Positions 1 to 64,000 of a DNA stretch of 64,000 nucleotides are shown in pieces. Both the position numbers and the translations under genes were made by a program. How positions within the stretch are numbered: the first letter of the stretch is position 1; each line of letters opens with the position of its first letter. The stretch comes from Methylosinus sp. C49. GTDB lineage: Bacteria > Pseudomonadota > Alphaproteobacteria > Rhizobiales > Beijerinckiaceae. Below the pieces are notes generated by a model that worked only from the letters and a program-made list of their open reading frames with translations, was not told the origin of the DNA and made no database searches. The stretch lies in the NCBI RefSeq assembly GCF_009936375.1, contig NZ_AP022332.1, positions 930,001 to 994,000 on the forward strand, read 5' to 3'.

Positions 1-23
1 TGCGAGACACACATAACGCCGCC

Positions 24-485
24 GTGGCCGCTTCTCAAATCGGTCTCGCCGCCGCACGTCTGCTCACGGCCGTCCTCGCGGCGGCGGCGCTGGGCGGCTG
101 CTCTTTCGCCATTCCCGGCGGCGAGCCGGCCCCGGCCTGGAAAAATGTCAGCGACGATGTGACCGGCTCCATTCCGCATAAGACCACGCCGACTCTCTCC
201 CATTCGCTCGACCAGGAGGACTGGCGACGCGCCAATGCGGCTCTCGGCGTCGCGCTCGATCCTCAGGGCGCCGGCGCGACGGTCAATTGGGACAATCCCG
301 AAAGCCATGCGCGCGGCTCCTTCACGCCGGTCGGCCAGCCCTATCCTTCGGACGGCAAGGTGTGCCGCGCCTTTCTGGCGGAAGTCGGGACGAAGGAGAG
401 CCACGAGCAATTGCAGGGCACGGCCTGCCGCGATAAATCCGTGGATTGGGCGCTGATCGACGTGCGGCCCTGGCGCAAGGCCTGA
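24..485 (+). CDS. Small outer-membrane lipoprotein (surface-antigen-like), possibly 5' partial
   Basis: A hydrophobic N-terminus ends in a lipobox L-G-G-C with the lipidated Cys at about residue 26, so the mature protein should be an acylated lipoprotein. The rest is soluble and contains a DVTGSI segment and a C-terminal domain with a GSFTPVGQPYPSDGKVCRAF stretch, resembling the small surface-antigen lipoproteins common in Rhizobiales; that resemblance is from memory. The start used is a GTG at base 24 without a clear ribosome-binding site. The frame is open to the window edge, so the true start may lie upstream. Function is unknown beyond an envelope location. It precedes a DnaJ gene on the same strand. 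Confidence 0.7.
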   Translation: MAASQIGLAAARLLTAVLAAAALGGCSFAIPGGEPAPAWKNVSDDVTGSIPHKTTPTLSHSLDQEDWRRANAALGVALDPQGAGATVNWDNPESHARGSFTPVGQPYPSDGKVCRAFLAEVGTKESHEQLQGTACRDKSVDWALIDVRPWRKA

Positions 486-629
486 CGAGTCCCGCCTGAA
501 AATTCAGCGGTCTCGCCCTCCGACCTTCGCCGCATCCTTGCGCGCGGCCGCCACTTCTCCCAAATAGACGTGTCAGACATGAGCGTCCGCGCCGCTCGAG
601 GCGGGCGCCACTATGGGCTTTTGAAGAAA

Positions 630-1589
630 ATGCGCGATCCATATGATGTCCTGGGCGTCGCCAAGACGGCGAGCGCCGCCGAGATCAAGAAGGCGTTTCG
701 CAGCCTCGCGAAAAAATACCACCCGGACCAGAACAAGAACGATCCCAAGGCCAAGGAGAAATTCGCCGAGGCCAATTCCGCCTATGAGATTCTCGGCGAC
801 GAGAAGAAAAAGGCGCAATTCGACCGCGGCGAGATCGACGCCGAGGGCAAGCCGCGCTTCACCGGCTTCGAGGGATTCGGCGCGGGTCCCGGCGGCGGCT
901 ATCGCGGACAGCGCGGCCCTGGCGGGGCCGAGCATTTCGAATTTCATTTCGGCGGCGACGCGCCGGGCGGCGGCCGCGCCGGCTTCGACCCTTCGGATCT
1001 TTTCGCCGATCTCTTCGGCGCCGGAGGGGGCGCGCGCCGCGGAGCCCGCGCGCCGCGCCGCGGCGAGGATGTCGCGCTGCAAGTGACCATCTCGCTGGCC
1101 GAGGCGGTGAAGGGCGGCAGCACGCGCGTCTTTCTGCCGAGCGGCCGCACGCTCGAGGTGAATATTCCGGTCGGCATAGAGGACGGCAAGCAGATTCGCC
1201 TGCGCGGCCAGGGCCACGCCGCCCCGCCCGGCGGCGAGCCCGGCGACGCCATCGTCACCGTCCATGTCGCGCCGGACCCGCTGTTCGCCATTTCCGGCCG
1301 CGATCTGAAGCTCGATCTGCCGATCGCCTTCTACGAGGCGGTTCTGGGCGCCAAGGTCGCGGCGCCGACGCTCTCCGGCAAGGTGGAGCTGACCATCCCC
1401 GCCGGCTCCAATGGCGGCCGCGTGCTGCGCCTGCGCGGCAAGGGCCTGCCGGCCGCGGAGGGCAAGCCGGCCGGCGATCTCTATGTGACGCTGCGCGTGC
1501 TGCTGCCCGAAGGCGCCGACGCCGAGCTCGAGGCCTTCGCCCAAAAATGGCGCACGGCCAAGCCCTATGATCCGCGCAAGGGAATGTGA
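630..1589 (+). CDS. DnaJ-class co-chaperone, CbpA type
   Basis: A 319-residue J-domain protein. The N-terminal J domain (about residues 1-68) carries the HPD tripeptide at 31-33, which stimulates the Hsp70 (DnaK) ATPase. A Gly/Phe-rich linker rich in GGG and FGF follows (about 75-130), then two beta-rich C-terminal substrate-binding domains (about 150-310). There is no CXXCXGXG zinc finger, so this is a class II (CbpA/DjlA-like) protein, not the canonical DnaJ. The ATG at 630 places [10 protein letters not shown] directly at the J domain. A GTG at 570 in the same frame would add 20 poorly conserved residues and is less likely. It acts in the cytoplasm on misfolded proteins. Confidence 0.9.
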
Positions 1590-1600
1590 GACGGGCGTAT

Positions 1601-1627
1601 CGCCTTCTCCGCCGGCAGGAGAAGGCG
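1601..1627. terminator. Hairpin downstream of the dnaJ-type gene
   Basis: Perfect 10-bp inverted repeat, cgccttctcc at 1601-1610 and ggagaaggcg at 1618-1627, with a 7-base loop, starting 12 bases after the stop codon. No T-run follows, so it may be a factor-dependent terminator or an mRNA-stabilising hairpin. Confidence 0.45.
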
Positions 1628-1705
1628 AAGCCCCAGAAACGGCTTCGTGACCGCCCGCCCGCTCCCTTATGCTGAAGCCCGAATCGGTGACGGGAAAGGA
1701 CGGCG

Positions 1706-3553
1706 ATGTCGGGGGCTGCGGCGTTTCAGTGGGGCGAATATCGTGAGGCGCTGCTGTTTCTGGGCACGGCGGGAGTCGTCGCGCCTTTGTTTCATCGGCT
1801 GCGCATCAGCCCCATTCTCGGCTTTCTGCTCGCCGGCGCGGCGCTCGGCCCTTTCGGCCTCGGCAAGCTCGCCGAGCGCCATGAGCTTCTCTCGGCGATC
1901 GCGCTGAGCGATCTCGAGGGCGTCGCCAAAATCGCCGAATTCGGCCTCGTCTTCCTCTTGTTCATGATCGGCCTCGAGCTCTCCTGGGAGCGCCTCGCGC
2001 GCATGCGCATGCTCGTCTTCGGGCTCGGCCTCTCGCAGGTTCTGCTCTGCGGCGGGGCGCTGGCGGCGGCGGGCGTGTTCTGGGCCGGGCTCGGCCCCGC
2101 GCCGGCGACGCTGCTCGGCGCGGCGCTCGCAATGTCCTCGACGGCGATCGTCATTCCGCTGCTCGCCGAGCGCCGGCGCCTCAACCGCGCCGCCGGCCGC
2201 GCCGCCTTTTCGGTGCTGCTGCTGCAGGATCTGATGGTGGCGCCGCTGCTCTTCCTCATCTCCTTCCTCTCCGATCCGCAAGTGGAGAGCGAAGGGCTGA
2301 AAGCGCTGCTCGCCTTTCTGCCGGCGCTCGCCGCCATGGGCGCGCTGATTATCGCCGGCCGGCTGCTGCTGCGGCCGCTGTTCCATCTGGTGGCTGCGGC
2401 GCAATCGATCGAGCTGTTCACCGCGGCGAGCCTGCTGGTCATCATCGGCGCGGGCGTCGCCAGCGCGGCGGCGGGATTTTCCATGGGGCTCGGCGCCTTC
2501 ATCGCCGGCCTGCTGCTCGCCGAGACCGAGTTTCGCCGCGAGATCGAGGTGACGATCGAGCCGTTCAAGGGCCTGCTGCTCGGCCTCTTCTTCGTGTCGG
2601 TGGGCGCGGGCCTCGATTTCGACCGCGTGATCGAGGATTTGCGCCAGGTGCTGGTCATCGCCATCGGCCTCATCGTGACCAAGACGCTCATCGTCTTTCT
2701 GCTCGGCCGCGCCTTTCGCCTGCGCCCGCGCATTGCGGCGGAAGTGGCGCTGCTGCTCGCGCCCGGCGGCGAGTTCGCCTTCATTCTCGTCGGCGCCGCC
2801 ATCGCCTCCGGCGTGCTGCCGAAAAATCTCGGCGCCGACGCCATGCTCGCCGTGACGCTCGGTCTCTTCGTGCTGCCGGCGCTGGCGCGGCTCGGCGAAT
2901 GGCTCAATCCCGGCCGCCGGCTGCAGGACGACGAGGCGGAGTTTAGCCATCTCGCGCCGGAGGGCGAGATCGCAGCCGGCCGCGTCGTCATCGTCGGCTA
3001 TGGGCGCGTCGGCGCGCTCATCGGCGACATGCTGAGCCGCCATGAGATTCCTTACGTCGCCGTCGACAATGACGTGAAGCTCGTCGCGCAGACGCGCGAC
3101 AAGGGCGTCGATATTTATTGGGGCAATTGCATGCGGCGCGAGTTTTTGATGCGCCTCGGCGTCGCTCAGGCGCGCGCGCTGGTGGTGACGGTGGAGAATG
3201 CGCAAGCCGCGCAGGAGATCGTGCGCCTCGCGCATCAGCAGCGCGCCGATATGACCATTGTCGCGCGCGCCCGTGACGCCTGGCACGCCACCCATCTCTA
3301 TGAGCTCGGCGCCAGCGATGCGATACCGGAGACGATCGAGTCGAGCCTGCAGCTCGCCGAGACGGTGCTCGTCGATGTCGGCGTGCCCATGGGCTATGTC
3401 ATTGCTTCCATTCATGAGAAGCGCGACGAATATCGTAAGCTGCTGCAGCCGACCGGCGAGGAGGCGCGCCAACGCGCCGCGCGCGCTTCGACGCGGCTGC
3501 GCGAGCTGAAGAAAAGGCGTGGTCGCCCGACGCAGGGGCTGGAAGACGAGTAG
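1706..3553 (+). CDS. KefB/CPA2-type cation:proton antiporter with RCK domain
   Basis: A 615-residue integral membrane protein. The first ~390 residues form a Na+/H+ exchanger-type domain with roughly twelve hydrophobic segments. From about residue 425 there is a TrkA-N/RCK nucleotide-binding domain with the Rossmann motif VIVGYGRVGALIGD, followed by a charged tail. This architecture is that of glutathione-gated K+ efflux systems (KefB/KefC/YbaL), which export K+ in exchange for protons at the inner membrane and respond to NAD(H) or electrophile stress. The ATG at 1706 follows a purine-rich ggaaaggacgg. No KefF/KefG partner gene is adjacent. Substrate (K+ versus Na+) cannot be fixed from sequence. 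Confidence 0.9.
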   Translation: MSGAAAFQWGEYREALLFLGTAGVVAPLFHRLRISPILGFLLAGAALGPFGLGKLAERHELLSAIALSDLEGVAKIAEFGLVFLLFMIGLELSWERLARMRMLVFGLGLSQVLLCGGALAAAGVFWAGLGPAPATLLGAALAMSSTAIVIPLLAERRRLNRAAGRAAFSVLLLQDLMVAPLLFLISFLSDPQVESEGLKALLAFLPALAAMGALIIAGRLLLRPLFHLVAAAQSIELFTAASLLVIIGAGVASAAAGFSMGLGAFIAGLLLAETEFRREIEVTIEPFKGLLLGLFFVSVGAGLDFDRVIEDLRQVLVIAIGLIVTKTLIVFLLGRAFRLRPRIAAEVALLLAPGGEFAFILVGAAIASGVLPKNLGADAMLAVTLGLFVLPALARLGEWLNPGRRLQDDEAEFSHLAPEGEIAAGRVVIVGYGRVGALIGDMLSRHEIPYVAVDNDVKLVAQTRDKGVDIYWGNCMRREFLMRLGVAQARALVVTVENAQAAQEIVRLAHQQRADMTIVARARDAWHATHLYELGASDAIPETIESSLQLAETVLVDVGVPMGYVIASIHEKRDEYRKLLQPTGEEARQRAARASTRLRELKKRRGRPTQGLEDE

Positions 3554-3575
3554 GAACGGCGGTTTTGGGCGCGAA

Positions 3576-4340
3576 CTACTGGATCAATTTGAGCAGGGCT
3601 TCGCGCATGGCGTTGCGCGCGATCTCCTGCTTGGGGCGGTAGACCTCCGGCGGCGCGAATTTCGGTTTCCAATCGGCAGGAGGCGCGACTTGAAATGTCT
3701 TGCCGAAATGCCCTGTCGAGTTTGGAACTTCGGTTTGCGTCCCTCCCTCTAGAGCTGCTTTGTATTCCTCCAAGCCGCCACGGCAGATCAAATCGTCATC
3801 ACGGCGAGCGGACGAGGTGTGCTTTTCCGCGGCGATCGCCATATCGATCATTTCCGCTCTCGTCTCTGCCGGCTGACTCTTCACAAATGAAAAGGTCGAG
3901 GGATTGAGGCTCAACAATTGGGTCATGCGATTGCCTGGCGCTGTCTGGTCCTGGCATTTGGCGCCGTCGATCGAGATGAGCGCATAGGCGTAGAGCGCCA
4001 TCGTGCCCGCCGCCCGGCGCGCGACCTCCAACTGCGTCGTGGTCCCGACATTCCATAGCTCGCGCATATAGGCGTAGACGACGAAATACTCTGCGCCGCC
4101 TACGACCTTGCGCTGTAGCCAGTTCAACACTTTCGCGCGAGCGGCGGGGCTCGGATCGGCATTCCTCAGCGCGGCGCCGAGACCGTTCCAATCCTTCATA
4201 TAGAGAAGACCATTCAGGTCAGCGGCATTCGCCGGAAGCTCCGGCGAAGGCGCGTCCGATGCGCCTTCCGCGCGGGCTGAGCTCGCGGTCCAAAAAGCGA
4301 CGAAAAGAAGCAACAGGAAAATCGCGCGAAAATGTTTCAT
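3576..4340 (-). CDS. Exported protein of unknown function
   Basis: A 254-residue protein with a clear Sec signal peptide: MKHFRAIF, a Leu/Phe-rich core, and a likely cleavage after SARA near residue 24. The mature part is mainly alpha-helical in appearance with scattered Cys and no motif I recognise. It converges on the antiporter gene with a 22-base gap. It probably acts in the periplasm; no function is proposed. Confidence 0.65.
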   Translation of the reverse strand: MKHFRAIFLLLLFVAFWTASSARAEGASDAPSPELPANAADLNGLLYMKDWNGLGAALRNADPSPAARAKVLNWLQRKVVGGAEYFVVYAYMRELWNVGTTTQLEVARRAAGTMALYAYALISIDGAKCQDQTAPGNRMTQLLSLNPSTFSFVKSQPAETRAEMIDMAIAAEKHTSSARRDDDLICRGGLEEYKAALEGGTQTEVPNSTGHFGKTFQVAPPADWKPKFAPPEVYRPKQEIARNAMREALLKLIQ

Positions 4341-4466
4341 GCCACGCCTTGCGTCGTGCCGATGATAAAAAGTACCGAATATCTCCTTACGAATACGCTT
4401 TTTTGACGGAACGCGAATGGCCGACGGCTTCTCGCGACGAAAGCTTTCGATTCGACCTTTGTCCTT

Positions 4467-6023
4467 TCATTCGTCATACGCTGCGATTTCGCGCAGAAAG
4501 GCCGGCGCGTCGACGATCTCGCCGGGCGGAAAATCGTCGATCATGCTCGGCCGCGTGATCGCGAGCCGACGCAGCATCATGTCGCTCGCCACCGCACGCG
4601 GAGCGAGACGGCGGCGCTTGGCGATGTCGAGACGCAGCCGGTTCAGCTCGCGATAGAGCCGCTCCTCGGCCACGCTGAGCCGCTCCTCGGTCGGCGCGAT
4701 GGAGAGGCTCGGCGTTACAGCGGGGATAGGCGCCTCCTCCGGCTCGTCGAGCCTTTCGGCGCCGGCGCCGGAGAAGCGCGCGAGAACGGCCACGCGCCAG
4801 CCTTGCGCGACGAGGCCCGCGCGGCGCGGCAGCGCCAGCAGGCCGCCGCGGCAATTGTCGCAGCGTCCGCAGCGGCCGCTCTCCTCGCCGAAAGCGGCGA
4901 GCAGCGTCTGGAAGCGGCAGGCGGGGGTGAGGCAGAGGCGCGCCATGGCGCGTCGCCGCTCCGTCTCGCCGAGCGCGACGGGATCGTCCGCCGGCGGCGC
5001 GAAGCCGAAGCGGCCGGAAAGCTCGCGCGGATCGAAGAGGGCGAGCGCATCTGCCATCCGTCCGTCGCGGCCGGCGCGACCGATCTCCTGATAATAGGCC
5101 TCGATCGAATTGGGCGTATCGGCGTGGAAAATGAAGCGCAGGTCCTTTTTGTCGACGCCCATGCCGAAGGCGATGGTCGCGACCATCGTCATGCCGGCGC
5201 GTTCGAAGAAAGCGTCCTGATGCGCCGCGCGCGTCGCTGCATCGAGGCCGGCGTGATAGGCGAGCGCGTCGAAGCCGAGCCCGCGCAGCGTGGCCGCCAT
5301 AGCGTCGGCCTTGCGGCGCGAATTCACATAAACGACCCCGCTCTCTCCCTCCCGCCGGCGCAAGAAGCGCGTCAGCTGTCCCAGCGCATCGCCGCGGGGA
5401 CGGAAAGAAAGGCGCAGATTGGGCCGCGCGAAGGAGGAGACGAAAACTTCCGGCGCGCGCGTGAACAGGCTGGCGATGATTTCGGCGCGCGTGCGCGGGC
5501 CGGCGGTCGCCGTCACCGCCAGCACCGGCGCGCCGAGCCGCGCGGCGATCTCCCCGAGCTGGGCGTAATCCGGGCGAAACTCGTGACCCCAATGGGAGAC
5601 GCAATGCGCCTCGTCCACGGCGAGCAGCGCCACGCCGGCGGCGCGCAAGAGCGCGATGGTCCCGTCTCCGGCGAGGCGTTCCGGCGCGAGATAGACGAGC
5701 TTCGCGCGCCGGTCCGCTATGGCGGCGAGCGCCGCGCCATGCTCCTCCTCGCTCTGGCCCGAATGGAGCGCGACGGCGGCGACGCCCGAGCGCGTGAGGC
5801 CGCGCAATTGATCGCGCATCAGCGAGATGAGCGGCGAGACCACCACGACCGGCGCCACGCCCAGAGCGGCCGGCAATTGGTAGAGCAGGGATTTGCCGGC
5901 GCCCGTCGGCATCACCGCGAGCGCGTCGCGGCCCCCGAGCAGAGCCGCGACCACGGCCGCCTGTCCCGGCAGAAAATCCTCATGGCCGAAGCGCGCGCGC
6001 AGGACGCGCCGCGCCTCGTCCAT
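4467..6023 (-). CDS. recQ: RecQ-family ATP-dependent DNA helicase
   Basis: An approximately 518-residue superfamily 2 helicase. Motif I PTGAGKS lies near residues 39-45, the DEAH box with the RecQ-specific CVSHWGHEFRPDY extension near 137-152, and motif VI (EIGRAGRDG) around residue 310. A four-cysteine zinc module (C-PAC then CGRCDNC) follows. The C-terminal ~70 residues resemble an HRDC domain. It is shorter than E. coli RecQ (609 residues), with little room for a full winged-helix segment. It unwinds DNA 3'-5' in recombination and fork repair. The ATG at 6023 is preferred; a TTG at 6044 would add seven residues. It lies 25 bases downstream of the response-regulator stop codon. Confidence 0.88.
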   Translation of the reverse strand: MDEARRVLRARFGHEDFLPGQAAVVAALLGGRDALAVMPTGAGKSLLYQLPAALGVAPVVVVSPLISLMRDQLRGLTRSGVAAVALHSGQSEEEHGAALAAIADRRAKLVYLAPERLAGDGTIALLRAAGVALLAVDEAHCVSHWGHEFRPDYAQLGEIAARLGAPVLAVTATAGPRTRAEIIASLFTRAPEVFVSSFARPNLRLSFRPRGDALGQLTRFLRRREGESGVVYVNSRRKADAMAATLRGLGFDALAYHAGLDAATRAAHQDAFFERAGMTMVATIAFGMGVDKKDLRFIFHADTPNSIEAYYQEIGRAGRDGRMADALALFDPRELSGRFGFAPPADDPVALGETERRRAMARLCLTPACRFQTLLAAFGEESGRCGRCDNCRGGLLALPRRAGLVAQGWRVAVLARFSGAGAERLDEPEEAPIPAVTPSLSIAPTEERLSVAEERLYRELNRLRLDIAKRRRLAPRAVASDMMLRRLAITRPSMIDDFPPGEIVDAPAFLREIAAYDE

Positions 6024-6048
6024 ATCTGCGGGCGAGCGGCGCAAGGGC

Positions 6049-6687
6049 TCAGAAGGATGCGGCGCGCGGGACGAGCACGGATATGCGCACCAGCTCGGAC
6101 AGGCTCCTGACCTGCATCTTCACCATCAGCCGGGCGCGATGCGCCTCCACCGTGCGGACGCTGATGCCGAGCTCATGGGCGATGATCTTGTTGGGGCGGC
6201 CCTCGAGCACGCCGACCAGCACCTCGCGCTCCCGCGCCGTGAGGCTGGCCAGACGGTCGCGGGCGATCGCCGCCTCCGAGCCGCGGCCATCGACCGCGCC
6301 GCGAAGTCCGAGCGCCTGGCGGACCGAGCGGAGCAGCGTCTCCTCGCCGAAAGGCTTCTCGAGCAGATCGACGGCCCCGGCCTTCATCGCCTGAACGGCG
6401 AGCGACACATCGGCGTGGGCGGTGATGACGATCACCGGCAGATCGAGGCCGCGCACCTTGATCTCGGCGAGCAACTCCAGGCCGCTCGTGTCCGGCATCC
6501 GCACATCGGTGACGACGCAGCCGCCGTCGCCGGGGCCTAGGCAGGAAAAAAACTCGCGCGCCGAGGCGTGAGCACGAACGTCGAAAGCCTCCATCTTCAG
6601 GAGCAGCCTCAGCGAGTCGCGGACGGCGGCGTCGTCGTCGATGACATGGACGATAGCGGAGCCGGGGGCGACAGCGGGGGCGCTCAT
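6049..6687 (-). CDS. FixJ/NarL-type two-component response regulator
   Basis: About 212 residues. The N-terminal receiver domain has the acidic pair DDD near residues 17-19, phospho-acceptor Asp in VVTDVRMPD (about D61) and the conserved Lys in LLEKPFGEE. A C-terminal LuxR-type helix-turn-helix (LTAREREVLVGVLEG then IAHELGISVRTVEAHR) binds DNA. FixJ-type proteins activate transcription when phosphorylated by a PAS-containing kinase. No kinase gene is adjacent, so the partner is unknown. The ATG at 6687 has a GGAG upstream; an ATG at 6705 is an alternative. It is transcribed with recQ downstream, an unusual pairing. Confidence 0.87.
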   Translation of the reverse strand: MSAPAVAPGSAIVHVIDDDAAVRDSLRLLLKMEAFDVRAHASAREFFSCLGPGDGGCVVTDVRMPDTSGLELLAEIKVRGLDLPVIVITAHADVSLAVQAMKAGAVDLLEKPFGEETLLRSVRQALGLRGAVDGRGSEAAIARDRLASLTAREREVLVGVLEGRPNKIIAHELGISVRTVEAHRARLMVKMQVRSLSELVRISVLVPRAASF

Positions 6688-6896
6688 GCGAGGGCTCCGC
6701 CGCATCCCGCGTCAGAAAAGCCGAGATCGAAACAGTCTACCGATCGCATAGAAAAACGAGTCCGACCAGCCGAGCGTTTTGCGCCTCGACGGGCGCATCG
6801 GGCCGGAATGATCCTATGCTGCGCGTCGATTGGCAATAGCCCGCGTGACGCCCACGTGACCACCGGCGAATGAGGCGTTCCGCTTCGAGGTCCGTT

Positions 6897-6926
6897 CCAG
6901 AGTCCTTTTGGCTCTGAGGACTCTGG
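6897..6926. terminator. Hairpin in the gap between two minus-strand genes
   Basis: Inverted repeat ccagagtcc (6897-6905) and ggactctgg (6918-6926) with a 12-base loop. It lies about 40 bases past the stop of the 6968-7462 gene, read on the minus strand. There is no clear T-run, so it is a candidate terminator only. Confidence 0.35.
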
Positions 6927-6967
6927 ACGCTATCGCGCGCTCACTCCGGCTCGGCGCGAGAAAAGCT

Positions 6968-7462
6968 CTAGCGCTCGCCGCGCAAATAGGACGGTCGGCC
7001 GCCGAAGCGGGCGACGATTGGATCGCCGCCGCAAAGCGACTCCGGCGGCTCGCCCCGCGCGGCGCGGCGCTCGGCCCCGCGCCCCTCGCGAAAGAAGGAC
7101 AGCACCACGCCCGGCTCGCGCAGCGGGGCGCTCCGGCCGCGGCGGGCGTCGACATAATGGCCGAGCAGCGCGGCCTCGAAAGCCGCCTCGCTCTCGGCGT
7201 GACGGGCGAGGCCCGCCTCTGGATGGGCGGTGAGCAGCAGGCGCAGCACGATCAGCAGATCGGCGGCGCGGATCGTCACCCCGAGATCGAGAAAGCCGCG
7301 CAGATCGGCGACGATCATCTCGCGCACGGCCTCGAGCCCACGATGGCCGTTGAGCAAATAGCTCTCGAGCAGCGCGTCATGCTCGCAAGAGGGGACGGCG
7401 CCGAGAACCAGCTCGTTGGAGGCCAGGCCCGCCTGGGCCGCGCATTGCGACACGGTGATCAT
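6968..7462 (-). CDS. Conserved hypothetical protein
   Basis: A 164-residue soluble protein starting MITVSQCAAQAGL. The N-terminal two thirds look helical, with a Leu-rich stretch AADLLIVLRLLLTAHPEAG near residue 65-85, and the C-terminus is Arg/Gly-rich and probably disordered. The start ATG has a GGAG six bases upstream on the coding strand. I recall similar small proteins in Rhizobiales genomes but no assigned role. It could be a regulator or adaptor; no function is claimed. Confidence 0.55.
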   Translation of the reverse strand: MITVSQCAAQAGLASNELVLGAVPSCEHDALLESYLLNGHRGLEAVREMIVADLRGFLDLGVTIRAADLLIVLRLLLTAHPEAGLARHAESEAAFEAALLGHYVDARRGRSAPLREPGVVLSFFREGRGAERRAARGEPPESLCGGDPIVARFGGRPSYLRGER

Positions 7463-7948
7463 GAGAAGCTCCTACGCGTTACGCAAACTCGTTACAGTTC
7501 GATTGAAGGGCGATCAGCCTGCGGCAAATGAGGCCCGGCTGCCGGCGAAAGGGCAAAGCGGATCGGCAAGGACGCGAAGCCGAAAGAAACGCTTCAAATT
7601 TATCGATTGCGTGCGGAGATCAAATTGATCCATGGATGTCATCTGCGCCAATTCTCCCTGGGCGGCGAGATTGCAGTGGGCCGCGCTGATCCGTCAATAC
7701 TTGTTGGCGGCCGAATCCAAAATTAGGACATGTACTTATAAGGCGGCGAGGCGTCGGGCGTCGCCGCAATTACAAAATAATATCAATGTGTTGTGTGTGG
7801 CTCCGACGCGGGGCATGGCGTGCGATTTATACGATCGTCGATGAAAGAATAGAAAATTATATTCATTTATCTGCCGAATATACTACAAATATATTCAAAT
7901 TCTATGCAATTTCTCGTTGCGGCACGGCGAAGGCGCCGCCGCGCTCTC
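7463..7948. other. Gene-free, AT-rich intergenic stretch
   Basis: About 486 bases without a convincing gene. From about 7690 to 7920 composition falls well below the surrounding GC level, with runs such as aaaattatattcatttat. The left part should contain the promoter of the minus-strand gene ending at 6968. The right part lies downstream of the E2 gene. No hairpin with a T-run and no transposase remnant could be identified. Confidence 0.5.
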
Positions 7949-9076
7949 TCAGGCGGCGCGGCCGAGATCGGCGATCACCGCGCCGAGGAAGCGCGCGGCC
8001 TCGCCGCCGGTGACGACCCGATGGTCGAAGGTGAGGCTCAGCGGCAGCATGCGCCGCGCGACGGGACGGCCTTCGTCATCGGCGACGATCGCGCGGCGGA
8101 TGCGCCCGGCGCCGAGAATGGCGACGGTTGGCGGCAGCACGATGGGCGCGGCGTAGCGCCCGGCGATCATGCCGAAATTGGAGAGGGTGATGGTGGCGCC
8201 GCGCAATTCCTCCGGCGGAATGCGCCGCGCCTCTATATCGGCGCGCATCTTGTTCAGCCCGGCGCGCAGATCGGAAGGATCGCGCTGGGCGACATTGCGC
8301 AGCACGGGCACGAATAATCCGCCCTCCGCCGAATCGACGGCGATGCCGAGATCGATGGCGGCGAGCACGCGCCGCGCCAGCGCGTGGGATTCGAACCAGG
8401 CGTTGAGTCCCGGCTCCACGCGGCACCCGGCGACGAGCGCGCGGATGAGCCGCAAGGTCGTATCCTCGCCCTGACCCCAAGCCTCTATGTCGGCGTCGTC
8501 GACGACGGTGGCCGCGGCCACCTCGGCTTGCGCCAGCGCCATGTTCTGCGCCATGGCGCGACGGAATCCGCGCAGCGGCTCGGGCGGCGCGGCCTCCGAC
8601 AATATGCGCGCCACGCGCTGCACATCGCTCGCGGTGATGACGCCATCGGCGCCGGAGGGCGTCACCATTGCGAGATCGACATCGAGCCGCCGCGCCAGCG
8701 CGCGCACCGCCGGCGTCGCGCGCAGGCCGGCGCCATTGCGCCCGAGCGGCGCCGCGCCTTCCTGCAGCACGCGGCCGCTCGTCTCCATCGCGCCGACGAC
8801 GGTTCCCTTATCCTCTCGCGTCGCGACAGGCGCCGTTTCCGCATCGCCCGCAAAGGCAATGAGCGGTCCGCCGATGCGGATGATCTCGCCCGCCTGCGCG
8901 AACAGCTTTTCGATGCGTCCGGCTTGCGGCGAAGGAATCTCGACGACCGCCTTCGCCGTCTCCACGGAGACGAGCGGCTGATCGACCGCCACCTCCTCGC
9001 CGGGCGCGACATGCCATTGCACCAACTCGGCCTCTTGCAGGCCTTCGCCGAGATCGGGAAGCTTGAAGACGCTCAT
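7949..9076 (-). CDS. bkdB: Dihydrolipoamide acyltransferase (E2) of a 2-oxoacid dehydrogenase complex
   Basis: A 375-residue E2. The N-terminal lipoyl domain (1-75) has the lipoylated Lys at about 42 in VETAKAVVEIP. A linker and peripheral-subunit-binding domain (about 112-150, ATPAVRALARRLDVDL) follow, then the catalytic acyltransferase domain with active-site His near 352 in DHRVVTGGEAA. The lipoyl arm carries acyl groups from E1 to CoA. Only one lipoyl domain is present, as usual in branched-chain complexes. The start overlaps the E1beta stop by 4 bases (ATGA), showing translational coupling. Proximity to a leucine degradation cluster favours a branched-chain 2-oxoacid substrate, but a pyruvate or acetoin complex is not excluded. 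No E3 gene is adjacent. Confidence 0.85.
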   Translation of the reverse strand: MSVFKLPDLGEGLQEAELVQWHVAPGEEVAVDQPLVSVETAKAVVEIPSPQAGRIEKLFAQAGEIIRIGGPLIAFAGDAETAPVATREDKGTVVGAMETSGRVLQEGAAPLGRNGAGLRATPAVRALARRLDVDLAMVTPSGADGVITASDVQRVARILSEAAPPEPLRGFRRAMAQNMALAQAEVAAATVVDDADIEAWGQGEDTTLRLIRALVAGCRVEPGLNAWFESHALARRVLAAIDLGIAVDSAEGGLFVPVLRNVAQRDPSDLRAGLNKMRADIEARRIPPEELRGATITLSNFGMIAGRYAAPIVLPPTVAILGAGRIRRAIVADDEGRPVARRMLPLSLTFDHRVVTGGEAARFLGAVIADLGRAA

Positions 9077-10053
9077 GCCGCCTCCATCGTCTTGCGCACG
9101 GCGTCGGCGATGCGCGCGACGCTCGGCAAATATTGTCCCTCGAGCCGCGCCAGCGGCATCACGACGTCATAGCCCGCGACGCGTCGCACCGGCGCTTGCA
9201 GAAAATACAGCCCACGCTCGGCGATGACGGCGGCGATCTCCGCGCCGAAGCCCGCGGTGCGCGCGGCCTCCTGCACGATGACGCAGCGGCCGGTCTTCTC
9301 GACGGATCGCAGAATAGTCTCGGCGTCGAGCGGCTTCAGCGTCGCAATGTCGATGACCTCGCAATCGACGCCTTCTCTCGCGAGAGTCTCAGCGGCGGCG
9401 AGCGCCTCATGCAGCATGCCGCCCCAGGCGATCAGCGTGACGTCGCGTCCCTCGCGTGAGACGAAGCATGTGTCGAGCGGCAGGCTCTCGCCATCGTCGA
9501 TCACCTCCTGCTTGAAGAGGCGATAGAGCCGCGTCGGCTCGAGGAAGACGACGGGATCGGGATCGCGGATGGCGGCGAGCAGCAGGCCATAGGCGCGCGC
9601 GGGCGAAGAGGGAATGACGACGCGCAGGCCGGGCGTATGCGCGAGCATGGCCTCGGGGCTTTCCGAATGATGCTCCGGCGCATGAATGCCGCCGCCATTT
9701 GGCGCGCGCAGCACCATGGGACAGCTGAGCCGCCCGCGCGTGCGATTGCGCATACGCGAGGCGTGATTGATGAGCTGATCCAGCGCCGGATAGATGAAGC
9801 CGCTGAATTGAATCTCCATCACCGGCTTCAGCCCCATCGCCGCCATGCCGACGGCGACGCCGGCGATGGCCGCCTCGGCGAGCGGCGTATCGAGAACGCG
9901 CGCCGAGCCGAAACGCTGCTGCAGGCCGAGCGTCGCGCGAAACACGCCGCCATTGACGCCGATATCCTCGCCGAGAAGCAGCACAGCGGGATCATGCTCC
10001 AGCGCATGCGCGAGCGCGCGATTGACGGCCTCGACGAGAGTGAGCTCAGCCAT
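9073..10053 (-). CDS. bkdA2: 2-oxoacid dehydrogenase E1 component, beta subunit
   Basis: A 326-residue transketolase-like beta subunit. MAELTLVEAVNRALAHALE opens the pyrimidine-binding domain; LLLGEDIGVNGGVFRAT carries the conserved Glu that activates the thiamine diphosphate; the C-terminal transketolase domain ends before residue 326. With the alpha subunit it decarboxylates the 2-oxoacid and acylates the E2 lipoyl group. The ATG at 10053 overlaps the alpha gene by eight bases; an ATG at 10062 would add three residues. It is the middle gene of a three-gene E1alpha-E1beta-E2 operon with overlaps at both junctions. Confidence 0.87.
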   Translation of the reverse strand: MAELTLVEAVNRALAHALEHDPAVLLLGEDIGVNGGVFRATLGLQQRFGSARVLDTPLAEAAIAGVAVGMAAMGLKPVMEIQFSGFIYPALDQLINHASRMRNRTRGRLSCPMVLRAPNGGGIHAPEHHSESPEAMLAHTPGLRVVIPSSPARAYGLLLAAIRDPDPVVFLEPTRLYRLFKQEVIDDGESLPLDTCFVSREGRDVTLIAWGGMLHEALAAAETLAREGVDCEVIDIATLKPLDAETILRSVEKTGRCVIVQEAARTAGFGAEIAAVIAERGLYFLQAPVRRVAGYDVVMPLARLEGQYLPSVARIADAVRKTMEAA

Positions 10054-11131
10054 GGCCGCCATCCTTCGGCGCGAAGCGCCGCGCCTCCTCATATTGATCG
10101 CGCATCGACTCCGGCAGCTGCGCGAAGAGATGATCGAACATCGCCGAGAACGCCTGCGGCGGCGTCGCGAGATAGGCGGCGACGGCGCGTTCCACCTCTT
10201 CCGCGCAATCCTTCGCGAGCGCCTTCTCCTGCTCCTCGCTCCACAATCCCTGCGCCGCGAGATATTTGCGCAGCCGCGCGATCGGCTCCTTCTCCGCCTC
10301 GCGTCGCACGATGTCGACGTCTCGATAGCGCGAGGCGTCATCCGCGGTCGTGTGGTCGCCGAGCCTGTAGCTCAGCGCCTCTATGAGCGTCGGCCCGCCG
10401 CCGTCGCGCGCTTTCTCTATCGCCGCATGCGCGACATGGCGCATGGCGATCACGTCATTGCCATCGACCTGACGTCCTTCGACGCCGGCGGCGACGGCCT
10501 TTTGCGCGAGTGTCGCGGTCGCCGATTCCATGTCGCGCGGCGTCGAGATCGCCCATTGATTATTATTGATGATGACGACGAGCGGAACGCGCCAGACCGC
10601 GGCCATGTTCAAGGCCGAATAGAAATCCCCGGTCGAAGCGCCGCCATCGCCGAGGATCGTCACCGCGACGCGCTTCTCACTCCGCAGCTTGAAGGCGTAA
10701 GCCGCGCCGGCCGCATGCGCGACCTGCGTGCCGACGGGAACGCAAATCGGAAAGTCGCTGCGCGGAACGGCGTAATCGCTGCCGCGCTCGTCGCCGCCCC
10801 AATAGACGAGATTTTCCACCATCGTCATGCCGCGCAGCAATTGCGCTCCATGATCGCGATAGGATGGCGCGAGCACATCCTCGCTGCGCATGGCCGCGCC
10901 TATGCCGACGCCGATCGCCTCCTGCCCGAGAGCGGAGGCGAAAGTGCCGAGCTTGCCGGTGCGCTGCAGAGCGATCGCTTTTCCATCATAAGCACGCGTG
11001 CGCGTCATTGCGTGATAGAGGCCGAGCAGAAGCTCGGGGTCTATCGCTTCGCGCGGCGTCGCGGGATCGAGCTCGCCCGACGCGGAGAGGAAACGAAGAA
11101 AGTCGATCTGGAAGGAGACGCCAATGGTCAT
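10046..11131 (-). CDS. bkdA1: 2-oxoacid dehydrogenase E1 component, alpha subunit
   Basis: About 361 residues. The thiamine-diphosphate/Mg2+ motif runs from GDGGASTGDFYSALN near residue 161 to the NNNQW near 190. The mobile loop YRLGDHTTADDASRYR (about 265) has the Ser/Thr arrangement of branched-chain E1alpha subunits. It decarboxylates a 2-oxoacid, most likely the leucine, isoleucine and valine oxoacids given the neighbourhood. I chose the ATG at 11131 (MTIGVSFQ, with a GAGG-rich site upstream). An ATG at 11272 would run into the divergent dehydrogenase gene. It leads the operon. Confidence 0.85.
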   Translation of the reverse strand: MTIGVSFQIDFLRFLSASGELDPATPREAIDPELLLGLYHAMTRTRAYDGKAIALQRTGKLGTFASALGQEAIGVGIGAAMRSEDVLAPSYRDHGAQLLRGMTMVENLVYWGGDERGSDYAVPRSDFPICVPVGTQVAHAAGAAYAFKLRSEKRVAVTILGDGGASTGDFYSALNMAAVWRVPLVVIINNNQWAISTPRDMESATATLAQKAVAAGVEGRQVDGNDVIAMRHVAHAAIEKARDGGGPTLIEALSYRLGDHTTADDASRYRDVDIVRREAEKEPIARLRKYLAAQGLWSEEQEKALAKDCAEEVERAVAAYLATPPQAFSAMFDHLFAQLPESMRDQYEEARRFAPKDGGHG

Positions 11132-11262
11132 CGGGCCTGCCTCGAGCTTCGTCAGAGAGACGTAAGGCGCCGCCTCGCGCTTTTCATCCGCCCTAGGGAA
11201 TTTTTTGCTGCGTGAGCCGAAGAGCGCTTGAATCGCTCGCGCGCGCGCCCAGTTCATGATCC
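11132..11262. promoter_or_regulatory. Divergent promoter region, E1alpha versus amino acid dehydrogenase
   Basis: The 131 bases between the divergent start codons at 11131 (minus) and 11263 (plus) must hold both promoters. The arrangement suggests joint control of deamination and oxoacid oxidation. I could not assign specific -35/-10 boxes or an operator. Confidence 0.4.
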
Positions 11263-12399
11263 ATGTCCGCATCGTCCCTGTCCGCGTCGTTCAAATCGGG
11301 CGCTTTCCCCTTCGTCGACGAATTCGGCCCGGCGAAGATCGTCTATGCGAGCACGCCGGGCGTCGGCCTCGAGGCGATCGTCGTCATCGACAATATCGCC
11401 GCCGGCCCCGCCATAGGCGGCGTGCGCATGGCGCCGGATGTCGGCGTCGAGGAATGTTTCCGCCTCGCGCGCGCCATGACGTTGAAGAACGCCGCCTGCG
11501 GCCTGCGCCACGGCGGCGGCAAATCCGTCATCTTCGGCGACCCTGCGATGCCGCCGCAGGAAAAGGAGCAGCTCATCCGCGCCTTCGCCAAGGCGATCGA
11601 GCCCTTGACCGATTACATCCCAGGCCCGGACATGGGCACGAACGAGACATGCATGGCCTATGTGCATGACGAGATCGGTCGTGCTGTGGGATTGCCCGCC
11701 GAGCTCGGCGGCGTTCCGCTCGATGAGATCGGCGCGACTGGCTATGGCGTCGCCATAGCCGCCGAGGCCGCCGCGCCCTTCGCCGGGCTCAAGCTCCAGG
11801 GCGCGCGCGTCGTCGTCGAAGGCTTCGGCGCCGTCGGGCGACATGCGGCGCGATTCCTTTCGCGCAAAGGCGCGATATTGGTCGGCGCTTCCGACAGCCG
11901 CGGCGCGATCTATAACGCGGCGGGACTCGACATAGAAGCATTGGCGCAAATTCGCAGCGAAGGCCGCAGCGTCGCCAGTCATGCGCGCGGCGAAGCGCTG
12001 GCGCCCGATGCGCTGCTCGTCGCGCCTTGCGACATTTTCATCCCCGCTGCGCGGCCGGATGTGCTGCGCGCCGACAATGTCGGCGGCCTGCAATGCAAGC
12101 TCGTGGTGCAGGGCGCCAATATTCCCGCGACGGCCGAGGCGGAGCGAATCATGTTCGAGCGGGGAATCGTCAGCGCGCCGGATTTCATCGCCAATGCCGG
12201 CGGCGTGATTTGCGCGTCGGTGGAATATGCCGGCGGCGACGAAAAAGCGGCCTTTGCGGCGATCGAAGAAAAAATCTCCCGCAACATGCAGGAGATCATC
12301 GCGCGCGCCTCCGTAATGCGCGTCTCGCTGCGCGACGCCGCCACTGCGCTGGTGCACGAGCGTCTGCGCAAGATGATGGCGACGCAGCGCTGGCGTTAG
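11263..12399 (+). CDS. Leu/Val/Phe/Glu-type amino acid dehydrogenase
   Basis: A 378-residue NAD(P)-dependent amino acid dehydrogenase of the Glu/Leu/Phe/Val family. The N-terminal domain has the substrate Lys at about 75 (TLKNAACG) and the catalytic Lys at about 87 (HGGGKSVI). The C-terminal Rossmann domain shows VVVEGFGAVGRHAA near 187. Length and motifs match leucine or valine dehydrogenases better than hexameric glutamate dehydrogenases (~450 residues). It reversibly deaminates the amino acid to the oxoacid, which the divergent E1/E2 operon can then oxidise. It converges with the thiolase gene, 30 bases away. Confidence 0.85.
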   Translation: MSASSLSASFKSGAFPFVDEFGPAKIVYASTPGVGLEAIVVIDNIAAGPAIGGVRMAPDVGVEECFRLARAMTLKNAACGLRHGGGKSVIFGDPAMPPQEKEQLIRAFAKAIEPLTDYIPGPDMGTNETCMAYVHDEIGRAVGLPAELGGVPLDEIGATGYGVAIAAEAAAPFAGLKLQGARVVVEGFGAVGRHAARFLSRKGAILVGASDSRGAIYNAAGLDIEALAQIRSEGRSVASHARGEALAPDALLVAPCDIFIPAARPDVLRADNVGGLQCKLVVQGANIPATAEAERIMFERGIVSAPDFIANAGGVICASVEYAGGDEKAAFAAIEEKISRNMQEIIARASVMRVSLRDAATALVHERLRKMMATQRWR

Positions 12400-12429
12400 A
12401 GTTCTATTCCGCGCTTCGCTCGAAGCACT

Positions 12430-13620
12430 CTATTTCACGATCTCTATCGCCACCGCGGCCGCCTCTCCGCCGCCGATGCAGAGCGCGGCGACGCCGCGTC
12501 TCAGCCCATATTTGCGCAGCGCCGCGAGCAGAGTGACGACGATGCGCGCGCCCGAGGCGCCGATCGGATGGCCGAGCGCGCAGGCGCCGCCATGAACATT
12601 CACTCTGTCGCGCGGCAGATCGAGCTCGCGCATCGCCGCCATGACGACGACGGCGAACGCCTCGTTGATCTCGAAGAGATCGATGCTCGACAGCGGCCAG
12701 CCGAGGCGCTCGGCGAGCTTGCGCATGGCCGAGATCGGCGCCGTCGGAAACAGATTGGGCGGCCCCGCATGCGTCGCATGCGCGTGAATGATCGCCAGCG
12801 GCGCGAGGCCGGCGCGCTCGGCGCGCTCCCGCCGCATCAAGGTCAGCGCCGCGGCGCCGTCGGAAATGGCGCTGGAATTGGCCGCCGTCACCGTGCCGCC
12901 GTCACGAAACGCAGGCTTCAATTTCGCAATCGCCTCGATCTTCGCTTTCGCCGGCAATTCATCGCGCGCGATCGTCGTCGCGTCGCGGCCCTGCGTTTCG
13001 ATCGGCGCGATCTCCCAATCGAAATCGCCCTGCTGGGCTGCACGCCGCGCGCGCTCGAGCGAGAGAGTCGCATAATCATCCTGCATTTGCCGGGTGAATT
13101 GATGCGTCGTCGCGCAATCCTCGGCGAAATCGCCCATCAGCCGGCCCTTGTCATAGGCGTCCTCGAGCCCGTCGAGAAACATGTGATCGACGAGCCTCTT
13201 ATGCCCCATGCGATAGCCTTCGCGCGCGCGCTCGAGCAGATAGGGCGCATTGCTCATGCTCTCCATGCCGCCGGCGACGATGGCGTGCGAACTGCCGGCG
13301 AGCAATTGGTCATGCGCGAGCTGAATCGCCTTCATGCCGGAGCCGCACATTTTGTTGATCGTCACGCAGCCGGCGGCTTCCGGCAGACCGGCGGCGAGCG
13401 ACGCCTGCCGCGCAGGCGCCTGGCCGAGGCCCGCTGTCAGCACGCAGCCCATGAGCACATCGTCGATCTGATCTGTCGGCGTATCGGCGCGCGCCACTGC
13501 GGCGCGAATCGCCGCGGCGCCGAGCCCCGGCGCCGAAACGCTCTTCAGCTCGCCGAGCATCGCCCCGATCGGCGTGCGCGCCGCGCCGATGATGACCACG
13601 GGATCGAAGCTCTCGCTCAT
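12430..13620 (-). CDS. Acetyl-CoA C-acyltransferase (thiolase)
   Basis: A 396-residue thiolase with all three catalytic signatures: acylated Cys at about 92 in NKMCGSGMKA, His near 351 in LGHPIGASGA, and the deprotonating Cys near 381 in CIGGGEA. It condenses two acetyl-CoA or cleaves acetoacetyl-CoA. In this cluster the likely task is splitting acetoacetyl-CoA formed from leucine, although a role in polyhydroxybutyrate synthesis is possible. The start (MSESFDPVV, ATG ending at 13620) overlaps the upstream hydrolase gene by four bases. It is the last gene of the liu-type run. Confidence 0.88.
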   Translation of the reverse strand: MSESFDPVVIIGAARTPIGAMLGELKSVSAPGLGAAAIRAAVARADTPTDQIDDVLMGCVLTAGLGQAPARQASLAAGLPEAAGCVTINKMCGSGMKAIQLAHDQLLAGSSHAIVAGGMESMSNAPYLLERAREGYRMGHKRLVDHMFLDGLEDAYDKGRLMGDFAEDCATTHQFTRQMQDDYATLSLERARRAAQQGDFDWEIAPIETQGRDATTIARDELPAKAKIEAIAKLKPAFRDGGTVTAANSSAISDGAAALTLMRRERAERAGLAPLAIIHAHATHAGPPNLFPTAPISAMRKLAERLGWPLSSIDLFEINEAFAVVVMAAMRELDLPRDRVNVHGGACALGHPIGASGARIVVTLLAALRKYGLRRGVAALCIGGGEAAAVAIEIVK

Positions 13621-14666
13621 GTCCAGGCCCGAAATTCGAGATCCGGCGGCGCGCCGCCGTCGAGCAGTTCCTTCACCGAAGCGTCGTCCACTTCCGCGAG
13701 CGTCGCCGGCGACCAATGCGGATCGCGATCCTTGTCGATGACGGCGGCACGAATGCCCTCGTAGAGATCATGCGTCGCGAGAAGATTGCAAGCCGTCCGA
13801 AATTCCTGGCGCAGGCACGCTTCGAGATTTTCTGCATCGGCGGCGCGGCGCAGCAGCTGCAACGTCACCTTCATGCTCGTCGGCGAGCGCATGGCGAGCG
13901 TAGCCGCCGCCTCGCGTGCGAATTCCGACCCCTCTGTCTCGAGCGCGGCGATGATGCGCTCGACGCACGAATGCGCCATCACGCGCCGCAGCAAAGTCTC
14001 GTGCCGCGACAAGGCGTCGAGGCCGGATGATTTGGCGAAGCGCGCCAGCAGCGACCGCAGCTCTTCCGCCTCGTTTATGTCGCTCAGCAGGGCGAGGAGC
14101 TCTGGCAGCGAGGCCGAATCCACGAGCACATCGGCGAGCCCGGCGAAGATCGCGTCATGAGGACCGACCGTCATGCCGGAAAGCGCCATAAAGCGTCCGA
14201 CGCCGCCATTGCGCGTGAGCAGCCAAGTGCCGCCGACATCTGGAATGAAGCCGATTCCCGTCTCCGGCATGGCGAGGCGCGTCCGCTCCGTGACGATGCG
14301 AAAATTGCCATGCGCGGAAAGGCCGACGCCGCCGCCCATGACGATTCCGTCCATCACCGCGACATAGGGTTTCGGAAAGGCGGCGATGCGCGCGTTCAGC
14401 CGATATTCCTCGCGCCAGAAAGTCTCATAGAGGCTGCGCTCGCCATTGCGAAGCTCATAGAGCGCGCGAATATCGCCGCCCGCGCAAAAGCCGCGCTGAC
14501 CCTCGCCCGTAACCACGACGGCCACGATCTCCCGATCGGCGCCGAAGGAGTCGAGCGCGCTGGAAAAATCGCGCACCATATTCAGCGTCAGGCTGTTCAG
14601 CGCCTTCGGCCGGTTCAACGACAGGCGCCCGACCCTGCGCGTGCGAGAGACGAGAATATCGCTCAT
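13617..14666 (-). CDS. 3-hydroxyisobutyryl-CoA hydrolase-like crotonase-fold protein
   Basis: A 349-residue crotonase-superfamily protein. FCAGGDIRALYE, MDGIVMGGGVGLSAHG and MPETGIGFIPDVGGTWLL form the oxyanion hole and catalytic Glu region in the arrangement of HIBYL-CoA hydrolases, which are longer than ordinary enoyl-CoA hydratases (~260 residues). The reaction releases 3-hydroxyisobutyrate from its CoA ester in valine breakdown. The next two valine-pathway dehydrogenases are not in this window. The gene overlaps both neighbours by four bases (ATGA), so it is co-translated with the leucine genes. Annotation as a plain enoyl-CoA hydratase would be the alternative. Confidence 0.82.
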   Translation of the reverse strand: MSDILVSRTRRVGRLSLNRPKALNSLTLNMVRDFSSALDSFGADREIVAVVVTGEGQRGFCAGGDIRALYELRNGERSLYETFWREEYRLNARIAAFPKPYVAVMDGIVMGGGVGLSAHGNFRIVTERTRLAMPETGIGFIPDVGGTWLLTRNGGVGRFMALSGMTVGPHDAIFAGLADVLVDSASLPELLALLSDINEAEELRSLLARFAKSSGLDALSRHETLLRRVMAHSCVERIIAALETEGSEFAREAAATLAMRSPTSMKVTLQLLRRAADAENLEACLRQEFRTACNLLATHDLYEGIRAAVIDKDRDPHWSPATLAEVDDASVKELLDGGAPPDLEFRAWT

Positions 14667-15583
14667 GCGCGGCGCCTCTTCTCGTGCTGGAGCAGCGATG
14701 CGCGCGCTACGCGGCTCTGCGTCTCGCGCCCGAGACTTTCACAAATGAACGATCCGGCGTCGATCAGCGCGACGAGATCGACGCCGGCTTCGATTCCCGA
14801 ATGCTCGAGCATATAGACCACATCTTCAGTCGCGACATTGCCGCTCGCACCCGGCGCGAAGGGACAGCCGCCGAGGCCGGCGACGGATGCATCGACGACG
14901 CCGACGCCCATCTCGACGCAAGCGAATATATTGGCGAGCGCCTGGCCATAGCTGTCGTGAAAATGAACCGCGATCTGCGCCAATGGAATGTCGCGTCCGA
15001 CCTCTTCCACGAGCCGCCGCGCTTGCAAAGGCGCGCCGACGCCGATCGTATCGCCGAGCGAAATCTCATGGCAGCCGAGCGCGGCGAGATCGCGGGCCAG
15101 CGTCGCGACGGCGCGTGGCGCGACCTCGCCTTCATAGGGACAGCCGAGCGCGCAGGAAATATAGCCGCGCACCGCGAGCCCCGCGCCGATCGCCGCCTCG
15201 ACGACGGGCGCATAACGCGCCAGACTCTCCGTGATCGTGCAGCCGATATTTTCTTTGGAGAAGCTCTCGCTCGCCGCGACGAAAATGGCGACGCCGCGCA
15301 CGCCGCAAGCGAGCGCTTCCTCGAGTCCGCGCCTATTGGGAATGAGAACGGAAAGATGAACATGCGGCGGCAAACGAAGATGTGCGAGCACGCGCTTCGT
15401 ATCCGCCATTTGCGGAACGCGCCTCGCCGAGACGAAGCTTCCCGCTTCTATGTCGCGCAGCCCCGCCGCGGCCAGCTTCTCGATCAGCGCGACCTTTGTC
15501 TCCATTGCAACCATCGAGCTTTCGTTCTGCAGGCCGTCGCGCGGGCCGACCTCGACGATGCGCACGCGCTGCGGAATCATCAT
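14663..15583 (-). CDS. liuE: Hydroxymethylglutaryl-CoA lyase
   Basis: About 306 residues, a TIM-barrel lyase of the HMGL-like family. VGPRDGLQNE near residue 12-21 holds the catalytic Arg/Asp; HFHDSYGQ provides metal-binding His residues; the signature GLGGCPFAPGASGNVATED carries the catalytic Cys. It cleaves HMG-CoA to acetoacetate and acetyl-CoA, the last step of leucine catabolism. The start codon overlaps the stop of the biotin subunit; two adjacent ATGs (15583 and 15580) are possible. No acetoacetyl-CoA synthetase or transferase to activate the acetoacetate lies nearby. Confidence 0.92.
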   Translation of the reverse strand: MMIPQRVRIVEVGPRDGLQNESSMVAMETKVALIEKLAAAGLRDIEAGSFVSARRVPQMADTKRVLAHLRLPPHVHLSVLIPNRRGLEEALACGVRGVAIFVAASESFSKENIGCTITESLARYAPVVEAAIGAGLAVRGYISCALGCPYEGEVAPRAVATLARDLAALGCHEISLGDTIGVGAPLQARRLVEEVGRDIPLAQIAVHFHDSYGQALANIFACVEMGVGVVDASVAGLGGCPFAPGASGNVATEDVVYMLEHSGIEAGVDLVALIDAGSFICESLGRETQSRVARASLLQHEKRRRA

Positions 15584-17568
15584 GCCGCTTCTCCCTCGGC
15601 GAAGACGATCAGCGGCTCGCCCTGCCGCACCATATCGCCGACCGCTGTCCGAACCTCCGATATGCGTCCGTCTCGCGGCGCCGACAATGCGATTTCCATC
15701 TTCATCGCCTCGAGCATGACGAGCGGCGCGCCTTTCTTCACGCTCTCGCCGACGCTGCCGAAGAGGCCGGTGACGCGCGCCGGCAGCGGCGCCGCGAGCG
15801 CCGCCTCGTCGTCGGGCTCCATGCGCGGCGGCGCGAGCGGATCGACGAGCGAAAGCTCGTGATTGCGTCCATTCCATATAATGACGAAGCCATTCGCGCG
15901 CTCGACGATCGAAAGCTTCCGCGTGACGCCGTCGATGCGCAGGCTCATGCATCCTGCGTCGCTCTCGAGCGCGACGCAATGCAGCGACTTCGGCGTTTGC
16001 AAGCGGACGGCGCCCTTGGGCAGGGGCGCGAGCGTCAAGGGAATGTCTCGCTCCTGGAATCGGACGAGCAGCTTCTGCTGCGCTGCGCCATTCAGGCGCC
16101 ATGCATCGCATGCGTCCCAAGGCGATTCCTCATAGCGCATGGCGCGAAGACCGCGGAGCCAGGCGGCGGCGCCCGCTGCGAGCACAATGGCTTCGGCGTC
16201 CTCGTCCAGCGGTTCCGTTCCCGCGAGGATAAGCTCGAGACGCCGCGGCAAAAATCCCGTGTCGATCTCGCCCGCAGCATGCGCTTCGCTGTCGAGAATT
16301 GCGCGCAGCAACAGCAGATTCGTCTCCACGCCGATGATCTCGCAATCGCGCAGCGCCGCGGCGAGCCTTGCGCGGGCGGTCTCTCGGTCTTCGCCATGCG
16401 CGACGATCTTGGCGAGCAGCGGATCGTAGAAAGGCGTTACCGCATCGCCTTCACGCACGCCGGTTTCGACACGAATAGCGCCATCCTCCCGCGGCGCGCG
16501 CCAATGCTCGAGCCGGCCGACGCAGGGCAGAAAGTCGCGCGCCGGCGTCTCCGCATAGAGCCGCGCTTCGATGGCATGTCCACGCGGCGTGATCTCCTCC
16601 TGCGGCGCGGGCAGCGGCTCGTCGGCGGCGACGCGCAGCTGCCATTCGACGAGATCGACGCCCGATATCATTTCAGTGATCGGATGCTCCACCTGGAGCC
16701 GCGTGTTCATCTCGAGAAAATAGAAGCTGTCGTCCATCACGAGAAATTCGATGGTGCCAGCGCCGATATAGGAGACCGCGCGCCCGGCGGCGAGCGCGGC
16801 CTCGCGCAAGGCGCACCTCAGCTCTGTCGAAAGGCCCGGCGCGGGCGTCTCTTCGATGATCTTCTGATGACGTCGCTGGATCGAGCAGTCACGTTCTGGG
16901 AAAGCCACGAGGGCGCCGTGCGCATCGCCGAAAATCTGCGCTTCTATATGCCGGGCGCCATCGAGCGCCTTCTCGATCAGCAGCGACTCGTCGCCGAAAG
17001 CGGAGGCCGCCTCGCGTCTCGCGCTCTCGATCGCGCCGCGCAGCTCGCCCTGCGTCGCGACACGGCGCATGCCTTTGCCGCCGCCGCCTGCCGAGGCTTT
17101 GACGAGCACGGGAAAGCCGATGCGCATCGTCGCGTCGACGAGGCTCTCCATATCTTGCGCGCTGTGGAAGCCCGGCACGATCGGCACGCCGGCGCTCTCC
17201 ATCAAAGCGCGCGCGTGCGTCTTCGAGCCCATGAGACGCATGGCTTGCGGCGTCGGTCCAATGAAGACGAGGCCGGCCTGCGCGCAACGCTCCGCGAAAT
17301 CCGCGTTCTCGGAGAGAAAGCCATAGCCGGGATGAACGGCCTGCGCGCCCGCGCGACGCGCGGCGGCGATGATCTTGTCGATTGCGAGATAGCTCTCACG
17401 CGCAGGCGCCGCGCCCAGCGGATAGGCTTCGTCAGCGAGCGCGACATGACGCGCATGCGCATCGACGTCCGAATAGACGGCGGCGGCGATGACGCCCATG
17501 CGCCTGGCCGTCGCGATCACGCGGCATGCGATCTCGCCCCGATTGGCGATGAGAATCTTACGAAACAT
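15580..17568 (-). CDS. liuD: Methylcrotonyl-CoA carboxylase, biotin-containing alpha subunit
   Basis: A 662-residue biotin-dependent carboxylase subunit. The biotin carboxylase half starts MFRKILIANRGEIACR and includes the ATP-grasp glycine loop GGGGKGMRRV and the catalytic FLEMNTRLQVEHPITEM. The C-terminal biotin-carrier domain has the biotinylated Lys at about 623 in LEAMKMEIAL. With the beta subunit it carboxylates 3-methylcrotonyl-CoA. Assignment to MCC and not propionyl-CoA carboxylase rests on neighbours (isovaleryl-CoA dehydrogenase, HMG-CoA lyase). The start overlaps the preceding hydratase gene by 11 bases. Confidence 0.9.
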   Translation of the reverse strand: MFRKILIANRGEIACRVIATARRMGVIAAAVYSDVDAHARHVALADEAYPLGAAPARESYLAIDKIIAAARRAGAQAVHPGYGFLSENADFAERCAQAGLVFIGPTPQAMRLMGSKTHARALMESAGVPIVPGFHSAQDMESLVDATMRIGFPVLVKASAGGGGKGMRRVATQGELRGAIESARREAASAFGDESLLIEKALDGARHIEAQIFGDAHGALVAFPERDCSIQRRHQKIIEETPAPGLSTELRCALREAALAAGRAVSYIGAGTIEFLVMDDSFYFLEMNTRLQVEHPITEMISGVDLVEWQLRVAADEPLPAPQEEITPRGHAIEARLYAETPARDFLPCVGRLEHWRAPREDGAIRVETGVREGDAVTPFYDPLLAKIVAHGEDRETARARLAAALRDCEIIGVETNLLLLRAILDSEAHAAGEIDTGFLPRRLELILAGTEPLDEDAEAIVLAAGAAAWLRGLRAMRYEESPWDACDAWRLNGAAQQKLLVRFQERDIPLTLAPLPKGAVRLQTPKSLHCVALESDAGCMSLRIDGVTRKLSIVERANGFVIIWNGRNHELSLVDPLAPPRMEPDDEAALAAPLPARVTGLFGSVGESVKKGAPLVMLEAMKMEIALSAPRDGRISEVRTAVGDMVRQGEPLIVFAEGEAA

Positions 17569-18358
17569 CGTCGCGATCTCGCCTCCAACAGGGGGAGCGC
17601 TTCTCGAGGAAGGCCGCGAGACCTTCTTTTCCTTCCGCCGATGCGCGTCGCGCCGCGATCCGCTGCGCTGTCTCATGCATCAGCGCTTCGTCGATCGGAC
17701 GTTCGGCAAAGAGCGCCATGGAGGCTTTCGCCTCTGCTTGCGCGCCGGGCGCGCCGGCGAGCAGCGCATCCACGATGTGCGCGAGACGCGCATCCAGCTC
17801 GGCCGCGGGAGCGATCTCGTGAACGAGGCCGAGCGCGCGCGCCTGCGTCGCGGAGATCGCTTCGGCGGTGAGAAAATAGCGTCGCGCCTGGCGCGCTCCG
17901 ATCGCGCGTTGAACATAAGGACCGATCACTGACGGCGTGAGGCCGATTCTCGCTTCGCTCAAGCAGAAGCTCGCGATATCGCTCGCCACGGCGATGTCGC
18001 AGCAGGCGACGAGCCCGACGCCGCCGCCATAGGCCGCGCCATGGACGCGCGCGAGCGTCGGCTTGGGCAGCGTGTCGAGCGCGCGCATCGCACGCGCGAG
18101 CAGAAGCGCATCCTCCTCATTGGCGCGCGGCGTGTCGGCGGCGACGCGCTTCATCCATTCTATATCTCCGCCGGCGCAAAAGGCGGGGCCGTCGCCGGCG
18201 AGCAGGAGAATGCGCGTCTGCGGATCGTTCGCGGCCCTTTCCAGAGCCGCGATGAGCTCGACGACCATCGCCTGGTCCAGCGCATTGCGCCGCTCCGCTC
18301 GTGCGAGGGTGAGCGTGGCGACGCCGCGGGAATCGAGGGACGAGCGAATAAGGGACAT
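17558..18358 (-). CDS. liuC: Methylglutaconyl-CoA hydratase (enoyl-CoA hydratase family)
   Basis: A 266-residue crotonase-fold enzyme: FCAGGDIEWMKR and VHGAAYGGGVGLVACCD form the oxyanion hole, and SEARIGLTPSVIGPYV the catalytic region. The EWMKR segment after AGGD is typical of LiuC/AtuE-type hydratases. It hydrates 3-methylglutaconyl-CoA to HMG-CoA. The start ATG at 18358 (MSLIRSSLDSRG) lies seven bases from the stop of the beta-subunit gene. It is encoded between the two carboxylase subunits, the usual liuB-C-D order. Confidence 0.87.
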   Translation of the reverse strand: MSLIRSSLDSRGVATLTLARAERRNALDQAMVVELIAALERAANDPQTRILLLAGDGPAFCAGGDIEWMKRVAADTPRANEEDALLLARAMRALDTLPKPTLARVHGAAYGGGVGLVACCDIAVASDIASFCLSEARIGLTPSVIGPYVQRAIGARQARRYFLTAEAISATQARALGLVHEIAPAAELDARLAHIVDALLAGAPGAQAEAKASMALFAERPIDEALMHETAQRIAARRASAEGKEGLAAFLEKRSPCWRRDRDDVS

Positions 18359-18365
18359 TGGCGCC

Positions 18366-19973
18366 TCACATGCGGAAAAGGCCGAAGCGAGTCGCCTCGA
18401 GCGGGGCATTGGACGCCGTGGCGAGAGAGAGGGCAAGCACGCGGCGCGTGTCCGCGGGATCGATAACGCCATCGTCCCATAGACGCGCGCTCGCATAATA
18501 GGGATGGCCTTGGCGCTCATATTGCGCGCGGATTTGCGCCTGATAGGCGTCATGGTCGGCTTGCGGCCAATCGCGGCCTTTGGCGACGTAGCTGTCGCCG
18601 CGCACGCGGGAGAGAACATCGGCGGCCTGCTCTCCGCCCATCACGGAGATGCGTGCATTGGGCCAGCTCCACAGGAAGCGCGGACCATAGGCGCGGCCGC
18701 ACATCGCATAATTGCCGGCGCCGAAGCTGCCGCCGACGATGACGGTGAATTTCGGCACGGCGGCGGTCGCGACCGCCGTCACCATTTTTGCGCCGTCCTT
18801 GGCGATGCCGCGCGCCTCATAATCGCGCCCGACCATGAAGCCGGTGACATTCTGCAGAAACAGCAAGGGAACCTCGCGCTGCGCGCAGAGCTCGATGAAA
18901 TGCGCGCCTTTGAGCGCGCTTTCGCCGAACAGGACGCCATTATTCGCGAGCACGCCGATGCGATAGCCGCAAATATGCGCGAAGCCGGCGACCAGCGTCT
19001 CGCCATAGAGCTTCTTGAACTCGTCGAATTCGCTCGCGTCGACGAGCCGCGCGATCAGCTCGCGCGCGTCATATTGACGGCGGCGGTCGGCGGGAATGAG
19101 ACCGTAGATCTCCCGCGCATCATAGAGCGGCTCGCGCGCCTCTCGCTTCTGCAGAGACGGTGGCAATGGCGCGCCGAGCGTGGCGACGACATCGCGCGTG
19201 ATGCCGAGCGCATGGCGGTCGTTCTCGGCATAGTGATCGGCGACGCCGGAGCTGCGCGCATGCACCATGGCGCCGCCCAATTCTTCCGCATTCACGATTT
19301 CGCCCGTCGCGGCGCGCACCAGCGGCGGACCGGCGAGAAAAATCGTGCCGGTATCGCGCACGATGATGGACTCGTCCGACATTGCGGGCACATAGGCGCC
19401 GCCGGCCGTGCAGGAGCCCATGACGACCGCGATCTGTGCTATGCCCGCGGCGGACATTTGCGCTTGATTGTAGAAAATGCGGCCGAAGTGATCGCGGTCG
19501 GGAAACACTTCGTCCTGCCGTGGCAGATTGGCGCCGCCGCTATCGACGAGATAGAGGCAAGGCAGGCGGTTCTGCGCGGCGATTTCTTGTGCGCGCAAAT
19601 GCTTTTTTACCGTCAACGGGAAATAGGCTCCGCCCTTCACTGTCGCGTCATTGGCGACGATCATGCAGGCTCGGCCGCAAACGCGCCCGACGCCCGCGAC
19701 GACGCCGGCGCAAGGCGCCTCGCCGTCATAGAGATCGTAAGCGGCGAATTGGCCGATCTCGAGAAATGGCGACATGGGATCGATCAGCGCGTCTATTCGC
19801 TCGCGCGCCGTCATCTTGCCGCGAGCGGCATGTTTGGCGCTCGCCGCCGCACCGCCGCCTTCCGCGATCCGCGCCGCCGTGGCGCGGAGATCGGCGACGA
19901 GGCCGCGCATGGCCTGCGCATTGGCCGCGAATTGGGCGGAGCCCGCGTCCAAGCTCGTCTCCAGAATTGTCAT
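18366..19973 (-). CDS. liuB: Methylcrotonyl-CoA carboxylase, carboxyltransferase beta subunit
   Basis: About 535 residues, an acyl-CoA carboxyltransferase. The N-terminal half contains [15 protein letters not shown], the [18 protein letters not shown] segment characteristic of MCC beta subunits and a Gly-rich [14 protein letters not shown]. The C-terminal half has [16 protein letters not shown] and [19 protein letters not shown]. It transfers carboxyl from biotin to 3-methylcrotonyl-CoA. I chose the ATG at 19973 ([12 protein letters not shown]) because the family starts here and GAGAAAG precedes it. An upstream ATG at 20048 overlaps the dehydrogenase gene. Confidence 0.92.
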
Positions 19974-20022
19974 TGCCAAATCTTTCTCGGCCAATTCGCG
20001 CGTCGCGACAAAGCGCGCAGCG

Positions 20023-21192
20023 TCACGCAGTTTCGCTGTAAAGCTCACGGCCGATCAGCATGCGACGAATCTCGCTGGTGCCCGCCCCGATCTCATAGAG
20101 CTTGGCGTCGCGTAGCAGCCGGCCGGTCGGATAATCATTGATATAACCATTGCCGCCGAGGCATTGGATTGCTTCGAGCGCCATGCGCGTCGCGCTTTCC
20201 GCGGCGAAGAGAATGGCGCCGGCGGCGTCCTTGCGTGTCGTGCGGCCGTGATCGCAGGCGCGCGCGACGGCATAGACATAGGCGCGCGCCGCATTTTGCG
20301 CCGTATACATATCGGCGAGCTTGGCCTGCATAATCTGAAACTCGCCGATCGGCTGGCCGAACTGCTTGCGATCGTGGACATAGGGTACGACGATATCCAT
20401 GCAGGCGCGCATGATTCCAATGGGGCCTCCGGCGAGAACGGCGCGCTCGTAATCGAGTCCGCTCATCAGCACATTGACGCCGCGCTCCGGCAGGCCGAGC
20501 ACATTCTCCTCGGGAACCTCGCAATCGCTAAACAGCAATTCGCAAGTGTTGGAGCCGCGCATGCCGAGCTTGTCGAGCTTTTGCGCCGGCGTGAATCCTT
20601 TGAAGCCCTTTTCTATGATAAAAGCGGTAATGCCATGCGCACCGGCGGCGGGTTCGGTCTTGCCATAGACGATGACGACATCGGCGTTGGGACCATTCGT
20701 GACCCACATCTTATCGCCGTTCAGCACATAGCGGTCGCCGCGCTTTTCCGCGCGCATCGACATATTGACCACATCGGAGCCGGCGTCGGGCTCGGACATG
20801 GCGAGGGCGCCTATGTGCTCGCCGGAAACGAGCTTGGGCAAATAGCGTCGCTTCTGCTCGCATGTGCCGTTGCGGCGCAGCTGATTGACGCAGAGATTGG
20901 AGTGCGCGCCGTAGGAGAGGCCGACGGAAGCCGAGGCGCGGCTCAGCTCCTCCATAATGACGACATGCTCGAGATAGCCGAGCCCGGCGCCGCCATAATC
21001 TTCCTCGACCGTGACGCCGAGCAGGCCGAGCGCGCCCATCTTGAGCCAGAGATCGGAAGGGAAGTCATTCTCGCGGTCGATAGTCGCGGCGCGCGGCGCG
21101 ATCTCTCGAGCGGCGAAAGATTCGACATGCTCGCGCAGCATGTCTGCGGTTTCGCCGAGCGCGAAATCGAGCGAAGGAATCCAGTGACGCAT
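20023..21192 (-). CDS. liuA: Isovaleryl-CoA dehydrogenase
   Basis: A 389-residue acyl-CoA dehydrogenase. [11 protein letters not shown] and WVTNGPNAD are the FAD-binding signatures. The catalytic base Glu lies at about 249 in [12 protein letters not shown], the position used by isovaleryl-CoA dehydrogenases instead of the C-terminal Glu of short-chain enzymes, which supports the specific call. It oxidises isovaleryl-CoA to 3-methylcrotonyl-CoA and passes electrons to ETF. The start ([10 protein letters not shown], 21192) is the family start. It is the first gene of the liu-type operon, which runs with small gaps or overlaps down to the thiolase at 12430. Confidence 0.92.
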
Positions 21193-21283
21193 CGGTCCCG
21201 AGCCTCCCGGACGCGATAAAAGCCTATATTTGGCGGGCGCGCGGCGTTTCAAGACCGAGAACGCTGGCGGAGCCTCTTTTACG

Positions 21284-24200
21284 TCACTCCTTCATCGTCA
21301 GCAGTCGCGCATCGCCGCCGAAGGAGGCGGTGTTGATCGTCACAGTCTCTTCGCGCAAAAAGCGGCGCAGATAGTCGGAGCCGCCGGCTTTCGGTCCGGT
21401 GCCGCTCATGCGCGATCCGCCGAAGGGCTGGCTGCCGACCACCGCTCCGATCATGTTGCGATTGACATAGAGATTGCCGGCAGGCGTCGCCTCCGCGAAC
21501 ATGCGCATGCGCGCTTCTATGCGGGTGTGCAGACCCATTGTGAGGCCGAATCCATTCGCGGAAATTTCATCGATGAGAGTCGACAAATCCTTTTCATCCT
21601 CGGCGCGCCAGGTCGCGATATGGAGGACGGGACCGAAAATCTCCTCGCGCAGATCGCCGGCGCGGTCTAGCTTCACGGTATGCGGCGCGACGAAGCTGCC
21701 GCTCTGCGGCGCCTCGCCGGCGTAGAGCACGCGCCCTTGCGCGCGGCGCTGCGCCAGATAATCGCAAAGCTGCGCTCGAGCCGCGCTATCGATGACGGGG
21801 CCGATGTGTGTGGAAGGATCGCGCGGGTCGCCGATGCGAAGTTCCTTCGTCGCGGCGATCAGCATGGCGAGCGCGTCCTCGGCGATATCTTCCTGCAGGC
21901 AGAGAAGGCGCAGAGCCGAGCATCGTTGTCCGGCGGAACGAAATGCGGAGGCGAGCACGTCGTCGACCACTTGCTCGAGCAGAGCTGTCGAATCGACGAT
22001 CATCGCGTTGACGCCGCCGGTCTCGGCAATGAGCGGAACGATCGCCCCATTCGACGCCGCGAGCGTTCGGTTGATGGAGTGTGCGGCGTCGCTCGAGCCG
22101 GTGAAGACGACCCCCGCGACATGCTCGTCCGCGACGAGCGCTGCGCCGAGCGCGCCGTCGCCCGGCATATAATGAAGAGCGTCGCGCGGAACGCCGGCTT
22201 CATGCAAAAGCGCGACTGCCTCGCGCGCGATGAGTGGCGTTTGCTCCGCCGGCTTGGCGATGGCGGTATTTCCGGCCGCGAGCGCAGCGGCGACTTGGCC
22301 GAGAAAAATCGCCAATGGAAAATTCCATGGCGAGATGCAGACGAAAACGCCACGCCCACGCCGGCGCAGGCGATTGTCTTCGCCCGTCGGACCGGGAAGA
22401 TTCTCTTCCGTGCAGAGCCGTCGCGCCTGTTCAGCATAATATCGGATGAGATCGGCGGCCTCGCGTATTTCCGCGAGCGCATCGTCGAGCGTCTTGCCGC
22501 CCTCTCGTTGCAGCAATGCGATGAGCGCGCCGCGGCGCGCCTCGACGAGATCGGCGGCGCGCTCGAGAATGGCGGCTCGCGCTTCTATAGGCGTCGCCTC
22601 CCATGCGGGAAAGGCGCGGGAGGCCGTCGCCATTGCGGCGCGCGCCGTTTCGACATCGGCCTCGACGACGGAGCCGATGAGTGAAGAATCGATCGGGGAG
22701 TGTAATTCGCGCGGTGTGAGGCCGCTGCGCCCCGATGATGGCGCGGCGATCAGCGAGGCGGGCGCGGCGTCTCTCTCGGCGAGCAATGCGGCGAGCGCGT
22801 CACGATCGCCGAATTCGACGCCTTTGGAATTCGCGCGCAGCGGCCGATAGAGATCGGCCGGGAGCGGCAAGCGCGAATGGCGCGCGCGCGAAGCTTCGCC
22901 GATGATCGCGCCGGGGGAGGCGAGCAATTCGCTGTCTGGCGTCGCAGAGTCTGCAGCGCGCGCGACGAAGGACGAATTGGCGCCATTTTCGATGAGGCGC
23001 CGCACCAGATAGGCGAGAAGATCGCGATGCGGGCCGACCGGCGCATAGACGCGGCAGCTCGGGCCCGTCCGCTCTTCCAGAAGCGCGGCGAACAGATCTT
23101 CGCCCATTCCATGAAGGCGCTGGAACTCATACTGCGTGGGATCGCCGGCGCGCTCCATGATCGTCGCCACTGTGGCCGCGTTATGCGTCGCGAATTGCGG
23201 GAAGATGCGCGGCGCGGCGAGCAGACGATCGGCGCAGGCGAGGTAATTCAAATCCGTCATCGCCTTGCGTGTGAAGACAGGATAGTCGGCGAGGCCGCGC
23301 TCCTGCGCGCGCTTGATCTCCGTATCCCAATAGGCGCCTTTGACGAGGCGGACCATGAAGCGCCGATCATGCGCCTGCCCGAGCGCCTCCATATGGTCGA
23401 TCACCGCGGCGGCGCGCTTCTGATAGGCTTGAATCGCGAGCCCGAATCCATCCCAGCGGGCGAGGGAAGAATCGGCGACGACGGCGTCTATGACGTCGAG
23501 CGACAGCTCGAGACGATCGGCCTCCTCGGCGTCGATGGTGAAGACGAGATCGTGAGCGCGGGCGAGGCGAGCGAGCTCCAGCAGGCGCGGCGCCAGCTCG
23601 CGCAGAACGCGCGCGCGCGATAAAGGCTCGAAGCGCGGATGCAGCGCGGAGAGCTTGATGGAGACGCCTGGCCGCTGCGGAAGCGCGCGCGCGTCGGCCT
23701 TGGCGCCTATGGCGTCGATCGCCGCCGCATAGGCCGCAAAATAGCGTTCGGCGTCCGCGGCGCTGCGCGCGCCTTCGCCGAGCATGTCGAAAGAATAGCG
23801 CCAGCGGTCATCGGCGGATGCGCGCGCGAGCGCTTCGTCGATCGTCTGGCCGAGCACGAAATGACCGCCCATCAGCTTCATCGCTTGCCGCGCGGCGCCG
23901 CGTAGCGCGGGCCCGCCGAGACGTCGCGCGGCTTGTGCGACGAGGCCGCGCGGAGTCTCATCCGCGGCGAAAATCTTCGTCGATAGGCCGAGCGCGAAGG
24001 CGGCGGCTTGCACCAGCAGCGCATCGGAGGCCGGCGAGTGGCGATCGAAGGCGCCGGCGGCGAGCTTATCGGCGATGAGCAGATCGAGCGTCGAATCATC
24101 GGGCACGCGGAGCAGCGATTCGGCGAGCGCCATCAGCGCGAGTCCTTCGCGCGTCGACAGCGAATATTCCTGCAGCAGGGTTTCGACAGAGGCCATGCTC

Positions 24201-24409
24201 TTTGGCGCGCGCATCGCGGCGAGCAGACGCCGCGCGAGCCGCTCGATGCGGGCGTTCTGCTCCGCATCGAGCGGCTGCGACAGGAATTTGGCCGCGATTT
24301 CTTCATCGGCGGGAAACCAAGGCGCGTGAAACGGCTCCGGCTCCGGCATGTCATCTGTCCCGAGCGATGTCGGCTCGCGTGGAAGAGACGCGAGCTCGGC
24401 TGTCATCAT
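21284..24409 (-). CDS. putA: Bifunctional proline dehydrogenase / glutamate-semialdehyde dehydrogenase PutA
   Basis: A 1041-residue PutA. After an ~120-residue helical arm, the proline dehydrogenase barrel spans about 180-480. The aldehyde dehydrogenase domain spans about 540-1030, with the catalytic Glu around 796 (AETGG) and the nucleophilic Cys around 829 (SAGQRCSAL). It converts proline to glutamate in two channelled steps using membrane quinone and NAD+. The N-terminus lacks the ribbon-helix-helix DNA-binding domain of E. coli PutA, so it should not repress itself. No Lrp-type PutR gene is adjacent. Two ATGs (24409, 24406) are possible starts. Confidence 0.93.
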
Positions 24410-24579
24410 GGTCGCATGTCGTCATTGAAAAGGCGGGAGTCGTCCATAGTTGTCTCGCAAGCGAGGGCGGGAACACGCGGATCACGAGCGCGCGCGGCGC
24501 GAACGTCGCCGTTCCTTTCATTCGACATGAGCATGAAAGGTCGCTGCGGCAAGAGGCGGCCAGAGGGGACGCTCGAATA
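24410..24579. promoter_or_regulatory. Divergent promoter region, putA versus otsB operon
   Basis: 170 bases separate the putA start (minus) from the otsB start (plus). Both promoters should lie here. Both operons serve osmoprotection or compatible-solute turnover, so shared control is plausible but not shown. No operator palindrome was identified. Confidence 0.35.
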
Positions 24580-25329
24580 ATGTTGCCAAATGTCGACGAT
24601 ATCGGTCGCTTCGCGCTGTTTCTCGATCTCGACGGCACGGTCGCGGAAATCGCCGAGCGGCCGGAAGCCGTGCAGGTCGATGCGGCGACGATCGAGCTTC
24701 TCGGCGCTTTGCGGCGCGCGGCCGGCGATGCGCTGGCCGTCGTCTCCGGCCGCGACATCGCCGTCATCGACGCCCTGCTAAGCCCGTTGCGGCTTCCCGT
24801 CGCCGGAGTGCATGGACTGCAGCGGCGCGACGCCGCTGGCCGCATGCATGGCGCCGCTGCAGCCGGCGGCGATCTCGACTCTGTCTTTCGATTCATCACG
24901 GCCGAGATCGGCGGCGAGGAGGGCGTTGTCGTCGAGCGCAAGACGGGCGCGGTCGCGCTGCATTATCGTCTTCGCCCAGAGCTCGAGGAGAAATGCCGCG
25001 CCATCGCCGAGCGCGCGGCGCGCGAGCGTCCCGATCTCGAGATTCTGCCGGGCAAGAAGGTTTTCGAGATTCGTCTGCAAGGGGCGGACAAGGGCGACGT
25101 CATAGAGGCCTTCTCGAAAGAAGCGCCGTTTCGTGGCCGAATGCCGATTTTCGCCGGCGACGACGTGACCGACGAGGTCGCCTTCAGCGCCGTCAACGCG
25201 CTCGGCGGCCTCTCCATCAAAGTGGGGAGAAGCGCCACACTGGCGCGCTATAGAGCGGCGGACTTGCGCGAGTTGCACCGCTGGCTCGCCGATCTCGCGC
25301 GCGCATCGCAAGCGGAGCGCGCGAGATGA
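24580..25329 (+). CDS. otsB: Trehalose-6-phosphate phosphatase
   Basis: A 249-residue HAD-superfamily phosphatase. Motif I is FLDLDGTVAE with nucleophile Asp at about 16 and general acid Asp at 18; motif II is VVSGRDIAV; the acidic Mg2+ motif GDDVTDE is near 193-199. It hydrolyses trehalose-6-phosphate to trehalose in the cytoplasm. The ATG at 24580 (MLPNVDDIGRFALF) begins just before motif I, as in the family. The stop overlaps the GH15 gene start (ATGA), making the first link of a three-gene trehalose operon. Confidence 0.92.
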   Translation: MLPNVDDIGRFALFLDLDGTVAEIAERPEAVQVDAATIELLGALRRAAGDALAVVSGRDIAVIDALLSPLRLPVAGVHGLQRRDAAGRMHGAAAAGGDLDSVFRFITAEIGGEEGVVVERKTGAVALHYRLRPELEEKCRAIAERAARERPDLEILPGKKVFEIRLQGADKGDVIEAFSKEAPFRGRMPIFAGDDVTDEVAFSAVNALGGLSIKVGRSATLARYRAADLRELHRWLADLARASQAERAR

Positions 25330-27140
25330 GCGACGCGCAGCATCAGGAGCGCAAGGTCAGCGATCTCGAGCTCGGCGTGGTCGGCAATTGCTCTTTCGCC
25401 GCGCTCATCGATCGCGACGCCAGCGTCGTGTGGTGCTGCCTGCCGCGTTTCGACGGCGATCCGGTGTTCCACAGCCTGCTCGGCTCGCCGCCGGACATGG
25501 AGGATGGCGGCTTCTTCGCGATCGATCTCGAGGATCGGGTTCACAGCGAGCAGGATTATTGCGGCAACACGGCGGTGCTCGAGACTGTGCTGCATGGCAA
25601 GCAGGGCTCTGTGCGCGTCACCGATTTCGCGCCGCGCTTCTTCTGGCGCGATCGCCTCTATCATCCCAATATGCTGATCCGCCGGTTGACGCCGGTGTCC
25701 GGCACGCCGCGCATTCGCATTCGGCTGCGTCCGCGCTACGATTATGGCGCGGCTCTTCCCAGCCTCACCTTCGGCTCGCATCATATTCGTTATGTCGGCC
25801 CGCATTCGGTTTTGCGGCTCACCACCAATGCGCCGCTCGATTATGTGCGCGAGGAGACGTTGTTCAATCTGAGCAGCCCTGTCGATCTCGTGCTCGGCCC
25901 GGACGAGACATTGCACGAGGGCATTGCGCATACGGCGCGCAATTTCGAGGAGCGCACGCGCGATTATTGGCGGCGCTGGGTGCATCGTCTGGCGATACCA
26001 TTCGAATGGCAGAGCGCGGTGCTACGAGCTGCGATCACGTTGAAGCTCTGCACATATGAAGGGACCGGCGCCATCGTCGCGGCGCTGACGACGAGCATTC
26101 CCGAGGCGCCTGGCACGCAGCGCAATTGGGATTATCGCTATTGTTGGGTGCGCGACGCTTATTTCGTGGTGCGCGCGCTCAATCGCATGGCGGCGATGCG
26201 CAAGATGGAGAATTACTTTGATTGGCTGATGAATATCGTCGCCTCGGCGGCGGGATCGCATATTCAGCCGGTCTATGGGCTCGGACTCGAATCAGAGCTC
26301 ACCGAGCGCATCATCCCCGATCTTCCCGGCTATCGCGGCATGGGGCCGGTGCGCGTCGGCAATCAGGCCTATCAGCATTTCCAACACGATTCCTACGGGA
26401 ATGTGATTCTCGGCGTCGCGCAGGCCTTTCTCGACCGGCGCCTGCTGTCGCCGCCGACGCGCATGGATTTCCTGCGCCTCGAGGATATGGGCCGGCAGGC
26501 TCTCGCCTGCTACGACAAGCCCGATGCGGGAATGTGGGAGCTGCGCTCGCGCGCGCGCATTCATACGACGTCCAGCCTCATGTGCTGGGCGGCGGCCGAT
26601 CGGCTCGCACGCATCGCCGATTACATCGGCGAGCCGGAGCGCGCGCGCGATTGGCGCATCGAGGCGGAGCGCATCAAGCAGGTGATTCTCGAGCGGGCCT
26701 GGTCGCAGAAGCGCCAAGCCTTCGTCGAATCGCTCGATGGCGAGCATCTGGACGCTGGCGTGCTGCTGATGACGGAGGTCGGCTTCATCGATCCGAATGA
26801 TCCGCGCATGGTCTCGACGCTCGAGCAGATCGAATCTGCGCTCGGCCGCGGCGCGCATATGATGCGCTATGAGGCGGCCGATGATTTCGGCGAGCCGACG
26901 ACCGCCTTCACCACTTGCTCTTTCTGGCGCATCGATGCGCTCGCCCGCATGGGGCGGCGCGAGGAGGCGCGCGACTATTTCGAGGCGCTGCTCGCCCAGC
27001 GGAATCGGCTCGGCATGATGTCCGAGGACATAGACGTCAAAACCGGCGAAGCCTGGGGAAACTATCCGCAGACCTATTCCATGGTCGGCGTCATCAACTG
27101 CGCCATGAGGCTGTCGCGTTCTTGGGAGAAAGCTATATGA
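25326..27140 (+). CDS. Glycoside hydrolase family 15 protein (glucoamylase/trehalase-like)
   Basis: A 604-residue soluble GH15-like enzyme with an N-terminal beta-sandwich (GNCSFAALIDRDASVVWCCL) and an (alpha/alpha)6 barrel from about residue 230. Family motifs include NWDYRYCWVRDAYF (about 263), and AGMWELR plus a GYRGMGPVRVGNQA segment around the active site. GH15 proteins hydrolyse alpha-glucosidic bonds; relatives include bacterial trehalases. It has no signal peptide, so it is cytoplasmic. Lying between otsB and otsA with four-base overlaps on both sides, it should act on trehalose or its precursor, but the substrate is not proven. Confidence 0.85.
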   Translation: MSDAQHQERKVSDLELGVVGNCSFAALIDRDASVVWCCLPRFDGDPVFHSLLGSPPDMEDGGFFAIDLEDRVHSEQDYCGNTAVLETVLHGKQGSVRVTDFAPRFFWRDRLYHPNMLIRRLTPVSGTPRIRIRLRPRYDYGAALPSLTFGSHHIRYVGPHSVLRLTTNAPLDYVREETLFNLSSPVDLVLGPDETLHEGIAHTARNFEERTRDYWRRWVHRLAIPFEWQSAVLRAAITLKLCTYEGTGAIVAALTTSIPEAPGTQRNWDYRYCWVRDAYFVVRALNRMAAMRKMENYFDWLMNIVASAAGSHIQPVYGLGLESELTERIIPDLPGYRGMGPVRVGNQAYQHFQHDSYGNVILGVAQAFLDRRLLSPPTRMDFLRLEDMGRQALACYDKPDAGMWELRSRARIHTTSSLMCWAAADRLARIADYIGEPERARDWRIEAERIKQVILERAWSQKRQAFVESLDGEHLDAGVLLMTEVGFIDPNDPRMVSTLEQIESALGRGAHMMRYEAADDFGEPTTAFTTCSFWRIDALARMGRREEARDYFEALLAQRNRLGMMSEDIDVKTGEAWGNYPQTYSMVGVINCAMRLSRSWEKAI

Positions 27141-28525
27141 AACGCCTCGTCGTCGTCTCCAACCGCGTCGCCGATCCCGGCTGCAGCCAGGCCGCAGGCG
27201 GACTTTCCGTCTGCATTCTCGACGCATTGCGCAAGCGCGGCGGCGTATGGTTCGGCTGGAATGGCGAGATCGTGCCGGATGAAGCGGATATCGATGTATC
27301 GCGCGTGAAATTCGACGAGCTGACGCTTGCGACCATGCCGCTCAGCGAGCGCGACTATCGCGATTATTATCTCGGTTTCGCCAATGCGGCGCTCTGGCCC
27401 GTGCATCATTACAGGCTCGATCTCGCGCGTTTCACGCAAGAGGCGATCGACGGCTATCGCCGCGTCAATGATCGCTTCGCGGAAAAGCTCGCGCCCATGC
27501 TGAAGAGCAATGATCTCGTCTGGGTGCATGACTATCATTTCATACCGCTCGGCGCGGCGCTGCGCGAGCGCGGCGTCTCCAATCGCATCGGCTTTTTTCT
27601 GCATATTCCGTTTCCGCCGCCGGATGTGCTCTGCGCCATGCCGGAGCACGAATGGCTGATGAGCGCGCTCGTTGAATATGATCTCGTAGGCTTTCAGACG
27701 AAGACCGATCAAGCCAATTTCTTGCGCTTCATGTGCGACTTCATGCAGGGCGAGATGCTGACGCCCGATCTCGTGCGCGTCGGCGGCAAGACGGTGACGG
27801 CGTCTGTCTTTCCTGTCGGCATCGACGTCGATTCTTTCGCCGCCATGGCGGAGAGCCCGAGCGCGGCGAAGCGCATCGAGAGGCTGCATCGCGCTGGCGA
27901 GCCGCGCATAAATGTCATCGGCGTCGATCGGCTGGACTACACCAAAGGCTTGCCGGATCGCTTGCGCTCGTTCAAGCGCCTGCTCGAAATCTATCCGCAG
28001 AATTGCAAGGCGGTGACGCTGATGCAGATCGCGCCGCCGACGCGCGAGGATGTGCAGGCCTATGCCGATATTCGCCACGAGCTGGAGGCGCTGTCCGGCG
28101 AGATCAACGGGCAGTTCGGCGATTTCGACTGGACGCCGGTGCGCTATCTGCATCGCCGCGTCGATCGCGACACTCTGGCGGCGCTCTATCGCGGCTCACA
28201 AGTGGGGCTGGTGACGCCTCTGCGCGACGGCATGAATCTCGTCGCCAAGGAATATGTCGTGGCGCAGGACGCCGAGAATCCCGGCGTGCTGGTGCTGTCG
28301 CGCTTCGCCGGCGCGGCGGAGGAGCTGCAGGAAGCGCTGATCGTCAATCCTTATGACGCCGACGAGGTCGCCAATGCGATGCAGAGGGCGATCGTGATGC
28401 CGCTCGCCGAACGCAAGCAGCGACATGCGGCGCTGCTTGCGCGCGTGCGCAAGCATGATTCTTTCAATTGGATGGATGGATATTTGCGCGCGCTCAGCTC
28501 ATGCAGAATGCCGCTGGCGGCGTGA
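27137..28525 (+). CDS. otsA: Trehalose-6-phosphate synthase
   Basis: A 462-residue GT20 glycosyltransferase beginning [41 protein letters not shown] and the nucleotide-sugar-binding [11 protein letters not shown] (about 265-275) match OtsA, as does the [11 protein letters not shown] acidic site near 365-375. It makes trehalose-6-phosphate from UDP-glucose and glucose-6-phosphate. Its ATG overlaps the GH15 stop by four bases. It closes the operon, which ends in strong hairpins. Confidence 0.94.
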
Positions 28526-28576
28526 CGAGGCGGCCCAGAAACATCATCGAAAGACACGGCGCGGACCCTCATCCGC

Positions 28577-28629
28577 CCCTCGCTTCGCTGACGCGAGGGC
28601 TCCCTTCTCCCGCAAGCGGGAGAAGGGAG
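28577..28629. terminator. Paired hairpins between convergent otsA and typA
   Basis: Two adjacent inverted repeats: ccctcgc/gcgaggg (28577-28599), then a 14-bp stem with a two-base loop (arms 28600-28613 and 28616-28629, core ccttctcccgc/gcgggagaagg). They sit about 22 bases before the typA stop on the other strand, so they can serve both convergent genes. The second stem resembles those at 1601 and 53531. Confidence 0.6.
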
Positions 28630-28651
28630 AACACCGAGTGGTCGGAAGCTA

Positions 28652-30472
<1,821 letters not shown>

Positions 30473-30656
30473 GGGGTAGGGCCGATCGGTTCGCGGGCGA
30501 AGCGCGGCCCGGCGCACCTTTCGGGGCGCGAGGCGGACCGCGGCTTTTTGCAGTGCGGCATCTCATACAGGAGCGCGGCGCGAATGGGAAGCGTGGCGGC
30601 AAGGGTTGTCGGATCCTCGCTCGACGCCGGTCCCGCTCGAGGCTGGAGCCGCCTCA

Positions 30657-31577
30657 TCAGGGGCCGGAGAAGCGTTCCGGCGGCGTCGCCCGGATGAAAT
30701 CCCCGATAGACGAGGACATTCCGACGCCATAGGTCACGCCCGTCTCGATCCGCTCATAGACATTGTCGATCCCTCTCGGGGTCTCGATGGTGATCCAATT
30801 GACGGAATGGCTCCCGGCGCCCGCGGTGGTGAAACGGGACCAGCAGCCGAACTGCCACACCGCCATCGGCTTTTCGGTGGTGAAATCATTCCACGGGCCA
30901 TGGGTGGTCACGGATCCCGAAGGCAGGGACGGAAGCCCCACGCCGAGTCCAAGGCCGATATAGGCATACATGCAGGCGATGTTGTTGGTCGTGTCCCAGA
31001 CGGTGAAAGCGGCGAAATCGACCAATGGGCCGCCGCCGAGCTTGAATCGCTTGAATTTCGCGAGCCGCGAGGCGTGGGAGGCGGAGACGGCCGTCACCAT
31101 GGCGATCCGGAATTTTTGGCTGAGCTTCGGCCGGGGCGGGACTTTTTTCGGCGGCCTCGGATCGGTTTTGAGCTTGGGCATGATCCAGAGCCGCACGGCG
31201 CGGTCGCGCTCATCGTCCAGCGCGTGCGCCTGGGCTTCTTCCTCGCCGACGGCGTTGGGCTCGATCTGGCTCGCGTCCACGCCGTGATCGAGGAGATAGG
31301 CCTGGACCGTCCCCACCCGGACCATGGAGGTCTCCATGTTCCAGGCGTTCGCCCCGATGCGGCTCGCCGAGCCGGTCATCCAGACGAATCCGTGATCATG
31401 CTCGAGAAGCGGCACGACGCGCTCGGCCAGAAATTTCTGGTGCTCCGTCTTCAGTGGACGAAACTTGCGCTTGTCGAAGTCGTCGAAGTCGAAATTGTAG
31501 AGCAGGGCCTTCAACATGCCGGCGCCGCTGAAATTCTGGTCGATCTCGACCTTGCCGGGACCCGTGGGTCGAAACAT
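30657..31577 (-). CDS. OmpA-like C-terminal domain protein of unknown role
   Basis: About 306 residues with no signal peptide. Residues ~40-140 resemble an OmpA/MotB peptidoglycan-binding-like module (GSASRIG, then NMETSMVRVGTVQAYLLD, then DERDRAVRLWI). The second half is unfamiliar, with a proline/lysine-rich linker (PPKKVPPRPKLSQK) and a Trp/Gly-rich domain. OmpA-like modules without export signals occur in secretion-associated or eCIS-like proteins, but nothing nearby supports that here. The ATG at 31577 has GGAG upstream; 31589 is an alternative. Function unknown. Confidence 0.6.
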   Translation of the reverse strand: MFRPTGPGKVEIDQNFSGAGMLKALLYNFDFDDFDKRKFRPLKTEHQKFLAERVVPLLEHDHGFVWMTGSASRIGANAWNMETSMVRVGTVQAYLLDHGVDASQIEPNAVGEEEAQAHALDDERDRAVRLWIMPKLKTDPRPPKKVPPRPKLSQKFRIAMVTAVSASHASRLAKFKRFKLGGGPLVDFAAFTVWDTTNNIACMYAYIGLGLGVGLPSLPSGSVTTHGPWNDFTTEKPMAVWQFGCWSRFTTAGAGSHSVNWITIETPRGIDNVYERIETGVTYGVGMSSSIGDFIRATPPERFSGP

Positions 31578-31690
31578 CGCGCGCTCCATTCGATCGTGAA
31601 AAAAATTTGCGCGGGGAAAAGCTCCGCGCCACGGTCGAATTATGCGAGCGTCGCCCGGCCAGACTGTGCGCTGGCGCACAGTCGCCGGCC

Positions 31691-33028
31691 CTATTCCGCG
31701 ATGCGGATATTTTTGAGCGGCGTCACCGTGGCCGCGCTCTTCGCCTCGCAGAGCGTGCGGCGGCGGTCCTGGATCGCGAGCCGCGCCTGGTCCAGCGCCA
31801 GCGAGACGACATGCAGCGCGGTACCGTCCATATTGCGCAGGCGCAGATCGGCGACGGAGCTGACCAGCGCCTGGTCCAGCTCGCGCTCATAGCTGTCGAG
31901 CTCGGCGAAGTCCTGGGCGGCGCGGGCGGCGGGCAGAATCTCGAGCAGGCGCTCGATCAGCTGCTCGGAGCGCTGATGCGTCTTTGTCCGCATGCGGCTG
32001 GCGAGCGCCGCCGCGGCGGAGCCCAAGAGCGAGGCGAGCATCGCGCCGAGATAGAAGAAGTCGCTGTATTTGTCGAAAAATCCGCGTTCGTTGCCGTCGA
32101 TGAAGTCGATCGCGCCCTGATGCGCGGGGACCGCCGCATCCTTGTCGGTGGAGGGCGCCTCGATATTATTGGCGAGCGGCGCGAGCGCGGCGATGGTCGA
32201 TCTATGGGTGAGGAACTGGCGCGTCGCCTCGCCGGCGACGCTCGCCGGAATCGACGCACGCCCGACGAGCAGGACGGCGACGCTGGTGGTCTCCAGCGCC
32301 TTCTCCGGGCGCGGCGGGTCGCCGCCGAAGGCCCCATGGACGATTTCGGTCGATTCGAGCGTCGGATAGCGCTTGGCGATGGCCTGGGCTTCCGACACGG
32401 GGAGAAAGACCGGTGGCTTTCCGGCGCCGGCGACGATCTGGTGGATGATCTCGCTCGCCGGGCCGATCTGCGGAACGGCGACCAGAAATATGGCGTCCAC
32501 CTTGCGTGCCCGCAGCGCCGCCTCGACCTCCCCCGGCTGGAGCGGGACTGTCGCAAAGCCTGGCTCGGGAATGTCATATTGAGCCAGGATTGTCCCGAGC
32601 AGCCGGACATTGCCGCGCCCGCCGACGATCTCCTGAACGACGCCGATTCTCTTGCCGCGCAGATCGCCGACGCGCTTGATCTTGGAGCCGCTCGGCGCGA
32701 CCAGCACGGCGGCGTTGCGATGCAGGATGACGATGGCCTGTGCCGAGGGCGGCAGCGCGTCGCTGCGCGCCACTGCGAGATCGGCCGCGCCTTGCTCGAG
32801 CGCGGCCGACGCCGCGGCCGAGTCGGCGACCGGCACGACCTTCAGCCGAACTGGCTCGTGCTGATGCGAGAATGCCTGCGCCGCCGCGACGAGCAGGCGG
32901 TGGTCCTGCGCGCCCTGGGCGACGGCGACCCGCAGCTCCGTCGGGCGGTTGTAGAGATACAGCGCTGTCGCCGCCCCGCCGACGAGGGCGAGGCAGATGA
33001 TCAGCGCCACGAGAATGGTTCGCAGCAT
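31691..33028 (-). CDS. TAXI-family solute-binding protein with two membrane anchors
   Basis: About 445 residues. An N-terminal hydrophobic segment (LRTILVALIICLALVGG) anchors a periplasmic TAXI/NMT1-like binding domain: RVAVAQGAQDHRLL, GAADLAVARSDA, GDLRGKRIGVV. A second membrane segment FFYLGAMLASLLGSAAAAL follows near residue 330, and then a ~95-residue cytoplasmic helical tail. Such proteins bind organic acids. TRAP membrane subunits are absent from the vicinity, and the C-terminal anchor with a coiled tail suggests a sensor or adaptor role instead of simple transport. An ATG at 33064 is an alternative start. Confidence 0.75.
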   Translation of the reverse strand: MLRTILVALIICLALVGGAATALYLYNRPTELRVAVAQGAQDHRLLVAAAQAFSHQHEPVRLKVVPVADSAAASAALEQGAADLAVARSDALPPSAQAIVILHRNAAVLVAPSGSKIKRVGDLRGKRIGVVQEIVGGRGNVRLLGTILAQYDIPEPGFATVPLQPGEVEAALRARKVDAIFLVAVPQIGPASEIIHQIVAGAGKPPVFLPVSEAQAIAKRYPTLESTEIVHGAFGGDPPRPEKALETTSVAVLLVGRASIPASVAGEATRQFLTHRSTIAALAPLANNIEAPSTDKDAAVPAHQGAIDFIDGNERGFFDKYSDFFYLGAMLASLLGSAAAALASRMRTKTHQRSEQLIERLLEILPAARAAQDFAELDSYERELDQALVSSVADLRLRNMDGTALHVVSLALDQARLAIQDRRRTLCEAKSAATVTPLKNIRIAE

Positions 33029-33130
33029 GGGATCAGCCTCGGTTGCGAAGCCGAACTTCCTCATATAGTGCGACCGTTTCTCGATTTATCGAAGGCGAAG
33101 TCGTGGAGGCTGGAGCCTTTCCGGTCCAGA

Positions 33131-33161
33131 GCGTTTCCGGCCCATGTCGGAACGGAAACGC
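33131..33161. terminator. Hairpin after argG
   Basis: Inverted repeat gcgtttccg (33131-33139) and cggaaacgc (33153-33161), 25 bases past the argG stop read on the minus strand. There is no clear T-run; it is a likely terminator or repeat element. A second gtttccgg-like block lies beside it. Confidence 0.4.
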
Positions 33162-33185
33162 AACTTTCCGGCAGAAGCCGAGAGG

Positions 33186-34433
33186 CTAGGGCTTGTCCTT
33201 CGCGCCGCGGGCGTTGCGCTTGGCCAAGGTGCGCAGGCGCAGCGCATTGAGCTTGATGAAGCCTTCGGCGTCGCGATGGTCATAGGCCACCGCGCCCTCC
33301 TCGAAGGTGACGAGCTCCTTGTCGTAGAGCGAGTAGGGGCTCTCGCGGCCGACGACATGGACAGAGCCCTTGTAGAGCTTCAGCCGCACGCGGCCGGTGA
33401 CCAGCTCCTGGCTCTTGTCGATCAAGGCCTGCAGCATCTCGCGCTCCGGGGCGAACCAGAAGCCGTTGTAGATCAGCTCGGCGTATTTCGGCATGATCTC
33501 GTCTTTGAGATGCGCCGCGCCGCGGTCCAGCGTCACGCTCTCTATGCCGCGATGGGCGATGAGCAGAATGGCGCCGCCGGGAGTTTCATACATGCCGCGC
33601 GACTTGATGCCGACGAAGCGGTTCTCGACGAGATCGAGCCGCCCTATGCCATGGGCGCGGCCGAGCTCGTTGAGCTTGGTCAGCAGCGCCGCCGGCGAGA
33701 GCGCCACGCCATCGACGGCGACGGCGTCGCCCTTCTCGAAATCGACGGTGACATATTGCGGGACATCCGGCGCCTTTTCGGGATCGATGGTGCGGGAATA
33801 GACATAATCCGGCACTTCCTCCGCCGGATCCTCGAGCACCTTGCCCTCCGAAGAGGTGTGCAGAAGATTGGCGTCGACCGAGAAGGGCGCGTCGCCGCGC
33901 TTGTCCTTGGCGATCGGAATCTGGTTCTTCTCCGCGAAATCGATGAGCGCGGTGCGGGAGGTCAGGTCCCATTCGCGCCAGGGGGCGATGACCGTGATGT
34001 CCGGCTCCAGCGCGTAATAGCCGAGCTCGAAGCGGACCTGGTCGTTGCCTTTGCCGGTGGCGCCGTGGCAGACGGCGTCGGCGCCGAGCCGGCGGGCGAT
34101 CTCGATCTGCTTCTTGGCGATGAGCGGGCGGGCGATCGAGGTTCCGAGCAGATAGAGCCCCTCATATTGGGCGTTGGCGCGGAACATGGGGAAGACGAAA
34201 TCGCGGACGAACTCCTCGCGCAGATCCTCGATGAAGATGTGCTCGGGCTTGACGCCCAGCAGCTCGGCCTTGGCGCGGGCGGGCTCCAATTCCTCGCCCT
34301 GGCCGAGATCGGCGGTGAAGGTCACCACCTCGCAGCCATAGGTCGTCTGCAGCCATTTGAGGATGATCGAGGTGTCGAGGCCGCCGGAATAGGCGAGAAC
34401 GACGCGTTTGATGTCTTTCTTGGAGCGGGTCAT
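33186..34433 (-). CDS. argG: Argininosuccinate synthase
   Basis: A 415-residue ATP-dependent ligase joining citrulline and aspartate in arginine biosynthesis. The ATP-pyrophosphatase loop AYSGGLDTS is at residues 14-22. [15 protein letters not shown] (around 126-140), the citrulline-binding [18 protein letters not shown] and the C-terminal tail are intact. Length matches the family (~400-415). It is monocistronic here, transcribed away from the Fur-family gene. Confidence 0.96.
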
Positions 34434-34565
34434 TCGAGATACTTACTTCTTTCGGCGCCGCCTCGCGCGGGCGCGCATCGCGCCGCGACTATAGAGACGC
34501 GCCGCGCGCGCGCAAGCCGGCGCGGGCGCTCTCGTCAGGACGGCCGCGGCGCGCTACAATGTCCC

Positions 34566-35006
34566 ATGACCACCAAGCGAGCGGCGCCGGGGACGACGGC
34601 GCGGGGCCTCACGCCGGCGCGCCGCGCCGCGCTGGATATTCTCACCAAGGCGAACCGGCCGGTCGGCGCCTATGAGATGATCGATCTTCTCGCCGACGAG
34701 AGCGGCAAGCGCCCGGCTCCGATCTCGGTCTATCGGGCGCTCGGCTATCTGCTGGACCAGGGCCTCGCGCATCGGCTGGCCTCCCGCAACGCTTTCGTCG
34801 TCTGCGGCCATGCGCATGAGGCCGGCGAGCCGGTGATCTTCCTCATTTGCGACGAATGCGGCGAGGTGAGCGAGGCGACGAGCCCGGAGCTGACGCGCGG
34901 CCTCGCCGGCCTCACCGCGGCGGCCGGCTTCCAGCCGCGCACGCGCGTCGTCGAGATCGCGGGCCTGTGCGGACGCTGCGCCGCAGCGGAGGGAAAAGCG
35001 GGCTGA
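34566..35006 (+). CDS. Fur-family metalloregulator, Zur-like
   Basis: A 146-residue winged-helix repressor. The N-terminal DNA-binding half contains ISVYRALGYLLDQG. The C-terminal half has the structural zinc site CDEC (95-98) and CGRC (135-138) plus HAHE (82-85), and FLICDECGEVSE. This pattern is closest to Zur, which represses zinc uptake genes when zinc-bound. No znuABC genes are adjacent. The ATG at 34566 is the only plausible start, since the frame upstream runs antisense to argG. Confidence 0.82.
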   Translation: MTTKRAAPGTTARGLTPARRAALDILTKANRPVGAYEMIDLLADESGKRPAPISVYRALGYLLDQGLAHRLASRNAFVVCGHAHEAGEPVIFLICDECGEVSEATSPELTRGLAGLTAAAGFQPRTRVVEIAGLCGRCAAAEGKAG

Positions 35007-35386
35007 GCTGCTCCTTCTCGAGAACTTTACCATCGGGAAAAGGATTGGTGTCGACGCGGCCCCCGAACTTCGCCAATATCAGCGATCGCGCCCCAGTTGA
35101 TATCGACGGCCCGCGTGGAGCGATATCGGCGCGCGCGTGATGCGGACGCTCTCGGCGACGAGGGAATCGCAACTGTTACGTCTACCCTGAGCAGACTTCG
35201 ATGCTCATATGACAGGAGACGAGCTTCCCGCCGCGACCGGCACAAACCTTGCCTCGAATGCCCTGAGCTCGGTCTTTTGGCCATCGACAGGGGTGGGGCG
35301 GTCGACGGCGAAGACGAGAGGGCGGCCGATGGATTTCGAGCCGTCTCGGGAATCGTGAGCCATAGCGCTCCAGCGACAGGTGCCCC
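35007..35386. other. Intergenic stretch upstream of prkA
   Basis: 380 bases without a convincing intact gene. The right end must hold the prkA promoter and a weak ribosome-binding site. On the minus strand around 35069-35107 a short reading frame encodes DINWGAIADIGE, like the end of a polyketide ketoreductase domain; it is too short and isolated to call a gene. No hairpin or operator stood out. Confidence 0.4.
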
Positions 35387-37330
35387 ATGACGAACTCCGA
35401 CGTTTTTGCGGATTTTGCGAGGTCCTACAGAGGCAGAAGAGCCGTCGAGATGACGCTCTCCGAATACCTCGATCTATGCCGCGAGAATCCGAAGACCTAT
35501 GCGAGCGCAGCGGAGCGCATTCTCGACGCGATCGGCGAGCCGGAGCTGATCGACACCTCGCGCGACCCGAGGCTCGGCCGCATCTTCATGAATCGCACCA
35601 TCCGCGTCTATCCGGCCTTCGCCGAATTCTTCGGCATGGAGGAGACGATCGAGCGGATCGTCAGCTTCTTCCGCCATGCGGCGCAGGGGCTCGAGGAGCG
35701 CAAGCAGATCCTCTATCTGCTCGGTCCTGTCGGCGGCGGCAAATCCTCCCTCGCCGAGCGCCTGAAGGCGCTGATGGAGATCGATCCCATCTATGTGCTC
35801 AAGGCCGGCGACGAGCTTTCGCCCGTCTTCGAGAGCCCGCTCGGCCTCTTCGATCCGGCGACGGCGGGCGACATGCTCGAGCAGAGCTACGGCATTCCGC
35901 GCCGGCGCCTCAACGGGCTGATGAGCCCCTGGTGCCTCAAGCGTCTCGACGAGTTCGGCGGCGACATCACCAAATTCTCCGTGGTGAAGATCACGCCATC
36001 GCGCCTGCGCCAGATCGGCATCGCCAAGACCGAGCCGGGCGACGAGAATAATCAGGACATCTCCTCGCTCGTCGGCAAGGTGGACATTCGCAAGCTCGAG
36101 AATCTCGCGCAGGCGGACCCGGACGCCTACAGCTATTCCGGCGGCCTCAACCGCGCCAATCAGGGCCTTCTCGAATTCGTCGAGATGTTCAAGGCGCCGA
36201 TCAAGATGCTGCATCCTCTGCTGACGGCGACGCAGGAGGGAAATTACATCGGCACCGAGAATATCGGCGCAATTCCCTTCTCCGGCATCGTCATGGCCCA
36301 TTCCAACGAGGCGGAGTGGCAGAGCTTCAAGAACAACCGCAACAATGAGGCCTTCATCGATCGCATCTATGTGATCAAGGTGCCTTATTGCCTGCGGGTG
36401 ACGGAAGAGCAGCATATTTATGAGAAGCTGCTGCGCGGCTCCGAGCTCGCTGAGGCGAGCTGTGCGCCGAGCACGCTGGAGATGCTCGCCCGCTTCATCG
36501 TGCTCTCGCGCCTGAAGCCGCATGAGAACTCCAATCTCTTCTCCAAGATGCGCGTCTATGACGGCGAGAGCCTGCGCGAGGTGGACCCGCGCGCGCGCAG
36601 CATGCTCGAGTATAAGGACGCCGCCGGCGTCGACGAGGGCATGGACGGCTGCTCGACGCGCTTCGCCTTCAAGGTGCTGGCGGCGACCTTCAATCACGAT
36701 ACGGTCGAGGTCGCGGCCGACCCGGTGCATCTCATGTATGTGCTGGAGCAGTCGCTGCGCCGCGAGCAGATGCCGCCGGAGATCGAGAAGCGCTATCTCG
36801 AGTTCATCAAGGCCGAGCTCGCGCCGCGCTACGCAGAATTCATCGGCCATGAGATTCAGAAGGCCTATCTAGAGTCCTATCAGGATTACGGACAGAATCT
36901 CTTCGACCGTTATATCGACTATGCCGACGCCTGGATCGAGGATCAGGATTTCAAGGACCCGGACACGGGACAGCTGCTGGACCGCGACCTTTTGAACCAG
37001 GAGCTGACCAAGATCGAGAAGCCCGCGGGCATCGCCAATCCCAAGGACTTCCGCAATGAGGTGGTGAAGTTCGCGCTGCGCTGGCGCGCGGCCAACGAGG
37101 GGCGCAATCCCTCCTGGGCGAGCTATGAGAAGATCCGCGACGTCATCGAGCGGCGCATGTTCTCCCAGGTGGAGGAGCTGCTGCCGGTCATTTCATTCGG
37201 ATCGAAAAAAGACACGCAGACAGAAAAAAAACATGCAGAATTCGTAAGCCGCATGATGGCCCGCGGCTATACGGAGCGTCAGGTGCGCCGTCTGGTCGAG
37301 TGGTACATGCGCGTAAAACAGGCCGGCTGA
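35387..37330 (+). CDS. prkA: PrkA AAA+ serine protein kinase
   Basis: A 647-residue protein with an AAA+ core (Walker A GPVGGGKSSLAERL, Lys at about 119) and a C-terminal PrkA kinase-like domain. YeaG/PrkA proteins are expressed in stress and stationary phase and phosphorylate protein substrates in vitro; some relatives act as AAA+ Lon-like proteases. It starts the conserved prkA-yeaH-spoVR operon: 37 bases to yeaH and an overlapping stop/start to spoVR. The ATG at 35387 has only a weak ribosome-binding site, so strong promoter induction may control output. Confidence 0.93.
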   Translation: MTNSDVFADFARSYRGRRAVEMTLSEYLDLCRENPKTYASAAERILDAIGEPELIDTSRDPRLGRIFMNRTIRVYPAFAEFFGMEETIERIVSFFRHAAQGLEERKQILYLLGPVGGGKSSLAERLKALMEIDPIYVLKAGDELSPVFESPLGLFDPATAGDMLEQSYGIPRRRLNGLMSPWCLKRLDEFGGDITKFSVVKITPSRLRQIGIAKTEPGDENNQDISSLVGKVDIRKLENLAQADPDAYSYSGGLNRANQGLLEFVEMFKAPIKMLHPLLTATQEGNYIGTENIGAIPFSGIVMAHSNEAEWQSFKNNRNNEAFIDRIYVIKVPYCLRVTEEQHIYEKLLRGSELAEASCAPSTLEMLARFIVLSRLKPHENSNLFSKMRVYDGESLREVDPRARSMLEYKDAAGVDEGMDGCSTRFAFKVLAATFNHDTVEVAADPVHLMYVLEQSLRREQMPPEIEKRYLEFIKAELAPRYAEFIGHEIQKAYLESYQDYGQNLFDRYIDYADAWIEDQDFKDPDTGQLLDRDLLNQELTKIEKPAGIANPKDFRNEVVKFALRWRAANEGRNPSWASYEKIRDVIERRMFSQVEELLPVISFGSKKDTQTEKKHAEFVSRMMARGYTERQVRRLVEWYMRVKQAG

Positions 37331-37367
37331 TCGTAAGGCGAGCCGGTGAAGAACGGGTGATGGAACG

Positions 37368-38675
37368 ATGCACATCGTCGATCGTCGGTTGAATCCCGGA
37401 GGCAAGAGCTTCGCGAACCGCCAGCGCTTTTTGCGCCGCGCCAAGGATATGGTGGAGAAGGCGGTTCGCGAGGCGAGCAAGGACCGAGCGATCGGCGATC
37501 TCGAGAGCCCCGGAGAGATTTCCATTCCCTCCGAGGGCACGCGCGAGCCCACATTCCGCCACACGCAGGGCTCGCGGCGCGATCTCGTGCTGCCCGGCAA
37601 TAAGGATTATGTCGAGGGCGACCTCATCGAGCGCCCGCGCGGCGAAGGCGAGGGCGAAGGCGGGGGAGGTCAGGTCGGCCGCGGTGACGGGCAGGAGGAC
37701 GCCTTTCGCTTCATCCTCTCGCGTGACGAATTTTTGAGCATCTTCCTCGATGATCTCGAGCTGCCCGATCTCGCCAAAAGGCGCGTCGCGCAAACAGAGA
37801 AAGAAGGTCTGCGCCGCGCCGGCTACACCACCACGGGCACGCCGGCCAATCTCGCGCTGCACCGCACGCTGCAAACCTCGCTCTCGCGGCGCATCGCGCT
37901 GAAGCGTCCCAAGCAATCGGCGATCGACGATCTCGAGAGCCGCCTCGTGGAGGCGCAGAGCCGCGACGACGCCGAATCCGAGCGCCTCGCCGCCGAGCTC
38001 GAGACGCTGCGCAACAAGCGGTCGCGCATTTCCTATCTCGATCCGATCGATCTGCGCTATCGCCGCTTCGAGCGTTTTCCCAAGCCCGTGACGCAGGCGG
38101 TGATGTTCTGCCTCATGGACGTCTCCGGCTCCATGACCGAGCATATGAAGGATCTCGCCAAACGCTTCTTCATGCTACTGCATGTGTTCTTGACGCGGCG
38201 CTACAAGCGCGTCGAGATCGTCTTCATCCGCCATACGGATCGCGCCGGCGAAGTGGACGAGGACACGTTCTTCCGCTCCGCCGAGACCGGCGGCACAATG
38301 GTCTCCTCCGCTCTGCAGGAGATGCTGAAGGTCATTCGCGAGCGCTATGATCCGGGCGTGTGGAACATCTACGCCGCGCAGGCCTCGGACGGCGACAATC
38401 TCTCCAGCGACAATCCGCAGACGCGCGAGCTTCTGCAGAACCAAATTCTGCCGCTGTGCCAATATTTCGCCTATGTGGAAGTGAGCGGGCCGAATACCGA
38501 GACGCATGGCTATGTGCCGCATCACGGGCAGAGCTCGCTATGGCTCACCTATGCCGCGCTGCAAAAGGAAAGCGAGAAATTCCAGATGCGTCGCGTCTCC
38601 CGGCGCGAGCATATCTATTCCGTGTTCCGGCAATTGTTCCAGCGGCGCGCGGCCAAGACGGCGGAGGTCGGCTGA
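37368..38675 (+). CDS. yeaH: YeaH/YhbH family protein (DUF444, vWA-like)
   Basis: A 435-residue cytoplasmic protein. The first 100 residues are basic and end in a Glu/Gly-rich acidic loop (GEGEGEGGGG); a coiled-coil-like segment around 180-225 follows; the C-terminal von Willebrand A-like domain carries the MIDAS motif DVSGSM near 251-256 and a downstream TGGTMVSSAL threonine motif. It is encoded with prkA and spoVR in many Proteobacteria and probably acts as partner or adaptor of the PrkA kinase under nutrient stress. Biochemical function is not established. Confidence 0.92.
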   Translation: MHIVDRRLNPGGKSFANRQRFLRRAKDMVEKAVREASKDRAIGDLESPGEISIPSEGTREPTFRHTQGSRRDLVLPGNKDYVEGDLIERPRGEGEGEGGGGQVGRGDGQEDAFRFILSRDEFLSIFLDDLELPDLAKRRVAQTEKEGLRRAGYTTTGTPANLALHRTLQTSLSRRIALKRPKQSAIDDLESRLVEAQSRDDAESERLAAELETLRNKRSRISYLDPIDLRYRRFERFPKPVTQAVMFCLMDVSGSMTEHMKDLAKRFFMLLHVFLTRRYKRVEIVFIRHTDRAGEVDEDTFFRSAETGGTMVSSALQEMLKVIRERYDPGVWNIYAAQASDGDNLSSDNPQTRELLQNQILPLCQYFAYVEVSGPNTETHGYVPHHGQSSLWLTYAALQKESEKFQMRRVSRREHIYSVFRQLFQRRAAKTAEVG

Positions 38676-40198
38676 TGCGCGGCGAGCTGCTCTATGAAGG
38701 CAAGGATTGGGATTTCGGCACGATCCAGCGCATCCACGACGCGGTCGCGGACATTGCGCACAAGGAGCTCGGGCTCGATACATTCGCCAATCAGATCGAG
38801 ATCATCACCGCCGAGCAGATGCTCGACGCCTACGCCTCGACCGGCATGCCGCTCTTCTACAAGCATTGGTCGTTCGGCAAGCGCTTCGCCCAGCACGAGG
38901 GCATTTATCGCATGGGGCTGCAGGGCCTCGCCTATGAGATCGTCATCAACGCCGATCCCTGCATCAGCTACATAATGGAGGAGAATTCCGCCACTATGCA
39001 GACGCTGGTGATCGCGCACGCCGCCTTCGGCCACAATCATTTCTTCAAGCATAATTACCAGTTCCGGCAATGGACCGATCCAGAAGGCATTCTGGATTAT
39101 CTCTCCTTCGCCAAGGCCTATATCGCCAATTGCGAGGAGCGCTACGGCCATGCGGAGGTGGAGCGCCTGCTCGACGCCGCCCATGCGCTGATGCCGCAAG
39201 GCATAGACCGCTATCCGCGCAAGCGTCCCCTCAACCTCCATATGGAAGAAAAGCGCGAGCAGGATCGCAAGGAGGAGCGCGAGCGCGTCTATGACGATCT
39301 GTGGCGCACCGTCCCCGGCCGCGCGCATGGCGCGAAGCAATTGGCCGGCGACAAGCGTCGCGCCCTGCTCGGCCTGCCGCAAGAGAACATCCTCTATTTT
39401 CTCGAGAAGGCCGCGCCGCGTCTAAAGCCATGGCAGCGAGAGGTGCTGCGCATCGTGCGGCTCATCGCGCAATATTTCTATCCGCAGCAGCAGACCAAGG
39501 TGATGAACGAGGGCTGCGCCACCTATTGCCATTATCGCTTGCTCAATCGACTGCACGAGACGGGGCGGATCGACGACGGCAGCTTCCTCGAGTTTCTCAC
39601 CTCGCACACCAACGCCACGCGGCAGCCCTTCTACGACAGCCCGTCCTACAATGGCGTCAATCCTTATGCGCTCGGCTTCGACATGATGCGCGATATAGAG
39701 CGCATCGTGCGCGAGCCCACCGAGGAGGACCGCTATTGGTTCCCCGAGATCGCCGGAACCGGCGATGCGATGGAGGTGCTGCGCCATGTCTGGGCGAATT
39801 ACCGCGACGACAGCTTCATCGCGCAATTTCTGAGCCCGCGGCTCATTCGCAATTGGCGGCTGTTCCATGTCGTCGACGATCGCGAGCAGCCGCATCTCGA
39901 AGTGTCGTCGATCCATAATGAGCGCGGCTATCGCGATCTGCGCCGCAGCCTCGCCGCGCAATATGACGTCGGCGGCTATGCGCCGGACATTCAGATCGTC
40001 GATGTCGATCTCGCCGGCAATCGCAAGCTCGTGCTGCATCATCGCGTGCGCGACGGCAAGATGCTGGAGCTGACCAACGCCGCAATGGTGCTCGGCCATC
40101 TCGCCAATCTCTGGGGCTATGAGGTGCTCTTGCAGGAGATCGACGCCGGCACGGAGCAGGTGCTGAAGGAGCATATGGTGCGGCCGGAGGCGGGATGA
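38675..40198 (+). CDS. spoVR: SpoVR family protein (YcgB)
   Basis: A 507-residue SpoVR/YcgB family protein, full length for the family. Recognisable parts are YEGKDWDFGTIQRIHD at the N-terminus, FGHNHFFKHNYQFR with clustered His, and NEGCATYCHYRLLNRL. The name comes from Bacillus spore cortex formation, but the protein is widespread in non-sporulating Proteobacteria together with prkA and yeaH. Its stop/start overlap (TGATG) with yeaH indicates coupled translation. Molecular role unknown; it presumably works with the kinase module. Confidence 0.93.
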   Translation: MRGELLYEGKDWDFGTIQRIHDAVADIAHKELGLDTFANQIEIITAEQMLDAYASTGMPLFYKHWSFGKRFAQHEGIYRMGLQGLAYEIVINADPCISYIMEENSATMQTLVIAHAAFGHNHFFKHNYQFRQWTDPEGILDYLSFAKAYIANCEERYGHAEVERLLDAAHALMPQGIDRYPRKRPLNLHMEEKREQDRKEERERVYDDLWRTVPGRAHGAKQLAGDKRRALLGLPQENILYFLEKAAPRLKPWQREVLRIVRLIAQYFYPQQQTKVMNEGCATYCHYRLLNRLHETGRIDDGSFLEFLTSHTNATRQPFYDSPSYNGVNPYALGFDMMRDIERIVREPTEEDRYWFPEIAGTGDAMEVLRHVWANYRDDSFIAQFLSPRLIRNWRLFHVVDDREQPHLEVSSIHNERGYRDLRRSLAAQYDVGGYAPDIQIVDVDLAGNRKLVLHHRVRDGKMLELTNAAMVLGHLANLWGYEVLLQEIDAGTEQVLKEHMVRPEAG

Positions 40199-40220
40199 GC
40201 TTCCGCCTCCTGGAGCCCCT

Positions 40221-40330
40221 CGTGCTTTTAAGACGCCCGCTATGCGGGCTCCTCAGCATGAGGGGTTGCTCTGGGTCACACAAGCGTGCCTCATGCTGAG
40301 GAGCGGCCGAAGGCCGCGTCTCGAAGCACG
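40221..40330. repeat. Large cruciform-like intergenic repeat element
   Basis: Nested inverted repeats. The inner arms cctcagcatgagg (40251-40263) and cctcatgctgagg (40289-40301) are perfect. The outer arms cgtgcttttaagacgc (40221-40236) and gcgtctcgaagcacg (40316-40330) differ by one indel and one base. Each side holds its own small hairpin (gcccgctatgcgggc; gcggccgaaggccgc). The cctcatgctgagga...gcgtctcgaagca pattern is one I know as a dispersed intergenic palindrome in Rhizobiales. Confidence 0.7.
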
Positions 40331-40426
40331 CCGCGCCTGACGGCTCGACTCTCGCGCGCCCACTTCCCTTCGACGTCCATCTGTGCGACGGCTGCGCGAA
40401 CGCTTCGCCTCACGCATGCCGCACGA

Positions 40427-41047
40427 ATGACCATCAAGCGCAAATATCACCATGGCGCCCTCAAGGAGGCGCTGGTCGAGGCTGCGCTCGAGCTGCTGGC
40501 GGAAGGCGGGCCGGCCAATCTCAGCCTCGGCGAGGCGGCCAAGCGCGTCGGCGTCACGGCGGCCGCGCCGTATCGTCATTTCGCCAGCCGCGAGGATTTG
40601 CTGAACGAGGTCGCCCGGCGCGGCTTTCTCTCCTTCGGCGCGGCGTTGGAAAAAGCCTGGGACGAAGGGCGGCCGGAGGCGGCGGCGGCCATGTGGCGCA
40701 TGTGCGCGGCCTATCTCGCCTTCGCGCGTGAGGAGCCGGGCCTCTATGCCGCAATGTTCGGTTCGGCGGCGACGCTGGCGAGCGAGCCCTCCGCCGACGC
40801 CGCCGATCATGCGCTGGATATTCTGTGGCGCTCGGTGGTGGCTTTTCTCCAGCAGCGCGGGGTTCCGGCGCAGGGCGCGCGCAAGCTGGCGCTGCAACTC
40901 TGGGCGCTCGCCCATGGCGTCGCCATGCTGACCATCTCCGGCCATTTCGACCCCGCCAAGGGGCTCGATCCCGCCCCTGTGCTCGACGCGGCGGCGCGCA
41001 ATCTCATGGAGTCCGCCATCCGCCGCGCAGAGGTCCCTTCGGCCTAA
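40427..41047 (+). CDS. TetR/AcrR family transcriptional regulator
   Basis: A 206-residue TetR-type repressor. The helix-turn-helix lies at about 28-52 (LSLGEAAKRVGVTAAAPYRHF), followed by a C-terminal ligand domain of the TetR_C type with a WALAHGVAML helix. The start ATG at 40427 gives MTIKRKYHHGALKEAL, typical of this subfamily. Its stop overlaps the stop of the convergent ClC gene. Target and ligand are unknown; the nearest upstream DNA is the repeat at 40221-40330. Confidence 0.85.
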   Translation: MTIKRKYHHGALKEALVEAALELLAEGGPANLSLGEAAKRVGVTAAAPYRHFASREDLLNEVARRGFLSFGAALEKAWDEGRPEAAAAMWRMCAAYLAFAREEPGLYAAMFGSAATLASEPSADAADHALDILWRSVVAFLQQRGVPAQGARKLALQLWALAHGVAMLTISGHFDPAKGLDPAPVLDAAARNLMESAIRRAEVPSA

Positions 41048-42609
41048 GTCTCCGCCCGCCGCGCGAGACGGGCGGAGCGCTCCTTCAGCGCGTCATAGAT
41101 CGGCTCGTTGCGACAGATGGCGGCGATGGCCATGGCCGCGAAGCAGGCCGCCAGCATGGGCAGCAGCAGCTGGGAATTGTCGGTCATCTCGGTGATGAGG
41201 ATCAGGCCGGTGAGCGGCGCCCGCACCACGGCGGCGAAAAACGAGGCCATGCCGATGAGCGCGAATTTCATTCCCATGGTCGGCCCATCCTCGCCCGGAA
41301 TCACGAGGCCGAAAAAGAGCCCGATCTCGGCCCCCAGCGCCAGCAGCGGCGCGAACAGTCCGCCCGGCGTTCCCGCCGCATAGGAGACGACGCCGAGCGC
41401 GAAACGCAGTGCGAAGACCAGCGGCAGGGCGTCGAGCGCATAGGCGCCGTCCAGCGTCTTTTGCGTGAGATTATCGCCGCCGCCGACGAGATCGGGCGCG
41501 AGAAAGCCGATCGCGCCGACGCCGGCGCCGACCAGGGCGGCCTTCGCCTCCGCCGGCAAGGGCGAGCGATCGGCGAAGTCCAGCGCGCGGAGAATGGCGC
41601 GATTATAGGCGAGGCTGGCGAGCCCCGTCGCGGCGCCGAGCGCGAGGCCGAGCGGAACATCGAGCGGCCCGACAGGATAATGGGTCGCGACGCGCAATTC
41701 CGGCTCCGGCCCGAGCAGCAGCCGCACGACCGATATGGCGCCGACCGAAGCGCCGAGCGCTATGGTCGCATGGCGCATATCGAAGCGGCGCAGCAATTCC
41801 TCGAGCACGAAGGCCGCGCCGGCGAGCGGCGCGTTGAAGGCGGCGGCGAGCCCGGCTCCGGCGCCGGCGGCCAGCAGCGATTGCTGATCGCGCCAGTCAT
41901 AGCGCAAATAGCGGCCGAACTGATGCGCGAGCGTCGCGCCCATCTGCACCGACGGCCCCTCGCGGCCGAGCGCGAGGCCGGCGCCCATCGCCAGCACGCC
42001 GCCGATGAATTTAACCGGCAGCAACAGCGGCGGGGAGGGCGGCTCCTCGCCGTCGATCACCGATTCGACATGCGGAATGCCGCTTCCCACCGCCGCCGGG
42101 ACGAAACGACGCACGAGATTGGCCGCGAGCCCGGTGGCGAGCGCCGCGCCGGCGACCATGATCGCGAGGCCCAGAACGGGGCGCTCCGCGAACCAATCGG
42201 GAATGGCCATGCGCATCCGCCCGGCGGCGTCGAGGACGAGGCGGAACACGCCGCAAAGCGTTCCCACCGCGACCCCTGCGAGCAGCGAGACGGCGCCGAG
42301 CGGAAACAGGCCGCGCAATTCGGACGGCGGCGCGGGCGTCTCCGCGGTCGGCGCGGCGTCGGCGATATGGGATTCGATCACGACATCGCTGGTCTCGCCG
42401 AGCAGCAGCAGGCGCTCCGCTCCGGCGGCGGCGACCAGCGCCAGGCGGCGCGAGCGGCCGAGCGCCAGCACGACCGAGGCGGCGCGCGCGCGGCCCTTGC
42501 GCCTGCGGCGGCCGAAGGCGAGGCGGAACAGAAAAGGCAGCGCCGCGGCGCCGATGAGCGTCGCCAGAGCGAGGAGCGCGCTTGAGTCCTGGTCGGAAAA
42601 ACCGGTCAT
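41044..42609 (-). CDS. ClC-type chloride channel/exchanger
   Basis: A 521-residue polytopic membrane protein. The chloride-pore motifs are GSGIPHVESVI (N-terminal half), GREGPSVQMGA near 215 with the gating Glu, and GGLFAPLLALGAE later. The external Glu of GREGP is kept, as in proton-coupled exchangers. The protein has about 12-14 hydrophobic helices but no C-terminal CBS domains. It probably exchanges Cl- for H+ across the inner membrane, for instance in acid resistance; fluoride-specific CLCs lack this motif set. It converges with the TetR gene, sharing stop bases. Confidence 0.9.
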   Translation of the reverse strand: MTGFSDQDSSALLALATLIGAAALPFLFRLAFGRRRRKGRARAASVVLALGRSRRLALVAAAGAERLLLLGETSDVVIESHIADAAPTAETPAPPSELRGLFPLGAVSLLAGVAVGTLCGVFRLVLDAAGRMRMAIPDWFAERPVLGLAIMVAGAALATGLAANLVRRFVPAAVGSGIPHVESVIDGEEPPSPPLLLPVKFIGGVLAMGAGLALGREGPSVQMGATLAHQFGRYLRYDWRDQQSLLAAGAGAGLAAAFNAPLAGAAFVLEELLRRFDMRHATIALGASVGAISVVRLLLGPEPELRVATHYPVGPLDVPLGLALGAATGLASLAYNRAILRALDFADRSPLPAEAKAALVGAGVGAIGFLAPDLVGGGDNLTQKTLDGAYALDALPLVFALRFALGVVSYAAGTPGGLFAPLLALGAEIGLFFGLVIPGEDGPTMGMKFALIGMASFFAAVVRAPLTGLILITEMTDNSQLLLPMLAACFAAMAIAAICRNEPIYDALKERSARLARRAET

Positions 42610-42727
42610 GGAAACGATTCGCGGGAAAGGTCGCGGGCAGGATAGCGCGCCGCGGCGCGAGAGGCGAAATCAGCGGCGACGCGCGCCGGAGACGGAATCT
42701 TCGGCGGGCCCCTTGCGAAACAACAAT

Positions 42728-42748
42728 GTTAATGTATGTTACATTCAC
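42728..42748. promoter_or_regulatory. Candidate operator upstream of the DUF2852 gene
   Basis: GTTAATGTA-TGT-TACATTCAC is a near-perfect dyad (8 of 9 positions paired) located 69 bases before the 42817 start, in an AT-rich patch of otherwise GC-rich DNA. Its size and symmetry fit a homodimeric repressor site; the regulator is unknown. Confidence 0.5.
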
Positions 42749-42816
42749 ATTGCGAAGGCGGCGCCCGGATCGTCCGCGCGCGCCTGCGATGAGCGAAGGA
42801 ACTGGAGAGTCCGAAC

Positions 42817-43296
42817 ATGGGCTGTCATCGTCACTCCCGCATGCACGAATCTCACTATCGCTTCGGAGACGGCGGACGGCCATGGAAGCCGCTCGAGCTG
42901 CTGGCGATGGTTCTGGGCTTCATCGTCTTCTGGCCGATCGGCCTCGCCATCGTGCTCTTCAAGGTGTGGCAGCGGAAGATGGGCTACGAGGGCGATCTCT
43001 TCGCCTTCGCGCAGGAGCGCGCGGCCGATGTCCAGGCCCGCTGGAAAGATGCGACCGGCCAGCCCGGCCCGACGGGCGGCTGGCGTGGTCCGGGTTTCAT
43101 GCGCTCCTCGGGCAATGTCGCCTTCGACGATTGGCGCGAGAGCGAGCTCGCCCGTCTCGAGGAGGAGCGCCGCAAGCTCGCCGAGGCCGAGCGCGAGTTC
43201 GCCGAGCATATAGAGGAGCTGCGCCGCGCGCGTGATCGCGCGGAATTCGAATCCTTCATGCGCGCGCGCCGGGATCGCGGCGAGCCGCAGAGCTGA
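42817..43296 (+). CDS. DUF2852 family membrane protein
   Basis: A 159-residue protein with one transmembrane helix (about 28-50, LELLAMVLGFIVFWPIGLAI), a Gly/Pro-rich linker and a long charged coiled-coil C-terminus (SELARLEEERRKLAEAEREF). This is the DUF2852 architecture of Alphaproteobacteria, function unknown. The start has a ctggagag ribosome-binding site. A probable operator lies upstream and a strong terminator follows, so it is an independently regulated single gene. Confidence 0.8.
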   Translation: MGCHRHSRMHESHYRFGDGGRPWKPLELLAMVLGFIVFWPIGLAIVLFKVWQRKMGYEGDLFAFAQERAADVQARWKDATGQPGPTGGWRGPGFMRSSGNVAFDDWRESELARLEEERRKLAEAEREFAEHIEELRRARDRAEFESFMRARRDRGEPQS

Positions 43297-43311
43297 CCCA
43301 TTTTGCGAGAT

Positions 43312-43342
43312 GGGCGCGCCCCGCGGGACGCGCCCTTTTTTT
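43312..43342. terminator. Rho-independent terminator
   Basis: Stem gggcgcg (43312-43318) and cgcgccc (43329-43335) with a 10-base loop, followed by seven T residues (43336-43342). It ends the DUF2852 transcript and abuts the stop of the convergent phosphoesterase gene. It is the clearest intrinsic terminator in the window. Confidence 0.88.
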
Positions 43343-43343
43343 G

Positions 43344-44462
43344 TTACTTGCAGCTCGTCAGCGGATCGACGCAATAAGCGACATTCTTCCAGCTGAAGAC
43401 GCCGGGCGTGCGCGCGTCGATCGTCAGCCGCAGCCATTCGCCGGGCGCATTGGTCGAGCCCTGGACGGTGATGCGCGTGAGATTGGCCGCCGCCGCCGCA
43501 TTGTGAATCTTGCCGGTCGCGCTCGACGGATCGGCGAGCGGACGATCCGATCCATAAAGATGTGAATCGCCGTTGATGAGCAGCACCGGACGACGGAAGC
43601 GCACGGCCTGATTCGCCAACTCGCGCACGAAGCCGGTGTAGCGATCGAGCCCGTCGCCGCCCGCCGCCAGCGCCGACGGATCCCACATATCCGCCTGCAA
43701 GCCGATCACCACAGCTGCCGCATGCTCGCGCTCGGCGAGATTGAAGGCGGCCTGCAGCCAGCGAATATCGGCGTCGGTGCGGGCGGCGATCTCCGCCTCG
43801 CGCGCAATCTTGTCCTCCACGCTGCTCCAGGGCAGGCCGTCATTGTCGGAGCCCGGCATGTTCACCGTCACGAAGACGGTCCGCGCATCCACCCAGATCA
43901 TATTCTCGACGAATTGCGCATCGGCGGGATAGGAGGGCGAGAAATATTTCGCCTGGCTGTAGACCTCCATCTCATGGAGGCCGAGCGTCCAGCCGGGCCG
44001 CGCGAAGAACAGGCTGCGCACGGCGGCCAGCTCCTGCAGCGGCTTGCCGGAGGACGACTCCTTCGACTTGTGGCAGTCGGTCCATTCATTGTCGCCCGGC
44101 GTGTAGACGACCGGCGATTTGAACTTCTGAAAGGCCGCGAAAATCTGCTGATTCCAGCCGGGATTGGACGCCGCGATCGGCGGCAGCGTTCCGGCGCTGG
44201 TGCAAGGCATGCTGCCGGAATGAATATCGCCGACATGCATCACCAGGCTCACCTCGGGATCGGAATTGACCGAGTCGAGCAGAAGATTGGCGTTGTTCAG
44301 AAGGTTGAGATTATAGGGCCAGTCGCCGAACACCGCGATCGTGGTCTTTTGCTCGTGGCGCGGCTCCAGCCGTCGCTCCAGGCCGCGCTCATCGGCATCC
44401 GCGGAGACGCCGCTCGCGAGAACAGCCGCCACAAGCGCTATCGAAAATCGTCTTGCGCGCAT
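43344..44462 (-). CDS. Secreted calcineurin-like metallophosphoesterase
   Basis: A 372-residue protein with a Sec signal peptide (MRARRFSIALVAAVLASG, cleavage near residue 22). Metallophosphoesterase motifs appear in order: VFGDWPYN, HVGDIHSG, PGDNEWTDCH, and NGDSHLYG. They supply Asp, His and Asn ligands of the binuclear metal centre. Several Cys pairs and CVDPLTSCK at the C-terminus suggest disulfides. It is a periplasmic or extracellular phosphoesterase; the substrate cannot be told. Confidence 0.78.
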   Translation of the reverse strand: MRARRFSIALVAAVLASGVSADADERGLERRLEPRHEQKTTIAVFGDWPYNLNLLNNANLLLDSVNSDPEVSLVMHVGDIHSGSMPCTSAGTLPPIAASNPGWNQQIFAAFQKFKSPVVYTPGDNEWTDCHKSKESSSGKPLQELAAVRSLFFARPGWTLGLHEMEVYSQAKYFSPSYPADAQFVENMIWVDARTVFVTVNMPGSDNDGLPWSSVEDKIAREAEIAARTDADIRWLQAAFNLAEREHAAAVVIGLQADMWDPSALAAGGDGLDRYTGFVRELANQAVRFRRPVLLINGDSHLYGSDRPLADPSSATGKIHNAAAAANLTRITVQGSTNAPGEWLRLTIDARTPGVFSWKNVAYCVDPLTSCK

Positions 44463-44665
44463 GAAAAATCCCCCAGCCTCGGCCGAGCGCGAAGTTGCGC
44501 TCTGGCTTCAGCCGGCCCGACTACGACGCGCGCATGACGGTGGAATGTCGCTCGCCTGCGGCCGGATTCGCGCATGCCGAGGCGTCTCGCGCCAACGCCC
44601 GAGAAGCATTGACGTTAACCACATTTCTCGACGCTGCGTTAACGCTCCGCCGTCATTGTCGCGGC

Positions 44666-45601
44666 ATGGCTCGCCACATAACGCCATTGCTGCTCCTCGC
44701 CCTTGCGCCGCTCGCGGCGGCGGGGCTGTCGGGCTGCGGCTTCATGGCCAAGCCGCAGCGCCCGGCGTGGCGCGCGCACGCCGAGAACGCCTGTCTCGCC
44801 GAAAAGCGCGTGCAGCCCACCGCCTATGTGCAATTCGCGCCGGAGATCGACGGGCCGGGCATTTGCGGCCTCACCAAGCCGCTGAGGGTCACGGCGCTGC
44901 AGGGCGGCGCGGTGACGTTCAACGCGCGTGCGACGCTCGACTGCTCCATGGTGGCCGAGCTCGACCAATGGCTCGCCGATGTGGTGCAGCCCTCGGCCAT
45001 GGCGCGCTTCGGCCAGCCGGTGGCGCAGATCAATTCCATGGGCTCCTATTCCTGCCGCGGCATGAACGCTCAGGCGGGCGCGCCGCTCTCGGAACATTCC
45101 TTCGGCAATGCGCTCGATATCGGCGGCTTCGTGCTCGCCGACGGGCGCGAGATTTCCATCGTGCGCGATTGGACGCATGGCGAGCAGCAGGTGAAGGATT
45201 TTCTCGCCGAGGTGCACGGCGGCTCCTGCCGGCATTTCACCACTGTGCTGTCGCCCGGCTCCAACGCCTTTCATTACAATCATATTCATGTCGATCTCGC
45301 CATGCATGGCCGCAATGGCGATCGGCACATCTGCAAGCCGGTCCCGCGCGACGTCGCGCCGCCGCCGGGCCAGGACCCGCAACTCGTCGCCCATGGGCCG
45401 GACGACGACGATGTCGACACGCCCGGCGCCCAGCCGCCGCTCGCCGCTTTTCAGGCGCAAGCCTCGCGCGGCGGCGTCAATGACAGCCTGATCCTCGCCG
45501 CGCCCCTGCCGCCCGTGCGGCCGAGGCCCTCGGCGCTCTCGCTCGAAGGCGGGCCGAAGGATTGGGACGTCACCTCCAGCATCCGCCCGCGCGCGCGCTG
45601 A
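44666..45601 (+). CDS. Extensin-family lipoprotein with DD-peptidase-like fold
   Basis: A 311-residue lipoprotein: lipobox L-S-G-C with lipidated Cys at 24. The extensin-like C-terminal domain (about 40-220) has SEHSFGNALDIGGF and HYNHIHVDL, matching the HxxGxAxD...HxH zinc pattern of LAS-type peptidoglycan peptidases, so a role in cell-wall remodelling is likely. The last ~90 residues are Pro/Ala-rich. The ATG at 44666 begins MARHITPLLLLALAP. Two GTTAAC hexamers about 25 bases apart lie just upstream. Confidence 0.78.
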   Translation: MARHITPLLLLALAPLAAAGLSGCGFMAKPQRPAWRAHAENACLAEKRVQPTAYVQFAPEIDGPGICGLTKPLRVTALQGGAVTFNARATLDCSMVAELDQWLADVVQPSAMARFGQPVAQINSMGSYSCRGMNAQAGAPLSEHSFGNALDIGGFVLADGREISIVRDWTHGEQQVKDFLAEVHGGSCRHFTTVLSPGSNAFHYNHIHVDLAMHGRNGDRHICKPVPRDVAPPPGQDPQLVAHGPDDDDVDTPGAQPPLAAFQAQASRGGVNDSLILAAPLPPVRPRPSALSLEGGPKDWDVTSSIRPRAR

Positions 45602-45669
45602 TCCGCCCGCGCAGCTTGCGCCGGGCGCGGGATTGCCGATATGAATACCAAGCTGATAGACTAAAAGTC

Positions 45670-45774
45670 CGCATCATCCAGATCGGAGCGAGCCCGAAGG
45701 CTCGCGGTCCAGATTCGCCCTTGGACCGCGAGCCTTCGGGCTCGCTCTCGACGCCATGCGAATCGGATGATGCG
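45670..45774. repeat. 105-bp imperfect palindrome upstream of the sulfate-binding protein gene
   Basis: The core is a perfect 26-bp inverted repeat: left arm 45686-45711 (gagcgagcccgaaggctcgc...), right arm 45722-45747, loop of 10 bases. It is flanked by a second pair, cgcatcatcc (45670-45679) and ggatgatgcg (45765-45774). It ends 20 bases before the start codon at 45794. There is no T-run. An 11-base piece of the arm (gctcgcggtcc) recurs at 50494-50504, suggesting a dispersed repeat. Confidence 0.8.
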
Positions 45775-45793
45775 CAGCTTCTCGAGGAGCGAC

Positions 45794-46819
45794 ATGCAGA
45801 CGAATTTCGGTCTTTTCCCGTCTCGCGGGTTTTTACGCGCGATCGGCCTCGCGCTTTCGTTGAGCCTCGCGACCGCGGCCTCCGGCGAGACATTGCTCAA
45901 CGTCTCCTATGATCCGACGCGGGAGCTGTTCAAGGCCGTCGACAAGGCCTTCGCCGCCGATTGGAAGAAGACCACCGGCCGGGACATGCAGATTCAAGCC
46001 TCGCACGGCGGCTCCGGCGCGCAGGCGCGCTCGGTCATAGAGGGGCTCGCCGCCGATGTGGTGACGCTCGCTCTCGCCAATGACATAGACGCCATCGCAA
46101 GCAAGACCGGCAAAATTCCGGCCGATTGGCAGAAACGCCTCCCCAATAATTCCTCGCCCTACACTTCGACGATCGTGCTGCTCGTGCGCAAGGGCAATCC
46201 CAAGGGGATCAAGGATTGGGACGATCTCGCCAAGCCCGGCGTCGTCGTCGTCGCGCCCAATCCCAAGACCGGCGGCGGCGCGCGCTGGAACTTCCTCGCC
46301 GCCTGGGCCTATGCCTCGAAGAAGTTCGACGGCGACGAGGCCAAGACGAAAGAGCTGGTGAAGGCGATCTACAAGAATGCGCCCGTGCTCGACTCCGGCG
46401 CGCGCGGCTCCTCCACCACTTTCGCTCAGCGCGGATTCGGCGACGTTCTCATCGCCTGGGAGAACGAGGCCTTTCTCGCCATAGACGAATTCGGCAAGAA
46501 CAAATTCGAGATCGTGGTTCCGTCGCTGTCCATTCTCGCCGAGCCGGCGGTGTCGATCGTCGACGGCAATGTGGACGCCAAGGGAACGCGCAAGGCGGCG
46601 GAAGCCTATCTCGGCTTCCTCTACACGCCGGCCGGTCAGGCGCTCATCGCCAAGCACGGCTACCGTCCGTCGAAGCCGGAATTCGCCGCGCCGGACGATT
46701 TGAAGCGCTTCCATACGCTCGATCTAGTGACAATCGACAAGGCCTTCGGCGGCTGGCCGGCGGCGCAGAAGAAATTCTTCGTCGATGGCGCGCTCTTCGA
46801 CGAAATGCAGAAGCCCTGA
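45794..46819 (+). CDS. Periplasmic sulfate/thiosulfate-binding protein
   Basis: A 341-residue ABC transporter binding protein of the Sbp/CysP family. The signal peptide ends near residue 30 (LATAASGE). The mature protein has [40 protein letters not shown] and [14 protein letters not shown], all Sbp signatures around the sulfate site. The ATG at 45794 has gaggag seven bases upstream; an earlier ATG at 45767 lies within the palindrome. No cysTWA permease or ATPase genes are adjacent, so it is an orphan binding protein relying on a transporter elsewhere. Confidence 0.88.
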
Positions 46820-46882
46820 CGCGAAAGCGGCGGACGCTGGAGTCCGCCGCTCTTTCCCTTTTTCGTCCAGTGCGCGTTTTCG

Positions 46883-47563
46883 TCAGTGCGCGGCGACGCT
46901 CGCCTGGCCTTGCAGCTTGCGCAGCAGCTTTTGCGTCACCTCGCCGGTGACGGGAAGGTGATTGTCGCGCTCATATTTCTCGATCGCCTGTTTCGTCGCG
47001 CCGCCCATCTTGCCATCCGCATGCAGCGCATAGCCGAGCTTGGCGAGCGCGCGCTGCGCCGCCTGCACATGCTTGTCGGCCCCATCGGCCTTGGGCGCGT
47101 CCTTGTGGCCATTGCCGAGCAGCGCGCCGATCGCGTCGCGCTTCTCGCCGCGCGCCGGCTCCGGCTTGGCGGCGGGCTTGGGCGCCGCCGCATGAGCGAC
47201 GGGCGCCGGCTGAAGGGATTGCGGCTGGGCGGGCGCCGCCGCGGTCGGACGCGCGGGCGGCGCAGGCGCCTCGGCGGCGGCGCGAGGCTCCGATGCGCGC
47301 GGCTCGGGCGCGGCGCGGAACAGCGGCGCCGGATGGCGGCCGTCCTGGAAATAGAGCGCGTTCAGCGGCACGCCGATCGCCGTCGCGCCGGCGAGGCAGA
47401 GAAACACGATGCCGCGCCGGCGTCCGCCGAACAGCCGGGTCAGCGCGCCTTTCTTATTGGCCTTCGCCTTGTCCTTGGCGCCGCGGCCGCGCCGCTGCGT
47501 CTCGCCGCGATCGTCGTCGCGGAGCAGAAAATCATGATTTGTGCCGGCGAGAGCTTCACGCAA
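46883..47563 (-). CDS. Membrane-anchored peptidoglycan-binding protein
   Basis: A 226-residue protein with a basic cytoplasmic N-terminus, one transmembrane helix (about 51-72, GIVFLCLAGATAIG), a long Pro/Ala-rich periplasmic spacer (80-140) and a C-terminal PG_binding_1 domain (about 163-220, QRALAKLGYALHADGKMGG). It probably tethers the cell wall. The reading frame starts with a TTG at 47563 overlapping the histidine kinase stop by eight bases. That overlap, plus a gaaga-rich stretch upstream, implies translational coupling with the kinase. Confidence 0.72.
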   Translation of the reverse strand: MREALAGTNHDFLLRDDDRGETQRRGRGAKDKAKANKKGALTRLFGGRRRGIVFLCLAGATAIGVPLNALYFQDGRHPAPLFRAAPEPRASEPRAAAEAPAPPARPTAAAPAQPQSLQPAPVAHAAAPKPAAKPEPARGEKRDAIGALLGNGHKDAPKADGADKHVQAAQRALAKLGYALHADGKMGGATKQAIEKYERDNHLPVTGEVTQKLLRKLQGQASVAAH

Positions 47564-49352
47564 TTTTCTTCACCCTGTCTTCGGCGGCCTCGAGCTCCTC
47601 GGCGGGACGGATGACGCCGCGCCGGGCGATCGTCTCGATTCTGGCGAGAGCGGGGGCCTTGTGCTGAAAGGGACGGCAATCGAGGGGCAGGCGCACGGTG
47701 ACGCTGGTGCCGCTGCGCGGCGCGCTCTCCACCGCAATGGTTCCGCCATGCAGGCCGACGAGGCCGCGCACCACGGAGAGGCCGAGGCCGGTGCCTTCAT
47801 AGGCGCGATCATGGCTGGCGCTGGCCTGGAAGAAAGGATCGCCCAGCCGGCCGAGATCGGCGGCGGAAATGCCGATGCCGCTGTCGACGACGGATAGCGC
47901 GAGGCAATTGCCGTCGGGTGCGAGACGGATGCGCACGCGGCCATTGGCAGGCGTGAACTTCACGGCGTTGGAGAGAAGATTGATGATGATCTGCTTGCAG
48001 GCGCGCTTGTCGCCGACGATCTCCTCGAGCCGCTCGGGATAATCGCGCGAGAGCGTCACCTGGCCCTGCTCGGCCTTCAGCTGCATCATGCTCACGCATT
48101 GATCGACGAGCTCGGGCAGAGAGAAGGGCTCGGGCGAAAGCTGCATCGAGCCCGATTCGATCTTCGACATGTCGAGGATGGTGTTGACGACGGCGAGCAG
48201 ATGCTGGCCCGAATTGCGGATGATCTCCGCATATTCGCGGCGCTTGGCGGGATCGGCCGGGGCGAGCTGCTCGCTCGCCAGCATTTCCGAAAAGCCGATG
48301 ATGGCGTTGAGCGGCGTGCGCAGCTCATGGCTGACATTGGCGAGGAAGCGCGTCTTGCCGGCGGCGGCCATCTCGCTCTCGCGGCGCGCCGCCTCTATCG
48401 TCTCGGCGGCGTGGCGCTGGGCGGTCACATCGCGCAATATGCAGACGACGCCCGCCGCGCGCTCGCCCTCCGCTGCCTCCACGAGGCTGCTGCGCGCCTC
48501 GAAGAAGTGAAACACCGGCTCGACGAACTCGCCGCGCTCGTTGCGCGCATGGCCGATGCGCAGCCGCAGCGTCGCGCGCATCGCCTCGCCGGTGGCGATG
48601 GCGTCGGAGACGAGCTTCAAAAACGCCGGCCGATCGCCGACATGGACGCGCTGAAAGAAGCCGCGCCCCATCAGCTCGCGCGCGTCGAGGCCATAGGTCT
48701 TGGCGGCCTCGCCGACGACGGAGGCGACCGCGCCGCCCTCGTCGAAGCCGATGACGAGATCGCCGGCCGCCTCCGAGACGAGCCGCAGATCGCGACGGTT
48801 GCGCGCCTCGGCCTCGGCGCGGACGGTCTCCACCTTCGCCGCGCTGCGGGCGAGCAGCACGACATAGAGGACCAGCGGCGCCGCCAGCAGCGTCTCGAAA
48901 AATCCGCCGACCGAGGCGGCGGTCAGCGCCGCGAGCGCGAGCACGGCGAGAGCGGCGGAGGCCGTCGCCGAGATCAGAGCGAGATCGCAGGCGAATGTCG
49001 CCTCTATGAGAGCGAGCGCGCCGAAGGGCGCCGCCGCGCCGACATGCGCGCCGGTGAAGAGGCAGGCCGCAGCGAGCGCCAGCCAGCCGAAGGCGGCGAT
49101 GGATTGCGCGGTCTTCAGATTGTCGAGGCGAAGCAGGGCGGCCACCGACAGCAGCGGCAATTGCGCCAGAGCGAAGATCGCGCTCTCGCCGAGCGTCGGC
49201 GCGCCATTGACGACGATCCACAGCGGAGCTGCGATCAGCACGCCGGCGGCCAGAATGAGATGAGACAGGAGGAAGGCTTCGCGACGCGCGCGTTCCATCG
49301 AATCGATCGCGCGCCCGGACTGCGCCAGACGTTCGATCCATTCATTCGACAC
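47556..49352 (-). CDS. Membrane PAS-domain sensor histidine kinase
   Basis: About 598 residues from a GTG at 49352 (an ATG at 49298 is possible). Several hydrophobic segments fill the first ~200 residues, a PAS domain with a PAC tail follows (about 210-330), then the HisKA domain with phospho-accepting His at about 342 (FLANVSHELRTPLNAIIGFSE), and an ATPase domain with NLLSNAVKFT, DSGIGIS and GTGLGLSVVRG boxes. The layout resembles the PleC/DivJ class that controls CtrA-dependent cell-cycle events in Alphaproteobacteria, but an energy or redox sensor is equally possible. It is co-transcribed with a cell-wall-binding protein. No response regulator is adjacent. Confidence 0.85.
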   Translation of the reverse strand: MSNEWIERLAQSGRAIDSMERARREAFLLSHLILAAGVLIAAPLWIVVNGAPTLGESAIFALAQLPLLSVAALLRLDNLKTAQSIAAFGWLALAAACLFTGAHVGAAAPFGALALIEATFACDLALISATASAALAVLALAALTAASVGGFFETLLAAPLVLYVVLLARSAAKVETVRAEAEARNRRDLRLVSEAAGDLVIGFDEGGAVASVVGEAAKTYGLDARELMGRGFFQRVHVGDRPAFLKLVSDAIATGEAMRATLRLRIGHARNERGEFVEPVFHFFEARSSLVEAAEGERAAGVVCILRDVTAQRHAAETIEAARRESEMAAAGKTRFLANVSHELRTPLNAIIGFSEMLASEQLAPADPAKRREYAEIIRNSGQHLLAVVNTILDMSKIESGSMQLSPEPFSLPELVDQCVSMMQLKAEQGQVTLSRDYPERLEEIVGDKRACKQIIINLLSNAVKFTPANGRVRIRLAPDGNCLALSVVDSGIGISAADLGRLGDPFFQASASHDRAYEGTGLGLSVVRGLVGLHGGTIAVESAPRSGTSVTVRLPLDCRPFQHKAPALARIETIARRGVIRPAEELEAAEDRVKKIA

Positions 49353-49423
49353 GGTCGCCCAAGGTGCAGCTGGCTTACGCAAAATCACACGCTCCCGATT
49401 GAGGGCAATGTGACAAATCGGTC

Positions 49424-49438
49424 TTAAGTGACTGCTAA
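49424..49438. promoter_or_regulatory. Possible CtrA-like site in the kinase promoter region
   Basis: ttaa-N7-ctaa (49424-49438) differs from the CtrA consensus TTAA-N7-TTAA at one position and lies between the divergent histidine kinase and DUF5330-like genes. A single short match can occur by chance, so confidence is low. Confidence 0.25.
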
Positions 49439-49600
49439 ACTGACCACAGAAATGGAAGATTTCGGTTTTTACGGGCGCTGAACGACGCATATGGTTTGCG
49501 ACTTCTTAGCCCCGCGCCGCATTTACGAAGCGGTAAGGGCGGCGCGCCATCGTTTCTCTCGCGCGCGGCGGCTCCCCGCCGGCGAAGCGAGGCCGCGGCC

Positions 49601-49978
49601 GTGGGATTTCTGTTCAAGAGCCTGTTTTTCTTCGGGGTCGTCTGTCTCGTCATTCTGCGGGACGCCGAGCGGCAGCCTGCGCCGCGCGAGCCCGCCGTGG
49701 CGGCGCGGGTCCCCGCGGCTGTTTCGACCGATGCTCCCGCGAGGCCTCGAGCTTCCGCCAAATCCGAGCCCTCGAAATCCGAGCCCTCGCCCGTCGCCTT
49801 CGCCCGCGACGCGCTCGCCGATCTCGCCGAGGAGGCGTCCGCCAAAATCGCCACTGTGGCGCGCGATCATTGCATTGCGCATCCGATGGATTGCCTGCAG
49901 GCGGCGGAGCGAATCGGCCGCGCGACGGCGGCGGTCGAGCCGCCGCGCCGACCCGCCGGCCTCGGCGCGGCGCCGTGA
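49601..49978 (+). CDS. Small exported or membrane protein, DUF5330-like
   Basis: A 125-residue protein from a GTG at 49601: VGFLFKSLFFFGVVCLVIL is a membrane anchor or signal sequence, followed by a Pro/Ala/Ser-rich region and a C-terminal helix with two Cys (DHCIAHPMDCLQAAERIG). The pattern matches a small Rhizobiales family that I know as DUF5330, of unknown function. An ATG at 49496 would add 35 basic residues and is unlikely. It sits 82 bases before sufE. Confidence 0.6.
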   Translation: MGFLFKSLFFFGVVCLVILRDAERQPAPREPAVAARVPAAVSTDAPARPRASAKSEPSKSEPSPVAFARDALADLAEEASAKIATVARDHCIAHPMDCLQAAERIGRATAAVEPPRRPAGLGAAP

Positions 49979-50060
49979 TTGCATCGTCGCTGGCGATTGC
50001 GCCAAAACGGACAGTGGCCATATAACTGTCGGAAAGGCGTCTCGAGCGGGCGAGCGAACA

Positions 50061-50483
50061 ATGGTGATAGACGAGATCATCGGCAATTTCGAAATGCTCG
50101 ACGAGTGGGAAGATCGGTATCGATATCTCATCGAGCTCGGCCGCACTCTGGAGCCGCTGCCGGACGAAGCCCACACCGAGGAGAACAAGGTGCGCGGCTG
50201 CGCGAGCCAAGTCTGGCTCGACAGCAAGGTGATTCGCGAGGGCCGCGGCGCGCCGACTCTGTCGCTGCGCGGAGACAGCGACGCACATATCGTGCGCGGC
50301 CTGGTCGCGCTGATTCTGGCGCTCTATTCCGGCCGTCCGGCCGATGAGATCGTCGATCTCGACGCCATGCCGCTGTTCACCGATCTCGGCCTCGCCCAGC
50401 ATCTGACGCCTCAGCGCAGCAATGGCGTCCGCTCCATGGTCGAGCGCATCAAGAACGAGGCGCGCGCCGCTCTGGCGGCGTGA
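50061..50483 (+). CDS. sufE: SufE-family sulfur acceptor
   Basis: A 140-residue SufE protein. The active Cys lies in KVRGCASQVWL (about residue 51), and LGRTLEPLPDEAHTEENKV precedes it as in the family. SufE takes persulfide sulfur from the desulfurase SufS and passes it to the Fe-S scaffold. The suf operon itself is not here; a detached sufE is common in Alphaproteobacteria. The start ATG at 50061 follows gagcgaac. A hairpin lies 20 bases past the stop. Confidence 0.92.
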   Translation: MVIDEIIGNFEMLDEWEDRYRYLIELGRTLEPLPDEAHTEENKVRGCASQVWLDSKVIREGRGAPTLSLRGDSDAHIVRGLVALILALYSGRPADEIVDLDAMPLFTDLGLAQHLTPQRSNGVRSMVERIKNEARAALAA

Positions 50484-50502
50484 GTCTGTAGCGGCTCGCG
50501 GT

Positions 50503-50523
50503 CCCTCGCGAAGCGCGCGAGGG
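50503..50523. terminator. Hairpin after sufE, with repeat-like flank
   Basis: Stem ccctcgcg (50503-50510) and cgcgaggg (50516-50523) with a five-base loop. The following DNA to about 50580 includes cgaaaaatgcgaagcgattttcg, a hairpin-forming pattern common between genes in Rhizobiales. No T-run. Confidence 0.45.
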
Positions 50524-50633
50524 TCACGGCCTCTGGCGCATCGTCCCGAAAAATGCGAAGCGATTTTCGCAATCGAACGCGCAAGTCCAAATAGGGGCCG
50601 GCGCCGCGCGCATGTCGCTCGGCGCCGTCGGGC

Positions 50634-51149
50634 ATGACCGAAAATCCGAATGTGACCTTCGTCCTCGGCGGCGCTCGCTCCGGCAAGAGCGCCTTCGCAG
50701 AGCGGCTCGTGACCGCCGAGCCCGGCCCCTGGACCTATATCGCCACGGCGCAGGCTTTCGACGAGGAGATGCGGAGTCGCATCGCCGCGCATAGGGAGCG
50801 GCGCGCCGGGGATTGGCGTACGGTCGAGGCGCCGCAGGCGCTCGCCGCGGCCATTGTCGCAGCGCCGCCGGAGCTTCCGCTGCTGGTCGATTGCCTCACG
50901 CTGTGGCTGACCAATCGCCTGCTCGCCGAAGCGGATTTGGGCGCCGATCGCGCGGCGCTGCTCGAGGCGCTCGCCGAGCGGAGGGCGCCGACCGTGCTCG
51001 TCTCCTCGGAGGTCGGCCTCTCCATCGTGCCGGAGAATGCGCTGGCGCGGCGCTTTCGCGACGCCGCCGGCGAGCTCCATCAGGCCGTCGCGAAAGGAGC
51101 GGGGAGGCTCTATCTCGTCGTCGCCGGCTATCCGCTCGTGGTGAAGTGA
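50634..51149 (+). CDS. cobU: Adenosylcobinamide kinase / guanylyltransferase
   Basis: A 171-residue CobU/CobP protein with P-loop GGARSGKS at 12-19 and the family segments TYIATAQAFDEEM, HRERRAGDW and LVDCLTLWLTN. It phosphorylates adenosylcobinamide and transfers GMP, a late step in cobalamin assembly. No other cob gene or clear cobalamin riboswitch is in the region. The 3' end overlaps the convergent TetR gene by 22 bases. Confidence 0.9.
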   Translation: MTENPNVTFVLGGARSGKSAFAERLVTAEPGPWTYIATAQAFDEEMRSRIAAHRERRAGDWRTVEAPQALAAAIVAAPPELPLLVDCLTLWLTNRLLAEADLGADRAALLEALAERRAPTVLVSSEVGLSIVPENALARRFRDAAGELHQAVAKGAGRLYLVVAGYPLVVK

Positions 51150-51679
51150 CGCGCGGCCAAGCGCTCCGTCACCTTCTCCAGCATGGCCGGATCATCCATG
51201 GCGCGGGCGAGCAGAACGCCGCCCTCGAAAGCCGCGAGAATGGCCTCCGCCTCGGTCGCCTCGCCGCGCAGGGCGAGGCGCAGCCAGGCAAGCGTCTCGG
51301 CGAAGAAGCGCCGCGCCTCCGCGCCGACCTCGGACGGCAGGCCGCCCACTTCCGCCGCCAACATGCCGAAGAGGCACATGCGCTTCTTCTCCGCCACCGT
51401 GCGGCGGAACATTTCCGCCACCAGAGCCACGGCCTCGGCCGGCGTTCGCGACAGCGGATCGCCCAGCTCCGCGATGCAGAGATCGGCATAGCGCCGAGCC
51501 ACGGCGGCGACCAGCGCCGGCTTGGTGGGGAAAAAATAATGGACGCTGGCGCTCTTCACCCCGACATCGGCGGCGATGTCGCGAAAGCTCACGCCATTAT
51601 AGCCGTAGCGGCAGAGCCGCTCCTCCGCGCTGTCCAGAATTTTCGCGGCCGTCGCCTCGCCGCGTCGCGCAGTCGTCAT
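51128..51679 (-). CDS. TetR/AcrR family repressor
   Basis: A 183-residue TetR-type regulator starting MTTARRGEATAAKIL. The helix-turn-helix is at about 27-50 (VSFRDIAADVGVKSASVHYFF). The C-terminal ligand domain is rich in Ala/Glu and has one Cys (KRMCLFGM). It is divergent from a carboxymuconolactone decarboxylase-family gene with a palindromic operator between them, so it very likely represses itself and that gene. The inducer may be an oxidant or electrophile, judging by the partner; this is inference. Confidence 0.85.
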   Translation of the reverse strand: MTTARRGEATAAKILDSAEERLCRYGYNGVSFRDIAADVGVKSASVHYFFPTKPALVAAVARRYADLCIAELGDPLSRTPAEAVALVAEMFRRTVAEKKRMCLFGMLAAEVGGLPSEVGAEARRFFAETLAWLRLALRGEATEAEAILAAFEGGVLLARAMDDPAMLEKVTERLAARHFTTSG

Positions 51680-51747
51680 GCCGCTCCGTCCTTCCGCCGG
51701 GGGAGTAGCGCCATTGACAGGCTCTTCGTCAATGGCGCATGGTGTTA

Positions 51748-51765
51748 ACCTATCATCTGATAGGT
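51748..51765. promoter_or_regulatory. TetR operator between divergent genes
   Basis: ACCTATC-ATCT-GATAGGT is a perfect 7-bp dyad with a four-base centre, 28 bases before the start at 51793 and 69 bases upstream of the repressor start. Sequence, spacing and location are typical of TetR-family operators. Confidence 0.75.
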
Positions 51766-51792
51766 AAGCTCTATTCACAAGGAGGGAAGGCC

Positions 51793-52101
51793 ATGTACGA
51801 TATGCAGAATGTGAAGCGCCTGAAAAAGATCGGCGACTCCGCGCCGGCGGCCTGGGAGGCCTTCAAGCAATTCGACGCCGCGGCCATGGCCGATGGCGCT
51901 ATTCCAAAGAAATACAAGGAGCTGATCGCCCTCGCCGTGGCCATGACGACGCAATGCGCCTATTGCCTCGAGATCCACCGCAAGCAGGCCATCGCCGCCG
52001 GCGCGACCGAGACGGAGCTGGCCGAGACGGTCTTTATCGCCGCCGCGCTGCGCGCCGGCGCCGCCGTTACCCACGGAACCCATGTCGCCGGCGTGGAGTG
52101 A
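51793..52101 (+). CDS. AhpD-like carboxymuconolactone decarboxylase family protein
   Basis: A 102-residue protein with the CxxC-x3-H peroxidase signature (C55, C58, H62 in CAYCLEIH), as in AhpD-like alkylhydroperoxidases. The start ATG at 51793 has a strong gggaagg site. AhpD-like proteins reduce peroxides or act as thiol-disulfide oxidants. Control by the divergent TetR gene through the 51748-51765 operator suggests an inducible detoxification function. Confidence 0.87.
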   Translation: MYDMQNVKRLKKIGDSAPAAWEAFKQFDAAAMADGAIPKKYKELIALAVAMTTQCAYCLEIHRKQAIAAGATETELAETVFIAAALRAGAAVTHGTHVAGVE

Positions 52102-52135
52102 CGGCGCGGCGCGCTGCTCGGAATCGCGTAGAGCC

Positions 52136-52225
52136 TTTCCGGTTCGGATCGAACCGAAAAGACTCTAGAGTCCTGGTTCTGTCGTGTTTTCTTCACGCGA
52201 ACCGGTTCGCTCGAAAACGCTCTAT
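52136..52225. repeat. Intergenic palindrome cluster
   Basis: Within about 90 bases: cggttcg-gat-cgaaccg (52140-52156), gactctagagtc (52161-52172) and gcgaaccggttcgc (52197-52210), all perfect palindromes. The block lies between convergent genes and overlaps the end of the downstream one by a few bases. It has the form of a dispersed Rhizobiales intergenic element and may also terminate transcription. Confidence 0.5.
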
Positions 52226-52920
52226 TGCGCCGCCAGCCGATTGGCGGCGGCCAATATTTCCGCCAGCGTGAAATCCGTGCGGCCCTCGAAGCTCTGAAAA
52301 ATCGCTTCTATGCGCGGCAGATCGGCGAGGCTCTCGACGTCGAGCCGCACATCCGGCCGCGCGACCTCCGGCGGGGCTTTGAGGCTCAGCGGGCGATAGA
52401 TTCGGCCATTCTCGCGCAGAAAAGCCGGGCTGCGGCGACGCTGCTCCGGCTCGCCGCAGCGTTTCTCGGCCTCGGTCAGCGCGGCGGCGGTGAAGCCGTC
52501 GATCTCCATGCCGCGCGGATAGGCCGGCGCCAGCGTGTTGCCGATCCAATCCAGCATTCCATCGGTCATTTGCAGCAGATCGGCGACCTGGGTGACGAGC
52601 GCCGGGTCGATCAGCGGATTGCGCGCGTCGAGCGATATGCCGCCCTTGGCGCCCGCCGCCGCCATGGCGGCGAGCTGGCGGCCGATGAGATCGTCGCGCG
52701 CGCCGGTCTGGCAGGGGGTTCCGCGCGCGGCGCAAAAATCGCGGATCGGCGCATCCTCCGCCTCATCGCTGGCGGTGACGACGATTCCGGCGAGCTTTTC
52801 CGCATGACCGAGACGATCGAGCAGCCGCCCCAGCAGGGGCGCGCCGGCGAGCGGCGCCAGCACGCCGGTCTCGCGTCCGTCCTGCGTCGTCGCGGCGGAG
52901 ATGATGGCGAGAACATTCAT
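52222..52920 (-). CDS. SpsF-like cytidylyltransferase-family protein, degenerate
   Basis: A 232-residue protein with a nucleotidyltransferase-like N-terminus (VLAPLAGAPLLGRLLDRLG, then GIVVTASDEAEDAPI) and the SpsF-like later region (PLIDPALVTQVADLL, YPRGMEIDGFTAAALTEAEK). Those families activate sugars as CMP or UDP derivatives. However, the usual R-x-x-S-x-R-L-P-G-K nucleotide-binding loop is absent: residues 8-22 read SAATTQDGRETGVLA. It may be inactive or bind a different ligand. No polysaccharide genes are nearby. Confidence 0.6.
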   Translation of the reverse strand: MNVLAIISAATTQDGRETGVLAPLAGAPLLGRLLDRLGHAEKLAGIVVTASDEAEDAPIRDFCAARGTPCQTGARDDLIGRQLAAMAAAGAKGGISLDARNPLIDPALVTQVADLLQMTDGMLDWIGNTLAPAYPRGMEIDGFTAAALTEAEKRCGEPEQRRRSPAFLRENGRIYRPLSLKAPPEVARPDVRLDVESLADLPRIEAIFQSFEGRTDFTLAEILAAANRLAAQ

Positions 52921-53141
52921 GATCTCCGCCTTTCATTGGCGATGGAGATTGTTCGGTCGCCCGCGGCGACCTTCTGCGCAAGGGAAAAGCAAGTGATACG
53001 CCACCTTCGCGGCGCGCTGGTCCGCAATAGCGCGCGGCGCGTCTCGCGGCGGGGGGACAAGGAGGTTCTTGGACGTCGCGGCTTCCGTCGGCCACGGCCT
53101 TTGAGAAGGCGACCACGGGTGGTGACGTTATTGTCGACGCG

Positions 53142-53507
53142 TTGCTAGATGCGGCATTTGGCACAGTGGTTGTCGGTATCTCGTCCCTTCCCTCCGGCGA
53201 AGCGGATCGCAAAAGAAAAGCGACAACGAAATGGTTATTTTATCCGAAATTTCACAAGAATCGTAATGTAAGCGCAGTTGTTCTCTTACCTTGCCCGCAT
53301 CTGTGGGAATTACGGAATACACGATGGCAGCCGCTTCTCCTCCGGAATCCATGGGCGGAGTATCCCCACCCAAAAGCGGTCTTGCCAATACGGAGTTACG
53401 GACTTTCGGAAGACAATGATTTTGAAGAAGTGGCCGGCATGATGCTCGCTGACATTCTCGGGCTTCCCGCCGCTTGGCCGCCAGACGATCCGAACGGTTC
53501 GATCTAA
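53142..53507 (+). CDS. Uncertain small ORF of lower GC content
   Basis: A 121-residue frame whose middle (about 53190-53420) is distinctly less GC-rich than the neighbourhood. The C-terminus, EEVAGMMLADILGLPAAWPP, looks protein-like, whereas the N-terminal third does not. It may be a small gene, the end of a truncated gene, or chance. The rest of the 52921-53605 gap holds only the palindrome at 53531. Confidence 0.3.
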   Translation: MLDAAFGTVVVGISSLPSGEADRKRKATTKWLFYPKFHKNRNVSAVVLLPCPHLWELRNTRWQPLLLRNPWAEYPHPKAVLPIRSYGLSEDNDFEEVAGMMLADILGLPAAWPPDDPNGSI

Positions 53508-53530
53508 TGCATCCGTGAATCGCATCCGGC

Positions 53531-53552
53531 CTCTCCCCGCGCGCGGGGAGAG
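53531..53552. terminator. Perfect 22-bp palindrome downstream of oligopeptidase B
   Basis: ctctccccgcgcgcggggagag is fully self-complementary. It lies about 54 bases past the stop of the minus-strand peptidase gene and could end that transcript. It resembles the hairpins at 1601 and 28600. Confidence 0.45.
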
Positions 53553-53605
53553 GAGATACGCGACATTTCGTTTGCTTCGCGTTCGTCGATTGCCGCCGCG
53601 ATCCC

Positions 53606-55729
53606 CTACACGCCCGCCTTCCCCGCGCAGGCGAGCGCGAAGGCCCATTCCAGCGCCACTTCCTCCAGCCGCTCGAAACGGCCCGAGGCGCCGGCGTGGC
53701 CCGCCTCCATATTGGTGCGCAGCAGAACGGGACCGCCGCCGGCCATGCGCTCGCGCAGGCGCGCGACCCATTTCAGCGGCTCCCAATAGGTCACGCGCGG
53801 ATCGGTGAGGCCGGCGAGAGCGAGAATCGCCGGATAGGTCTTCGCGCCCACATTGTCATAGGGCGAATAGGAGGCGAGCCGATCATAGGCCGTGACGTCG
53901 GCGATCGGATTGCCCCATTCCTCCCATTCGGGAGGCGTCAGCGGCAGGTCGTCGCGGAGCATTGTGCTCAGCACATCGACGAAAGGAACGCCGGCGATGA
54001 TTCCCGAAAACAGCTCCGGCGCCTGATTGGCGATGGCGCCCATCAGCATGCCGCCGGCGCTCGCGCCTTGCGCGACGATGCCGCCTTCGCTCGCATAGCC
54101 CGTCGCGACGAGATAGCGCGCCACGGTGATGAAGTCGGAGAATGTGTTGGGCTTGTGCTCGAGCTTGCCGTTCTCATACCAGCTCCAGCCCTTGTCCGTG
54201 CCGCCGCGCGTATGGGCGAGCGCATAGACGAAGCCGCGATCGACCAGCGACAGCGCATGAGGATCGAAGCTCGCCGAGAGCGGATGCCCATAGGCGCCAT
54301 AGCCGTAGAGAAGCGTCGGCGCGCCGGCGCCGGGCGAAAAATCGGCGCGATGCAGCAGAGTGACCGGAACCTCCGCGCCATCGGCGGCGCGCGCGAAGAA
54401 GCGGCGCGTCACATAGTTCTTCGGATCATGGCCGGAAGGGATTTCCTCGCGCTTCAGCAATGTGCGGGCGCGCGTGCGCATGTCGTAATCATAGGTCTCC
54501 TCCGGAGTCGTCATGGAGGAATAGGTGAAGCGCAAAGTGTCCGTGTCGAATTCGAGACCGGGCAGAAGATAGAGCGCGTAAGCCTCCTCATCGAATGAGA
54601 TGGCGTGCTCCTCGCCGCCCTCCAGCGCGCGAATGAGAATGCGCGGCAGACCATTGGCGCGCTCCACCCAGACGAGATGACGCGCATAGACCGTGCCGAT
54701 GACGATGAGCCGTCCCGCCACATGCGGCACGACGGGCCGCCAATCGGCGCGCGTCGTGGTGGTCAGAGGCGCGCGAAAAATCGCGAAATCCTCGGCGCCG
54801 TCGGCGTTGGAGCGGATGTAGAGATCATCGCCATGCGGCTCGACGTCATAGCGCAATTTGGGCTCGCGCTTCGCGACGAGGCGCGGCTTCGCGCTTTTGT
54901 CGCGCAGATCGACGAGATGGCATTCGCTGGCGTCATGGCCGCGAATGGAGACGATGGCGAAGCGCCCGCAGCGGCTGCGATCGAGCGAGACGAACCAGGC
55001 CGGATCGAGCTCCTCGACGATCAGCGCATCTGCGCTCGGATCGGCGCCGATATCATGGCGGAAGACTTGCGCAGTGCGGTGATTGTCGTCGACGCGCACA
55101 TAATAGAAGCTCTTGGAATCGGCGCTCCATACGAGCGAGCCGTCCGTATGCGGGACGACATCCGCGCGATCCTTTCCGTCGGAGAGCGCGCGCGTGCGGA
55201 TCGAGTAATATTCCGAGCCCTTGTCGTCCACGCTCCAGGCGAGCTGGAGATGATCGGGCGAATGATCGATCTCGCCTATGTCGAAGAAATGCGCCTCGCC
55301 GGCTTCCTCATCGCCGTCGAAGAGAATCGTCTCCGCCCCGCCGTCGCGCTTCGTGCGGCAATAGAGCGCATGCTCGCCGCCCTCGCGATAGCGCTCGAAA
55401 TAGGCGAAGGCGCCGTCCGGCCAGGGCGGCTCGCTGTCGTCTTCCTTGATGCGGCCGCGCAGCTCCGCCTGCAGCGTCTCGCGGAGCTTGCCCAGCGGGG
55501 CGAGGACTTGCCCGCAATAGGCGTTCTCGGCCCGCACCAGCGCCGCTATGTCCTCCGGCAGCGTCGCCGGGTCGCTCAGCACGTCGCGCCAATTCTCGGC
55601 CGCGAGCCAGGCGTATGGGTCATCGAGGACCCGGCCATGGGTCACGCGCCGGCTCTCCCGCTTCTCGGCGGTCGGCGGCGTCGCGCCGGAAAGGGCGAAG
55701 GCGGTGGGCCGGTCGGCGGATGCCGCCAT
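53606..55729 (-). CDS. ptrB: Oligopeptidase B (protease II)
   Basis: A 707-residue S9A-family serine peptidase. The N-terminal two thirds form a beta-propeller lid; the C-terminal alpha/beta-hydrolase holds the nucleophile Ser at about 557 in QGASAGGMLMGA (GASAGG where the family usually has GGSAGG), Asp in AGLTDPRV and His in EAGHAGASGRF. It cleaves small peptides after basic residues in the cytoplasm. The start ATG at 55729 (MAASADRPTAFAL) is chosen because the longer upstream extension is low-complexity. It is divergent from the fhc operon. Confidence 0.88.
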   Translation of the reverse strand: MAASADRPTAFALSGATPPTAEKRESRRVTHGRVLDDPYAWLAAENWRDVLSDPATLPEDIAALVRAENAYCGQVLAPLGKLRETLQAELRGRIKEDDSEPPWPDGAFAYFERYREGGEHALYCRTKRDGGAETILFDGDEEAGEAHFFDIGEIDHSPDHLQLAWSVDDKGSEYYSIRTRALSDGKDRADVVPHTDGSLVWSADSKSFYYVRVDDNHRTAQVFRHDIGADPSADALIVEELDPAWFVSLDRSRCGRFAIVSIRGHDASECHLVDLRDKSAKPRLVAKREPKLRYDVEPHGDDLYIRSNADGAEDFAIFRAPLTTTTRADWRPVVPHVAGRLIVIGTVYARHLVWVERANGLPRILIRALEGGEEHAISFDEEAYALYLLPGLEFDTDTLRFTYSSMTTPEETYDYDMRTRARTLLKREEIPSGHDPKNYVTRRFFARAADGAEVPVTLLHRADFSPGAGAPTLLYGYGAYGHPLSASFDPHALSLVDRGFVYALAHTRGGTDKGWSWYENGKLEHKPNTFSDFITVARYLVATGYASEGGIVAQGASAGGMLMGAIANQAPELFSGIIAGVPFVDVLSTMLRDDLPLTPPEWEEWGNPIADVTAYDRLASYSPYDNVGAKTYPAILALAGLTDPRVTYWEPLKWVARLRERMAGGGPVLLRTNMEAGHAGASGRFERLEEVALEWAFALACAGKAGV

Positions 55730-55968
55730 TTTGTGTCTCCTCGCTGGTGGCGCGCCCCGAAGGCTCGCAAAGCCTCGGAAGCCCGTGAATAGAATTGGGG
55801 CGCTTCGATGTCTCGACTTCCTGCGCCGTGGCTGATAGGCATAGCGCGCGACGCAGGCTCCGGCGAGGGGCCGCGCCGCTCTTGCCTTCGCTTTCGGCCG
55901 TCGCGCCGGGAGCGGACAAAAAATGCCTGGGCGCAAACCCGGGCGTGGTGGAAACATCGGTTGGGGCA
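55730..55968. promoter_or_regulatory. Divergent promoter region, ptrB versus fhc operon
   Basis: 239 bases between the start codons. The fhc operon is expected to be strongly expressed during C1 growth, so its promoter should lie here. No palindromic operator or firm -35/-10 pair could be assigned. Confidence 0.4.
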
Positions 55969-57066
55969 ATGAGCAACGCGACGCTCGACGGCAAATCCAT
56001 TTCTTCCGAAGACGCCTACGAAAAAGCGGCCGAAATCCTGCAAGCCGCGAATTTCCCCCTCGTCGCCGGTCTCGGCGCCGATGTGGCGGGAGCCCAGGCC
56101 GCGATCTTGCTGGCCGAGCGGCTGAGAGGCGCTTTCGATCATCTCGCCTCGCGCGATTCGCTGGCCGACCTCGAAGTCGTCCGCTCCGCGGGGATTTTCG
56201 TGACGACGCCCAATGAGGCCCGCGTGCGCGCCGACCTCGTGCTGCTGGTCGGCCCGGGGCTCACGGGCTATTGGCCGGCGATCTTCGATCGCCTGGCGCT
56301 CGACAAGGAGACGGTCCACGGCGGCAAGACCAAGCGCCGCGTGATCTGGGTCGGCCCCAAGCGGGGCGAGGCCAAGATCGAGGGCGTCGATGTCGAGACC
56401 ATTCCGGCGACCGAGGCGGAGCTTCCCGGCGTGCTGGCGGCGCTGCGCGCGCGCGTCGGCGGACGGCCCGTGGCGCTTCCGCCGGCCGCGGCCAAGAAGC
56501 TCGACGCGGCGGCCGAGGCGCTGAGATCGGCGCGATTCGGCGTCGCCGTCTGGTCGGCGGCCGGGCTCGATTCGCTGATGGTGGAAATGCTGCAGGGCAT
56601 GATCACCGAGCTCAACGCCACGACGCGCTTCACCGGCGTGCCGATCGGCGGCAGGGGGAACGCCACCGGCGTGCTGCAGACCTCCGCCTGGATGACCGGC
56701 TTTCCGCCGCGCACCGGCTTCGGCCGCGGCTATCCCGAGCACGACACTTGGCGCTTCGAGGCCAGCCGGCTCGTCGAGAGCGGCGAGGCCGACGCCGCGC
56801 TGTGGATTTCCGCCTATAGCGGCGAGGCGCCGCCGTGGGAGGATGTCGATATTCCGCTGATAACGCTGGGACCGCCGGGCTCGGCCCCCAAGCATGGCCT
56901 GTTCATCGCCGTCGGCAAGCCGGGCGAGAATTACGACGCGGTGGAGTTCGCGCAGGAGACCAGCTCCATGGTGCTACGGCGGGCGGGCGCGCCGGCCGAG
57001 TTGCCGACGGTCGCCGAGGCGATCGCCGCCATCAGCGCCAAATTTTCGGAGGACTTGCCGTGCTGA
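55969..57066 (+). CDS. fhcB: Formyltransferase/hydrolase complex subunit B
   Basis: A 365-residue protein related to the molybdopterin subunit (FwdB/FmdB) of formylmethanofuran dehydrogenase but much shorter and without the cofactor-binding Cys/Sec site, as in methylotroph FhcB. It is a structural, non-redox subunit of the cytoplasmic Fhc complex, which converts formyl-H4MPT to formate via formylmethylofuran. The start at 55969 (MSNATLDGKSISSED) opens the operon. The stop overlaps the first fhcA by seven bases. FhcB normally pairs with one FhcA type; here two are available. Confidence 0.9.
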   Translation: MSNATLDGKSISSEDAYEKAAEILQAANFPLVAGLGADVAGAQAAILLAERLRGAFDHLASRDSLADLEVVRSAGIFVTTPNEARVRADLVLLVGPGLTGYWPAIFDRLALDKETVHGGKTKRRVIWVGPKRGEAKIEGVDVETIPATEAELPGVLAALRARVGGRPVALPPAAAKKLDAAAEALRSARFGVAVWSAAGLDSLMVEMLQGMITELNATTRFTGVPIGGRGNATGVLQTSAWMTGFPPRTGFGRGYPEHDTWRFEASRLVESGEADAALWISAYSGEAPPWEDVDIPLITLGPPGSAPKHGLFIAVGKPGENYDAVEFAQETSSMVLRRAGAPAELPTVAEAIAAISAKFSEDLPC

Positions 57067-58694
57067 TCCGTCTGCGCGGCGGTCATGTCGTCGATCCCGC
57101 GACGGGCGTCGACGGCGTCGCCGACGTCTATTTCGAGGATGGGCGGATCGTCGCTCCGCCGCAGGGCCGCGAGCCGGACGAGGATTACGACGTCTCCGGC
57201 CATATCGTCATGGCCGGCGCGATCGACATCCACTCTCATATCGCCGGCGGCAATGTGAATTCGGCGCGGCTGCTGCTGCCCGAGATGCACCGCTCGATCC
57301 GCGCGCGCCTCGACGGAACGCCGCTCGCGACTGCCAAATGGTCGACCTTCGAGACCGGCCGCCTCTATGCGCAAATGGGCTTCACCACTGTGGTCGAGCC
57401 CGCCGTCGCGCCGCACCATGCGCTGCAGTCGCATTTGGAGCTCGGCGACGTTCCGATCATCGACAAGGGCGCGCTGACGGTGCTCGGCAATGACGACTTC
57501 CTGCTCGCCGCGCTGCGCGAGCGGGAGAGCGAGACCGCCATCGCCGATTATGTCGCGCAGACCGTCGAGGCGACGGGCACGCTCGGCCTCAAATGCATCA
57601 ATCCCGGCGGGGCGGACGCGTTCAAGCAGAATATGCGCGCCTTCGGCCTCGACGAGATCGTGCCCTTCTATGGCGTGACCTCTCGGCAGATTTTCAAATC
57701 GCTGCAAAAGGCGACGCAGACGGTCGGCATTCCGCATCCGCTGCATCTGCACATGAACAATCTCGGCATCGCCGGCAATATCGACACGGCGCTCGCGACG
57801 ATCGACGCCGCCGAGGGCCTGCCGATGCATCTCGCCCATGTGCAATTCTACGCCTATGGCCTCGAGGGCAAGAACGCCTTCTCCTCCGCGGCCCCCGCGC
57901 TCGCGGCCAAGATCAACGCCAATAAGAACATCACCGTCGACGTCGGCGCTGTGATGTTCGGCGACACGGTGACCATCTCCTCCGACGTGCTGCGCCAGTT
58001 CAACAGCCTGTCGGGCGCGATCCCGAAGAAGGGCGTGATCTTCGACGGCGACGCCAATGGCGGCGGCGTCGTGCCCTACGCCTATCGCATCTCCAATTAC
58101 TACAACGCGATACAATGGGCGGCGGGCCTCGAGCTGTTCCTGCTGATCGAGGATCCGCTGCAGGTCTTCTTCACCACCGACCATCCCAATGGCGGGCCGT
58201 TCACAACCTATCCCGAGCTGTTCGCGCTGCTGATGAGCGCGGAGCTGCGCGCGCAATGGATGGAGCGCCTGCCGGCCGATGTGCTGGAAATGACGACTCT
58301 CCCGTCGATCAAGCGCGAATATACGCTCCATGAGATCGCGCTGATGAGCCGGACCGGACCGGCGCGGCTCTATGGCTTTGCCGATCGCGGTCGTCTCGGC
58401 GAAGGCGCCGTCGCCGATATCGCCGTCTATAAGCCGCAGAAGGACAAGGCGGGCATGTTCCGCAACGCCGCCTATGTGTTCAAGGACGGCGAGAATGTCG
58501 TGCGCGACGGCGTCGTGACGCGCTACACGAAGGGCAAGACGCTGCGCGTGCGCCCCGGCTACGACCGCGCGATCGAGAAGCGTCTCGACGCCTATTACGA
58601 CGAGCTCTATGGCCTCTCGCGCTCGATCTTCGACGTGCCCGAGGCGGCGCTCGCCGGCCGCAGCGTCTATGCGGAGGTCGCATGCCGCAATTGA
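57060..58694 (+). CDS. fhcA: Formyltransferase/hydrolase complex subunit A, first copy
   Basis: A 544-residue amidohydrolase-superfamily hydrolase that releases formate from formylmethylofuran. It starts at a GTG with GGAGG seven bases upstream, overlapping fhcB. Metal-site residues are present: HSH with His 58 and 60, candidate carboxylated Lys 178 (GLKCINPGG), HLHMNN near 229-234, HLAHVQFYAYG near 257-267, and the catalytic Asp in TTDHPNG near 374. It is collinear, without gaps, with the second copy 22 bases downstream and about 70% identical to it over residues 1-200 by hand count. Nothing suggests inactivation. Confidence 0.92.
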   Translation: MLIRLRGGHVVDPATGVDGVADVYFEDGRIVAPPQGREPDEDYDVSGHIVMAGAIDIHSHIAGGNVNSARLLLPEMHRSIRARLDGTPLATAKWSTFETGRLYAQMGFTTVVEPAVAPHHALQSHLELGDVPIIDKGALTVLGNDDFLLAALRERESETAIADYVAQTVEATGTLGLKCINPGGADAFKQNMRAFGLDEIVPFYGVTSRQIFKSLQKATQTVGIPHPLHLHMNNLGIAGNIDTALATIDAAEGLPMHLAHVQFYAYGLEGKNAFSSAAPALAAKINANKNITVDVGAVMFGDTVTISSDVLRQFNSLSGAIPKKGVIFDGDANGGGVVPYAYRISNYYNAIQWAAGLELFLLIEDPLQVFFTTDHPNGGPFTTYPELFALLMSAELRAQWMERLPADVLEMTTLPSIKREYTLHEIALMSRTGPARLYGFADRGRLGEGAVADIAVYKPQKDKAGMFRNAAYVFKDGENVVRDGVVTRYTKGKTLRVRPGYDRAIEKRLDAYYDELYGLSRSIFDVPEAALAGRSVYAEVACRN

Positions 58695-58723
58695 TTCGCC
58701 ATTGGGAGCACGCGTCATGCTGA
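58682..58723 (+). other. Relic fhcD start forming a 13-codon mini-ORF
   Basis: ggaggtcgc then ATGCCGCAATTGATTCGC encodes MPQLIR, the same six residues that open the real fhcD at 60339. The mini-ORF continues HWEHASC to a TGA at 58721-58723, overlapping the second fhcA start (ATG at 58717). It overlaps the first fhcA by 13 bases, exactly as fhcD overlaps the second fhcA. It marks the breakpoint of the tandem duplication and may relay ribosomes between the two genes. Confidence 0.85.
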
Positions 58724-60351
58724 CCCGTCTCTACGGCGGCCATGTCGTCGACCCGGTCAATAATGTCGATGGCGTCGGCGACCTCTATTTCGAGGACGGC
58801 CGCATCGTCGCGCCGCCCGCCGGCCGCACGCCCGATGTCGAGCATGACGTCTCCGGCCATATCATCATGGCCGGCGCCATAGACATCCACTCGCATATCG
58901 CTGGCGGCGGCGTGAACACCGCGCGTCTGCTGCTGCCGGAGGCGCATCGCGCGCATCGGCCGCGGCCCGCCAACACGCCGTTGTCGACGGCCGGCTGGTC
59001 CACCTTCGAGACCGGCCGCCTCTATGCGCAAATGGGCTACACCACCGTCATAGAGCCGGCCGTGTCGCCCCACCACGCGCTGCACGCCCATCTCGAACTC
59101 GCCGATATTCCGATCATCGACAAGGGCTTCCTGACGGTGCTCGGAAACGAGGATTTCCTCCTCTCCGCCTTCCGCGACGGCGCGAGCCAGGATTCGGCGG
59201 TCGATTATATCGGCGCCACGCTCGAGGCGACGCGCGCGATCGGCGTCAAATGCGTGAACGCCGGCGGCGTCGACGCCTTCAAGCAGAATATCCGCCATTT
59301 CTCGCTCGACGATGTGGTGCCGGAATATGGCCTCTCCTCGCGCGAGATTTTCCAGACCTTGCAGCGGGCGGTGAACGCCACCAAGATCCGCCATCCGCTG
59401 CATCTGCACATGAATAATCTCGGCCTGCCCGGCAATGTCGAGACGGCGCTGGCGACGATCGACTCCTCGCAGGGCCTGCCGCTGCATCTCGCCCATGTGC
59501 AATTCTACGCCTATGGCACAGAGGGCAAGAACGGCTTCTCCTCCGCGGCGGCGCGATTCGCCGAGAAGATCAACGCCAATAAGAATGTCACCGTCGACGT
59601 CGGTCAGGTGATGTTCGCCGAGATCGTGACGATCTCCTCCGATGTGATGAAGCAGTTCAACAGCCTGCCCGGCGGCCGGCCGAAGAAGGGCGTCATCTTC
59701 GACGGCGACTCCAACGGTCTCGGCGTGGTGCCCTATTCCTACCGCGTGTCGGACTTCTTCAATGCGGTGCAATGGGCGGCGGGCCTCGAGCTGTTCCTGC
59801 TGGTCGATGATCCGATGCAGGTGTTCTTCACCACCGATCATCCCAATGGCGCGCCCTTCACCACCTATCCAGAAGTCTTCGCTCTGCTGATGAGCGCCGA
59901 CAAGCGCGCGCAATATTGCTCGCGCCTGCCGGCCGATGTGCTGGAGCTGACCAATCTTCCGGCGCTGAAGCGTGAATATTCCTTCTATGAGATCGCGACC
60001 ATGACCCGCGCGGCGCCGCGCAAGCTCTATGGCTTCGAGGATCGCGGCCAATTGGGCGCGGGATCGGTCGCCGATATTGCGGTCTACAAGCCGCAGAAGG
60101 ACAAAGCGGCAATGTTCCGCAGCGCCGCCTATGTCTTCAAGGATGGCAATCTCGTCGTGCGCGACGGCAAAGTCTCGCATTACACCAAGGGAAGGACGCT
60201 GCGCGTGCGGCCCGAATACGATCGCAAGATCAACAGTCGCCTCGACAAATATTACGACGGCCTCTACGGCCTGCCGCGCTCGCTGTTCGAGGTGCAGGAT
60301 GCGGCGCTCCCCAATGCGGACGCCTTCGCGGAGGTCCCATGCCGCAGCTGA
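58717..60351 (+). CDS. fhcA: Formyltransferase/hydrolase complex subunit A, second copy
   Basis: A 544-residue paralogue of the preceding gene with the same motifs: HSH at 58-60, Lys 178 in GVKCVNAGG, HLHMNN, HLAHVQFYAYG and TTDHPNG. It starts at an ATG with ggag eight bases upstream. Differences concentrate in surface-like stretches (about residues 80-90 and 151-175) and the C-terminus. Being directly upstream of fhcD with the ancestral 13-base overlap, this copy holds the ordinary operon position. The two A subunits may form alternative or mixed complexes with FhcB, C and D. Confidence 0.92.
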   Translation: MLTRLYGGHVVDPVNNVDGVGDLYFEDGRIVAPPAGRTPDVEHDVSGHIIMAGAIDIHSHIAGGGVNTARLLLPEAHRAHRPRPANTPLSTAGWSTFETGRLYAQMGYTTVIEPAVSPHHALHAHLELADIPIIDKGFLTVLGNEDFLLSAFRDGASQDSAVDYIGATLEATRAIGVKCVNAGGVDAFKQNIRHFSLDDVVPEYGLSSREIFQTLQRAVNATKIRHPLHLHMNNLGLPGNVETALATIDSSQGLPLHLAHVQFYAYGTEGKNGFSSAAARFAEKINANKNVTVDVGQVMFAEIVTISSDVMKQFNSLPGGRPKKGVIFDGDSNGLGVVPYSYRVSDFFNAVQWAAGLELFLLVDDPMQVFFTTDHPNGAPFTTYPEVFALLMSADKRAQYCSRLPADVLELTNLPALKREYSFYEIATMTRAAPRKLYGFEDRGQLGAGSVADIAVYKPQKDKAAMFRSAAYVFKDGNLVVRDGKVSHYTKGRTLRVRPEYDRKINSRLDKYYDGLYGLPRSLFEVQDAALPNADAFAEVPCRS

Positions 60352-61244
60352 TCCGCAAGGGAATTCGCATCGACGAGAGCTTCGCCGAGGCCTTTCCGAT
60401 GACCGGCTCCGGCGTGGTCGTCACCGCGCCGACCCGCAAATGGGCCTTGCAGGCCGCGACCACCATGACCGGCTACGCCACATCGGTCATCGGCTGCGAC
60501 TGCGAGGCCGGCATAGACCGCGAGCTGTCGACGCGCGAGACGCCGGACGGACGTCCGGGCGTGCGCGTGCTGCTCTTCGGCTTCTCGCCCAAGAGCGTCG
60601 AGAAGGCGCTGGTCAATCGCATCGGCCAATGCGTGCTGACCTGTCCCGGCTCGGCCGTCTTCTCCGCCTTCGACGGCGAGGCGAAGATCAAGGTCGGCGA
60701 CTCCATGCGCCAATTCGGCGACAAATGGCAGATTTCCAAGGCGATCGACGGCCGCCGCTATTGGCGCGTGCCGGTGATGGACGGCGAGTTCCTGGTGGAA
60801 TCTTCCGTCGGCCTCACCAAGAAATCGGTCGGCGGCGGCAATCTGCTCATCATGGGCGAGGATTGGGCCAAGACCATGCGCGCCACCGAGGCCGCCGTGG
60901 AGGCCGTCCACAATACGCCCGACGCCATCGCGCCTTTCCCCGGCGGCGTGGTGCGCTCCGGCTCCAAGGTCGGCTCGAAATATAAGGGCATGGGCGCCTC
61001 GACCAATGACGCCTATTGTCCGACGCTGCGCGGCGCGACCAATAGCGCGCTCGACGCCGACATCGGCTGCGTGCTGGAGATCGTCATCGACGGATTGACC
61101 AGCGAGGCGGTCGCGGCGGGAATGCGCGCCGGCTTGAAGGCGATCATCGCGCTCGGCCCCAAGAATGGCGCGAAACGCGTCGGCGCCGGCAATTACGGCG
61201 GCAAGCTCGGCCCCTTCCACTATCATTTGAAGGATCTCGTGTAA
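60339..61244 (+). CDS. fhcD: Formylmethanofuran:tetrahydromethanopterin formyltransferase
   Basis: A 301-residue Ftr-family protein, full length. It starts MPQLIRKGIRIDESFAEAF and has the Ftr segments AMVCD-like DCEAGIDRELSTRETPDGR, CPGSAVFSAFDG and KYKGMGASTNDAYCPTLRG. It transfers the formyl group between tetrahydromethanopterin and methylofuran. Its ATG lies inside the end of the second fhcA (13-base overlap) with a GGAGGT site. The fhcC start follows its stop immediately. Confidence 0.95.
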   Translation: MPQLIRKGIRIDESFAEAFPMTGSGVVVTAPTRKWALQAATTMTGYATSVIGCDCEAGIDRELSTRETPDGRPGVRVLLFGFSPKSVEKALVNRIGQCVLTCPGSAVFSAFDGEAKIKVGDSMRQFGDKWQISKAIDGRRYWRVPVMDGEFLVESSVGLTKKSVGGGNLLIMGEDWAKTMRATEAAVEAVHNTPDAIAPFPGGVVRSGSKVGSKYKGMGASTNDAYCPTLRGATNSALDADIGCVLEIVIDGLTSEAVAAGMRAGLKAIIALGPKNGAKRVGAGNYGGKLGPFHYHLKDLV

Positions 61245-62057
61245 GTGAAGCCGCTTCTCTTCACGCTGAAAGCCGAGCCCGACCAGCGGCTCGACCTCTC
61301 GCCCCTGACGCCCGATCGGCTCGTCGGCCGCTCGGCGAAGGAAATCGAGACTCTGTCCATCGGCACGACGCGCGAGAGCGTGACGGTCGGCGATATCTTC
61401 AAGGTCAAGCTCGGCGACGCGACCTCGGTGCGCTTCGACGGCGGCTCCGACCGTTTCGACCTTCTCGGCGCCAAGCTGCTGCCGGGCTTCGAGATTCATG
61501 TCGAGGGCGATGTCGGCGCGCAGCTCGGCCGCGCGGCCAAGGGCGGGACCATCACGGTCGCCGGCGACGCCGGCCCCTATGTCGCCTCGCAATCGGCGGG
61601 CGCGAATATCGATATTTACGGCGACGCCGGGGATTTCCTGGGCGCGCCGCTGGCGGGCGAGATCCCCGGCATGTCCGGCGGCCGCGTCGTGGTGCGCGGC
61701 AGCGTCGGCGCGCGTTGCGGAGATCGGCTGCGCCGCGGCATCATCATCGTCGAGGGCGATGCGGGCGAGGATTTGGGCGCTAGAGCCATCGCCGGCACCA
61801 TCATCGTGCTGGGGACGGCCGAGGGCGAGCGCATCGGCTATCTCAACAAGCGCGCTACAATCGTGCTCTCCGAGCAGCGCGAGCTCGGACCGACTTACGT
61901 GGATTGCGGCGCGCATAATCTCGGCTTCGCCAAGCTCTTCGCCAAATCTCTGGCGGCAGAGAGCCGCGGCGCCTCGCGCCTGCTCTCCGGCCGTCTGCAG
62001 CGCTTCGCCGGCGACACGGCGGTGTTCGGCAAGGGCGAGGTGCTGCTGCCGGCGTGA
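61245..62057 (+). CDS. fhcC: Formyltransferase/hydrolase complex subunit C
   Basis: A 270-residue FwdC/GltB-C-like beta-helix protein: repeated G-x-x-G-x-x-x-G units run from GDVGAQLGRAAKGG through GDAGDFLGAPL to GDAGEDLGARAIAG. It is a structural subunit of the Fhc complex with no redox centre. It starts at a GTG directly after the fhcD stop codon. It ends the operon, 38 bases before the convergent MarR gene. Confidence 0.92.
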   Translation: MKPLLFTLKAEPDQRLDLSPLTPDRLVGRSAKEIETLSIGTTRESVTVGDIFKVKLGDATSVRFDGGSDRFDLLGAKLLPGFEIHVEGDVGAQLGRAAKGGTITVAGDAGPYVASQSAGANIDIYGDAGDFLGAPLAGEIPGMSGGRVVVRGSVGARCGDRLRRGIIIVEGDAGEDLGARAIAGTIIVLGTAEGERIGYLNKRATIVLSEQRELGPTYVDCGAHNLGFAKLFAKSLAAESRGASRLLSGRLQRFAGDTAVFGKGEVLLPA

Positions 62058-62095
62058 GCCATGCGCAGCAGCGCTCGATACGCCGACATCGAAAC

Positions 62096-62578
62096 TCAGC
62101 CGCTCGAAGAGCGCTCGCACCCTTGCGCTGCCTCTCGCGTTCGGCCTTCTTCCAGCCCGGACGCGAGCGTCGCGAGCAGCGCCCGCGCCGCGGCGATATC
62201 CTTGTCCTGCATTTTCGCCGATAGGGCGTCCATCCACTCGGCTTGCAGCTTCATCACCTCTCGATACGCCGCCGCGCCCTGCGGCGTAGCGCTGAGCAGC
62301 TTGGCGCGCACGTGCTTCGGATTGGGGCTGTAGAGCGCAAATCCCTCCCGCGCCAGCTCATCGCCCAAGCGCTGGACCCCCTGCCGGCTCTGCGACAGGC
62401 GGCGGCCGATTTCCGCTATTGTCGCCGCTCGGTGGACGATGACGCCCATGACCTGCCAACGGGCGGCGGTCAGGCCAAAGGGCGCAGTGAGCCTGTTGCC
62501 GAACTCCGTCAGGCGGCCCGCGGTCAGCAATATCTCCCATACGAGCCCGCTCAGAGCTTCGCCGCGCGAAGTCGGCAT
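62096..62578 (-). CDS. MarR-family transcriptional regulator
   Basis: A 160-residue winged-helix protein with the MarR core: VHRAATIAEIGRRLSQSRQGVQRLGDELAREGF (helix-turn-helix about 50-80) and the wing around LYSPNPKHVRAKL. It is divergent from a SnoaL-like gene, with two palindromic sites in the 84-base gap, and so very probably represses itself and that gene in response to a small ligand. Confidence 0.87.
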   Translation of the reverse strand: MPTSRGEALSGLVWEILLTAGRLTEFGNRLTAPFGLTAARWQVMGVIVHRAATIAEIGRRLSQSRQGVQRLGDELAREGFALYSPNPKHVRAKLLSATPQGAAAYREVMKLQAEWMDALSAKMQDKDIAAARALLATLASGLEEGRTREAAQGCERSSSG

Positions 62579-62606
62579 GACCGATCCTCCCTGAACAGCC
62601 TGGATA

Positions 62607-62624
62607 TTGACAATATGCTGTCAA
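62607..62624. promoter_or_regulatory. MarR operator, site 1
   Basis: TTGACA-ATATGC-TGTCAA, a dyad with 6-bp arms, 28 bases upstream of the MarR start. TTGACA could also act as a -35 box. It shares the GACAATAT core with site 2. Confidence 0.6.
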
Positions 62625-62635
62625 AATGCAAAAAA

Positions 62636-62649
62636 GACAATATATTGTC
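62636..62649. promoter_or_regulatory. MarR operator, site 2
   Basis: GACAATATATTGTC is a perfect 14-bp palindrome, 13 bases before the SnoaL-like start, with a centre-to-centre distance of 27 bases from site 1. Binding here would block translation-proximal transcription of that gene. Confidence 0.65.
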
Positions 62650-62662
62650 AATGGAGAGCGCC

Positions 62663-63058
62663 ATGACGCCGACGGAGCTCGTCGAAGGCCTGTATGAGGA
62701 TTGTCTGAATAAACGCCGGCTCGACCGGCTCGCCGAATATCTCGCCGCGGAATTCATCGGCGCCAATGGCGAAAGCGGCCCCGAGGGCTTCCGGCGGACG
62801 ATCGAGCGCATGGTCTCTGCGTTTCCCGACCTCCGATTCGAAATCGAGGATTTGTTCGCGGCCGGCGAAAAAGTGTGCTTGCGATGGCGTTTTCAGGCGG
62901 CGCAGCTCGGGCCGCTGGCCGGCGTCGCTCCTTCCGGCAAAACCGTCGTTCAAGAGGGGATCGCCATCTATCACGCCGCCGGCGGCAAGCTCTCCCGAGC
63001 ATGGCTGCAGGTCGATCGACTGGGCGTCCTGCAGCAGATCGGAGCGGTGACGCTCTGA
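62663..63058 (+). CDS. SnoaL-like polyketide cyclase / ester-cyclase family protein
   Basis: A 131-residue alpha+beta barrel protein of the NTF2/SnoaL-like type (LVEGLYEDCLNKRRLDRL, FPDLRFEIEDLFAAGEKV, GIAIYHAAGGKLSRAWLQVD). These fold into a small pocketed dimer and act as cyclases, isomerases or binding proteins. The ATG at 62663 has GGAG at -10; an ATG at 62651 would add four residues. Divergence from MarR with operators suggests induction by a small aromatic or hydrophobic compound; the reaction is unknown. Confidence 0.75.
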   Translation: MTPTELVEGLYEDCLNKRRLDRLAEYLAAEFIGANGESGPEGFRRTIERMVSAFPDLRFEIEDLFAAGEKVCLRWRFQAAQLGPLAGVAPSGKTVVQEGIAIYHAAGGKLSRAWLQVDRLGVLQQIGAVTL

Positions 63059-63343
63059 CCGCGCCCGCCGCCGCCGGCCACATATGGGAGGATTGCCCGA
63101 TCACAACCGCGCAGGGCCGCCGCGGCGCATGTCGTTTCTCTCGAAACTTCCATAGGTTGCGGCGACGTCGGGAAGATTTGACGACACCCCGTCTCAAATT
63201 GCCGAATTGCGTGGGGCAGAGCTTCATGCTAGTCAATCGCCTAGCTCAAACCTGCCGGCTCATGCGGCCAAGCGCAAAGCAGCGAGAAGCGGGATGAGAC
63301 ATTCGCCTCGAAAGGGCGATTTCTTCGAACGGAGGAGATGAAC

Positions 63344-63421
63344 ATGGCCTGGACCGCCCCGGTGATCGTCGAAGTCTGCGTCGGCATGGAAATCACCAGC
63401 TACGAATCCGCCGAAATCTAA
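63344..63421 (+). CDS. pqqA: PQQ precursor peptide
   Basis: A 25-residue ribosomally made precursor, MAWTAPVIVEVCVGMEITSY then ESAEI. The conserved E-x3-Y pair is Glu 16 and Tyr 20, the residues cross-linked by PqqE to build pyrroloquinoline quinone, the cofactor of methanol dehydrogenase. A ggaggag ribosome-binding site ends seven bases before the ATG at 63344; an ATG at 63338 is too close to it. It is shorter at the C-terminus than most PqqA peptides. A hairpin terminator follows, and pqqBCDE is not in the remaining ~580 bases. Confidence 0.93.
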   Translation: MAWTAPVIVEVCVGMEITSYESAEI

Positions 63422-63468
63422 TTTGTAGATTTCGCGCGCCGCTTCCCTCGAGAGGCGGTTGAAATTTG

Positions 63469-63526
63469 CGAGCCGGTAAGAAGCCCGCTCTCCTTTGAGG
63501 AGGCGACCTTCTTACCGGCTCGTTTT
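63469..63526. terminator. Strong hairpin after pqqA
   Basis: A 15-bp stem: cgagccggtaagaag (63469-63483) pairs with cttcttaccggctcg (63508-63522), followed by tttt (63523-63526). The loop itself contains a small ctcc-ttt-gagg hairpin. It should end or attenuate the pqqA transcript, consistent with a highly expressed short peptide gene. The rest of the gap to 63824 shows no gene. Confidence 0.78.
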
Positions 63527-63824
63527 GCTTGCGCCTATTCGCGGCGGGGCCGCCCCCGCTGCGCGCCCTCGGCGCTGGATTGCTTCACCCCAGCGCTCAG
63601 CGTCGGCCGATGGGTTCCCGAGCAAGCCTGAGCCTCGCCGGGGTCGCTCTCTGCAGGACAAACCGGCGCATTCGCGCCCTGGCTTCGCCGCGCCACGCGG
63701 CGACAATCCGACCGCGCGAGTATGTTTTTCGAGACAGCGGCTTGCCGCGTCTCACGAATGGATACAGGATGCGCGCGCCGAGCTTCGGCTCCGCGGACCA
63801 TGTGTTAGAAAACGGCGGACCATC

Positions 63825-64000
63825 ATGACGTCTTTCGGAAAATCTTCATTGCTGGCAGCGCTCGCGGCGGCGGGACTGACAGTCGCCACGGCCGCTCTGG
63901 CCGCAGGAGCCGACGCCTCGCTCCTCGCCGACGCCAAACGCGTTTTCGCGCCTCTGCCGGCCTCGCCGAGCGCCACATCCGCCCAGGCCGAGCTCGGCCG
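63825..64000 (+). CDS. Di-heme cytochrome c peroxidase/MauG-like protein, 3' truncated by window end
   Basis: The first 58 residues are visible: a Sec signal peptide (SSLLAALAAAGLTVATAALA, cleavage near residue 27) and DAKRVFAPLPASP, then the start of an AELGR segment that in MauG/CcpA proteins precedes the first heme site. The heme-binding CxxCH motifs would lie beyond the window. It would act in the periplasm in peroxide reduction or cofactor maturation. Position after pqqA suggests a role near methanol oxidation but this is inference. Confidence 0.55.
   Translation, partial: MTSFGKSSLLAALAAAGLTVATAALAAGADASLLADAKRVFAPLPASPSATSAQAELG

Follow-up and report, generated by a model that had tools for sequence, protein, structure and literature searches.

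The fhc operon of Methylosinus sp. C49 carries two adjacent fhcA genes, in the order fhcB-fhcA1-fhcA2-fhcD-fhcC and all on the + strand, whose products belong to two anciently diverged types of FhcA. On balance, though with considerable reserve, we favor an ancestral tandem duplication as the source of the pair, followed by the formation of two alternative or mixed Fhc complexes on one set of FhcB, FhcC and FhcD. Methane-oxidising bacteria oxidise formaldehyde chiefly by a route in which Fhc makes the formate, and an operon with two old FhcA types departs in an unusual way from a familiar gene cluster of methylotrophy.

The operon and its distribution

The host genome comprises 4.70 Mb in 5 contigs. 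Within the window (the whole 64-kb stretch of DNA analysed), an Rfam scan returned no match, and the operon consists of the following features:

fhcB, 55969..57066, + strand: 365 aa; TIGR03129 match of 154 bits, under that model's cut-off of 327.8
fhcA1, 57060..58694, + strand: type I FhcA, 544 aa plus stop, GTG start, 7-nt overlap with the fhcB stop
A1/A2 junction, 58682..58716, + strand: stretch like the start of fhcD, then, ahead of the A2 start, a stretch like an fhcB end and ribosome site
fhcA2, 58717..60351, + strand: type II FhcA, 544 aa plus stop, ATG start
fhcD, 60339..61244, + strand: 301 aa, start overlapping the fhcA2 end by 13 nt
fhcC, 61245..62057, + strand: 270 aa

These coordinates bear out the B-A-A-D-C order read by an earlier note on this DNA, with fhcB and fhcA1 overlapping by 7 nt, a gap of 22 nt between the two A genes, an overlap of 13 nt between fhcA2 and fhcD and a gap of 0 nt between fhcD and fhcC. 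Both A proteins score above the cut-off of NCBIfam TIGR03121 (608.1 bits for A1 and 599.1 for A2, against 392.75) and match chain A of PDB 6s6y, the M. extorquens Fhc complex, across residues 1–543 of 544. As the note had stated, both are 544 residues long and align without gaps; its hand count of about 70% identity over residues 1–200 is matched by 71% (386 of 544) over the whole length. The partners expected of an FhcA are encoded alongside: fhcB, fhcD and fhcC are each present, fhcB with a score under its model's cut-off, and the 365-aa reading frame upstream of fhcA1 is called FhcB from this match and from its position. All three are single in the host genome, so two A subunits do face one B, one C and one D, and fhcB gives exactly one match in each of the ten genomes of the genus.

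The metal-site residues H58, H60, K178, H229, H231, H257, H260 and D374 and the motif TTDHPNG are kept in A1 and A2, in agreement with the motifs listed earlier (HSH 58–60, Lys 178, TTDHPNG), and they are present in each of 60 tabulated FhcA sequences with a letter at the position; which of these histidines bind metal is our assumption. In the archaeal enzyme and its relatives, subunit A holds a di-metal (zinc) site (PMC11656701, partial text). The same four families, in the same order and with overlapping starts, make up the fhcBADC operon of methylotrophs, exemplified by fhcCDAB of M. trichosporium OB3b with its single fhcA (PMC3615186, partial text). The fhcBADC operons examined outside Methylosinus have one A each, whereas the Methylosinus pair consists of two A genes of two old types.

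The search for adjacent fhcA pairs that had been suggested located them in five of the ten Methylosinus genomes (G000, G001, G003, G005 and G009), the other five having one fhcA (G002, G004, G006, G007 and G008). The two-A operon is thus not the norm of the genus, and no description of one was found in the open-licence papers searched. In the fragmentary genome G007, fhcB is joined straight to a type II fhcA, so A1 is missing from its usual place. The nearest named relative among the matches listed is Methylosinus sp. Ce-a6 (L032), with an A1 94% identical, and among 80 named loci of those matches adjacent copies occur only there.

Two wider surveys, with up to three candidates scored per genome, revealed no adjacent copies outside Methylosinus. 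In the family sample, 132 of 397 genomes have an FhcA match (1e-60), and more than one FhcA is confined to Methylosinus and Methylocystis; the 30 Methylocystis genomes with loci examined (37 have a match) contain no adjacent copies. In the order sample, a match is present in 79 of 397 genomes, four of which, outside the family, have two matches; in three these lie on separate contigs, and the two matches of G695 read as neighbouring pieces of one gene.

Two old types of FhcA

In a tree of 64 FhcA sequences, the 57 from Methylosinus and Methylocystis fall into type I (35 sequences, support 100/99) and type II (22 sequences, support 100/98). Within type I, the five Methylosinus A1 proteins are sister to, and not nested in, 30 Methylocystis proteins, 26 from operons and four from orphan genes. 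Type II holds ten Methylosinus proteins (five A2 and five single copies) and, from Methylocystis, three operon proteins (G063, which is M. heyeri H2, G073 and G075) and nine orphans. The 29 Methylocystis operons examined accordingly divide into 26 of type I and three of type II, and an orphan type II fhcA is found in nine of 30 Methylocystis genomes.

A1 and A2 are not each other's nearest relatives within the genus. A recent duplication inside Methylosinus was considered and rejected by an AU test of a single clade of 14 of the 15 Methylosinus sequences (lnL difference 122.65, p 1.4e-61), run on a quick tree of 60 of the 64 sequences with the four long outgroups removed and G006 placed outside the tested clade. 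The sequences place the split between A1 (type I) and A2 (type II) on the stem of Methylosinus plus Methylocystis, before the genera separated, and the pair, belonging to two such old types, is therefore not a recent duplication. The search and tree proposed in the earlier note thus upheld its view that the copies are old; it had missed that their split predates the genera and that the A1 type is the one found in 26 of 29 Methylocystis operons.

A quick tree of concatenated B, D and C (42 operons) groups eight Methylosinus operons together, with two-A and one-A operons intermixed. G060, which has a type I operon and a type II orphan, groups with the type II operons of G063, G073 and G075, the pattern that would follow had an ancestral pair been reduced to one copy in some close relatives and to the other copy in the rest. 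G006, a genome assigned to the genus, branches apart from Methylosinus and Methylocystis here but sits within type II in the A tree. The simplest reading would be an ancestral pair followed by differing losses, and trees of this shape could also arise if A genes were swapped repeatedly. The ancestral tandem is a reconstruction and not an observation, as no genome examined outside Methylosinus has an adjacent pair.

The A1/A2 junction resembles the start of fhcD followed by the end of fhcB, as a tandem duplication would leave it. The sequence ATGCCGCAATTGATTCGC (58682–58699), at the end of A1, is similar to the fhcD start ATGCCGCAGCTGATCCGC, and the stretch that comes next, which looks like an fhcB end together with a ribosome site, leads into A2, whose start ATGCTGA retains the CTGA that holds the fhcB stop in single-A operons. 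In each of the five tandem genomes, the stretch up to and including the A2 start agrees with the end of that genome's own fhcB at 15–19 of 27 positions; equally good matches occur at 2–12 of 17974 same-strand places per locus, the fhcB end and the junction included. The junction is support rather than proof, since a ribosome site and start codon are common to any gene and the fhcD-like stretch lies mostly inside the coding end of A1, with few bases past its stop codon. Removal of A1 from single-A species through recombination between the 5' ends of the two genes was also considered: in its first codons, the start of single-A fhcA genes resembles the A1 start, but overlap with fhcB also constrains that start.

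Extra fhcA genes in other methylotrophs

The operon pair described in the earlier note stands; extra fhcA genes outside the operon in other methylotrophs had escaped it. The Methylocystis orphans, nine of type II (A2-like) and four of type I, provide a second FhcA as in Methylosinus, with no B, C or D in the examined stretch. Unlike the Methylosinus pair, they lie outside the operon, some of them on plasmids (M. heyeri H2 NZ_CP046053.1; Methylocystis sp. MJC1 NZ_CP107560.1; M. rosea pGW6_1), and some are accompanied by end pieces of fhcB or fhcD, with fhcB-end or fhcD-start pieces seen in G068, G069 and G063. A Methylohalobius MAG (L094) and a gammaproteobacterial MAG (L104) have two fhcA genes close together, as in Methylosinus, but not adjacent, the second belonging to another operon: in L094 the whole operon is repeated as B-A-D-C-B-A-D-C, and in L104 the first of two operons runs off the edge of the stretch.

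A separate observation concerns gammaproteobacterial methanotrophs. Among 20 genomes checked, nine gammaproteobacterial ones (three Methylomonas, three Methylobacter and one each of Methylicorpusculum, Methylocaldum and Methylophaga) have two fhcA and one fhcD, with one fhcA beside fhcD and the other elsewhere. The remainder are six marine alphaproteobacterial genomes with one fhcA, L094 and L104 with two fhcA and two fhcD, L035 and L036 with one of each, and the Methylosinus tandem of L032. The gammaproteobacterial orphans form their own clade in a quick tree (13 sequences, SH-aLRT 99) and keep the metal-site positions checked in all 13. By Pfam, their neighbours include CobW/COG0523-type GTPases, ZIP transporters, DUF1826, FolE2, PTPS (QueD-type) and a ThrRS. 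A tblastn search (1e-8) with eight gammaproteobacterial queries from L089, L074 and L080, which match by construction, found one or more of these neighbours at nine of the ten other orphan loci, with only weak CobW-type matches in L102 and L103 (both Methylophaga); L096 (3.1 kb) has none. The same queries found no neighbour of these kinds at six marine alphaproteobacterial loci, nine gammaproteobacterial operon loci or 61 alphaproteobacterial loci (L112–L172), nor in the window.

Zur-like boxes were scored against the gammaproteobacterial form of the consensus. At a threshold of at least 12 of 14 positions, a box is present at seven of 13 orphan loci and at one of nine gammaproteobacterial operon loci; among the orphan boxes, that of L092 lies beyond the cluster and the other six are in front of it. 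The same gammaproteobacterial-form consensus gave no box at 58 alphaproteobacterial loci (701,747 bases), which are more GC-rich and so an unequal control. In a shuffle test of the best match at a locus, none of 100 shuffles was as good for L089, L091, L092, L081, L079 and L078; L074 (2/100) and L084 (4/100) were weaker, and the best match does not stand out in L080 (91) and L103 (99). From this context, we predict that the gammaproteobacterial orphan fhcA sits in a zinc-starvation-like, Zur-linked cluster. Its closest analogy, which applies to this orphan only, is with the Zur-regulated, COG0523-linked paralogues of zinc enzymes (PyrC, ThrRS, QueD and others), where a zinc amidohydrolase gene is likewise duplicated (PMC2770081, partial text). 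That paper lists nine zinc-enzyme families with Zur-linked paralogues, and its available portion has no word starting 'formyl'; a search of the open-licence literature for COG0523 with formylmethanofuran brought up only a selenium paper, so FhcA may be added to these families.

Two A genes and one partner set

At 31 positions (85% thresholds), the operon proteins of type I can be told from those of type II; type II orphans carry the type I state at several of these, such as 182 and 303 (nine of nine). Residue 65 also follows type: Asn in all 30 readable type I operon sequences and in the four type I orphans, but Gly (19 of 22) or Ser (three of 22) in type II, so that the Methylosinus pair has Asn65 in A1 and Gly65 in A2. 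Outgroups have Asn in six of seven, and the gammaproteobacterial operon copies have Lys in nine of nine. In the alignment, residue 65 falls opposite Lys64 of M. wolfei FwdA. This lysine has been proposed, in terms that the authors call speculative, to be a gatekeeper lying between metal site and formate cavity (PMC11656701). Differences of this kind may alter catalysis. A type difference at the methanofuran contacts (M. wolfei Leu235, Phe274 and Met323; PMC11656701), which correspond to positions 235, 263 and 312 in a hand-read alignment, was considered and discarded: positions 235 and 263 show no type difference, and position 312 is mostly Lys or Arg.

Pairwise NG86 dN/dS values from the five tandem genomes (10 pairs) are 0.044–0.218 for A1 and 0.107–0.151 for A2, with A1 somewhat above A2 in the more distant pairs, and neither gene has an internal stop codon in any of the five. 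By these values, purifying selection acts on both genes, with slightly less stringency on A1 when the genomes compared are more distant. The long maintenance of both, from which the earlier note had argued for distinct roles, agrees with their age, their intact frames and a dN/dS below 0.22 in 10 of 10 pairs.

It is doubtful, if not far-fetched, that A1 and A2 are functionally equivalent and retained for the dosage of subunit A only. Their place in one operon, their common metal site and the purifying selection on both would fit such a role, as would the lack of A1 in half of the genus and the recurrence of extra fhcA genes of various types. Against it, in both genera the operon types remain distinct at residue 65 as well as at the 31 positions (type II orphans not at all 31), and A1 and A2 are still only 76–78% identical in DNA within each tandem genome despite being neighbours, which means that conversion has not made them alike. 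A one-codon deletion common to A1 and A2 of G009, and absent there from the other 20 aligned copies, is a sign of local conversion.

A horizontal origin, in which A1 came from a Methylocystis relative and recombined into a type II operon ahead of A2, is in our judgement unlikely. A1 is nearer to the type I operon FhcA of Methylocystis (75–79% identity) than to its neighbour A2 (71%), and it looks recently exchanged between G000/G001 and G003, with a dS of 0.07–0.09 against 0.20–0.24 for the other genes. For G000/G003, A1 has 0.09 against 0.20–0.24 for B, A2, D and C, and for G000/G005 0.17 against 0.19–0.32 for the remaining operon genes, a pattern pointing to A1 exchange across species boundaries. 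However, A1 is sister to the 30 Methylocystis type I sequences and not within them, and its dS of 0.32 in G000/G009 is in line with the rest of the operon (0.27–0.40), suggesting that A1 predates the divergence of those species. A transfer further back in time, out of a lineage absent from the sample, is still conceivable.

It is very improbable that one Methylosinus copy serves as a Zur-controlled backup for zinc limitation, as the gammaproteobacterial orphan appears to be among its COG0523-type, ZIP and FolE2 genes with Zur-like boxes. Such neighbours are lacking in the window and at L112–L172, as is a Zur-like box of at least 12 of 14 positions in the window and at L112–L169, a search made with the gammaproteobacterial consensus, which an alphaproteobacterial variant could escape. 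Both Methylosinus copies also share one operon. Although subunit A bears a di-metal (zinc) site (PMC11656701), the pair thus differs from the Zur/COG0523 paralogues in being without the neighbours and box searched for, and a zinc-starvation role was set aside for it on these gammaproteobacterial queries and consensus. Least credible of all is the reading that one copy has become a pseudogene or a relic of relaxed selection. Ala297 in A1 of four of the five tandem genomes (Gln in 58 of 59 other sequences) and the slightly higher A1 dN/dS in the more distant pairs could be cited for it, but neither copy looks like a decaying pseudogene: each is old and intact, with no internal stop in five of five genomes, a dN/dS of at most 0.22, in line with purifying selection, and its metal-site positions kept.

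Under the favored tandem duplication, a unit running from the end of fhcB through fhcA to the start of fhcD would have been duplicated in the ancestor of both genera, and descendant lineages would then have retained one or both of the copies at the operon, or A2 at another genomic site. Co-transcribed, and both with a di-zinc amidohydrolase site, A1 and A2 would compete for the single FhcB/C/D scaffold. The two copies most likely feed this one set, giving two alternative or mixed complexes that would release formate from formyl-methylofuran, differ perhaps in active-site access (Asn65 in A1, Gly65 in A2) and presumably buffer formaldehyde oxidation flux through the A1/A2 balance. Different expression conditions for the copies, offered earlier as one reason for keeping both, find no support in genes 22 nt apart in one operon. 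More tentatively, and as a possibility toward which we do not lean, one operon may encode two functionally distinct Fhc enzymes, or A1/A2 hybrids, with differently gated sites, FhcA being an exchangeable module duplicated alone in several methylotroph lineages.

In Methylococcus capsulatus, repressing the Fhc A and B genes lowers fitness on methane, and CRISPRi repression works in M. trichosporium OB3b (PMC13108547, partial text); in M. trichosporium, no methylofuran was detected, perhaps because it lies below the detection limit (PMC8141765, partial text). The simple picture of this gene cluster is corrected by the repeated duplication of subunit A alone, with extra fhcA genes in three arrangements: the operon tandem, the Methylocystis orphan and the gammaproteobacterial orphan in a zinc-starvation-like cluster. 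An old, conserved pair of catalytic subunits with one partner set would provide a direct test of FhcA variation in a genus whose genes can be repressed.

The Methylocystis group

The operon at locus L160 of the Methylocystis group (genome G060) encodes a type I FhcA, whereas its sisters in the quick tree of concatenated FhcB, FhcD and FhcC (B+D+C; 42 operons) encode type II, the other of the two old FhcA clades of Methylosinus and Methylocystis. In this tree, the L160 row has a branch of 0.34, as compared with 0.05–0.11 in the sisters. This long branch may reflect either co-adaptation or a fast-evolving genome.

Copies of fhcA also lie outside the fhc operon (orphans) in Methylocystis:

Orphan fhcA, Methylocystis: L150, L157, L158, L139, L133, L135, L141, L143, L144, L161, L166, L168

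Several are plasmid-borne, and some retain remnants of the fhcB end and the fhcD start. M. rosea pGW6_1 carries two, spaced about 11 kb, near pyrC, ilvD, acyl-CoA carboxylase and biotin genes.

Marine alphaproteobacteria

Six genomes of 1.0–1.4 Mb have one fhcA each:

Single fhcA, marine alphaproteobacterial genomes: L095, L098, L099, L100, L105, L109

The fetched fhcA stretches of all six gave no match to fhcB, fhcD or fhcC; four of the genomes match fhcD at another place, one of them over part of the gene.

Gammaproteobacteria

Whole fhc operons occur in tandem in a Methylohalobius MAG (L094, 1-9400; order B-A-D-C-B-A-D-C), the first being the more diverged. A gammaproteobacterial MAG (L104) has a similar arrangement, cut at the stretch end.

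Orphan fhcA, gammaproteobacterial methanotrophs and Methylophaga: L074, L078-L081, L084, L088, L089, L091, L092, L102, L103

Neighbours of the gammaproteobacterial orphans encode a COG0523-type GTPase, ZIP, DUF1826, FolE2, QueD-type and ThrRS proteins; Zur-like boxes, matching a consensus of gammaproteobacterial form, precede the cluster in six loci. The zinc-starvation-like pattern is weak at the Methylophaga loci. The gammaproteobacterial orphan possibly encodes a version of this key enzyme of formaldehyde oxidation for use under zinc starvation.
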